A stretch of 39,800 nucleotides of DNA from Promethearchaeota archaeon (GTDB lineage: Archaea > Asgardarchaeota > Lokiarchaeia > Sigyniarchaeales > SOKP01), in the NCBI GenBank assembly GCA_019894715.1, contig JAGXOA010000065.1, positions 1-39,800 of the forward strand, given 5' to 3'. Of the stretch, positions 1 through 39,800 are shown piece after piece (the first letter of the stretch is position 1; the number at the start of each line of letters is the position of its first letter). The notes below the pieces were generated by a model that saw only the letters and a list, made by a program, of their open reading frames with translations, did not search any database and was not told where the DNA came from. Position numbers and translations under genes: made by a program.

Positions 1-1390
1 TAACTGTTATACCGAAATTAGTAAAATCATTACAAACATATTCGGTAAAAATCCTTACATCTGTCCACCCAGGTGGGCAAATCATTGTGAAAGGACCAAT
101 TGCACCTCCACCTAAACTTCCGGGAAGGACCCAAGCACCACCAACTGTTCCGACACATCCATTAGCAGTTAAAATTTCAGCGGCCTTTGTATAATTAAAG
201 GTTCTCTTATATTGGGCAGCTAAAGATTCATTGAAATATGGAGCATGTACACTAGATATACTATCTAAGAATGTAGCCTCAGATTTTCTTGTATATCCTT
301 GTGCAGCTGCGGCAGGAATAGGATCATAATTGATCATCCAAGCCATAGCTTCTCTGAACCAAGTTTCATTTAATGGAGCACCATATTCATGGTTAAATGC
401 AACGTTTAAAGGTGATGATAAAGCTGCTTGGTATGGTTTTTCTTGTAAATACCATCCTTTAGCATATCTGACAAAGTCATTTGACCCTGCGGCTTTAAAG
501 TCGGCCTCTAATCCAGCATAATATCCTGCATGAAGATCAACACTTCCTGCTCTAAATGCGGCATCTTTTGGTGCGTTACCATCAATCTTTCTAGCTCCTA
601 TATATTTAGCATGTCCTCCTAGATCCCAGTTTGGAATATCAGGATAAAGCTCGAAAGTTGTGGTATTACCCCACCAATCACTTCTTCTTTCATAAACACT
701 GGTAGTTTGTGCAGCATCTCTGTAAACAGGAGAATAAGGTCCTGAACAGACTTTCCATGTTGCATTGAAACCTGCATCCCACCAATCATTTGTAAAAGCG
801 GCTAAGCTTCCAGAAGCTGTTGCTGTTAAATTGATATCCTCATATACATTATCCCATGGAAGGATAGGTGTATCAGTTGAGATCCAATCGATAACTCTTT
901 TACTGTATGAGGAGTTAGCGTAGACTTCAAATTTAACTTGAGTAGAAGTAATTTCATGGAAAGCAACAAATCTCATTGGAAAATCAGAAACCCATTTAGA
1001 TTGATATTGAGCCATTTCATAACTGGTTACAACATCTTCTGCATCTATGGCTGTATCATCAGACCATTTCGCATTAGGATTAATGTTTATTGTAAGATTT
1101 CTACCTGCATCTACCCATGTAAAATCAGTACCTATACATGGAACAAATACACCTGTTTCTGTATTTTGACCAAAAAGAGTTTCAAACATAAGTTGTGAGA
1201 AAGGTTCTGGATTATTACTCCAAGGATTAATATGTGTAGGAGTATCTCCAGCACCAGTTCCCCAAACTGTATCTGTTCTTTTTGATTCGGTACCGATTGC
1301 TGTTGGAAGTGCTGCATAAGAAGGAGTAATAGACATCATAAAAATTACTAAAAAAGCAATTGCTACTGGTAATTTTTTTATACTCTTCAT
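1..1390 (-). CDS. ABC transporter substrate-binding protein, family 5 (peptide/nickel/oligosaccharide type), C-terminus cut by the window edge
   Basis: Reverse-strand reading from ATG (cat at 1388-1390) gives MKSIKKLPVAIAFLVIFMMSITPSYAALPTAIGTES... (signal peptide), then DTPTHINPWSNNPEPFSQLMFETLFG...WSDDTAIDAEDVVTSYEM... typical of SBP_bac_5. It is open to the left edge, so it is absent from the ORF track. Confidence 0.85.
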   Translation of the reverse strand, partial: MKSIKKLPVAIAFLVIFMMSITPSYAALPTAIGTESKRTDTVWGTGAGDTPTHINPWSNNPEPFSQLMFETLFGQNTETGVFVPCIGTDFTWVDAGRNLTININPNAKWSDDTAIDAEDVVTSYEMAQYQSKWVSDFPMRFVAFHEITSTQVKFEVYANSSYSKRVIDWISTDTPILPWDNVYEDINLTATASGSLAAFTNDWWDAGFNATWKVCSGPYSPVYRDAAQTTSVYERRSDWWGNTTTFELYPDIPNWDLGGHAKYIGARKIDGNAPKDAAFRAGSVDLHAGYYAGLEADFKAAGSNDFVRYAKGWYLQEKPYQAALSSPLNVAFNHEYGAPLNETWFREAMAWMINYDPIPAAAAQGYTRKSEATFLDSISSVHAPYFNESLAAQYKRTFNYTKAAEILTANGCVGTVGGAWVLPGSLGGGAIGPFTMICPPGWTDVRIFTEYVCNDFTNFGITV

Positions 1391-1601
1391 TATAATATAT
1401 TCTCTTTGATTTTTTAAAATTGATTTTTAAAAATTAAAAATTCCTTTTGATAATTTTTTATCAATAGGGTAGTATTTAAATTACAATCTATCCCTTATAA
1501 AACTTTTGGATTTTTTTTAATAAAAACATACTACTATTAAAATAACAAAATGAATATATAGAGATGCAATTATGAATAAAATATAAAAAAAAAAATAATT
1601 T

Positions 1602-2657
1602 ATGATGGAAAATCTATCAATTAAAATAAATACTTACATATCACTTCTTTTGGAAGAGGATAAATGTATTATATATGTCTTAAATGAGAAATTTATGGAA
1701 GACGATCTATTAAAATTAAAGGAGACAATCCAAACATATAACCTGAGAGAAAGTAAAGAAATTAAACAAAAAGTTCCTGATAATATCGACCAAGATGATC
1801 TTAATGTAAAAAACTTTATTATTATTTCTGAAATCTTTCAATTTTGGGCAAATCATAAATATAACACAAACTTATTAGATTACCATATATCCTTTCCTTT
1901 ATTGAGAAAATTGGTTCAAGTAAGAGAACCAATAGCAAAAAAAGTTTTTTATGATGAGATAATAAAACATTTATGGGGTGGTGATCCCCTTTTTGTAAAA
2001 TTTCTTATAAGAGAAAGATATGATGATTATGTAAAATTAGAGAGTTACAAAAGTAGAATTCATATTCCAAAATCTTTTAATGATTTAAAGCTCACTTTTT
2101 TCTTAATACTTTTTCTTATAATATTACATTTCATTCTTGAACAAAATAACATTGTAGTTTATTTTAGACTAGAAAGAATAAAAATTTTTGAAAATTATGA
2201 AATTTGGAGGTACTTTACCTCAATGTTTGCACATTCTCTTAGAATTCATCTGGTCGTAAATATTTGTATGCTAATCTTTTTTAGCTCGATTTTTGAAATT
2301 AATAATCTTTTTTCTTATCGATCATATATAATCATTTATTTAATTTCGGGTTTAGTCGGTAACTTTTTCTTTTTTGCATTCTCTTTAGAAGGAGGAGATT
2401 ATGGAGCTGGTGCTTCAGGATGTGTATTTGGTATCATAGGAGCTTTAACGATTATAACGATAAAGAAACAAAGATATTACTGGACAATTATACTATTACT
2501 CATAACTGGGATATTTTTGTTCCAATCATTAGATCCAGAAATAAATTTTTCAGCTCATTTATTTGGATTTTTGACAGGTATGATTGTAAATTTACTGATC
2601 TATAGAATTAATTCTAATAAACAAAAAAAAAAATATAGGATTGAACAATCACCTTAA
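1602..2657 (+). CDS. Rhomboid-family intramembrane serine protease with a ~160-aa N-terminal soluble extension
   Basis: HLVVN (HxxxN), GAGASGCVFGIIGALT (GxSG) and SAHLFGFLTG (catalytic His) among several TM segments. Confidence 0.85.
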   Translation: MMENLSIKINTYISLLLEEDKCIIYVLNEKFMEDDLLKLKETIQTYNLRESKEIKQKVPDNIDQDDLNVKNFIIISEIFQFWANHKYNTNLLDYHISFPLLRKLVQVREPIAKKVFYDEIIKHLWGGDPLFVKFLIRERYDDYVKLESYKSRIHIPKSFNDLKLTFFLILFLIILHFILEQNNIVVYFRLERIKIFENYEIWRYFTSMFAHSLRIHLVVNICMLIFFSSIFEINNLFSYRSYIIIYLISGLVGNFFFFAFSLEGGDYGAGASGCVFGIIGALTIITIKKQRYYWTIILLLITGIFLFQSLDPEINFSAHLFGFLTGMIVNLLIYRINSNKQKKKYRIEQSP

Positions 2658-2834
2658 AATAATCAATTAACTAATTTAGCAATGGATCAATTTCCATTCT
2701 TTAATTATTTTTTTTTTAATATATTGTTAAATTTTAAAAAAAAGTTTAACAAAAATTCAAAAATTATTTATGAGACAACGATTTATTGAGATTAGGTCTT
2801 AAATTGATTTAAACTAATTCTTAAGGTTAATTGA

Positions 2835-5279
2835 ATGCAATATGGATATTTTGATGACAAGGAAAAAGAATATGTTATAACCCAACCTGATACACCCTTA
2901 CCCTGGATTAACTATTTAGGTTGTGATGATTTTTATGGTATGATATCTAATACTGCTGGAGGATACTGCTTCTATAAAGATGCACGGTATAGGCGTATTT
3001 CAAGATATCGTTATAATAATGTTCCTTTTGATTTTGGAGGGAGATATATTTATGTAAGAGATAACAATTCAAATGAATATTGGTCACCGACATGGCAACC
3101 TATCCAAAATAAATTGGAAAAATATGAATGTAGACATGGTTTGGGATATTCAAAAATTAGTTCTACATATAAGAAAATTGATACTAAGATAAACTATTTT
3201 ATTCCCCTAAATAATAATTTAGAAATATGGCATTTAGAAATAAAGAATAATAATGAAAAAGATATGGATTTATCCATTTTTTCATCTATTGAATTTTGCC
3301 TTTGGGATGCATTAGATGATGCAAGTAATTTTCAAAGAAACTTTAATACAGGGGAAGTAGAAATTGAGGAAAATGTAATATATCACAAAACAGAGTATCG
3401 TGAAAGGAGAAATCATTTTGCTTATTTCGCATGCTCAGATCCTATAGAAGGATATGATACTCAACGAGAAGATTTTATTGGTGCTTATAGAAATTGGAGT
3501 AATCCTATTGTTGTTGAAACTGGAAAATCTAAAAATTCCCACGCTCATGGATGGTCTCCAATTGGATCACACCATATAAAATTCACAATTAAATCTGGAG
3601 AATCGAAGGAAATTATTTTCCTATTAGGTTATTTTGAAAATAAAATTAAAGAAAAGTTCGATCCATCTGAATCACAAATAATAAATAAAAAACTGGTAAA
3701 GCCCATTATAAATAAATTCCAAAATAAGGATAATGTGAAAAAAGCCTTTAATGATTTAAAGAATTATTGGGCCAAATTGTTAGGGAAATATCAAGTTGAA
3801 TGTCCAGATATTCATACAAATAGAATGGTAAATATTTGGAATCCTTATCAAAACATGATTACTTTTAATGTATCAAGAGCAGCATCTTTTTATGAGTCGG
3901 GTATTTCTAGAGGGATTGGATTTCGAGATTCAAATCAAGATCTTTTAGGATTTATTCATCTTGTCCCAGATAGAGCTAGAGAAAGAATAATAGATCTATC
4001 ATCTACTCAACTTGAGAATGGAGGTGTGTATCATCAATATCAACCTTTAACAAAGAAAGGAAATGATGCAATTGGTAGTAATTTTAATGATGATCCACTT
4101 TGGTTAGTTCTAAGTGTAGCTACTTATCTAAAGGAAACGGGTGATTGGAGTCTTCTCGATGAAAAAGTTCCTTATGAAAATAAACCTGAAACTGAAAAAC
4201 CATTATTAGATCATCTTAAGCGATCAATTTTATACACTCAAAATAATTTGGGTCCACATGGATTACCTCTAATTGGTAGAGCTGATTGGAATGATTGTTT
4301 GAATCTCAACTGTTTCTCCAAAGATCCTAACGAATCTTTTCAAACTACCACAAATACAGAAGGAAAAATAGCAGAATCTGTCTTTATAGCGGGATTATTT
4401 ATTTTAGCAGCAAAAGAATTCGCTGGAATACTTAAACAAAGACATCTTGATGAAGAATCAAATATATATCTCGAAATGGCTAATAAAATGGATTCAATAA
4501 TCTGTGAACATGGTTGGGATGGTGAATGGTTTTTAAGAGCATACGATAGTTATGGTAAAAAAGTTGGGTCTAAAGAATGTAATGAAGCAAAAATATTCAT
4601 TGAACCACAAGGATTTTGCATTATGGCTGGTGTCGGTATAGAAAATGGATTGGCTGAAAAAGCATTAAATTCAGTTCATCAGAAATTAGATACAGATCAT
4701 GGAATTGTACTTCTACAACCGCCTTACTTAAAATATCAGCTACATATTGGAGAAATCTCATCTTACCCTCCAGGATATAAAGAAAATGGAAGTATTTTTT
4801 GTCATACAAATCCTTGGATAATGATAGCTGAAACTTTATTAGGTCATGGTGAAGAAGCATTAGATTATTATTTGAAAATAAATCCTTCTGCAAGAGAACA
4901 AATAAGTGATCTACATCGATGTGAACCATACATTTATGCTCAAATGATTGCTGGAAAGGATGCCCCCTCACATGGAGAGGCAAAAAACTCTTGGTTAACA
5001 GGTACTTCCGCTTGGAATTATGTAGCAATCACCAATTGGATTCTTGGTATACGACCTACTTTTAATGGATTATTAGTATCACCAGTTGTCCCTAAATCTT
5101 GGTCTAATTTTAAAATAACACGGAATTTTCGAGATGTTATCTACCATATTAATATTGAAAAAATTGGAGAAGGAAATAAATCTACTATATTTATAAACGA
5201 TGAAGAAATAGAAGGTAATATTATTCCTTTACCTAAATCAGGAGAAAAAGAGATATTTGTTGATGTAAAAATATCTTAG
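2835..5279 (+). CDS. GH94-family glycoside phosphorylase (cellobiose/chitobiose phosphorylase-like)
   Basis: 814 aa; MQYGYFDDKEKEYVITQPDTPLPWINYLGCDDFYGMISNTAGGYCFYKDARYRRISRYRYN, GFRDSNQDLLG, GRADWNDCLNL and a C-terminal GTSAWNYVAITNWILGIRP are typical of GH94. Confidence 0.88.
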   Translation: MQYGYFDDKEKEYVITQPDTPLPWINYLGCDDFYGMISNTAGGYCFYKDARYRRISRYRYNNVPFDFGGRYIYVRDNNSNEYWSPTWQPIQNKLEKYECRHGLGYSKISSTYKKIDTKINYFIPLNNNLEIWHLEIKNNNEKDMDLSIFSSIEFCLWDALDDASNFQRNFNTGEVEIEENVIYHKTEYRERRNHFAYFACSDPIEGYDTQREDFIGAYRNWSNPIVVETGKSKNSHAHGWSPIGSHHIKFTIKSGESKEIIFLLGYFENKIKEKFDPSESQIINKKLVKPIINKFQNKDNVKKAFNDLKNYWAKLLGKYQVECPDIHTNRMVNIWNPYQNMITFNVSRAASFYESGISRGIGFRDSNQDLLGFIHLVPDRARERIIDLSSTQLENGGVYHQYQPLTKKGNDAIGSNFNDDPLWLVLSVATYLKETGDWSLLDEKVPYENKPETEKPLLDHLKRSILYTQNNLGPHGLPLIGRADWNDCLNLNCFSKDPNESFQTTTNTEGKIAESVFIAGLFILAAKEFAGILKQRHLDEESNIYLEMANKMDSIICEHGWDGEWFLRAYDSYGKKVGSKECNEAKIFIEPQGFCIMAGVGIENGLAEKALNSVHQKLDTDHGIVLLQPPYLKYQLHIGEISSYPPGYKENGSIFCHTNPWIMIAETLLGHGEEALDYYLKINPSAREQISDLHRCEPYIYAQMIAGKDAPSHGEAKNSWLTGTSAWNYVAITNWILGIRPTFNGLLVSPVVPKSWSNFKITRNFRDVIYHINIEKIGEGNKSTIFINDEEIEGNIIPLPKSGEKEIFVDVKIS

Positions 5280-5425
5280 ATTTTCAAATCCTTATTTTTT
5301 TTATATCTTCAATTTCTGTTATTTTTTATCTAAATATATTTTTTATCTCAATAAAATTAGAATTTTTTTTCTTTTTTCCTAAAAATTTAATTTTATTATA
5401 AATTTTAGATATTAATAAAATTAGA

Positions 5426-6760
5426 ATGTACTGTTTGATTATGTTGGATGAATTAGAAAATTGGAGAAAAACACATTATACAAAAGATGTTTCTTCAGAA
5501 TTAACTGGAAAAGAAATAATACTTGGGGGATGGGTAAGAAATTTCCGTGATTTAGGTGGGTTAAAATTTATGAACCTCCAAGATAAATATGGAGTAAGGC
5601 AAATCACTATAAAAAAAGGTGTTGTGTCTGATGAAATTTTTAATAAGGCTATTTTTGGATATCAAGATTGTGTTATGATAAAAGGACAAGTAAAAACCTT
5701 CAATAAAGCACCTGGAGGTGTGGAAATAATCCCCTCAGATATTAAAATATTAAATAAAACTCCAGAAAAACTTCCTATCGATATGACTGGTGAAAGTCTT
5801 AGCTCTTTAGATCTAAGATTAGATAATCGTGCTTTAGATTTAAGATCCCTCAGAAATCAAGCTATCTTTGAAATAAGAGGGGAAATTCTCAGATCAATCA
5901 GGAAATTCCTTTTTAAAAATCATTTTACAGAAATGACTACTCCAAAAATCATAGGTTCTGCAACAGAAGGAGGGACAGAACTATTTCCAATCATGTTTTT
6001 TGATAGAGAAGCATTTTTAACTCAATCAGCTCAATTATATAAAGAACAATTGAGTGGTGTTTATGAAAGAGTATTTGAAATAAGTCATTGCTTCCGTGCT
6101 GAAAAAAGTCATACAAAAAGACATCTTTGTGAAATTTTTGTATTAGATATTGAAATGGCTTTTGCTGATATGTCTGATGTTTTAAAGGTTTTAGAAGGAC
6201 TTATCCATAGTGTTATAAATGATATTAGAGATAATCGAATGAATGCTTTAAAATTTCTGAAAATGGAAGATAAAACATTAGTTCCAGAAATTCCTTTTCC
6301 AAAGTATACATATGATGAAATACTTGAATTAATTGAAAATAAATGTGAGATCCAAATTGAATGGGGAGAAGATATCTCAACAGAAGCATACCGCGCATTA
6401 GGGAATGAACTACCTGGATATTATTACATTACTCATTGGCCAATGTCCATTAAACCATTTTACATCATGCCTTCTAAAGATCCAAAATATAGTGAATCTT
6501 TTGATTTGCAGATGGGATGGCTTGAACTCACATCTGGAGGGACAAGAGTGCATAATAAAGAACATTTAATATCTGCTTTAGATGCAAAGGGACTAAATCC
6601 AAAAACTTTTGATTCTCATCTAAGAACATTTGATTTTGGAATGCCCCCTCATGCGGGAGTGGGATTAGGTATTGCAAGATGGCTTACATTCTTATGTGGA
6701 TTAGAAGACATAAGAGAAGCGGTAATGTATCCAAGAACTCCTGAAAGATTAACTCCTTAA
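5426..6760 (+). CDS. aspS: Aspartyl-tRNA synthetase, archaeal type (possibly non-discriminating)
   Basis: N-terminal OB fold GWVRNFRDLGGLKFMNLQDKYGVRQ; class II motifs SATEGGTELFPI, LTQSAQLYKEQL, FRAEKSHTKRHLCEIFVLDIEMAF, GLGIARWLTFLCGLEDIREAVMYPRTPERLTP. Confidence 0.9.
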   Translation: MYCLIMLDELENWRKTHYTKDVSSELTGKEIILGGWVRNFRDLGGLKFMNLQDKYGVRQITIKKGVVSDEIFNKAIFGYQDCVMIKGQVKTFNKAPGGVEIIPSDIKILNKTPEKLPIDMTGESLSSLDLRLDNRALDLRSLRNQAIFEIRGEILRSIRKFLFKNHFTEMTTPKIIGSATEGGTELFPIMFFDREAFLTQSAQLYKEQLSGVYERVFEISHCFRAEKSHTKRHLCEIFVLDIEMAFADMSDVLKVLEGLIHSVINDIRDNRMNALKFLKMEDKTLVPEIPFPKYTYDEILELIENKCEIQIEWGEDISTEAYRALGNELPGYYYITHWPMSIKPFYIMPSKDPKYSESFDLQMGWLELTSGGTRVHNKEHLISALDAKGLNPKTFDSHLRTFDFGMPPHAGVGLGIARWLTFLCGLEDIREAVMYPRTPERLTP

Positions 6761-6937
6761 AAATCTTTTTTTTTAAATCATTCAAATTCATTCTTTAATA
6801 TTGACTTAAATTAGAACTATAATTCCTATTTAAAATTTTAAGATTATACTCTTCCTTATTCCTTCATTATTATAATAAGAGAATATGAATAGAGAAAAAG
6901 TGGGAGGGTGTGGCGGGTTACCTGTTTTTTTACCATG

Positions 6938-6981
6938 CTCAATTCATCCCCTCCCTAAAGGGAGGGGTCTTCTTGAGCAAT
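6938..6981 (-). repeat. Orphan IS200/IS605-type terminal hairpin (omegaRNA 3'-end-like)
   Basis: + strand TGCTCAA-TTCAT-CCCCTCCC-TAAA-GGGAGGGG-TCTTC-TTGAGCA: 8-bp perfect GC stem with TAAA loop inside a 7-bp outer stem, in otherwise AT-rich intergenic DNA. The reverse strand reads GAAGACCCCTCCCTTTAGGGAGGGGATGAATTGA, resembling IS605 right ends. Confidence 0.6.
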
Positions 6982-7032
6982 AATAATAAATAAAATTTAA
7001 ATTATATGTTGTGAATTTAAAATTAGATTCTT

Positions 7033-7950
7033 ATGAGTAATGATTATATTGAATGTTATATTAAAGCTGGAAAAGCAGTAGTAGCGGCTAAAAGACTAGC
7101 TAAAAAAATAATGACTCCTGGGAGCTCTTTTTTAGAAGTAGTAAATAAATGTGAAGAAGAGATCATAAAAAATGGTGTAGAATTATCATTTCCGATAAAT
7201 ATCTCTTTAAATGAAATCGCAGCACACTACAGTCCTCCGATTGACGATCAATCTATTATACCCGAAAAAGGACTATTAAAGATTGATATTGGCTCACATT
7301 ATAACGGATATATTGCAGATTCGGCTTTTACAATTAATTTAGATGAGGATCCTAAATTGCAAAATTATATTGATGCTGCTGAAGCAGGATTAAATGCCGC
7401 AATTGATTTATTTAAACCTGGAACAAAATTATATGAACTTGGAGAAGTCATCGCAAATGAGATCATTAAGAGAGGATTAAGACCTGTAACAAACTTAGGG
7501 GGTCATGAACTAAAACAATTCAACTTACATGCAGGGCCATTTATACCAAATTATAAAGAAAAATCCCATAATACAATACTTAAACCAGGAGATGCCTATG
7601 CTTGTGAACCTTTTACAACTTCTGGTGTGGGAAAGGTAATAAATGGAAAAAAAGCTTATATTTATCGATTTCTTAAAAAAAAAACTAAGAATATACCTTA
7701 TAACATTCTAAATTACATGAATAAAATCAATGTTAATTTTGGAAATCTTCCTTTTTCACCAAGGTGGATTGAAAAGAAAAATTTGATTCCAAAAAATAAA
7801 ATTCAATCAATTCTAAATTCACTAATAGGAAAAAATATCATAGATAAATATTATATATTAATAGAAAGAACATCTGAACCAGTAGCACAATTTGAACATA
7901 CAATATTAATTGATATGAATGGAAAAACAATTGTAACAACAAAAGAGTAA
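7033..7950 (+). CDS. map: Methionine aminopeptidase, type II (archaeal)
   Basis: LLKIDIGSHYNGYIADSAFTINLD, NLGGHELKQFNLHAGPFIPNY, ACEPFTTSGVGKV, EPVAQFEHTILI: M24 metal-ligand motifs. Confidence 0.9.
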   Translation: MSNDYIECYIKAGKAVVAAKRLAKKIMTPGSSFLEVVNKCEEEIIKNGVELSFPINISLNEIAAHYSPPIDDQSIIPEKGLLKIDIGSHYNGYIADSAFTINLDEDPKLQNYIDAAEAGLNAAIDLFKPGTKLYELGEVIANEIIKRGLRPVTNLGGHELKQFNLHAGPFIPNYKEKSHNTILKPGDAYACEPFTTSGVGKVINGKKAYIYRFLKKKTKNIPYNILNYMNKINVNFGNLPFSPRWIEKKNLIPKNKIQSILNSLIGKNIIDKYYILIERTSEPVAQFEHTILIDMNGKTIVTTKE

Positions 7951-7983
7951 TTATTTTTTTACTTTCAAAATAAAAAAAAAAGA

Positions 7984-8548
7984 GGACAATAGATTCACCG
8001 ATATAATGCGTTATTGCACATCAGTTTTACACCGAAAATTCGAAGAAAATTGTAAGAAATATGTTATTGTAAAAATGGGGTATATTTTCCTTGATATATC
8101 AACAAAGGTACCTTGAAATACTTACTAAAGAACATAATATTACATACGATTCTCAAATTACATTGCTACATTTCTTAATTTACATTGCTACATTTCTTAA
8201 AATTGAATCGTAGTTAAGTATCTCTTATTGTTAAGGGATGTTTTTTATAACCAATTATCAAGGAATCTTATAAAAACACAATGGGTAAAGCTCATTGATT
8301 TCAATCGATAATTTATTAATTTTATGATATTAAATATGGTAGTATACGTGCATTAGAATGTACAATTGTTTCTTAGAGATTACAAGGAATATGGTCATCA
8401 AGAACTAAATGAAAATTTTTAAAATCCTAATCCAAGAAAATTGAATTAAAAAAATTGGTTATTATCTTACTCCCGAATTACGTTTTACTTAAGTTACTTT
8501 TGAGTAGTATCTTAGAATTCAAACCAATGCATAAATTTTCTATTGTCC
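7984..8548. mobile_element. Decayed transposable element or MITE-like unit bounded by 10-bp perfect terminal inverted repeats
   Basis: GGACAATAGA at 7984-7993 and TCTATTGTCC at 8539-8548. No ORF >=60 aa inside; out-of-frame coding-like fragments (e.g. RDYKEYGHQELNENF) are visible. Confidence 0.4.
8158..8200. repeat. Tandem direct repeat, 2 x ttacattgctacatttcttaa, flanked by an 8-bp inverted repeat
   Basis: Copies at 8158-8178 and 8180-8200 (22-nt period); flanked by TACGATTC (8145-8152) and GAATCGTA (8205-8212). Confidence 0.8.
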
Positions 8549-8727
8549 GATTATATAATAAAAATTACAATATTTAAATCTTCTTATATTAAAAAAATAA
8601 ATAATTTTTCTCAATTTTTGTTGTCAACAAATTTAAAAAAAATAAGTTGTTTGTTTTTATTAAACAAAGATTTATACTTTCTTAATTACAAAAAAAATTA
8701 TATAAAAAGTTCACAATAAAGATCAAG

Positions 8728-9123
8728 ATGTCTGAAGCAGATGTTCCAATTAATATTCAATTATATGGTATTGGCATTTTAAAAGCAATAATGATTCGTC
8801 ATATAGCACCTTTTACAGCAGATGCTGTATTAGATAAATTACCGATTATTTTAAGAGGGAGATTTAGTTTTAAATCAAAAAGATACTGGACTATTCCTGA
8901 TGTTAAGATATTTAAAGGATTAAATCAATCTGCTACTAAGGAATTAATCAAAGGAGATATTGTATATAATCCAAAAACAGATGAAATAATGATAATATTG
9001 GACTCTCAAGTATTTCCTAATAAAGTAAATAAGATTGGGGAAGTATTAAACAATCTAGATTTGGTTCAAAAAGCTAGAAATGGTCTAAATACCAAAATTT
9101 TTAAAATAAAATCAAAAAATTAG
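8728..9123 (+). CDS. Small cyclophilin-like-fold protein (DUF369/TM1367-like, COG2164-type)
   Basis: RHIAPFTADAVLDKLPIILRGRFSF...GDIVYNPKTDEIMIIL resembles the archaeal cyclophilin-like family. Confidence 0.5.
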   Translation: MSEADVPINIQLYGIGILKAIMIRHIAPFTADAVLDKLPIILRGRFSFKSKRYWTIPDVKIFKGLNQSATKELIKGDIVYNPKTDEIMIILDSQVFPNKVNKIGEVLNNLDLVQKARNGLNTKIFKIKSKN

Positions 9124-9134
9124 AATGAATAGAA

Positions 9135-10049
9135 ATGGTTTTTATGAAAAGATTATCCTATGTATTTATTATTATTTACATTATTGTTGTTGTTTATCTT
9201 CTACTTTTCTTCTTTATAGAACCCTTCCAAGAATTTATCATCAATACTCGCCATAATTTAAATGCCATAACTGAGGGCGCAAATTATATGATAGCACTGC
9301 TAATTTCAGTTGGAATCTGCTTTTTGGGCTCTGCTTCAATTGGTTTTCCTATTCCTTTTCCTTTTATTTTATTTTCATTATCAAATTCAATATTCATGCG
9401 ATTTACTGCAATGGGATTAAATATTGATGAAATCTTAGCTAATTTTAATTTTTGGCTTGAGATTTTAGGTATAGCTATGGCTGGAGGTTTAGGTTCTGCT
9501 TTAGGAGAATTTACTGGTTATTATGTTGGATATGGTGCAAAAAAATTTGGTGAAAAAAAGGATGCCAATTTTATAAAAAATATAGATGGGTTTGCAAAAA
9601 TTATACTAAGCAATAAAAAACGAACACCATTGATTATTTTTATATTTGCCTTGAGTCCTCTTCCAGATGATATTTTATTTCTACCCCTAGGGATGATGAA
9701 ATATCCATTTTGGAAGTGTATAATTCCAGGGTGGTTAGGAAAAAATGTTACAACAATTTTCTATTGTTTAATGCCTATTTTATTTGAATTAGGATTCACT
9801 TTCCTTGGAGGAGGGGAAACAAATGATATTAGAGATATTATAACTGAAATTATTCTATTACTTTTTACAATTACAATTATGTTTTTTATTATGGGATTTG
9901 ATTGGAATAAATTTCTAAAAGAAAGAAAGGAGAAAATGCAAAAAAAAATCCCAAAATGTCTCAATTGTGGTGAATTAGCAGAACATAGAAAACAAAAATC
10001 TTGTAATAAATGTGGCAATGAATTAATTATCAAACAAAAAGAAAAATAA
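9135..10049 (+). CDS. VTT/DedA-like small membrane protein with C-terminal zinc ribbon
   Basis: Multiple TM segments, VTT-like stretch FALSPLPDDILFLPLGMMKYPFWKCIIPGWLGK; C-terminal CLNCGELAEHRKQKSCNKCG. Confidence 0.65.
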   Translation: MVFMKRLSYVFIIIYIIVVVYLLLFFFIEPFQEFIINTRHNLNAITEGANYMIALLISVGICFLGSASIGFPIPFPFILFSLSNSIFMRFTAMGLNIDEILANFNFWLEILGIAMAGGLGSALGEFTGYYVGYGAKKFGEKKDANFIKNIDGFAKIILSNKKRTPLIIFIFALSPLPDDILFLPLGMMKYPFWKCIIPGWLGKNVTTIFYCLMPILFELGFTFLGGGETNDIRDIITEIILLLFTITIMFFIMGFDWNKFLKERKEKMQKKIPKCLNCGELAEHRKQKSCNKCGNELIIKQKEK

Positions 10050-10085
10050 ATGAAATTACCATCGTATACCATTTCTATATTTCTG

Positions 10086-10163
10086 ATCTTTACAATACCT
10101 TAAAAAAATAATATGGGATTTCTATAATAGAAAGATTTAAAGAGTGTACAGAATTGTAAAGAT
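10086..10163. repeat. Nested inverted repeats in a convergent intergenic region
   Basis: ATCTTTACAAT (10086-10096) pairs perfectly with ATTGTAAAGAT (10153-10163); the centre contains TTTCTAT-A-ATAGAAA (10119-10133). Confidence 0.75.
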
Positions 10164-10234
10164 AAGCAGCAACTATGATTTACACTATCCTATTTTTATT
10201 ACAAATTATTGACGATTTGTTCTTAGGATTATGA

Positions 10235-10414
10235 TTATTGAAATTTTTTCAATTTAGTTTTGCTAAGACAATTTTTACAGACAAAAACAGTTTTTTGTTT
10301 TTTTGAACTATTTTCATCATAGTACACTCTTTTATATATGTAGTTGTTACACATTTCACATATTGCTGGAGTTCTATCTTCTTTAAGTAGGGGACCTAGC
10401 TTTTCAAATGTCAA
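10235..10414 (-). CDS. Small C2C2 zinc-ribbon protein (59 aa, TTG start)
   Basis: Reverse strand: (M)TFEKLGPLLKEDRTPAICEMCNNYIYKRVYYDENSSKKQKTVFVCKNCLSKTKLKKFQ*. Two CxxC knuckles; just downstream of the Alba gene on the same strand; below the ORF-track length cutoff. Confidence 0.65.
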   Translation of the reverse strand: MTFEKLGPLLKEDRTPAICEMCNNYIYKRVYYDENSSKKQKTVFVCKNCLSKTKLKKFQ

Positions 10415-10425
10415 ATTAGTTTCAC

Positions 10426-10731
10426 TTAGATTCTTGATATCTCTATTTCTATTTGAGAGACAATATCTTGTTTAAATTCTTTATTATTATTTTTATAATC
10501 GCTTCGACCTTTTCTAAAAAATGGTCGACTTCCTAATGTAATATCCGATATTTCTATTGAAGGAAATAATCTCTGGCGTAAAATTTCTGCAATTTCAACA
10601 GCAGTTGATATTTCCCTTCCCTCTCCTTTGATTAAAACAGATTTTTGACCGCCAGAGAAGGCAAAAATAGCATCTTTAATTGCTTTATCTTTATCGTTTC
10701 GTTTTCTAATACTAATTATGTTATTCATCAT
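10426..10731 (-). CDS. albA: Alba-family DNA/RNA-binding protein
   Basis: NNIISIRKRNDKDKAIKDAIFAFSGGQKSVLIKGEGREISTAVEIAEILRQRLFPSIEISDITLGSRP matches Alba spacing. Confidence 0.8.
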   Translation of the reverse strand: MMNNIISIRKRNDKDKAIKDAIFAFSGGQKSVLIKGEGREISTAVEIAEILRQRLFPSIEISDITLGSRPFFRKGRSDYKNNNKEFKQDIVSQIEIEISRI

Positions 10732-10874
10732 TAAAAGAACCCTATCATAAAAATAGTCCTCTTATCGAAAAAAGGTTTCAATATATTTAATATATCATTT
10801 AATATAAAACTTGTTTAAAATTTCTCAATCAATTCCATTTTAAATTAAAATTAAATAGATTAAAATATTGTATT

Positions 10875-12053
10875 CTAAAGATTAAAATCTGTTATTGAGT
10901 CCAAATTATTTAAAATTTCATTATATTGTAAAAAAAAATCCTCTATTCGTTCAAATAAAGTTCTCTCATTTGTATCAAAATAGTCATAATATTTCAAAAG
11001 TTTCTTTTTTTTATTATCGTAGATCTCTTCTATTGATTTTACTAATTTCTTAGGATTTTCTAATTTCAGTTTTAACTTTTTTATTATTTTAACTTTTGAT
11101 TTTTCAAATTTATCTTTATTATCTTCTTTCAATAACTTTTTTAAGAATTTTTCTTGCTTTTTTATTTCCTTTTCTAGATTTTCTCGAAATTGAGGTAGTG
11201 TATCTTCCTTATCTTCTTCCTTCCAAATATATATATTTTGTTCAATCTCTTCAGATTCACTGATTAATAGATATTCTGAGACTCTTTCGGATAATAATCC
11301 ATATTTTTCATGTAATTGGAATATTGATTTTCTATATATAATATCATGGATATGTGTTATATTTTCTTCAATAATTTGTAAGTCTTTCTTAATTTCAGTA
11401 ATGAGCTTATTTGCTTTCTTTAATATAGAAGATTTTTTTGGTTCATAAGTCATTCTTATCTTTCCAAAGTCTGAAAATGTTCCCCTTTTTGGATTTTTTA
11501 ATCTAATAGCAGCTATTCCTAAAGAATTATTGTTTTTTTTACTATAATCAAAAATTAATCCAATTGCATGAGGATTAGAATCTTGATATCCAAGTTGTGT
11601 CAAAGTATCAACAGGTGAGAAAAAGAATCCAAATCTTGGATGTGTATGCCACCATCCTATAACAAAATCACTTTCTTTATCTTTTATAGCTTTTTCATAA
11701 ATAGAAGTATCAATTTGTTCCATATTGCCATATTGCTTATTTTCATATTCTACTCCTGCTCTATCCCCAGAAACCATTGGAATTGCGTCTTTTATAATAA
11801 TCGTTTCATTTTCAATTAATCCAACTAAAATTCCATATACTTCTTTTAATTCATTTGGCTTCATGTCCTCGTTAGCATATCTTATGGAATAACCCACAAT
11901 TCTCCTATACGAATCCCAATTTAAAATGATCTTCTTATAAGCTTCAATAGGACTCTCTTGACTTTTCTTAACAAAATCCATATGATCTGGATGTTTCAAC
12001 GATCTTTCATATGTACTCTCTTTAGGATTATTCTTTTTTGATTTCTCCTTCAT
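10875..12053 (-). CDS. JAMM/MPN-domain metalloprotease (Rpn11/CSN5-like) with C-terminal coiled coil
   Basis: EVYGILVGLIENETIIIKDAIPM ... VIGWWHTHPRFGFFFSPVDTLTQLGYQDSNPHAIGLIFD: complete JAMM signature E...HxH(x)7Sx2D; Lys/Glu-rich helical C-terminus. Confidence 0.85.
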   Translation of the reverse strand: MKEKSKKNNPKESTYERSLKHPDHMDFVKKSQESPIEAYKKIILNWDSYRRIVGYSIRYANEDMKPNELKEVYGILVGLIENETIIIKDAIPMVSGDRAGVEYENKQYGNMEQIDTSIYEKAIKDKESDFVIGWWHTHPRFGFFFSPVDTLTQLGYQDSNPHAIGLIFDYSKKNNNSLGIAAIRLKNPKRGTFSDFGKIRMTYEPKKSSILKKANKLITEIKKDLQIIEENITHIHDIIYRKSIFQLHEKYGLLSERVSEYLLISESEEIEQNIYIWKEEDKEDTLPQFRENLEKEIKKQEKFLKKLLKEDNKDKFEKSKVKIIKKLKLKLENPKKLVKSIEEIYDNKKKKLLKYYDYFDTNERTLFERIEDFFLQYNEILNNLDSITDFNL

Positions 12054-12232
12054 CTGTAATATATTCGTTTTTTTAGGATATCTATAAGAAATATTATTAT
12101 TTCAACTGTTTATTAAAATTATATAAAAAATCTTATAAATAGATATCAAATTCAAAAATTTTACACTCTTATTAAGATTATATATTTTTTCTTTTTTTTG
12201 TCTAAATATATACTATCTATTTATCTAATTAG

Positions 12233-12514
12233 ATGAAATTCACTGTAAAATTCAGATTACATCCAACTACTTCACAAGAACAGAAATTACTTGATATATT
12301 TAAAATTTATAATAAAGTCAAACAAATGGGATATAAAAAATTACTTAAATTAAAAGATACAGAGTTAAAGAAAAATGAAAAACTAAGGCTCGTGCAACCT
12401 CAATTGATGGAAATATGCAATAATAATCCTTATGTGGATAACTTACTTCAAGACTTCCGAAGTAATGAGAAAATTATTATAAATGAAGTATGTCTTGAAT
12501 ACAATAACGAGTGA
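12233..12514 (+). pseudogene. Truncated TnpB (IS200/IS605 OrfB) N-terminal fragment
   Basis: MKFTVKFRLHPTTSQEQKLLDIFKIYNKVKQMGYKKLLKLKDTELKKNEKLRLVQPQLMEICNNNPYVDN is TnpB N-terminal-like but stops at 93 aa; no RuvC or zinc-finger part. Confidence 0.65.
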
Positions 12515-12527
12515 ACAATTTGATAAC

Positions 12528-12572
12528 CTTAGGGCCGGTCTTTCCTCTACAGGAAAGGTTGATAATTGGAAT
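12528..12572 (+). repeat. Hairpin 3' of the truncated tnpB, candidate IS605 right end / omegaRNA 3' end
   Basis: ACCTTagggccggtCTTTCCT-CTAC-AGGAAAGgttgataa: 7-bp stem CTTTCCT/AGGAAAG; upstream ACCTT can alternatively pair with AAGGT. Confidence 0.45.
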
Positions 12573-12700
12573 AAATTTTAGAATTTTATAGAAATTATAA
12601 ATTATTTATAAATAATTAAAAGGTTCTTAAGACTTATTTTTTATCAAATATTTTCCCAATAAATTAAATCTTAAAAATTTTAAAAAAGTAGAAAATAAAA

Positions 12701-13243
12701 ATGAAAATAATTGGTTTTTGTGGGCTCCCTGGATCTGGAAAGTCAAGTGCCTTAAATGCTATAAACAAGATTGGATATATTGTTAATATGGGGGATGTTA
12801 TAAGAGATGAAGCAAAGAAAAGAGGATTAAATCCTATAGATAGTGATTTAGGAAAGATAGCTCAAGATTTAAGAGAAAAAAAAGGATTAGGCATTATAGC
12901 TCGAAAATGTATTGAAAAAATTAATCATCTAGATAATGAAATCATATTTATTGATGGATTGAGATCTATGGAAGAAGTTCTTATTTTTAGAGAAATATGG
13001 AAATTGCCTATTGTTGCAATTACCATCGATGAAGAAAGAAGGTTTAATCGTATTAAAGAAAGAGCGAGAAAAGATGATCCTGAATCTTATGAAGAACTAA
13101 AGGTACGAGATAAAAGAGAAACTAATTTTGGAGTCAGAAAAGTCATTAAAAATGCAGATTATACAGTTACAAATAATTCTTCACCAAGCGAACTTAAAGA
13201 ACAAACGATAAAATTAATAAGAAAAATTATTGAAGATTACTAA
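12701..13243 (+). CDS. P-loop nucleotide kinase-like ATPase (archaeal UPF0200 / dephospho-CoA-kinase-like)
   Basis: MKIIGFCGLPGSGKSSALNAINKIGYIVNMGDVIRDEAKKRG...FIDGLRSMEEVLIFRE; RRFNRIKERARKDDPESYEEL. Confidence 0.75.
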   Translation: MKIIGFCGLPGSGKSSALNAINKIGYIVNMGDVIRDEAKKRGLNPIDSDLGKIAQDLREKKGLGIIARKCIEKINHLDNEIIFIDGLRSMEEVLIFREIWKLPIVAITIDEERRFNRIKERARKDDPESYEELKVRDKRETNFGVRKVIKNADYTVTNNSSPSELKEQTIKLIRKIIEDY

Positions 13244-13249
13244 ATTAAA

Positions 13250-14161
13250 TTATTTTAAATAATCTATAATAGCTTTTGCTAAAGAAACTTTGCAAACTTC
13301 ATTGTCTATAGAATCAGTTCCAATAATTTCATCAGCACCTGCTTTTAGAATTCGATATTTAGCATTTTTCAATAGTAATGCATGAGTAGTTATAGCATAA
13401 ACTTTATTAGCTCCATTTTGCTTTGCTAAACTTATTGCTGTTGCCATAGTTCCCCCTGTTGCAATAATATCATCTGGGATGACTACATCTTTATTCTGTA
13501 AATTAAAAGATCCAGTCATCTTTATTTCTCCTGTTTTTTTGCATCTTTCTTTTTCAAAAATTTTAACAGGAACATTATTGCCAAAATGTTTGGCAAAAGT
13601 TTTTGATCTTTCCACTGCTCCTTTGTCTGGTGATAAAACTACAATGTCTTTAGCTCCAAGATCTTTTATATATTCTGCTAATAATTTCATTGAATCTATA
13701 TTTATTGTTTTACATGTCATTTCTTTCAAAACTTTAGGTTCATGTAAATCAACTACATAAAATTCATCAATTTCCATCGAATTTATAATTCTTAAAAGAG
13801 TTCTTATGAAAGTAGTTTCTCCAGGTCTAAAGATTTTATCTTGTCTTGCATAAGCAAGATAAGGCACAATGACAATTATTTTTTTGGCTCCAATCCGCTT
13901 TACAGCGTCTATCATCATCAATAATTCAAAAAGTTGAGCATTCTGATCATTTCTTACACTCGGTCCGGTTGATTGGACAATTATTACTTCCTTTCCTTCT
14001 AATATAGTTTCATCCTCTAAATTTATTCGAAGATAGTTTTCCCCATCTGGAAAAGTTTTAAATTCTGTATCGATACATTCAATACCTAATTCATAAGCTA
14101 TTTTCACTCCTAGAATTTGAGATGCAGAACCTATGATTAAAAATTTTTCTATATTTGACAT
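13250..14161 (-). CDS. prs: Ribose-phosphate pyrophosphokinase
   Basis: FPDGENYLRINLE, IIVIVPYLAYARQDKIFRPGE, VVDLHEPKV, VVIPDDIIATGGTMATAISLAKQNGA (PRPP loop). Confidence 0.93.
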   Translation of the reverse strand: MSNIEKFLIIGSASQILGVKIAYELGIECIDTEFKTFPDGENYLRINLEDETILEGKEVIIVQSTGPSVRNDQNAQLFELLMMIDAVKRIGAKKIIVIVPYLAYARQDKIFRPGETTFIRTLLRIINSMEIDEFYVVDLHEPKVLKEMTCKTINIDSMKLLAEYIKDLGAKDIVVLSPDKGAVERSKTFAKHFGNNVPVKIFEKERCKKTGEIKMTGSFNLQNKDVVIPDDIIATGGTMATAISLAKQNGANKVYAITTHALLLKNAKYRILKAGADEIIGTDSIDNEVCKVSLAKAIIDYLK

Positions 14162-14237
14162 AAAGTGTCTTTTTTTTTTTATTATTATTAATATTCTATT
14201 ATTATTTCATTAAATTAATTTTTAAGTAATTGCAACT

Positions 14238-14506
14238 CTATTTTTCATTATGTTTGAGAAAGTGTTTCTCTAGGGTCTTTAATTCATCCATATTATTTTT
14301 ATTTTTTTTAATTATATCAAGAATATTTTGATTTAGTTTTTCATATTCAGAAATGCAACTACTATTATTTAAAAATCATCACCATGACGAATAGCTACTA
14401 AATTTTCTGTAATCTTAGTTAACTCTGTTGCTATAATTCCATTTATATATATCATATCAGAAAACATATTTTTTATATACATTAGTACTTGGAGAAGATC
14501 TGACAT
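14238..14506 (-). pseudogene. Small helical protein interrupted by an apparent frameshift
   Basis: Reverse strand: MSDLLQVLMYIKNMFSDMIYINGIIATELTKITENLVAIRHGDDF*, then in another frame NNSSCISEYEKLNQNILDIIKKNKNNMDELKTLEKHFLKHNEK*; junction at a TTTTTAAA run. Confidence 0.4.
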
Positions 14507-14628
14507 ATTTACTCTAGAGTTACTTAAAATAAAAAGAAAAGCACTCCATACTTTGCATGATCTTTTAAGAATCTTTATTTAAATTATTTTAGAAAAAATC
14601 TATTAATTGTACCTTTTATTTAATTTAT

Positions 14629-14664
14629 AAAAAAAAAGATGCATTTTGTAGACAAATACATCTT
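14629..14664 (-). terminator. Hairpin plus T-tract downstream of the 14673-15968 gene
   Basis: AAGATG(14636-14641)...CATCTT(14659-14664) with an inner ATTTTG/CAAAT stem; on the minus strand it is followed by a run of T (poly-A on + strand at 14629-14637). Confidence 0.5.
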
Positions 14665-14672
14665 GGAAAATC

Positions 14673-15968
14673 TTATTTTTTTCTTAATTTTTCAAGAGCA
14701 GTATCGATCATAACTATTTTGGTTGAATATTTCTCCATCATTTCTGTATATTTTTCAATGTCTAATTCATTATTTTCTCTCAAAAGCTTCAATTCATTTA
14801 TTGTTCTAAGAACTCCAGTTTTTTTATCTAATAATTTTTCTTTTTTAGAATATGGAATCTTTTTTTCTAGCTTTTTCTGTTTAAATTTAATAAATCTTTT
14901 TTCGTTGACATCTTTAGGAACAAACTTAGTTAAGTAAATTGTTGATTTTGGTACAAATGGCGCTAAATTTTCTGGAACTACAATTATTGGTTCTGGATCT
15001 TGAATCTTTTTTATTTCATTATAGTGTAATTCTTCGACATCATTTTGATTAATATGATCTCTTACAATAGTAAGATTATCCCCAATTATAGCTTTCTCAT
15101 CTGGAGATATTTCAGATAAAGATTCTAACATACCTTCCCAAATTTGTTCTGCTTTTTTATAGTAAAAATTAGCTTTTTGTTTTAGCTTAATTACTTTTTC
15201 TTGATTAATTGATGTTATTGAAGACTCTATCGACGCTTGTGCTTTTAAGAAGCATGCTTTACCCATATCATAATGAAATTGAGCTCTTATTTGTTGTTTC
15301 TTCTTCTCATTATGCTTTCTTAAATAAAATAATCTTTTTGAAAGAGCAGAAAGTCCAGCATACAACTTTGAAGCAAAATATATATTATTCTTATTTTCTT
15401 CTCTTGTAGCTGCTATACTTTGTGCGAAAATTCGCGTTTCCTCGGAATTTAGTTCTAAATTTTCAGATTCCAAAGTGTCACCCCTTTCATATTGATTTAC
15501 AGCTGAAGCACTGAAATAGGCTGCTGATTTGTACATTTTACTACTTTCAACCATTGAAATAACAGCATTTTGATATTGGTTATCATTTTCATAATTTTCC
15601 GATAGATGAGAATATAATTTTGCTAAAATCCATAATACACGAGCACATTCAAACATTATATCTGTTATTTGAATATCCTTATCAATCTTTGGATCATGAT
15701 ATGTTTTGGTGATTTCAAATCTTTTTAAAATAGAATTATGACTTTCTTGTCCATAATTAATATTTAGGATTTTAGTATATTCTAAAATATAATTTAAATC
15801 ATCCAAATCAATATCTTCTTCTTGTTTATATAGAGCTTCCTCCAAATGTTTAATTTTAAAATGTAGATATCGTATTCTCTGGAGGTTCTCTTCTTCTGTA
15901 AAATACTGCATAATAATCTTTTTTGATAATTTTTTTTTATATAAATTTAGATTAAATAAATTATTCAT
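14673..15968 (-). CDS. Alpha-helical repeat protein, possibly Bro1-domain-like
   Basis: 431 aa, almost entirely helical; MVESSKMYKSAAYFSASAV...KLYAGLSALSKRLFYLRKHNEKKKQQIRAQFHYDMGKACFLKAQASI...KANFYYKKAEQIWEGMLE looks like Bro1/TPR-type helices. Motif-level impression only. Confidence 0.35.
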   Translation of the reverse strand: MNNLFNLNLYKKKLSKKIIMQYFTEEENLQRIRYLHFKIKHLEEALYKQEEDIDLDDLNYILEYTKILNINYGQESHNSILKRFEITKTYHDPKIDKDIQITDIMFECARVLWILAKLYSHLSENYENDNQYQNAVISMVESSKMYKSAAYFSASAVNQYERGDTLESENLELNSEETRIFAQSIAATREENKNNIYFASKLYAGLSALSKRLFYLRKHNEKKKQQIRAQFHYDMGKACFLKAQASIESSITSINQEKVIKLKQKANFYYKKAEQIWEGMLESLSEISPDEKAIIGDNLTIVRDHINQNDVEELHYNEIKKIQDPEPIIVVPENLAPFVPKSTIYLTKFVPKDVNEKRFIKFKQKKLEKKIPYSKKEKLLDKKTGVLRTINELKLLRENNELDIEKYTEMMEKYSTKIVMIDTALEKLRKK

Positions 15969-16137
15969 CAGTTTCTAAAAAATTTATTTGATCTTTTATA
16001 ATATCAGTAGAATCTCTCTTTCTTCATCCGTTTTTTGTATTTTCATAAAATAATCGTGTCAATTTATATTAATATCGCTTAATTTTTTAATAAATTCTTT
16101 CTTATATGTTATAAAATTAATCATAATACAGACTATT

Positions 16138-17448
16138 ATGCAAAGAAATCTTTTTATCTTTGAATTTATCTCTGGTGGGGGATTTAATAAAAGAATCATA
16201 CCATCCTCACTATTTTGTGAAGGTTTTGGAATGTTAAGATCTATAATTGAGGATTTTAGAAAATTAGATTTTCAAATCACCACCCTGCTGGATATAAGGA
16301 TAAAATACCTGTCATATTTGCTGAATGCTGATTCAATAAATTATATTGATTCTAATATTAATTATATATCCTATTTTAAATCATTGGTAAGAAAGAATAA
16401 TTTTTGTTTTATAATTGCACCTGAATTTTCTAAAATATTAAAAATTTTAACTGAAATAGTAAAGATAAACAAAAAAAAACTTCTTAGCATTGATATTGAA
16501 GGTGTAAATCTTGGGTCTTCTAAATATAAAACATATAAATTCTTCAAAAAAAATAAATTAGAAACACCAGAAACCTTCAAAATACCAATGAAACATAGAA
16601 TTCCAAATAAGGAATTTATTATTAAGAAATTTATAAAATTTAACTCTCCAATAATAATAAAACCTGATGATGGAATTGGAGCGGAATCTATTTTATATTT
16701 TGAAAAAAAAACACAAATAGAAGATATTTTTAAAAATAAATCAAAAATTTTTAATTTAGGAAAAAGATTCCTCCTTCAGAGATACATAGAAGGAAAAGCT
16801 TTGAGTCTATCTCTTATAAGTTATTACTCTGAAGAAAAACGAGAATATAGATCTAAAATATTATCAATAAATTTTCAAAATATTGCTATTTCTAAATTAA
16901 ATGGCAACATAGAATATTTTGGAGGATCTACACCTATTATCAATTACAAAACAGTACATAAAAAAATCTCAGAATTGCTAAAAACAACTAATTTCTCAAA
17001 ATTCCAAGGATTATTTGGAATTGACCTAATTCAGAATGAAAACAAAATATCATTTATTGAGATTAATCCAAGATTAACAACATCTTACTTAGGATTAAGA
17101 AATATATTGAATAAAAATCCTGCAGAATTAATAATAAAAACCAAATTGAATCATATGGTAGAAGGAGCTATAAAAATAGAAAATAACTCATTTTTTTCAA
17201 GATTAGATTTAATTCATAATAAAAACCTTCCCTACAACAAGATTAAAGATGATTTTATTCCTGAATTATTAAAGTTATATCCCGAATTTATAGTTCCTCC
17301 AATCTCACTAAATAATAATCAACTTTCTTGTTTTGTGGTTACAAAAGAGAAATCGTTAGAGAAATCCTTAGATAAATTAAATTTAATAAAAAACTACTTA
17401 ATATCTAAGAATTTTACCATAATAACAAAAGAAAACCCATTTCTTTAG
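16138..17448 (+). CDS. ATP-grasp enzyme, MfnD-like (tyramine-glutamate ligase family)
   Basis: FIFEFISGGGF N-terminus; SPIIIKPDDGIGAESILYF, LLQRYIEGKALSLSLIS, GLFGIDLIQNENKISFIEINPRLTTSYLGLR ATP-grasp motifs. Confidence 0.75.
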   Translation: MQRNLFIFEFISGGGFNKRIIPSSLFCEGFGMLRSIIEDFRKLDFQITTLLDIRIKYLSYLLNADSINYIDSNINYISYFKSLVRKNNFCFIIAPEFSKILKILTEIVKINKKKLLSIDIEGVNLGSSKYKTYKFFKKNKLETPETFKIPMKHRIPNKEFIIKKFIKFNSPIIIKPDDGIGAESILYFEKKTQIEDIFKNKSKIFNLGKRFLLQRYIEGKALSLSLISYYSEEKREYRSKILSINFQNIAISKLNGNIEYFGGSTPIINYKTVHKKISELLKTTNFSKFQGLFGIDLIQNENKISFIEINPRLTTSYLGLRNILNKNPAELIIKTKLNHMVEGAIKIENNSFFSRLDLIHNKNLPYNKIKDDFIPELLKLYPEFIVPPISLNNNQLSCFVVTKEKSLEKSLDKLNLIKNYLISKNFTIITKENPFL

Positions 17449-17478
17449 GAATGAGATGAATTTTAAAAAAAAAATTAA

Positions 17479-17626
17479 TGCAATAATCACTAATCGATAT
17501 CGCACCCTATTCTTAATTAGAGGAAAGCATTAATAATATTAGGGTAGAGAACTATCCTATAATCTCTAAGATTCTTATTGAGATTTCTGGTCTACGAATC
17601 CACTTCCTTTAGGTAGTGATAGTTCA
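17479..17626 (+). ncRNA. Candidate orphan omegaRNA/reRNA-like RNA (copy A) or IS605 right-end relic
   Basis: 148 nt, ~87% identical by eye to 38586-38730 (19 substitutions, one 3-nt gap). Ends CCACTTCCTTTAGGTAGTGATAGTTCA; long-range ATCACTA/TAGTGAT complement; similarity to copy B stops at TAGTTCA. Confidence 0.5.
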
Positions 17627-17662
17627 AAATTATTTAATTTTAAAAAGAAAATAAGGTGAGAA

Positions 17663-18961
17663 CTAGTTTTTTTCTACATTATTCTTTTTATGAGCTATAG
17701 CCCCTATCTTTCCCATAATCCATTCAGGGGTCCCAATACCCTTAAAATATATTGTCCAAACATACATTAAAAAGCCCAATAATCCAACAACTCCAAAATA
17801 AGTAATTACGAAAAACCATGGGGGGAATCCTTCTGTAAATAAATATCCTGTTAAAAACATTATTAAGAAAAGTGATAATGAGACTTTTCCATAGAAAATA
17901 AGCATTCTATTAAATATACCTTTTTTTCCCTTAATATCTATATAATAAATACTAATTGAAATAATTAACAACGCCCATCCTAACAAATAAAATATATTTG
18001 ATATAGTACTTCTAATAAAAAATTCAGGCATTCCAGGAAATTGGAATTGAAGAAAATTCTGGTTATTTGCTATTGTTAACCAATCAATTGTTTCATACAA
18101 ATTAATATCTATTGTTGAGGTTGTATGTAATCTGAAACCAATAATAATTCCTGAAGTAATAAATAATATCCCAGATATGAAAAAAACTTTATATAATCTA
18201 ATTAAAGCATCTTCAGTACCTTGATTCATCATTTTAAATAGATATTCTCCAAAAGTAGTTGAGATAAAACAAATTGAAATCCAAGGTAAAAATGGTAGTT
18301 GCGGTACTGGAGAAGTTATGAAAAAGTTTAACCATAAAAATACAGGATGGGTGTCTATCTCATAAAAGATTATTTCCCTTAATATTGGTCCTATAAGAAT
18401 TATTATAACTCCTATAACGATTCTTACATTTATATTCAATTTTAAAATGAAATATGATGCAATCTGCGTAAATCCCATGAAAAATAAAATATTCCAACCC
18501 CATAAGGTTAAAGGAAATATATTAAATGGAAAGACATCATATGGGGGATTATGTGGAATAGATAGATTGAAAAATGCTCCAATTATCATTATTGCAATTC
18601 CTCGAAATAGTATCTTATTCCGAATTACTTTTTCTGGGATTGTTTCCTTTTTTTTCTTTATGCTAAATACTACTGAAAGAGCTGATAATAATATAAATAA
18701 AGAAGGACCAAATATATCTAAAAAGGCAGTACCAATTCCAAACAAGAATCTCCACTCAGAGTTTAACCAAGCATCTGATAAATGAGATAATATTATTAGA
18801 ATAATAGCAAGCCCCTTAACAAAGTCTATTGAATTTAGTCGTCTCTTCAATTTTGGATTATTATCATTATCTGAGGTAATGCCCTCACTTAAAGATCTAA
18901 GTGATGATACGTCCTTCTCTTCTGATTTAATTTGGTTTTTATCAGTAATAGTATTAGACAT
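17663..18961 (-). CDS. Multi-pass acyltransferase-like membrane protein (acyltransferase-3 / DUF1624 HGSNAT-like)
   Basis: RRLNSIDFVKGLAIILIILSHLSDAWLNSEWRFLFG...FGPSLFILLSALSVVFS with ~10 TM segments. Confidence 0.7.
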   Translation of the reverse strand: MSNTITDKNQIKSEEKDVSSLRSLSEGITSDNDNNPKLKRRLNSIDFVKGLAIILIILSHLSDAWLNSEWRFLFGIGTAFLDIFGPSLFILLSALSVVFSIKKKKETIPEKVIRNKILFRGIAIMIIGAFFNLSIPHNPPYDVFPFNIFPLTLWGWNILFFMGFTQIASYFILKLNINVRIVIGVIIILIGPILREIIFYEIDTHPVFLWLNFFITSPVPQLPFLPWISICFISTTFGEYLFKMMNQGTEDALIRLYKVFFISGILFITSGIIIGFRLHTTSTIDINLYETIDWLTIANNQNFLQFQFPGMPEFFIRSTISNIFYLLGWALLIISISIYYIDIKGKKGIFNRMLIFYGKVSLSLFLIMFLTGYLFTEGFPPWFFVITYFGVVGLLGFLMYVWTIYFKGIGTPEWIMGKIGAIAHKKNNVEKN

Positions 18962-19072
18962 CTTAAGAAACTATTTTATTTTTTTTATTTTTAAAAATCA
19001 AAGAATATTAATAATTCATAAAAATTTAATTTATTAGTATTTTATTTCAAGATTATTTTCCATTTAAATATA

Positions 19073-19363
19073 ATGAATGTAAAGAGCTTCATAAATTTTA
19101 AAATTATAGGATTAATAGGGGCAATTATAATAATTATCTCACAATTCTTGCCTTGATTCTCTTCTATAACACTTCTTGAGATTTATAGGATCACCATTTC
19201 TGCAGCATTTGAGGATGTTTTTTTATATCTCTTTCCCATCATGAGTGGAATTATATGTTTTTTAGGAAACATAGTTTTACCCATTAAAGATCAATATAAA
19301 AATAAATCAGCAATTTTAATTATAATCGGTGGTATATTACAATTAAAGAGTGTCATCTCATAA
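19073..19363 (+). pseudogene. Small membrane protein with an in-frame TGA
   Basis: MNVKSFINFKIIGLIGAIIIIISQFLP*FSSITLLEIYRITISAAFEDVFLYLFPIMSGIICFLGNIVLPIKDQYKNKSAILIIIGGILQLKSVIS*; TGA at 19154-19156 where Trp (TGG) is plausible. Confidence 0.55.
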
Positions 19364-19485
19364 AACAAATGCATATATATGGATTAGTTACATATATTAA
19401 CTATTATTTAACATTTAACACCTTATAAAATTCTAAGTAATAGAAAAATAAGATAAAAAATATATAAGATTTGAGAGTTTGCTAA

Positions 19486-19980
19486 ATGTACAAGCTAAAG
19501 ATCAGTTTATTCGGCCCAGCAGGAGTGGGAAAAACATCTTTATTGTTAAGATATATTAAAGATTATTTCACTCAAGACCTAAAGAAAACTATAGGAAGTA
19601 ATTTTCTTATTAAAGACTTAAAAGTAGATGATAAAGAGGTAAGATTACTAATATGGGATATTGGGGGTCAAGACACGTTTTCAAAGCTTCGGACAATATA
19701 TTTTAAGGGTAGTAATGCGGCATTAGGTGTTTATGATGTAACTGACCCTCAAACATTATTGAAGATTCCTGGTTGGATCTCATCTATAAAAAAATCTGTT
19801 AAAAAGAGTATACCTATGATTTTAATTGGTAATAAAAAGGATTTAAAAAGACAAATAGATGAAAAAGAAGCAAAAGATTTAGCTAAAAGATTAAATTGTG
19901 AATATTTAGAGACTTCTGCCAAAACAGGTGATAACGTAGAAGATGTATTCAAAAAAATAGCAAAAGCTTGTATTGGATAA
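19486..19980 (+). CDS. Ras-superfamily small GTPase (Rab/Arf-like)
   Basis: G1 GPAGVGKTS, G3 WDIGGQ, G4 NKKD, G5 ETSAK; 164 aa; no C-terminal prenylation motif (ends KACIG). Confidence 0.93.
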   Translation: MYKLKISLFGPAGVGKTSLLLRYIKDYFTQDLKKTIGSNFLIKDLKVDDKEVRLLIWDIGGQDTFSKLRTIYFKGSNAALGVYDVTDPQTLLKIPGWISSIKKSVKKSIPMILIGNKKDLKRQIDEKEAKDLAKRLNCEYLETSAKTGDNVEDVFKKIAKACIG

Positions 19981-20017
19981 CTATAATTTAATGAGAATTT
20001 CTTATATTTAAATACTT

Positions 20018-20662
20018 TTATATTTGACAACTTTCTTTTATTTTAATTCCAAATTCTCTCAACTTTTTAAACAAATCATCAGGGTTTTTGTAAAGGATTC
20101 CTTGGATACCAATTTTTTTTGCAGATTCTATATTCTTAAATTCATCATCTATTAATAAAATCTCTTGAGGATAACATTGGGTTTTTTGGATGATAAATTT
20201 ATATAGTTCAATATCTGGCTTTATTAAATGGACTTCATTGGAAAAAATTAATTCATCAAAATACTCCATAATTTCCCAATATCTTAGTTTTAATTGGTTT
20301 AAATGGCTTGAATTAATATTTGAAAGACAATAAAGGTTATATACTTTTAATTCTCTCAAATTCTTTAATATTTTATAAATATCACGATTTAAATTTAGAA
20401 TAATACTATTAAAGACTTTAAAAAAAGAAGATTGAGGTAAAATTTTTTTTTCAATCTTAAAAATATTACATGTTTCATTATAAAACATTTCATCTGAAAT
20501 CGTTCCTTGATGATAAGCCCTAAAAACTTCCATATATTGTTGATTTAATATCTTCTGATCCTTTTTTGAATTGGTAGAATTGAATAAAAGATTGTTAAAA
20601 TTAAGAAAATTAATATTTATTAAAACGCCACCTAAATCAAATAAAATTGTTTTAATTGCCAT
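20018..20662 (-). CDS. HAD-superfamily hydrolase
   Basis: TILFDLGGVLININF, CLSNINSSHL, KPDIELYKFIIQ, EILLIDDEFKNIESAKKIGIQGI. Confidence 0.88.
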   Translation of the reverse strand: MAIKTILFDLGGVLININFLNFNNLLFNSTNSKKDQKILNQQYMEVFRAYHQGTISDEMFYNETCNIFKIEKKILPQSSFFKVFNSIILNLNRDIYKILKNLRELKVYNLYCLSNINSSHLNQLKLRYWEIMEYFDELIFSNEVHLIKPDIELYKFIIQKTQCYPQEILLIDDEFKNIESAKKIGIQGILYKNPDDLFKKLREFGIKIKESCQI

Positions 20663-20671
20663 TTCATTAAA

Positions 20672-22729
20672 TTATTTTCTAAAGTATATTTTTGTAGAGA
20701 ACTTTCTAAATGGAATTGGGAGCTTATACATAGGATATTCTTTTGTTTCTTCTTCTAACATTTTAAATAATTCTCCTAATTTGATGTCATTGATCTGTTT
20801 GGATGTTGATTTTTTATCACCAAACTTTTCACCAATAAGTCTTTTTCTTATTGATATAGTTTGGTTATCTTGTTCTTTTTTTCCTATAATTATTGTGTAG
20901 GGAATCCAATCTAATTCTGATTTTCTTATTTTTTTTCCTAATTTCTCGTCTCTATCATCAAAATCTGCACGATATCCTTTTTTATTTATTTTATCTGATA
21001 TTTCTTCAGCATATTTGTATTGATCCATTCCGACTGGTAATATTCGTACTTGAATTGGTGAAAGCCAAGTTTTAAAACCTGGAACATTCTCATTCTTCTC
21101 TCTTTCTGCTGTTTCGATTAATCCCCATAATATTCTTTCTAATCCTCCTGCTGGAGCATTATGCAAGATAATTGGATGTTTTTTAACTCCATCTGTATCA
21201 ACAAAAGAGATATCATACTTTTGACGTTTTTTTCCCTCTTGTTCTATGTATTCTAATGAACTTTCTACATCAATTTGGATTGTCGCTAAAGTTGCACTTT
21301 TATCTTGAGCAGATAAAACAGCTCTCTCAAATTTTAAGACAAAATAATAATATCTATCTTCCCATAATTCAATAAATGCGGGTTGGTTTTCTGCCTTAAC
21401 TAAATCTACTATCCAATCCTTATTTTCTTTATAGAAGTTTTGTGTTGTTCTAAATATTATAAATGACTTTAAACCAAGGTCTTCCATTAAGGTTTTATCA
21501 AGCTTATATTGTTTTTTAAATTCTTCTATTGAGGAATCTAAATCTTTACAGAGAGTATGAAAGTCTGGCATAACAAAACCTCTAAGTCTTCTTAATCCTG
21601 TTAGTTCACCTTCTTGTTCTCTTCTAAAATCATATTGTTCCCATTCATAAACTCTTAAAGGGAAATATTGAGGTTTTAAATTCATTCCACTAAACATATC
21701 AAATTGCAGGAAATCTCCAGCAAATCTTAGTAAAAATCTATTTTTTCCTGATTCTACCCAATATGTTCTTGCAGGAAATCGAGCTGTTTGAGCTGTCAGT
21801 TTATGATTTTTTACAGTATACATAATTGGAGTATCTATTAAAATAGCTCCAAAATCAATAAGAGAATTTTCTAAATATTGCTTTATTAAATTCTTCATTA
21901 TCATTCCTTTAGTATACCATCTCAAATTTCCAAAATCAGAATTTGGTTCAAAATCTACTAATTCAAACTCTTTCATTATTTTTATATGAACAGGTTCCTC
22001 ACCTTTATCTACTCTTCTGGAACCTAATTCAGACTTAAGAAAAAGATCAAAATCATTATTTTGAAATCCAATTACTTTTTTATAATTATTATCTTTATCA
22101 AATTCAATATCTAATTCTTTTCCTTCAGGAGTAATAACTTTAAATTCTGTATTAGCAACATGTTCATTAGGTTGGATAAATAATTTAACATCTCTATGCA
22201 TTTCTGCTAACTCATGTCCTAGACAACTTATTTTAAATGACTTATACCAACCAAAAGGAGAAAATCTGGCTTCAATTCCTTTTGATTCTAAAATTTCAGC
22301 TATCTTAGGGCATACTTCCATAGCTTTTGAATCACTACTTAAAAACTTACTTAAATGAGCCCATGGATATACTAATACTTTATCAATATTGTACATTGAT
22401 TGATCTAGTATCAATTCTTTTATTTTTCTTGGATTTCCTTTTTTTTTTCCAAGCTCAATATTTGTATTATATTCTCTGATTTTCTCATTTTTTTGTCTAA
22501 TCTTCTCTGGAAATTCAGTAATAGATATTATAGCTTTTTCAATTACTTCAGCACCTTGTTTTGAAATAATTTCTATGTCATATGTATCTTGGTCTTCGAC
22601 TGATACAAAAGCAACTAGTACTAAACCCTCCATTTTAATGATATTTTCTTCAAATTCTTGGGGATGGGTAGTTGCTTCTTTATTTTTATGAACTTCAACA
22701 TCCTTCGAGTGAATTAATAAAATTTTCAT
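20672..22729 (-). CDS. thrS: Threonyl-tRNA synthetase, archaeal type
   Basis: Archaeal N-terminal editing domain (MKILLIHSKDVEV...), GLRRLRGFVMPDFHTLCKD, HPIILHNAPAGGLERILWGLIE, anticodon-binding C-terminus. Confidence 0.92.
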   Translation of the reverse strand: MKILLIHSKDVEVHKNKEATTHPQEFEENIIKMEGLVLVAFVSVEDQDTYDIEIISKQGAEVIEKAIISITEFPEKIRQKNEKIREYNTNIELGKKKGNPRKIKELILDQSMYNIDKVLVYPWAHLSKFLSSDSKAMEVCPKIAEILESKGIEARFSPFGWYKSFKISCLGHELAEMHRDVKLFIQPNEHVANTEFKVITPEGKELDIEFDKDNNYKKVIGFQNNDFDLFLKSELGSRRVDKGEEPVHIKIMKEFELVDFEPNSDFGNLRWYTKGMIMKNLIKQYLENSLIDFGAILIDTPIMYTVKNHKLTAQTARFPARTYWVESGKNRFLLRFAGDFLQFDMFSGMNLKPQYFPLRVYEWEQYDFRREQEGELTGLRRLRGFVMPDFHTLCKDLDSSIEEFKKQYKLDKTLMEDLGLKSFIIFRTTQNFYKENKDWIVDLVKAENQPAFIELWEDRYYYFVLKFERAVLSAQDKSATLATIQIDVESSLEYIEQEGKKRQKYDISFVDTDGVKKHPIILHNAPAGGLERILWGLIETAEREKNENVPGFKTWLSPIQVRILPVGMDQYKYAEEISDKINKKGYRADFDDRDEKLGKKIRKSELDWIPYTIIIGKKEQDNQTISIRKRLIGEKFGDKKSTSKQINDIKLGELFKMLEEETKEYPMYKLPIPFRKFSTKIYFRK

Positions 22730-22837
22730 AATATTCGCATTAAATCCAATTTTATCTTGATTTTTTGATAATTAATAATATTAACTACCCCAAATAATAA
22801 TTACTAAAAAAAGAAAAATTAATCTGAGGTAAAATCA

Positions 22838-23455
22838 TTGAAGAATATTTTTTCAGAATTAACTAATATTTTAGATAAATTAGATGAAGATCGTGAAGAG
22901 ATTATAAAAAAATCTAGAGATATTGTAAGAGATTGTAGTATTGCAATCAAATCAATCCATAGAGTAGATGAGCTCATTTATGATGAAAAAGTCATTAAAA
23001 TCAAAAATGATTTAAAAAATCTAAAATCACTGATAAATACAAATCCAGGACATTTTTATAAATATCTTAAAACACCAGAACAAGAATACGTAGAAGCAGT
23101 TATTTTGCATTCAATTATACAAAAACAAAAAATGCCAGGTCATATAGATCTTGATATTGATGCTTTACATTACGTACTTGGATTAGCAGATGTTATTGGG
23201 GAACTTAGAAGACATGTTTTGGATAACATTAGAATGTCTAAAAGAGAATATCTAAATGAAATCCTAGATAAAATGGATGAACTTTATACCTTTCTATTTT
23301 CTCTCGATTATCCAAGCGGAATGACAAAGGATTTGAGACATAAAACAGATGTAGCAAGAAATATAATTGAAAGAACTCGTGGAGATATTTCACTATCAAT
23401 ACAAATGAATAAATTGACAATTCTATTAGAAGAATCAACCAAGAAAGATAAATAA
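22838..23455 (+). CDS. Translin-family protein
   Basis: TTG start; EEIIKKSRDIVRDCSIAIKSIHR...EYVEAVILHSIIQ...LGLADVIGELRRHVLDNIRMSKREYLNEILDKMDELYTFLFSLDYPSGMTKDLRHKTDVARNIIERTRGDIS. Confidence 0.88.
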   Translation: MKNIFSELTNILDKLDEDREEIIKKSRDIVRDCSIAIKSIHRVDELIYDEKVIKIKNDLKNLKSLINTNPGHFYKYLKTPEQEYVEAVILHSIIQKQKMPGHIDLDIDALHYVLGLADVIGELRRHVLDNIRMSKREYLNEILDKMDELYTFLFSLDYPSGMTKDLRHKTDVARNIIERTRGDISLSIQMNKLTILLEESTKKDK

Positions 23456-23625
23456 ATATCAAATCAGAAACCTAAAATAATTGCTATTGCAAATTAATTG
23501 GAATTTTAAAAATATCATAAAAAAATTCTAATAAAATCAATAATTCTCTCTATCATTAAAAATGAATAGAGAATCATCTCAGATTTTTTTATCTCTGTCA
23601 TAAAAATGGAATTAAATGGATAATA

Positions 23626-25191
23626 ATGCCTTTTGATACAAAAAATATTATAAGAAAAGCCAAAAAGAACTATGAAAAAACTTGGTTAGAATCAAGAGAT
23701 CTATTAAAATTAAAGGGAAATTATTTTACTCTTCAAAAGAAGGGAAAATCTCATCCCATCTCTGATTTTATAAATAATGCAAAAAAGAGAGTTGTTAACT
23801 TAGGTTTTGAAGAACTAATCTTACCTATGTTTGTTGAAGAGGAAGATATTTATAGACAATATGGTCCTGAAGCAGTTCTGATTTTAGATCGGTTGTTTTA
23901 TTTGGCTGGTTTACCTAGACCTGATATAGGTATATCTAATGAGAAGATAGAAAAAATAAAAAAAATTGTGAATAATTTTGAAAAAATTCAAGAACTCAAA
24001 CAGATATTCAGAGAGTATAAAAAAGGGGATATTGAAGCAGATGATCTTATTGAAGTATTTATAGATAGATTAGAAATAGAAGAAAGTCAAGCTACAGAAA
24101 TTATTGATAAGATCTTTCCTGAATTAAAAGATTTAAAACCAATTCCAACAAAAACTACTCTTAGAAGCCATACAACAGCTCTTTGGTTTAAAGTTTTAAG
24201 TGAACTAAAGAAGAAAAAACCTTTACCTTTGCAATATTTTTCAGTAGCAAAAAAATTTAGAAGAGAACAGAAAATTGATTCAACTCATTTATATGATTCT
24301 TTTACTCTTTCCTTGGTTATCATGGCTGAAATAATTTCTTTAGAAGATTGCCAAAAGATTGCAATAGAATTATGCGAACAATTTGGATTTAAAAATAGTA
24401 AAGTAGAAATTAAGAAAGCTACATCAAAATATTATGCCCCTAAAACAGAATTTGAAATCTTTATTGAACATCCAAAAACAAAAGAATGGATTGAAATAGG
24501 TGATGGGGGATTTTATAGTCCTGTAAGTTTAGCCCAATATGATATTGAACATCCGGTTTTTAATATAGGTTTTGGAATCGAGAGGATTTGTATGATTAAA
24601 ACAGAAATAGATGATATTAGAAAACTAGTATATCCTTACTTTTATGAAGATATATCATTTACTGATAAAGAAATTAGTAAAGGTGTTCAATATAAATATA
24701 TTCCACTTACAGAAAAAGGAATTGAGATTAAAAAAGCTATAATAAAAACAGCAATAGATAATAAAGAAAAAGTATCTCCAATTGAAATTAAGGTTTGGGA
24801 AGGTAATATTAAAAATAAAAACATTGAAGTCTTCATATGGGAAAGAGATGAAGGAGTAAAACTTCTTGGACCTGCTGCTTTAAATGAAATCTGGGTATCT
24901 GAAGGAGCTATCTTAGGATTATCTCCTGAAAAGAATGTTTCAAATAAGCAAGCCATCAATACGGGTAGAACATATATAGAAGGAATTGCGTCTGAGATGG
25001 CATACAATATTGAAATTCTCTTGGAACAAAATAAAGACACATATGAGCATAGAGTTAAAATATGTTATAGAGGTTCTGAAGTAAATATTGAACTTGATGA
25101 TATGGTTTTAGAATATATTCAGTCTAAACAGAAGAAAGTTGATATAAGAGGCCCTGTTTTTGTTGGATTATCTTTTAAAACTATAAATTAA
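23626..25191 (+). CDS. sepS: O-phosphoseryl-tRNA(Cys) synthetase (SepRS)
   Basis: KNYEKTWLESRDLL...GKSHPISDFINNAKKRVVNLGFEELILPMFVEEEDIYRQYGPEAVLILDRLFYLAGLPRPDIG; TTLRSHTTALWF; FGIERICMIKT. Confidence 0.9.
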   Translation: MPFDTKNIIRKAKKNYEKTWLESRDLLKLKGNYFTLQKKGKSHPISDFINNAKKRVVNLGFEELILPMFVEEEDIYRQYGPEAVLILDRLFYLAGLPRPDIGISNEKIEKIKKIVNNFEKIQELKQIFREYKKGDIEADDLIEVFIDRLEIEESQATEIIDKIFPELKDLKPIPTKTTLRSHTTALWFKVLSELKKKKPLPLQYFSVAKKFRREQKIDSTHLYDSFTLSLVIMAEIISLEDCQKIAIELCEQFGFKNSKVEIKKATSKYYAPKTEFEIFIEHPKTKEWIEIGDGGFYSPVSLAQYDIEHPVFNIGFGIERICMIKTEIDDIRKLVYPYFYEDISFTDKEISKGVQYKYIPLTEKGIEIKKAIIKTAIDNKEKVSPIEIKVWEGNIKNKNIEVFIWERDEGVKLLGPAALNEIWVSEGAILGLSPEKNVSNKQAINTGRTYIEGIASEMAYNIEILLEQNKDTYEHRVKICYRGSEVNIELDDMVLEYIQSKQKKVDIRGPVFVGLSFKTIN

Positions 25192-25211
25192 ATAAAAGTG
25201 ATTATAAAAAA

Positions 25212-25658
25212 ATGACAAAAAAAGTAATGATTGCTGGAACCTTTGATATTTTACATCCAGGTCATCTCTTTTTTATTAATGAAGCTGCTAAATTAGGAGA
25301 TGTCTATGTTGTTGTGGCTACAGATATAAATAGACAGAAATACTCCGGTCATAGTCCTATCATCCCAGAAGAACAAAGATTAGAACTTATAAAAAATATT
25401 AAAAATGTTAAAGAAGCGAGATTAGGACGAAATGATAATAATACTCTTAAGGTTGTTGAAGAAATAAATCCAGATATCATTCTATTAGGACCTACTCAAC
25501 ATTATGAAATAGATGAACTTAAATTTAAACTTCAAGATAAGAACTTAGGGTATATTATTGTAAAAAGACTCAAAACAGTTTACAATAAATATGAACTAAA
25601 CAGTTCAGGAAGAATAAAGTTAAAAATTTCTGATGAATATCTTAAAAAAAAGGATTAA
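25212..25658 (+). CDS. ribL: FAD synthase, archaeal RibL-type cytidylyltransferase-like
   Basis: VMIAGTFDILHPGHLFFINEAAKLGDVYVVVATD (HxGH), IPEEQRLELIKNIKNVKEARLG; next to ribK. Confidence 0.85.
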   Translation: MTKKVMIAGTFDILHPGHLFFINEAAKLGDVYVVVATDINRQKYSGHSPIIPEEQRLELIKNIKNVKEARLGRNDNNTLKVVEEINPDIILLGPTQHYEIDELKFKLQDKNLGYIIVKRLKTVYNKYELNSSGRIKLKISDEYLKKKD

Positions 25659-25662
25659 AATT

Positions 25663-26376
25663 ATGTTAGATAGAGAAGAAACATCTTCAAAAAATTATGC
25701 AAATTGGTTTGCACTTTATACTCTTGGGAAATATTCAGAAGACATGTTATCATTAAGAATAAGTAGTATTGAATTCGGAAAAGTATTAAATATAAGTCAA
25801 CAAACGGCTAGTAGAAGGATAAATGACTTAGAAGCACTAGAATGGATTGAGAGAACTATTGAAGAAAAAACACAACATATTATCATAACTGAGAAAGGAA
25901 TAAATATTTTATTAAAAACTTATGAAAACCTTAAAGATATTCTTGAAAAGATCTTAATTGTTGGAGAAGTTAGTGCTGGTATAGGGGAAGGAGGATATTA
26001 TGTAGCTATAAAGGGTTATTTTGATCAATTTAAGAGTAAATTAGGATTTGAACCCTATAAAGGAACTCTTAATTTAAAATTAAATGGTATTGATTTACAA
26101 ATTTTAAAAGAACTGATGAAAAAGATCAGTCCTATAATGATAGATGGTTTTGAAGACCAAAATAGACAATATGGACCTGTTAATTGTTATGATGTTTATA
26201 TTTCTCCTTTATTTGAAAGACATAATAAAATTAAAGCCGCAATTTTAGATATTCAAAGAACACACCATAAAAAAAATATTATTGAAATTTTAGCTCAAGA
26301 TTATCTTAGAGATTATTTTAATCTAAAGGATGGAGATAAAATAGTAATTAAAATGAATAGAATTGAGCAAAGATAA
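25663..26376 (+). CDS. ribK: CTP-dependent riboflavin kinase (DUF120) with N-terminal winged helix; start trimmed to ATG at 25663
   Basis: FGKVLNISQQTASRRINDLEALEWIER wHTH; SAGIGEGGYYVAIKGYFDQFKSKLGFEPYKGTLNLKL; GPVNCYDVYISPLFERHNK. Confidence 0.88.
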   Translation: MLDREETSSKNYANWFALYTLGKYSEDMLSLRISSIEFGKVLNISQQTASRRINDLEALEWIERTIEEKTQHIIITEKGINILLKTYENLKDILEKILIVGEVSAGIGEGGYYVAIKGYFDQFKSKLGFEPYKGTLNLKLNGIDLQILKELMKKISPIMIDGFEDQNRQYGPVNCYDVYISPLFERHNKIKAAILDIQRTHHKKNIIEILAQDYLRDYFNLKDGDKIVIKMNRIEQR

Positions 26377-26619
26377 TTAAAATAATTTAGTTATATGTTT
26401 ATTTTATTTTTCAAAAAGAAAGAATTGAATCTTTCATGTAATCTCTGACTTTATGAATCTATTTGATATAATTAAACTATTTTGATATTTTCAACAGAGT
26501 TTCATATTCGATTTATAATTCAAAAAATAATACAAGAAAAAAATAAGGAGAATAAATATTAAACTATACATATGAAAAGGTTTTTAGATTTTTATAAACA
26601 TTTATAAATTTTTATAAAT

Positions 26620-26638
26620 TTTCAACGAACAGTTGAAA
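26620..26638. promoter_or_regulatory. Short inverted repeat upstream of the 26685 ORF
   Basis: TTTCAAC-GAACA-GTTGAAA, preceded by an atttttataaa-like repeated AT tract; about 46 nt before the ATG. Confidence 0.4.
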
Positions 26639-26684
26639 CAATATAATAATTATTAATCAATTAATCAAAAGCACGATAATTAAA

Positions 26685-26966
26685 ATGAAATTACGATTAG
26701 TATTAAAAGCTAAAACAAAAAAAAACAAAGAAATCGCTTTGAAATTCAATATAGCTCCAAGTAAACATATTGGTTTTATTAATTTTATAACCCTATGCCT
26801 TAATCAAAGTATCCCTGTTTCTGTCTCTTTTGAAAAAACATCTAGTTCTGGTGAAAAAGAGGAAAGTAAAATCACAGGTATTTTTAAATTCGAAACAACA
26901 GATAGCAATGAATTAAAGAACTTAGAAGAAGAAGAAAAACGAACAGAACGTAAAAAAAAGAAATAA
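26685..26966 (+). CDS. Small hypothetical protein with charged C-terminus
   Basis: 93-aa ORF in a coding gap; MKLRLVLKAKTKKNKEIALKFNIAPSKHIGFINFITLCLNQSIPVSVSFEK...; KR/E-rich tail. Confidence 0.6.
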   Translation: MKLRLVLKAKTKKNKEIALKFNIAPSKHIGFINFITLCLNQSIPVSVSFEKTSSSGEKEESKITGIFKFETTDSNELKNLEEEEKRTERKKKK

Positions 26967-27010
26967 CCCAGATTATATCATTAAAACTATTTTTGATATT
27001 TATTCTTCGT

Positions 27011-27766
27011 TTAATTCTCTAAAATTACAAATCCCATTTTTACAAGATTTTTACATATATTATGTACTTTCAATTGAGATAAATCAAGCTCTTGAGCTAT
27101 ATTATTTATAGATTTCTTTCCATTGATTTTTTTTATTATTATCTTTGACAAATTCCCAGATAAATAAAAGTTTGGGTTAAAATTATTTGGTATTTTTAAT
27201 TTTGGGATAAAATTATTAAATTTAGAGTAATTTTTTTTAACAAATTTTTGCCGTTCTCTTTTATCTACATATTCATCTTTCAGATCCAATTTTTCCCTAA
27301 TTTCTTCAAATAAATCAACAATCTTTTCTTTAAAATCTATATCATTTTCTTTTGATTCATCCTCAATATAATCTTCCACTATTTCAACAAAGGAGCTGAA
27401 TGTATTAACTCTTCCATCCCAGTTTAATATTTGGTTGATATTATATTTCTTTAAAAAAGTGAAAGACATTTTTCTAAGAAATCTCTGAACATTTATACTA
27501 TTAGATTCTTCATCAAATGATGCTAAGAATATTAAATTTGGAATAGTGTTATTTTTTAAAAAAGCTAACCTGAGATTTGAATTTGATAGTTTTAATTCTT
27601 TTATAGAACCTAAATCTTCAAATTCTTCTGAAAATGAATTTAGGGCAGATAAAAACCCCGATACCAAGACAAGATTATTATGATCAGAAATAAAATTCAT
27701 TGAGCTAGTAAGATTCTTAGAAAATAGAGGTAATCCATCTTTTATAACTAAAACATCTCTGATCAT
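27011..27766 (-). CDS. Longin/roadblock-like N-terminal domain with C-terminal winged helix
   Basis: MIRDVLVIKDGLPLFSKN...LVLVSGFLSALNSFSEEFEDLGSIKELKLSNSNLRLAFLKN...LIFLASFDEES; C-terminal SINNIAQELDLSQLKVHNICKNLVKMGFVI. Confidence 0.55.
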   Translation of the reverse strand: MIRDVLVIKDGLPLFSKNLTSSMNFISDHNNLVLVSGFLSALNSFSEEFEDLGSIKELKLSNSNLRLAFLKNNTIPNLIFLASFDEESNSINVQRFLRKMSFTFLKKYNINQILNWDGRVNTFSSFVEIVEDYIEDESKENDIDFKEKIVDLFEEIREKLDLKDEYVDKRERQKFVKKNYSKFNNFIPKLKIPNNFNPNFYLSGNLSKIIIKKINGKKSINNIAQELDLSQLKVHNICKNLVKMGFVILEN

Positions 27767-27964
27767 CTATCTCAAAATTATTTTATAATAGATTCATAAA
27801 AACTTAATGAAAATATATTTCCAACGGAATATAATAAATAGAAATAATCTTATGTAAATAATTATGTATTACTGGCATATTATCTATTATTTTTTTTTGA
27901 TAAACTTCTAGTTTATTTTTAAATAGTATTGATGGTTAAAATTAAAAAATAAATTAGATTATAT

Positions 27965-28717
27965 TTGAATAGTTTGAAAGCAATTATTTTATGTGCGGGG
28001 TATGGAAATCGTATGAAACCTTTTACAGATAAAAACCAAAAGGTTATGTTACCTCTCCACGGAAAACCATTACTTGAATATATTATTGAGGGTCTTAAAT
28101 TTGCGGGATTTAAAGATTTTATTCTAGTTGTTGGATACCTTAAAGAACAAATTATTAACTATTTTAATGATGGTCGTAAATGGGGAATTCATATTGAGTA
28201 TAAAAATCAAGATCATCTAAATGGTACTGGGGGTGCAGTCCTATTATGTGAGGAACTAATAAAGAAAAAACATTTTTTTCTTACATGGGGAGATATTCTA
28301 GTTTCATATAAAATTTATAAAAAAGTATATGATACTTTCAAGATTGAGAAAGAAGATTTTATTTTAGTCGCGAATAATATGGATGATCTCCAAAAAGGAT
28401 GTGCAATTTATTATGAGAATAAATATTGTACTAAAATGATTGAAAAACCACCAGAAAATACCGTTGATACTTCTCTTAATAATTGTGGTATATTTATTTT
28501 ATCCATAGAAATTTTTAATATTCTTAGAAATACTAACGCCTCTGAGAGGGGAGAAATCGAACTTACAGAGGCTTTAAATAAGATAATCAAAAGTAAAAAA
28601 TGGCCAATTAGAGTTTTAAAAATGAAGAAAAGGCAGTTTAGAGGGGATTTTGGTAATATAAATATTTATCAAACATTAGCGAAAGATAAGAAATGGATAA
28701 TAAAACTTATCCAATAA
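27965..28717 (+). CDS. Nucleotidyltransferase (sugar-1-phosphate nucleotidylyltransferase family)
   Basis: TTG start; AIILCAGYGNRMKPFTDKNQKVMLPLHGKPLLEYIIEGLKFAGF; FFLTWGDILV; GDFGNIN. Confidence 0.88.
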   Translation: MNSLKAIILCAGYGNRMKPFTDKNQKVMLPLHGKPLLEYIIEGLKFAGFKDFILVVGYLKEQIINYFNDGRKWGIHIEYKNQDHLNGTGGAVLLCEELIKKKHFFLTWGDILVSYKIYKKVYDTFKIEKEDFILVANNMDDLQKGCAIYYENKYCTKMIEKPPENTVDTSLNNCGIFILSIEIFNILRNTNASERGEIELTEALNKIIKSKKWPIRVLKMKKRQFRGDFGNINIYQTLAKDKKWIIKLIQ

Positions 28718-28785
28718 TCTCTTTATTATATTTATCTTTTTTATGAAAAATATCGTATCAAAATATGAAATGATCATTAGATTTT

Positions 28786-29472
28786 TTGGATATGTTATCC
28801 GTTCCATATTATATGGGTTTTTTAATTAAAATTACTAAAAATAAAAAAGAAGAACTTGATTTATTTCTAGATGTTATTATCAACAACATTATTGAAGGCA
28901 AAATTCTCGCATTTCCAACGAATTCTGTTTACGGTTTAGGTGGAGATCCAACCGATTTAGAAATAGCAAATAGATTGTACAATCTAAAATTCAGAGACCC
29001 TTCTAAAGGATTTTTATTATTATTGTCTGATTATGATGAAGCAATGAAAATTGCTGATTTTGATAAAAATGCTCAAAAACTTGCTAAAGAATTCTGGCCA
29101 GGACAATTAACATTAATTTTGAAAAAAAAGCAACCAAATATTATCCCTTCAGAAGTGAGTGGAAACGAAAATACAATAGGATTAAGAGTTCCAGAAAATG
29201 AGATTATTTTAAATATCTTAAAAGAATTAAAAAAAAGGGGACATTTTGGAGGAATTATCGGGACTTCGGCTAATTATTCTGGAGAAAAACCATCAATTAC
29301 TGGACAAGAAATTGAAAAAAAATTTCTAACTCCTATAGATCTTATAATTGATAGTGGTAAAACAGTTTCTAAAATCCCAACAACCATTGTTGATTGTACT
29401 AAAGAAGATATTAATATTCTTAGACAAGGAAAAATAACTGAAGAAGAAATAAATGAAATTCTTTCAAAATAA
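28786..29472 (+). CDS. Sua5/YciO/YrdC-family threonylcarbamoyl-AMP synthase
   Basis: GKILAFPTNSVYGLGGDPTDLEIANRLYNLKFRDPSKGF; FWPGQLTLILKKK; IGLRVPENEIIL; GTSANYSGEKPS. Confidence 0.9.
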   Translation: MDMLSVPYYMGFLIKITKNKKEELDLFLDVIINNIIEGKILAFPTNSVYGLGGDPTDLEIANRLYNLKFRDPSKGFLLLLSDYDEAMKIADFDKNAQKLAKEFWPGQLTLILKKKQPNIIPSEVSGNENTIGLRVPENEIILNILKELKKRGHFGGIIGTSANYSGEKPSITGQEIEKKFLTPIDLIIDSGKTVSKIPTTIVDCTKEDINILRQGKITEEEINEILSK

Positions 29473-29490
29473 AAAGGAGAAAAAAAATAA

Positions 29491-30030
29491 ATGAATAATT
29501 TTAATTTGTTAATATCATCTCCAAGATACAATGAGATAAATGCTAAAGCTGAATTATGGTTTACACTACTTATATGTGGTGATAAATATCCAATTATCTC
29601 TGATTTAGAATTTCAAGGATTGATCACAGCATTAACTTCTATTAATGAATTTGATATTATAGAAAAAATTAAAAATATTCTTTTAACTGATCCTTATTTT
29701 TATAGATATATTCTAAGGATTACACCAATTCAATTTTTATGTGAAACAGATATCCAAATAATAAAAGATACCATCGAAAATAATATCCATAAATATCTAA
29801 AAGAAAATGAGTCTTTTCGAATAATATTAAACAGAAGAAAAAATAAATTAATCAAAAGAGAAGATTTTATTCCTATTATTGCTAAAATTATTGAGAATCC
29901 TGTAGATCTGGATAATCCAGACAAAATTATTCAGATTGAAATGTTAGATAATATATGTGGAATTTCTTTTCTAAATCAAGAAGATATTATAAAACCAACC
30001 AATGTTTTTATTAAAACTACTCCAACTTAA
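29491..30030 (+). CDS. THUMP-domain protein (Tan1-like)
   Basis: LLISSPRYNEINAKAELWFTLLICGD...YFYRYILRITPIQFLCETDIQIIKDTIEN...ESFRIILNRRKNKL...ENPVDLDNPDKIIQIEMLDNICGISFL. Confidence 0.75.
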   Translation: MNNFNLLISSPRYNEINAKAELWFTLLICGDKYPIISDLEFQGLITALTSINEFDIIEKIKNILLTDPYFYRYILRITPIQFLCETDIQIIKDTIENNIHKYLKENESFRIILNRRKNKLIKREDFIPIIAKIIENPVDLDNPDKIIQIEMLDNICGISFLNQEDIIKPTNVFIKTTPT

Positions 30031-30673
30031 TCCCTTTCAGACTTAATAAAACCATTTTTTCACAAAGAAGATCATTTAAAACTTCAAATAACAGATTTAT
30101 ATCATTCCTTTCAATATTTTCTAAGATATATTTATCATCCAAGGAATTTAATACAGATTTTATCTGGTTTTCATTTATTTCATAGAATTCTTTTATCCTA
30201 TCATATTTTTCAATAGTTTTATTATCATAATTAAGCTCAATCTCTTTAAAATCAATCTTTTCCGAGACTATTTGATTAATTTGATCAAGTGTTTCCTTAT
30301 TTGAAACAACACAATAATTCAAAATACCTTTATCTATATCTTCCTCTGATATTCCAAAAGAATCTATACAAACCTTAATTTGACGTTTTGCTGATAAATA
30401 TAATAAAAATTCAATATTTTGATTATTTGAAATTAATCTTTTACGTATATATGCTTTTTGAGTGTAATAAATCGAATTAAAGATTTGTTTTTCATCTAAA
30501 ACATAGAAATCATTGAAGAATTGGATTATTGAATTTTGATATTTATTTTGGAGCTCTTTAATAATTTGAAATAAATCGTTAAGAGTGAGCCCTTTCTTTT
30601 CTAAATGAATTCGATTAATTATTATAGAATAATTTAATTCTGATTCCTGAAAACTAAAATCTTTTCTAATCAT
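30017..30673 (-). CDS. Hypothetical protein
   Basis: 218-aa ORF ending inside the 3' end of the THUMP gene (14-bp convergent overlap); no family recognised. Confidence 0.65.
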   Translation of the reverse strand: MIRKDFSFQESELNYSIIINRIHLEKKGLTLNDLFQIIKELQNKYQNSIIQFFNDFYVLDEKQIFNSIYYTQKAYIRKRLISNNQNIEFLLYLSAKRQIKVCIDSFGISEEDIDKGILNYCVVSNKETLDQINQIVSEKIDFKEIELNYDNKTIEKYDRIKEFYEINENQIKSVLNSLDDKYILENIERNDINLLFEVLNDLLCEKMVLLSLKGIKLE

Positions 30674-30699
30674 CTGATAAATATTTCCAATTATTGTGA

Positions 30700-31743
30700 T
30701 TATATTATTATGGGTATCTTTTTTTTTTTATCATAATCAAAAAATACTTTTTTTATACGTTCTATTATAATATCTATTACATCCTTTGAATCCTTTTTTA
30801 AATAAATACCCGCAGCACCATCATGACCTCCTCCTTCTGTGCCATATTCTTTAGATATTTCTTCTAAAATCTTTCCTAAATGCAAACCTGTAGATAAACA
30901 TAATTGTTTTTTTGCTCTTAGACTGAGACGATAATTATTATCCTTATTTGAAACAACTATAGCTACATCAAATCCAATTTTTAACAGTATATTTGCAACA
31001 CTTGCTTCAAAACTACTTACATGTGATAAACCAATTAACCAATTTCCCTGCTTAATTAATTCTGATCTTTGAACGCCTTTGATTTTTGCGATCTTCTCTG
31101 AAGAATCTATTTTGTTGGAAAGCATATATAGAATATCTTGATAAATTATATCTTCTTTAAGTAATTCCGTAACATTTTTTATAGAATTATTATTACCAAA
31201 TCGAAAATATCCTGAATCCGTTAAAATTCCTGCAATCAGTAAATATCTAATTGGTTTTGTAAGTAAAATATTAAATTCTTGAGATATTTCATATACTATT
31301 TCAGCAGTAGAACTATAATGATCTAAAATAATTCCTTGATGAGAGTTAGCATTCTCTAATTGAGATTCTTCAAAATAGTGGTGATCAATAAAAAAGAATG
31401 AAATCTTATCATTTTCTTTCAAATGATCTGGAAGTGTGATTTGGTGAAGTTTATTTGCATCCAATACAATAATCGCATCAATTTCTATATCTTCAGCAGA
31501 GTCAAATATTTTAATATTATAATCAGAAAATTTTCTCTCTATAACTTTAATAAAGGAATTTGTACTATTTGAAATTCCATTAAAATATATGTACGTGTCT
31601 ATTCTTTTAAAATATTGATGTAAAAAGAAATCAAACGCAATAACAGAAGAAAAACCATCTAGATCTACAAGATCATGAGAAGTAATTAAAATTCTTTTCT
31701 TTTCTAAAAAATAAAGAAAATTATCAATTTTAGACTTTAACAT
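30700..31743 (-). CDS. DHH-family phosphoesterase (NrnA/RecJ-like)
   Basis: RILITSHDLVDLDGFSSVIAF, IIVLDANKL, SFFFIDHHYFEE, DSGYFRFGN, EGGGHDGAAGIYLK (DHHA1). Confidence 0.88.
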   Translation of the reverse strand: MLKSKIDNFLYFLEKKRILITSHDLVDLDGFSSVIAFDFFLHQYFKRIDTYIYFNGISNSTNSFIKVIERKFSDYNIKIFDSAEDIEIDAIIVLDANKLHQITLPDHLKENDKISFFFIDHHYFEESQLENANSHQGIILDHYSSTAEIVYEISQEFNILLTKPIRYLLIAGILTDSGYFRFGNNNSIKNVTELLKEDIIYQDILYMLSNKIDSSEKIAKIKGVQRSELIKQGNWLIGLSHVSSFEASVANILLKIGFDVAIVVSNKDNNYRLSLRAKKQLCLSTGLHLGKILEEISKEYGTEGGGHDGAAGIYLKKDSKDVIDIIIERIKKVFFDYDKKKKIPIII

Positions 31744-31749
31744 AAGAGA

Positions 31750-32118
31750 CTATGATGATTGATTTTTAAGTTCAGATTGAATTGATTGAGTCATAACTTT
31801 CATTTGATTATTGATTTTCTCTTCTTTCTGCTTTAGATTTTTAATTTGCATATCTAGTCTTACTTTTTCACTTTTCTTCTCGCTTAAAAGTTTATCTTGC
31901 TTACTCCTCACTAATATACCTCCAATAGATTTATACACAATTTCAGTTGGTTCTAGATTTTCTAATTCTACAATTGCAAATTCTGTCTCTTTTAAAACTG
32001 ATTCGAGTCGCATCCGTTGATTAGTAAAAACATCTAAATTATGTCTTATAGTTTCATAATCTTCAATTTTCTTTTTTAAATCATCGCTTATTTGGTCATA
32101 TCTAATACCCATACACAA
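31750..32118 (-). CDS. pfdB: Prefoldin beta subunit
   Basis: ISDDLKKKIEDYETIRHNLDVFTNQRMRLESVLKETEFAIVELENLEPTEIVYKSIGGILVRSKQDKLLSEKKSEKVRLDMQIKNLKQKEEKI. Confidence 0.88.
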   Translation of the reverse strand: MCMGIRYDQISDDLKKKIEDYETIRHNLDVFTNQRMRLESVLKETEFAIVELENLEPTEIVYKSIGGILVRSKQDKLLSEKKSEKVRLDMQIKNLKQKEEKINNQMKVMTQSIQSELKNQSS

Positions 32119-32345
32119 TTCACTTAGTTCTTTTTTTATTTCTTTTTAATTTTTAAAATGTAATAAAATTTATGTTACTAAAATAATGAAAAGAAAAAAT
32201 CCTTGGTTATACAATAGTATGATGATAAATAGACATTATGAAAAATTGCACATTTAAATCAAATATTGGACTATAGAAATTATAATATAAAATTTAATTT
32301 TTAATTGATATAATAAATCCAAATAAAAAAAAAGATGAAAAAATA

Positions 32346-32804
32346 ATGAAAAAGATTTTAATTGCTCATAATTCCCAAAGTGGAAATTCAAAAAAATTAG
32401 CAGAAGAATTTGCTGAAAACTATAAAGATATATTTGAGGTTGATGTTAAACCAATTGAAGGTATTAACGAACAAGATATTGCCACTATTCATGGTTTAAT
32501 TCTTGCTACTCGGATTGAAGCATTTGGAGCTGATAGAAAAATGAGAGCATTCCTTGAAAGAATCGACACCTATAGAGAAGAACCAATCCCAAAAATTGGA
32601 GTATTTTATACCCATTCTATGAAATGGAAAAAGTTTTTCAAAAAAGGAATGGATAAGACAATGGGTAAATTAAATATTTTTAAAAATAATTATCCTGAAT
32701 TATTAGAAGTTAGAGTTAAGGGAATGAAAGGTTCTATTATTGATGGACAAGAAGAAAAGATTAGTAATTTCATCAAGAATTTAAAATCTTATATAGAAAA
32801 TTAA
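32346..32804 (+). CDS. Flavodoxin-like protein
   Basis: KKILIAHNSQSGNSKKLAEEFAENYKDIFEVDVKPIEGINEQDIATIHGLILATRIEAFGADRKMRAFLERID. Confidence 0.8.
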   Translation: MKKILIAHNSQSGNSKKLAEEFAENYKDIFEVDVKPIEGINEQDIATIHGLILATRIEAFGADRKMRAFLERIDTYREEPIPKIGVFYTHSMKWKKFFKKGMDKTMGKLNIFKNNYPELLEVRVKGMKGSIIDGQEEKISNFIKNLKSYIEN

Positions 32805-32816
32805 CAAAATTCTTTT

Positions 32817-34388
32817 TTATTTCTTTTTTAAGTAATCTGAAGGGAGAGCATTTTTCGCTTTTTCTGCAAACTTTTTAACGGCATTTTTGGCTCTATTAAG
32901 TGATGATATAGATCCTGGCCCACCAATACATCCAAATGGACAAGCCATTCCTTCAACAACCAATGGTTTTGGATTAAATTTTCCTGATTTTAGTTTTTTT
33001 AGCATTGTAAGACATTTTGCAAGAGTATCGGCATTTATATGTGGGATCTCACGATCTTTTTTATTCTCTGGAAGCAATGCCCTAGTTTGTTTAATTATGG
33101 CTTGAGCAACACCTCCTGCAACAGGAAAATTTCTTCCAATACATGAAGCATCTTGCATTGGTTCTTCTTCTTCAAATTCTATTGGATCTATCTCGAAAGC
33201 TTGGAATACTGCTACTAATTCTTCAAAAGTCATAACAAAATCCACTAGGGCGGTGACTTCTGGAATAAAACATTCTTCTTTTTTAGCAATACAAGGTCCA
33301 ATAAAAACAACTATTGCATCAGGATCTTTTTCTTTTATAACTCGAGCAGTTTCAACCATAGGAGCAAATGATTCAGAAATATTATTTTTTGCAAGTTCTG
33401 GAAAATGACGATCTGCACACATTTTCCATGATGTACAACAGCTTGTTCCTATAAATTGTTTTTCATCCTTAGAGATATTTTTCTTATTGTCATTTTCAAG
33501 TATAGCGACTAACTCTTTAGCTTCTTTTAATATAACTTTATCGGCTCCAAGTGCGACTTCTTTTATATCAAGAAAACCAATTTCCTTCAATGCGCTACGT
33601 ATTTTTGCAGAAGATGCTAATGGACCAAATTGATTAACAAAAGCAGGAGCAATTTCTGCATATACTCTTTTACCATTTTTAATTGCTGAAATTATTTGCA
33701 CAATTTCAGATTTTTCTCCTATTGCGCCAAAAGGACATGAAACGATACACATTCCACAAGAAACACATAAATTATAATTGATATCAGCAAATCCATATTC
33801 ATCAGATGAAATTGCTTTTACACCACATGCAGTAGCACAAGGACGTTCACGATATGCTATTGCATTATATGGACATACCTGTGCACATCTTCCACACCGA
33901 ATGCATTTTAATTGGTCTATTAATGATTTACCTTTCTGAATAGAAACGGCATTTTTTGGACAAACAGACGTGCAAGGGTGGGCGATACAACCCTGACAGA
34001 GATTTGTTACGATATAAGAATCTTCAGGACACCGTTCACATCCCGCTTTTATTACATTTACTATAGGCCGCTTTAACACTTTTAAATCAGTAATTGTATT
34101 TATTACATCATCATCATGAATTGGTCCATGTGCTCCAAATTCTTTTAACTCCATTCCAAAAGCGAGTCTTATTCTCTCTCGGACAATAGCTCTTTCCTTA
34201 AAAACAGATTCACGATAGGTGGGAATATTTTTATCTATTATTTGATATGGAATATATTCAATATATCGTGGGGGTTGATCTTCTACAACCATCCTAGCGA
34301 CGGCTGCTAACACTTTTCTTCTTATTTCTGTTACAGGAGTATATATCCCTCGCATTTTCTCAAATATATTCAAATCTTTTTTTTCCAT
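32817..34388 (-). CDS. [FeFe]-hydrogenase-like protein, probably group B type, with several [4Fe-4S] modules
   Basis: Cys clusters CIRCGRCAQVCP, CVSCGMCIVSCP; H-cluster-like motifs GTSCCTSWKMC, IGPCIAKKEE, EGMACPFGCIGGPG. Confidence 0.82.
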   Translation of the reverse strand: MEKKDLNIFEKMRGIYTPVTEIRRKVLAAVARMVVEDQPPRYIEYIPYQIIDKNIPTYRESVFKERAIVRERIRLAFGMELKEFGAHGPIHDDDVINTITDLKVLKRPIVNVIKAGCERCPEDSYIVTNLCQGCIAHPCTSVCPKNAVSIQKGKSLIDQLKCIRCGRCAQVCPYNAIAYRERPCATACGVKAISSDEYGFADINYNLCVSCGMCIVSCPFGAIGEKSEIVQIISAIKNGKRVYAEIAPAFVNQFGPLASSAKIRSALKEIGFLDIKEVALGADKVILKEAKELVAILENDNKKNISKDEKQFIGTSCCTSWKMCADRHFPELAKNNISESFAPMVETARVIKEKDPDAIVVFIGPCIAKKEECFIPEVTALVDFVMTFEELVAVFQAFEIDPIEFEEEEPMQDASCIGRNFPVAGGVAQAIIKQTRALLPENKKDREIPHINADTLAKCLTMLKKLKSGKFNPKPLVVEGMACPFGCIGGPGSISSLNRAKNAVKKFAEKAKNALPSDYLKKK

Positions 34389-34452
34389 ATGATCACATTA
34401 TTCTTTTTAATTTTTTTTGCATTTAAAATAAATACATTTGTTTTTATATTAT

Positions 34453-34695
34453 TTATTCAGAAATAAGTCTATCTAATAAATCCATAAGAAAATCTGATGT
34501 GATTCTTCTGTATATCTTATTGTTGATTTTAATTACAGGACTTTTCTCAGCAGTATTTCCGCATTCATCCAAGCAATTTACACATTCAATCTCACATTTT
34601 TTTTTATATTTTTCATCATTCTCTAATATATCCAATAATTCTTGTCCTCCATGAGCCAAACAATTAAGTCCACAACATAATTCTATTTTTATCAC
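34453..34695 (-). CDS. Thioredoxin-like [2Fe-2S] ferredoxin (NuoE/HydC-like)
   Basis: IELCCGLNCLAHGGQELLDILE...CEIECVNCLDECGNTAEKSPVIKINNKIYRRITSDFLMDLLD. Confidence 0.75.
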   Translation of the reverse strand: MIKIELCCGLNCLAHGGQELLDILENDEKYKKKCEIECVNCLDECGNTAEKSPVIKINNKIYRRITSDFLMDLLDRLISE

Positions 34696-34962
34696 TATTA
34701 TTCCTCCTTTATCTCTAAATTAAATTGATTTTCACGTTATTTGATTTATAGAATGTAATAATGAGCATAATTAGTATTGGTAAAGATAAATAATTATTGA
34801 TATTTTATTTTTATATTTAAAAGATTTTAATTAATTAGCTTAACAACAATGTCAGTTCCTATTAAGTAAAAGTGTATTGATTTTTTTTTTATTAATTATA
34901 AATAGAAAGATTAAAAATAGTGATTGATGTATAAATAATGAATATTTGATCTTATAAGAAAA

Positions 34963-35247
34963 ATGATAAAAGAGAATGAAATTATTGTTGCAATTATAGG
35001 AATTGGCATTTTTGTTTTTTTAGTTATAAATTATTCAAAAATATCGAAAATACCAGAATCAAAAATATTAATTTCAGTTTTCTTTATTTTTTTATTAGGA
35101 TGGATATTTACTGTAATTGAAAGCTTAGTTTTAGAATCTTTATTCAACTTAATAGAACATTTTTGTTATATTATAGGATCTTTTTTATTATTATTTTGGG
35201 TCTTCAAATTAAAACAAAAAAGAGATGATGATAATGAATTTAATTAG
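34963..35247 (+). CDS. Small membrane protein preceding and overlapping the histidine kinase
   Basis: 94 aa, three hydrophobic segments; its stop lies in repeat unit 1 of the 3x24-bp array at the kinase start. Confidence 0.6.
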   Translation: MIKENEIIVAIIGIGIFVFLVINYSKISKIPESKILISVFFIFLLGWIFTVIESLVLESLFNLIEHFCYIIGSFLLLFWVFKLKQKRDDDNEFN

Positions 35248-36283
35248 CACTCTTGAAATGAATTTAATTAGCACTCTTGAAACGAATTTAATTAGCACTC
35301 TTGATCTCATTTCATTAATTATTACAGCAATAATATTTCTCTTTATTTACAAACAAAAATATCTGTTTTCTTGTAATTGTAGACTAATTTTTATATTTTT
35401 ATTATGTTTAAGGATTTTTTTTAATTTAAGTAATTTTCTACAATGGACAGATATAACTGATGCTTTAGATAAAATTGAAGATTATATATTAATTATTGAA
35501 GTTATATTTTGGTTTTTATTTTTTTATTCATTTATAGAAGAATTTTCAAAAACACAAATAAAAAAGAGTGAAAACAAATATAAACAAGCTTTTAACCAAG
35601 TAGAATTTTATAAAGATCTATTTACTCATGATATGAATAACATTTTTCAATCATTGTTGAGTTCCAATCAATTATGTTCAGATTATTTACATAATTCCGA
35701 TAAATTGGATATGTATAAGGAAATATTATCAATATCTAAGAATCAAATTGAGAGAGGAACCAACCTAATATCAAATATTCAAAAATTATCTGAATTGGGA
35801 AAATATCAGATGGAATTAGAAAGAATCGATATTATTGAAACTATTATGAAAGTAAAAGACACTTTGTTAGAAAAAAGAAAAAATATTGATATAAAATCTG
35901 AATTTCCTGATGATAAATTGTATATTCAGGCAGATATTTTACTAGTAGATATATTTAAAAATCTAATTCTTAATTCCATACAACACAACAAAAATCCCAT
36001 TGCTGAAATTTTTATAAGAATCTATAAAATAAAGAAAGAAAACATTGACTGTGTTAAAATTGAAATATTTGACAATGGTGTTGGAATAACTAAATTCCAA
36101 AAAGATACCATTTTTAAAAGGAATCTTAAAGATATTAAAAATCACAGGGGTAGTGGTTTGGGATTGACACTTGTAAAAGAAATAATTAAAATGTACAATG
36201 GAGAGATTTGGGTTGGAGATAAAATTAAAGGAGATCCTTCTAAAGGTAGTATATTTCATATTATTCTTCCTGAATTAATTTGA
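35225..36283 (+). CDS. Membrane-associated sensor histidine kinase
   Basis: H-box FTHDMNNIFQSLL; N-box NLILNSIQHNK; IFDNGVGI; GSGLGLTLVKEIIKMYNGEIWV. Confidence 0.88.
   Translation: MMIMNLISTLEMNLISTLETNLISTLDLISLIITAIIFLFIYKQKYLFSCNCRLIFIFLLCLRIFFNLSNFLQWTDITDALDKIEDYILIIEVIFWFLFFYSFIEEFSKTQIKKSENKYKQAFNQVEFYKDLFTHDMNNIFQSLLSSNQLCSDYLHNSDKLDMYKEILSISKNQIERGTNLISNIQKLSELGKYQMELERIDIIETIMKVKDTLLEKRKNIDIKSEFPDDKLYIQADILLVDIFKNLILNSIQHNKNPIAEIFIRIYKIKKENIDCVKIEIFDNGVGITKFQKDTIFKRNLKDIKNHRGSGLGLTLVKEIIKMYNGEIWVGDKIKGDPSKGSIFHIILPELI
35234..35305 (+). repeat. 3 x 24-bp tandem repeat encoding (M/T)NLISTL(E/D)
   Basis: atgaatttaattagcactcttgaa at 35234-35257 and 35258-35281, then acgaatttaattagcactcttgat at 35282-35305. 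Confidence 0.95.
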
Positions 36284-36391
36284 ACATAATCAAATATATC
36301 TAATTTATAATAGATAATCAATAAATTGATTTTCTTAAATTATTTATTATTAATACTCTGATTTAATATCCTTTGAGGTTTACATTCTATT

Positions 36392-37069
36392 ATGGAATTT
36401 AAAAACAAAAAAAGATATGAATTCACCCTACCAGAAATAATTTTTATTTCATTAGCTAGCATAACTAACTTTATATTAGATCTTGTAGTAAGCCCTATTT
36501 TGAAATTAGCTCTTACTCATATTATTGCTGGATTATTTATTATGGTTCCTTTGAACTTTTTAATACTCTATTTAACAAGGAATGTCGTTGATAAATATGG
36601 GACTTGCACTCTTTATCTTACGATTTTTGGGTTAATTTCCATTCCAACCCCTCTATTTGGAGGTATTGCTGGACCATATAAAATCCTAGTAGGTTTTTGT
36701 GTGGGTGTTTTGTTGGATCTTGTATTTTTTGTTAAGAAAAATATTCCAAGAATTATCTTTATTGGAATTATAGGCTCAATTATTTGGTGGACAATAACCT
36801 TTTCAATCTGGGAATTATTTGATTTACCATTTGTAACTGCTTTCTCTAATCTATTAAATGCAACAAGTCCAAGTTTTAATGGTTTTATTGATTTTTCTAA
36901 ATTATTGTACCTTCCTATATCCGGATTTGGTATTGATTTCTTTGTTTTTTCTGTATTATGTGGTCTATTGTCATCAATTCCTGTCATGACAAGTTGTATT
37001 TTTGGACATTACATGTTTAAGAAAATAGAATCTACTGCTGTTTATCAAAGATTTCAAAGCATACAATAA
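36392..37069 (+). CDS. ECF transporter S-component-like membrane protein
   Basis: Multi-TM protein directly upstream of ECF ATPase and T-component genes; GGIAGPYKILVGFCVGVLLDLVFF. Confidence 0.7.
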   Translation: MEFKNKKRYEFTLPEIIFISLASITNFILDLVVSPILKLALTHIIAGLFIMVPLNFLILYLTRNVVDKYGTCTLYLTIFGLISIPTPLFGGIAGPYKILVGFCVGVLLDLVFFVKKNIPRIIFIGIIGSIIWWTITFSIWELFDLPFVTAFSNLLNATSPSFNGFIDFSKLLYLPISGFGIDFFVFSVLCGLLSSIPVMTSCIFGHYMFKKIESTAVYQRFQSIQ

Positions 37070-37123
37070 CGTAAAAATATAAAATAATCTCTATATTACT
37101 TATAAAAAAGTATTTAGATTAAT

Positions 37124-37864
37124 ATGTCATCTCATAATTCTGAAATAAATTCTGGAAATCTTATCGAAGTAAAAGATTTATCATTTGCCTACAAGAAAAA
37201 TGATTGGATTTTAAGAGATATAAACATTAGAATTAAAAAAGGAGAAGTTATTGGCTTAGTTGGAGATTCTGGTAGTGGAAAAACAACTTTTGCCTATATA
37301 CTAAAAGGTATAATTCCTCAGATTTTTAAAGGGTATCTTAAAGGTAATGTTTATATTAATCACCTAGATATAAGAAAAGCCAAAATTGTGCAAATTGCTA
37401 AAATAGTTGGTATGGTATTTCAAGATCTGAATTCACAATTGTTTAGTAATACTGTAAAAGAAGAAATATTATTTGGGCTACAAAATTTAAAACTTAATTT
37501 AGATTGGGGAAAAGAGGCAATGGATTTTTTAAATATAGAATCATTGGCTGAAGAAATTCCAATGAATTTATCTGCAGGGCAAAAACAACGGGTAATATTA
37601 GCCTCTATCATTGCTACTAAACCAAAATTATTGATCTTAGATGAACCATCAGCACATCTTGATTTTAAAGGTAAATATTCTCTTTTAAAAAACATAAAAA
37701 GATTAAATTCAGAATATAATACTACAATTTTATTAATAAGTCAAGATCCTTGGATAATCGGTGAATTATGCCATCATATTCTTTATTTTAATAATTATTC
37801 AATAAAATACCAACCTACTGAAGAAAAAATACAAAAAGTTCCTCAATGGAGTTGGATCTTATGA
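37124..37864 (+). CDS. ECF transporter ATP-binding protein
   Basis: Walker A GDSGSGKTT, Q-loop VFQDLNSQLFSNTVKEEILFGLQNL, signature LSAGQKQRV, Walker B LLILDEPSAHLD. Confidence 0.92.
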   Translation: MSSHNSEINSGNLIEVKDLSFAYKKNDWILRDINIRIKKGEVIGLVGDSGSGKTTFAYILKGIIPQIFKGYLKGNVYINHLDIRKAKIVQIAKIVGMVFQDLNSQLFSNTVKEEILFGLQNLKLNLDWGKEAMDFLNIESLAEEIPMNLSAGQKQRVILASIIATKPKLLILDEPSAHLDFKGKYSLLKNIKRLNSEYNTTILLISQDPWIIGELCHHILYFNNYSIKYQPTEEKIQKVPQWSWIL

Positions 37865-38469
37865 ATAATAAACCAGACTTAAATATAGATAATGAAATCT
37901 ATAAATATGGTATTCATCCTCTATTTAAATTAATGGGATTAATTCTATTGAATATTATTGCATTTACAGACTTCTTCGAATTTATAAAACTCTACATTTT
38001 TGTAATTGAATTACTATTGGCAATTTTAGTAAAAGTATCCTTTAGAAAAATAAAAGGATTTACTAAAATATTGTTGCTTAACTTCATAGGATTATATTTT
38101 CTTTTTTATTTTGTTAATTTTGATTTGATAAATGCTTTTTTTCTCTTTATTGATTATAGTATAATGATTTTGATTATGGTCTTCGCTACATTCATATTTT
38201 ATGAAATTACCCCTCCTTATGAATTACTTTTAGCTCTAAAAAAATTGAAAATAAGTACTAAATTTGCTATCGCAATAACAATTTCCTTAAGTTTCTTTCC
38301 AATTATAAATGATAGAATGAAAAAGATTCTAGCGTTTCAACGATCTAGGGGATATAAATTAAGATTATGGCGTTTGGGACCTATATTAATCCCGATTTTC
38401 CTAACAATATTAGATCTCTCAATTAATCTTTCAATATCTTTAGATGGAAGAGGATATAGGTTAAATTGA
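37846..38469 (+). CDS. ECF transporter T component (EcfT-like)
   Basis: Overlaps the ATPase 3' end; TM protein with PPYELLLALKKLKISTKFAIAITISLSFFPIINDRMKKILAFQRSRGYKLR coupling helices. Confidence 0.85.
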   Translation: MELDLMNNKPDLNIDNEIYKYGIHPLFKLMGLILLNIIAFTDFFEFIKLYIFVIELLLAILVKVSFRKIKGFTKILLLNFIGLYFLFYFVNFDLINAFFLFIDYSIMILIMVFATFIFYEITPPYELLLALKKLKISTKFAIAITISLSFFPIINDRMKKILAFQRSRGYKLRLWRLGPILIPIFLTILDLSINLSISLDGRGYRLN

Positions 38470-38585
38470 TTCTAAGTACCTCTTAAATTATATTAAAAGA
38501 AAACTGGTAAATAAACATCGAAAATTCTTGTATAAACTCTATCTCTATACATACAGAATCTAAAATTTAGTCTTAAAAAGAATAT

Positions 38586-38730
38586 TGCAAAAATCACTAA
38601 TCGATATCACAGCCTATTCTCAATTAGAGCAAAGCATTAATAATATTAGGTTAAAGAACTATCCTGTAGTGTCTAAGATCCTCATTGAGGATTAGGGATT
38701 ACAAATCCACTTCCTTTAGGTAGTAGTTCA
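38586..38730 (+). ncRNA. Candidate orphan omegaRNA/reRNA-like RNA (copy B) or IS605 right-end relic
   Basis: 145 nt homologous to 17479-17626; hairpin ATCCTC-ATT-GAGGAT covaries with copy A; ends CCACTTCCTTTAGGTAGTAGTTCA, then unrelated sequence ATGACGTCGTCTAAAG. Confidence 0.5.
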
Positions 38731-38788
38731 ATGACGTCGTCTAAAGTAAGATTGGAAAATTATTAATTAAAAAAAAAAAGAATTATGA

Positions 38789-39541
38789 TTATTCTTTACT
38801 TTTAGGTCTAATATAGCCTAAATATGCTCCGATTAATGCTATAATTGCAAAAGTCCAGCCTGCAAAATAAAAAGGTGTATATCCAAAAATATCTAAAACA
38901 ATAATTAAAATTCTATCTATTGATTGACAAACTAATATAAGGATGAAGCTTAATCCCATAACTACCAGAGAATAGAAAGCTCTTTTATAAACAGACTGTT
39001 CAACAGCTTTAGATGCAGAGAAACAACTTTTCATGAAAGGAAAATAAATCACAAACATATAAAAACTAACGATTAGAAATGCAATAAGGTCAAATAATAA
39101 TTCTCCTTTAAAAAATACAAAGAAGATGTATCCTATCCCAATTGTACCATATAATATAACAATTATCCTATGAAGGTTATTATATCCCTTTGCAAACAAG
39201 TTAACTTTAAGAATATATGAAAAGAAAATAGCAATCATTAAAAATACAAATGAAAATCTAAATTCAGTAATTCTTAATAGAAACCAAGATGTAATTGTCT
39301 CTGGATCTGGAACGAGATCATCCACAAGATAATCTAATCCCGAATATAATTGTAATACTTTAGAAAGCCACGTAAAAATAATTGAAATCGTCATAAATAA
39401 GAAAATTATAAAAAGATAAAAAGTCAATTTCTGTTTTTTTTCCTTTAATTTCAAAAAAGCTAGGACTAACACTATAATAGCAATTATAATTATAAAAGTT
39501 TCAAAAACCATACCTGAAAAGATTAGATCTGTTTTGGACAT
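38789..39541 (-). CDS. Multi-pass (~7 TM) membrane protein of unknown function
   Basis: 250-aa ORF with about seven hydrophobic segments; no family recognised. Confidence 0.65.
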   Translation of the reverse strand: MSKTDLIFSGMVFETFIIIIAIIVLVLAFLKLKEKKQKLTFYLFIIFLFMTISIIFTWLSKVLQLYSGLDYLVDDLVPDPETITSWFLLRITEFRFSFVFLMIAIFFSYILKVNLFAKGYNNLHRIIVILYGTIGIGYIFFVFFKGELLFDLIAFLIVSFYMFVIYFPFMKSCFSASKAVEQSVYKRAFYSLVVMGLSFILILVCQSIDRILIIVLDIFGYTPFYFAGWTFAIIALIGAYLGYIRPKSKE

Positions 39542-39676
39542 AAATCTTCCGATTTAAATATTTAAATATTAAAATCTTAATGAAAATGGTATTATTTAAC
39601 TTTTATCTACTCTGAAGAACATAATTGAGATGAAAATCTAAATATATATCAATTTATCAACAATTGTTCAATATTA

Positions 39677-39800
39677 AGTGAACTACACACGGCCTAAAGA
39701 CCGTGGCTTCCTACGAGTACACAACCGCTTCTACTACGGGTTGGCCTGTTTATCGTAGAAAACCATTCCATCATATTTGGAATGATTCCTCGTTCACTGA
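39677..39800 (-). mobile_element. IS200/IS605 right end: probable tnpB 3' tail (stop at 39694-39696) overlapping an omegaRNA-like structure; continues past the window
   Basis: Reverse strand reads ...SERGIIPNMMEWFSTINRPTRSRSGCVLVGSHGL* then hairpin CACGGTC-TTTA-GGCCGTG and GTGTAGTTCAC. Nested complements CTACGA/TCGTAG, CAACC/GGTTG, CATTCCA/TGGAATG; closing AGTGAAC (39677-39683)/GTTCACT (39792-39798). Confidence 0.65.

Follow-up and report, generated by a model that had tools for sequence, protein, structure and literature searches.

We have found that a short block of DNA between two convergent genes of a Promethearchaeota archaeon, which had been put forward as an orphan omegaRNA-like element with no tnpB beside it, is very probably a gene-less element of the IS200/IS605 group: an IS608-type palindrome-associated transposable element (PATE) that has lost its core, would be mobilised in trans by a TnpA and carries a fossil omegaRNA at its right end. 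The window, a stretch of 39,800 nucleotides (GenBank assembly GCA_019894715.1, contig JAGXOA010000065.1, positions 1 to 39,800 of the forward strand), holds one whole copy (block A, or copy A) and one truncated copy (copy B) of this element, and we refer to the family as MITE-1. We find no support for the idea that block A works as a guide RNA on its own.

Results

A multicopy element inserted into the 3' end of an ATP-grasp gene

The two similar blocks noticed in the original prediction (about 87% identical by that count) do form a repeat pair, 17468-17617 and 38575-38724, with 85% identity over 150 nt and no gaps, and both have the expected hairpin with its CTTTAG loop (at 17607 in block A and 38714 in copy B) and the TAGTTCA that follows (at 17620 and 38724). 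They are, however, not merely a pair but members of a large family. A genome search with a 163-nt block A query gave 41 matches at E<=1 (best non-self match, 3.5e-49), which is far beyond chance; about 15 of these span nearly the whole query, and the rest cover the left ~59 nt only or the right ~90 nt only. When the flanks are added, conservation runs from TTTAC (17413-17417) to TTCAA (17627) and the sequence beyond is unrelated between copies. These sharp boundaries, directly after TTTAC on the left and after TTCAA on the right, are common to about 15 copies, and MITE-1 copies are found on many contigs beside different genes. The homology to copy B had been said to stop after TAGTTCA, in agreement with an alignment that ends at TTCAA, but the 5' limit had been placed too far in: the true start is some 60 nt earlier, at 17418, and a left-end hairpin (17436-17455) had been overlooked. 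The position of the block between two convergent genes (16138-17448, + strand, and 17663-18961, - strand) was seen correctly. The host gene, the insertion site and the two copies are as follows.

16138-17448, + strand: ATP-grasp gene with the insertion in its 3' end (C-terminus ...NFTII changed to ...NFTIITKENPFL)
17413-17417, + strand: TTTAC, insertion target and left cleavage site, part of the host gene and immediately adjacent to the element (conservation starts here)
17418-17627, + strand: whole gene-less element of 210 nt (MITE-1 or PATE copy A), from the alignment boundaries and the empty site in genome G009
38575-38731, + strand: copy B, a MITE-1 truncated at the left and without the left hairpin, from genome matches and flank alignment

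Copy B (84-85% identical to block A) is regarded as truncated because the left-end hairpin is absent. The 210-nt element is too short for a transposase gene, and there is no open reading frame of at least 80 aa inside it.

In G009, another genome of the genus, the ATP-grasp gene (its protein is 66% identical) and the gene convergent with it adjoin without the element. Excising 17418-17627 in silico restores the frame, so that the protein ends ...KNFTII before the stop, compared with ...KDFVIY in G009; with the element present it ends ...KNFTIITKENPFL, the stop being the TAG of the left hairpin loop. No target duplication is seen at this insertion when it is compared with the empty site of G009. 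These observations show that the element moved as one unit of 210 nt, which landed 3' of TTTAC among the final codons of the ATP-grasp gene. We note that the insertion adds TKENPFL to the ATP-grasp C-terminus in place of the original stop.

Ends of the IS608 type

The ends of the element comprise the following parts.

17432-17435, + strand: AAAA, the left guide tetranucleotide of copy A, which immediately precedes the left hairpin (positioned as is GL, AAAG, of IS608; PMC5934647)
17436-17455, + strand: left-end imperfect palindrome CCCATTTC-TTTA-GGAATGAG, with the loop TAG at 17446-17448
17456-17528, + strand: interior of the left-end module, common to MITE-2 up to ~17526, from left-end matches
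17596-17599, + strand: right guide tetranucleotide GAAT, identical to GR of IS608 (PMC5934647)
17600-17619, + strand: right-end imperfect palindrome CCACTTCC-TTTA-GGTAGTGA, from alignment and covariation
17624-17627, + strand: right cleavage site TCAA, identical to CR of IS608 (PMC5934647), where homology ends

The recognition tetranucleotides of IS608 are TTAC (CL), AAAG (GL), GAAT (GR) and TCAA (CR) (PMC5934647), and all four are found in the MITE-1 family, with AAAA for AAAG in copy A. At the left end the guide, which is AAAG in most MITE-1 copies, is followed by the hairpin CCCATTCC-TTTA-GGGATGGG; at the right end GAAT lies directly 5' of CCACTTCC-TTTA-GGTAGTGG, after which comes TAGTTCAA. 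Of the 10 MITE-1 copies whose left end is intact, 8 have TTTAC as the target. Terminal inverted repeats are absent from the element, which has subterminal imperfect palindromes at both ends instead (17436-17455 and 17600-17619). A long-range pairing proposed earlier, between ATCACTA near the 5' end and TAGTGAT near the 3' end, did not survive the alignment of 15 copies: TAGTGAT occurs in A only, not in B, and the usual TAGTGG in its place forms the 3' arm of the hairpin at the right end.

The left end is shared much more widely than MITE-1 itself. A 114-nt left-end query gave at least 40 scored matches in the genome and a 49-nt pattern for this end hit 36 sites (reversed control, 0), which places it on at least 36-40 elements, where two or more different right ends go with it. 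MITE-1 (~215 bp including the target) and MITE-2 (~285 bp, target mostly TTTAT) have the same left end and different right ends, and MITE-3 (~200 bp) is homologous to MITE-1 at its right end and has a left end of another kind. That MITE-1 and MITE-2 share a left end suggests that elements have exchanged their right ends. In the left-end copies, the final base of the guide goes with the final base of the target (G with TTTAC in 10, A with TTTAC in 2, G with TTTAT in 3, A with TTTAT in 18; Fisher p=1.6e-4, an association due partly to common descent of the two element types), which is the covariation expected if base pairing picks the target.

Several further observations concern the family. The 114-nt left end with MITE-1 or MITE-2 right ends is seen in G000 as elements L062-L101. 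There are also single-hairpin elements of ~50 nt, for example TTTACAATATCAAAGCAGAAAGCCACATCCTTTAGGTAGTGGTAGTTCAA, at G000:C286:24915-24947 (L173), at L092 (C48) and upstream of the L009 match (C56), in which the 5' part of the left end is fused to the 3' part of the right end; these resemble the 52-bp terminal-only form included among the PATEs of Haloquadratum (PMC3119063). One MITE-1 copy (L100, G000:C65:53085-53470) is split by a ~385-bp insert with related ends in L172 and L076, for which Rfam gave no match. In its right part the insert is similar to the ends of a further tnpB group (L039-L041 and L057, ...GTCCAGATTTTTTGCAACGG), and it may be a gene-less element of the IS607 type that went in at GG. 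The same right-end terminus as in MITE-1 occurs in a Candidatus Lokiarchaeota MAG (JAUWHC010000389.1); phage and plasmid collections gave no match.

A right end probably inherited from a tnpB element

The right half of the element has three parts that bear on its origin.

17529-17627, + strand: right-end module, with homology to the sequence that follows tnpB remnants on their 3' side (omegaRNA scaffold region), from sequence matches
17542-17557, + strand: scaffold hairpin 1, GGGTAGAGAACTATCC, whose loop GAAC (17549-17552) can pair with GTTC (17622-17625), from covariation across tnpB lineages
17559-17595, + strand: scaffold hairpin 2, of which five pairs are broken in copy A, from the pair count

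The right ~98 nt of block A are homologous to sequence directly 3' of tnpB remnants, which bears out the connection made in the original prediction with IS605 right ends and with the guide RNAs of tnpB. The resemblance in 3' layout that it saw to the tnpB-associated right end at 39677-39800 is confirmed too. The MITE-1 right end lies directly 3' of C-terminal tnpB remnants on contigs C113, C169, C177 and C286, and, in G009 (C132), directly 3' of an open frame for a TnpB C-terminus, which the edge of the contig truncates. It follows that the right half of block A represents the part of a tnpB element that holds the omegaRNA scaffold. A homologue of this right end, more distant, is found 3' of 396-aa TnpBs (L125, L137 and, in this genome, the intact TnpB on C249), and the MITE-2 right end matches the end of elements in other genera that encode intact TnpBs of 425-431 aa (L123, L136). 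TnpB Pfam domains are present in L123 and L125, and other genera have intact tnpB elements whose ends are of this kind. From its position, its fold and the precedent of ISDra2 (PMC8612924), we infer that the right-end region encodes an omegaRNA in this group.

Within the assembly itself (288 contigs, many of which end in tnpB repeats), only decayed remnants of the cognate tnpB were found. The parent of MITE-1 has to be presumed, because no complete element turned up in which an intact tnpB is flanked by this very left end and by the MITE-1 right end. Hits that covered only residues 1-50 of a 295-aa 'TnpB' query were rejected as TnpB, because those residues proved to be an antisense right end. 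One TnpB remnant with a MITE-1-type right end (L042, G000:C169:4268-5152) has IINGNLKGI compared with a VILEDLNIKGM-like motif in other TnpBs, with no glutamate at that place, and its open frame starts with an antisense right-end copy. We also note that the window's contig ends, at 39677-39800, in the right end of an abundant and nearly uniform tnpB family, and that this family breaks the assembly at many contig edges, on 10 or more further contigs (L044, L050, L054-L056 and L058 among them).

The only detectable Y1 transposase in the genome is encoded on C109, by an intact frame with a Pfam Y1_Tnp domain. The left end of that element, TTTACC...CAGAAAG followed by CCACGTCC-TTTA-GGGCGTGG and ATGAAT, has the plan of the MITE left end, with TTTAC, AAAG and a hairpin with a TTTA loop. 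Judging from the similarity of the ends only, we infer that the C109 TnpA may mobilise the MITEs in trans.

A scaffold conserved between tnpB lineages and decaying in MITE-1

We scored a fold consisting of two scaffold hairpins, the terminal hairpin and the GAAC/GUUC loop-to-end pairing on an alignment of 33 right ends. Paired cells made up 84.4%, compared with 78.5% in shuffled and 33-44% in slid controls, scores that are inflated by the relatedness of the sequences, and two-sided changes numbered 50 cells against 19. The contrast to the slid controls is nonetheless large, so the fold was maintained during the divergence of the tnpB lineages. Within MITE-1, pairing equals the shuffled expectation in every helix, and paired sites have diverged by 9.6% and unpaired sites by 8.8%, both comparisons being of limited power with 14 copies; divergence is roughly flat (6-11%) along the whole element. 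Copy A has kept 11 of its 16 scaffold pairs in hairpins 1 and 2. Folded as single sequences, A and B are not clearly better than shuffles (z of -0.74 and -1.59). Rfam at gathering thresholds gave nothing on the window or on related loci, and at E<=5 on the element it gave a mir-16 hit below the cut-off and no omegaRNA family.

Within-family decay and the failure to find any intact, closely related cognate tnpB in the assembly point to a passenger scaffold that decays after insertion. The original prediction had set against itself the prospect of copies decaying neutrally with neither conserved structure nor a fixed 3' boundary. Neutral decay is what we find among MITE-1 copies; the absence of conserved structure holds within that family only, whereas the fold is conserved between tnpB lineages; and the 3' boundary is in fact fixed, which transposition explains.

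These data bear directly on the proposal that block A is a stand-alone guide RNA, in which the right end would be transcribed into an omegaRNA, the downstream flank would be the guide and a TnpB from elsewhere would act in trans, for example by cutting empty sites and so retaining the element where it is. It is favoured by the two-sided changes that separate tnpB lineages, by the several MITE-1 copies that keep all 16 of 16 scaffold pairs (L009, L004, L102 and L012) and by the intact 396-aa TnpB of C249 with its distantly homologous right end. We nevertheless consider it unlikely, given that copy A retains only 11 of the 16 pairs, that pairing within MITE-1 is no better than in shuffled controls, that its paired and unpaired positions have changed to much the same extent, that the cognate tnpB survives in the assembly as decayed remnants only and that the Rfam omegaRNA families have no match. 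Better-preserved MITE-1 copies might conceivably be used in trans on occasion. A broader version, in which the gene-less elements are dispersed guide-RNA loci and rely on a borrowed TnpB of a related kind, for instance that of C249, seems to us equally improbable; if it were true, one nuclease would protect dozens of gene-less transposons, and the joining of one left end to different right ends would amount to a swap of nuclease partners.

Block A had also been considered as a dead right-end relic, left where a full tnpB element decayed on site. This comes much closer than a trans-acting guide in that the right half is indeed the right end of a tnpB element, and decayed tnpB fragments with such ends lie elsewhere in the genome. 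A bare relic is nonetheless very improbable: a complete left end lies only ~110 nt upstream, the same internal junction recurs in about 15 copies, and excision of exactly 210 nt yields the empty site. The shared junction means that the short form itself propagated, which contradicts a bare relic. An unrelated structured non-coding RNA or regulatory element, for which the hairpins and the location between convergent genes might be cited, has next to no likelihood in the face of mobile-element boundaries, an empty site, copies on many contigs and the lack of an Rfam match other than the sub-threshold mir-16 hit.

Discussion

We favour, then, a gene-less, core-deleted IS608-type element. In the sequence of events that we propose, a tnpB element would have shed its core, and its right end would have come together with a left end that many elements share, giving MITE-1; a Y1 transposase (TnpA) would move the element in trans as single-stranded DNA; and the omegaRNA scaffold would be a passenger, inherited from the lost nuclease gene and now decaying in copy A. 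For as long as a cognate TnpB was present, a transcript could in principle have guided it to the empty site of the element (TTTAC and the downstream flank).

Block A is an ordinary kind of element, of the known PATE type, in a little-studied host. The PATEs of Haloquadratum walsbyi are short and gene-less, have near-terminal palindromes like those of IS605 elements, occur in many copies without target duplication and arise by core deletion of IS605-type transposons (PMC3119063). MITE-1 is likewise short, gene-less and multicopy, with near-terminal palindromes and no target duplication, but it belongs to another archaeal lineage, its right end matches the part of tnpB elements that holds the omegaRNA scaffold, and one left end goes here with at least two right ends. 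A PATE-like element of Halanaerobium hydrogeniformans, 271 nt long, consists of a left hairpin, the last 58 nt of tnpB and a complete right end (PMC7290912). MITE-1 resembles it in having a left-end hairpin and a complete right end with no intact gene; the Halanaerobium element is a single copy, whereas there are dozens here, and no tnpB coding sequence is identifiable in MITE-1. A search of the open-licence literature found no paper on such elements in Asgard archaea.

The likeness to IS608 extends to TTAC, AAAG, GAAT and TCAA, to the subterminal imperfect palindromes and to insertion 3' of the target (PMC5934647), but neither tnpA nor tnpB lies inside MITE-1, and the target is TTTAC, or TTTAT for most MITE-2 copies. 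As with the omegaRNA (reRNA) of the ISDra2 TnpB (PMC8612924), the scaffold region is at the right end, the target motif is the insertion-site motif and the putative guide would, by analogy, be the sequence just outside the element. Unlike in ISDra2, there is no tnpB in cis, and the scaffold is decaying in copy A.

Our findings document a large population, numbering dozens, of IS605-derived gene-less elements in a Lokiarchaeota-related genome of the Asgard archaea. They also show that an apparent orphan omegaRNA can be merely the inherited right end of a gene-less element, which is a trap for guide-RNA mining. Lastly, both the single left end with its different right ends and the covariation between guide and target fit, in nature, the base-pairing rule of IS608.

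Follow-up and report, generated by a model that had tools for sequence, protein, structure and literature searches.

The window, by which we mean the whole 39,800-nucleotide stretch of DNA that was analyzed, is an entire contig (C49) of a 3.36 Mb genome assembled in 288 contigs. The sequence singled out in the original prediction occurs twice in it, at 17468–17617 (within copy A) and 38575–38724 (within copy B). Realignment of the two copies reproduced the 19 substitutions and single 3-nt gap reported for them, with 127 identities over 149 columns; this similarity is far above chance (E value of 1e-52 for the best other copies in the genome).

Copy A is a full-length mini-element of the family that we term type 1 (17418–17627, + strand), with both ends present. 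It is preceded by TTTAC (17413–17417, + strand), which occupies the position of the left cleavage site (CL) and of a TAM, and is followed by a right flank in the guide position (17628–17647, + strand). The insertion supplies the last codons of an ATP-grasp ORF (16138–17448): the final 10 residues (TIITKENPFL) and the stop codon come from the left end of copy A (17413–17448), and the ATP-grasp protein of a relative has another C-terminus (SKDFVIY, then stop).

Copy B (38564–38731, + strand) is a type-1 mini-element that is 5′-truncated or decayed at its left end. Complete elements elsewhere begin ~55 nt further left, and this terminal part is not detectable in B (alignment score 20, vs. a mean of 17.3 and a maximum of 25 for shuffled sequence, and 88 for copy A). 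Three parts follow one another on the + strand: a left-end-internal segment (38564–38635) in common with a second type of mini-element, whose right end is different but which the query matches over its first 59 nt; a remnant of the tnpB C-terminal coding tail (38636–38695; INNIRLKNYPVVSKILIED, then stop), which forms the 5′ half of the presumed ωRNA scaffold; and the right end (38702–38731), comprising AAAT at the position of the right guide sequence GR (a degenerate GAAT), an imperfect hairpin with a 3-nt deletion, and the right cleavage site (CR) TTCAA. The repeat predicted here is thus real, but its homology begins near 38564, and because the right boundary is TTCAA, the flank (TGACGTCG...) starts at 38732, one base later than originally placed. 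The first 20 nt of this flank (TGACGTCGTCTAAAGTAAGA; 38732–38751, + strand) stand in the TnpB guide position. At the contig end, the minus strand of 39680–39800 holds another TnpB element's right end (...GAAGCCACGGTCTTTAGGCCGTGTGTAGTTCAC), which recurs immediately upstream of a mini-element on contig C95; there, one element has been inserted in the guide position of another.

Two families of mini-elements with a common left end

Type-1 copies matching nearly the whole of the noted sequence number at least 15 in the genome, with the match confined to its left ~59 nt or right ~40–100 nt at ~27 or more further places. Eleven full copies, aligned in one orientation, are ~211 nt long and run from CATAATAACAAAAGAAAGCCCATTCCTTTAGGGATGGGATGAA, immediately after TTTAC, to GAATCCACTTCCTTTAGGTAGTGGTAGTTCAA; their borders are sharp, with a mean pairwise identity of 0.85 inside and 0.40–0.44 in the flanks. 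The ends of IS608 are defined by CL TTAC, CR TCAA, GL AAAG, and GR GAAT (PMC5934647), and the type-1 consensus carries all four signals (CL TTTAC, GL AAAG, GR GAAT, CR TCAA). In copy B, CR is kept, GR reads AAAT, and CL and GL are lost.

The type-2 family comprises at least 36 near-full copies of ~276 bp in the same genome (40 of 196 candidates scored). Type 2 has its left ~59 nt and left-hand hairpin in common with type 1 and differs at the right end, which resembles that of a TnpB element carried by a Lokiarchaeota MAG (L062); its signals are CL TTTAT and GL AAAA. Full copies of both types have hairpins at both ends, the left one being missing from B.

Full type-1 and type-2 copies are multi-copy and too short to encode a transposase, as expected of palindrome-associated transposable elements (PATEs), that is, of non-autonomous IS200/IS605 mini-elements. 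Such elements, including HqIRS71, are known from Haloquadratum walsbyi as short, multi-copy, and transposase-less (PMC3119063); like the elements described here, they have no terminal inverted repeats, cause no target duplication, and carry near-terminal IS605-type palindromes. A MITE of a DDE transposon was also considered and rejected: the ends (CATAAT... after TTTAC, and ...GTAGTTCAA) are not inverted repeats, and there is no target duplication at the insertion on contig C286.

Three other type-1 copies (L005, L010, and L015) have their left terminus replaced by another palindromic sequence, and are perhaps nested elements or recombinants. At two further loci (L024, G000:C65:53006-53554; L026, G000:C237:4572-), an unrelated palindromic sequence (ATTTTATATATAG...), common to both, comes after the left end; it appears to be a further small mobile repeat, nested in the mini-elements.

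The tnpB-derived right end, its fold, and the guide position

The right ~98 nt of type 1 directly follow tnpB in four fragments of the same genome (L109, L110, L111, and L112) and in a same-genus genome (L106). The scaffold therefore corresponds to the terminal ~98 nt of a TnpB element, consisting of the tnpB C-terminal tail and the right end. Its source is accordingly a TnpB guide-RNA (ωRNA) locus, and what was taken for the "guide" is the right flank. This bears out the TnpB guide-RNA origin originally proposed. The decayed tail is still recognizable in the mini-elements as a frame, INNIRVENYPVVSKILIE(V) and stop, and the TnpB of L106 ends in IDDIRVENYPVVSTIVIES and stop. Consequently, the internal TAG noted in B (38693–38695) is genuine, but rather than a random interruption of a protein frame it is the old stop codon of tnpB.

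Across GTDB genomes, the exact right-end pattern gave one match, the TnpB element of L062. A genome listed in the same family as that of the window (G050) has a match at identical coordinates (1564–1600), which makes it very probable that the host is a Lokiarchaeon. No full-length TnpB parent with a type-1 right end was recovered in the assembly, and several such right ends lie at or near contig edges. Those TnpBs of the assembly that are closely related to the type-1 TnpB are truncated or interrupted by stops; the intact TnpBs there (on C249 and C72) are distant. An intact parent may be hidden by assembly breaks at repeats. In two genomes of the same family (G023 and G003), many contigs start or stop inside TnpB-like fragments (28 and 15 matches, respectively), which suggests that high-copy TnpB elements disrupt these assemblies.

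The guide RNA (reRNA) of ISDra2 is ~150 nt long and derives from the 3′ end of tnpB and the right end (RE), with the last ~16 nt corresponding to the flank (PMC8612924). Likewise, the right ends homologous to those of the present elements come directly after tnpB (L106 and L109–L112), and the guide position falls in the flank; the guide assignment was thus right as to position. The sequences 3′ of A and B do differ, as had been observed, and the 25-nt flank of B occurs once in the window. The host-genome search called for at the time returned no second site for the first 20 nt with up to three mismatches. At the sister locus of C286 in the same-genus genome, the CL motif and the right flank form an uninterrupted target site. 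Since an intact sister copy conforms to this empty-site logic, the flanks are not simply ordinary orthologous DNA devoid of TAM-flanked targets.

The claim that the RNA fold is kept did not withstand comparison of more copies. In the three-helix fold of 24 type-1 right ends, 86.0% of cells were paired, compared with 85.5% after shuffling, and seven cells were changed on both sides, compared with 6.0 ± 2.0. For the hairpin on which the claim was based, the corresponding figures were 2 and 2.6 ± 1.1. In 36 type-2 right ends, 91.2% were paired vs. 91.4% in shuffles, with 11 vs. 9.9 ± 2.7 both-side changes. Covariation was therefore not significant in either type, and RNAalifold yielded almost no consensus structure for the 24 type-1 right ends. 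The difference between A and B in this hairpin is real, but it does not represent a single compensatory event: the key pair is a U-G wobble in 11 of the 24 right ends, C-G in four, and U-A in three, so that a change on one side only separates A, and likewise B, from the wobble. The scaffold also decays like the rest of the element. Substitution amounts to 6–13% per site in every region, both for type 1 (0.059–0.126 by region; helix II 0.113, left internal part 0.077) and for type 2 (0.059–0.126; scaffold core 0.081), with the scaffold no more conserved than the remainder. Such a pattern is expected from decay after insertion and gives no support to selection on the RNA.

The fold differs greatly from copy to copy. 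Folding is good for the consensus right end (about -31 kcal/mol), as it is for the intact copy L002 (z = -2.8) and the parental L105 and L106 (z = -3.2 and -2.7); copy B retains nine of 32 consensus pairs (z = -1.3). Archaeal IS200/IS605 right-end RNAs are represented in Rfam by the haloarchaeal sotRNA families RF02656 and RF02657 (PMC12558985). Unlike these, the loci examined here match no relevant family at the gathering score, the one hit being an unrelated tRNA in L109. A CRISPR-repeat match near B was below threshold, at chance level, and was dismissed.

These data bear on whether the mini-elements might be working TnpB-less guide-RNA loci, with the tail/right-end RNA and ~16–20 nt of flank bound by a TnpB encoded elsewhere, which would cut the donor joint after excision and thereby aid persistence. 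The retained ~98 nt are the reRNA-coding end of a TnpB element, as in ISDra2 (PMC8612924), the consensus, the intact copy L002, and the parental L105 and L106 fold well, and CL and flank at C286 constitute the intact target. However, covariation does not exceed that in shuffles, the scaffold is substituted as fast as the rest, the close TnpB relatives are truncated or stop-ridden, and B folds away from the consensus; moreover, the length retained may only mark where the founding deletion fell. We consider this alternative improbable. Function in a few intact copies is conceivable. For copy B, function in trans is conceivable too, but unsupported. The sequence after TTCAA in B does stand in the guide position, but the view that B is an active guide locus finds no support: its left end is missing, its right hairpin is disrupted, it folds poorly, and the assembly contains no close TnpB that is intact.

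Insertion sites and mobilization

Most full copies have TTTAC or TTTAT on their left, indicating a fixed short target with insertion 3′ of it. At the locus of copy A, the matched flanks are separated by 290 bp here and by 98 bp in the same-genus genome, in which the element is absent. At C286, alignment of the sister sequence runs straight through the joint of TTTAC and right flank, without duplication. At the two loci that can be interpreted, the element is thus missing from the same-genus genome. The counterpart of B's location (G001:C160:4795-5793, in L104) is occupied by ~1 kb of unrelated sequence, in which an ORF has a zinc-ribbon-like motif at its end.

The alignment columns of both types together reveal a close correspondence between CL and GL. 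A CL ending in C is accompanied by a GL ending in G in nine of 10 copies, and a CL ending in T by a GL ending in A in 25 of 26, giving 34 concordant copies (9 C/G and 25 T/A) against two discordant ones (Fisher p = 1e-6, which is approximate given subfamily descent). Shared subfamily descent may have inflated this concordance, although each insertion takes its CL from a new target. Because CL is target DNA acquired at every insertion, the concordance speaks for pairing between GL and the target, as known from IS608. One intact TnpA was found in the assembly (C109); the left end there (TTTAC, 13 nt, GAAAG, hairpin) has the same geometry as that of the mini-elements, and we infer that a Y1 TnpA of this kind mobilizes the mini-elements in trans.

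It is very improbable that B is the right-end remnant of a full TnpB element which decayed in place and was never a transposed copy. B does lack the left terminus, and AGTTCAACGAC occurs in the sister genome close to the equivalent position, possibly by chance. However, the left-end-internal segment of B joins the tnpB tail in precisely the manner seen in the mini-elements, so B descends from a mini-element and not directly from a full element. Lastly, A and B both lie between genes, near gene 3′ ends, but it is scarcely conceivable that they represent conserved intergenic regulatory RNAs of an ordinary kind, or UTR elements, belonging to the neighboring genes, a reading contradicted by the empty orthologous sites and at odds with copies on many contigs with unrelated flanks and mobile-element borders, as well as with the lack of an Rfam family at threshold.

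Origin of the elements and relation to known systems

Copies A and B are very probably non-autonomous IS608-type IS200/IS605 mini-elements (PATEs) that were moved in trans and have decayed with no visible selection on the RNA, B being an immobile fossil. Family membership and the element ends follow from sequence comparison, which also discloses the tnpB tail and the empty sites and fails to disclose covariation. As to the events behind them, a TnpB-bearing element would have lost its core, joining its left end to the last ~98 nt (tnpB tail and right end, ωRNA-encoding). A Y1 transposase supplied in trans would then have moved the resulting mini-element as single-stranded DNA into sites 3′ of TTTAC, with the guide tetranucleotides at each end pairing with the cleavage sites. 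Insertion in this manner would leave each copy adjoining different DNA, in the TnpB guide position. After insertion the copies would have decayed neutrally; with its left end gone and its right hairpin broken, B would no longer be mobile.

Elements of this PATE-like kind have already been described in haloarchaea (PMC3119063); here they have TnpB guide-RNA ends. HqIRS71 keeps part of the C-terminal coding region of the transposase (PMC3119063), and the mini-elements described here keep the tnpB tail. In contrast to the haloarchaeal PATEs, the present elements come from a genome that shares its family with a Lokiarchaeota MAG, form two families with one left end and different TnpB right ends, and have IS608-type signals with a natural CL/GL switch. 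They share with IS608 the placement of signals beside subterminal palindromes and insertion 3′ of the target tetranucleotide (PMC5934647); unlike IS608, they have no internal tnpA or tnpB, and type 2 uses CL TTTAT with GL AAAA. ISDra2 TnpB uses an RNA encoded by the tnpB 3′ end and RE, with flanking DNA as the guide (PMC8612924), an arrangement also seen here, whereas the mini-elements have no tnpB and their RNA is putative.

Two-copy "compensatory changes" in repeats such as these are not evidence for a kept RNA fold, and the present case serves as a warning in that respect. High-copy IS608-type PATEs with TnpB guide-RNA ends can now be placed in a genome belonging to the family of a Lokiarchaeota MAG, and their insertions provide a natural test of the IS608 targeting rule, since the last base of GL predicts the last base of the target in 34 of 36 cases. 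There is also a slim chance that the TnpB-less mini-elements (~50 or more) still produce guide RNAs that a resident TnpB employs in trans, with copy B probably excluded from the set; if so, one nuclease would protect or police dispersed non-autonomous elements and their empty sites.
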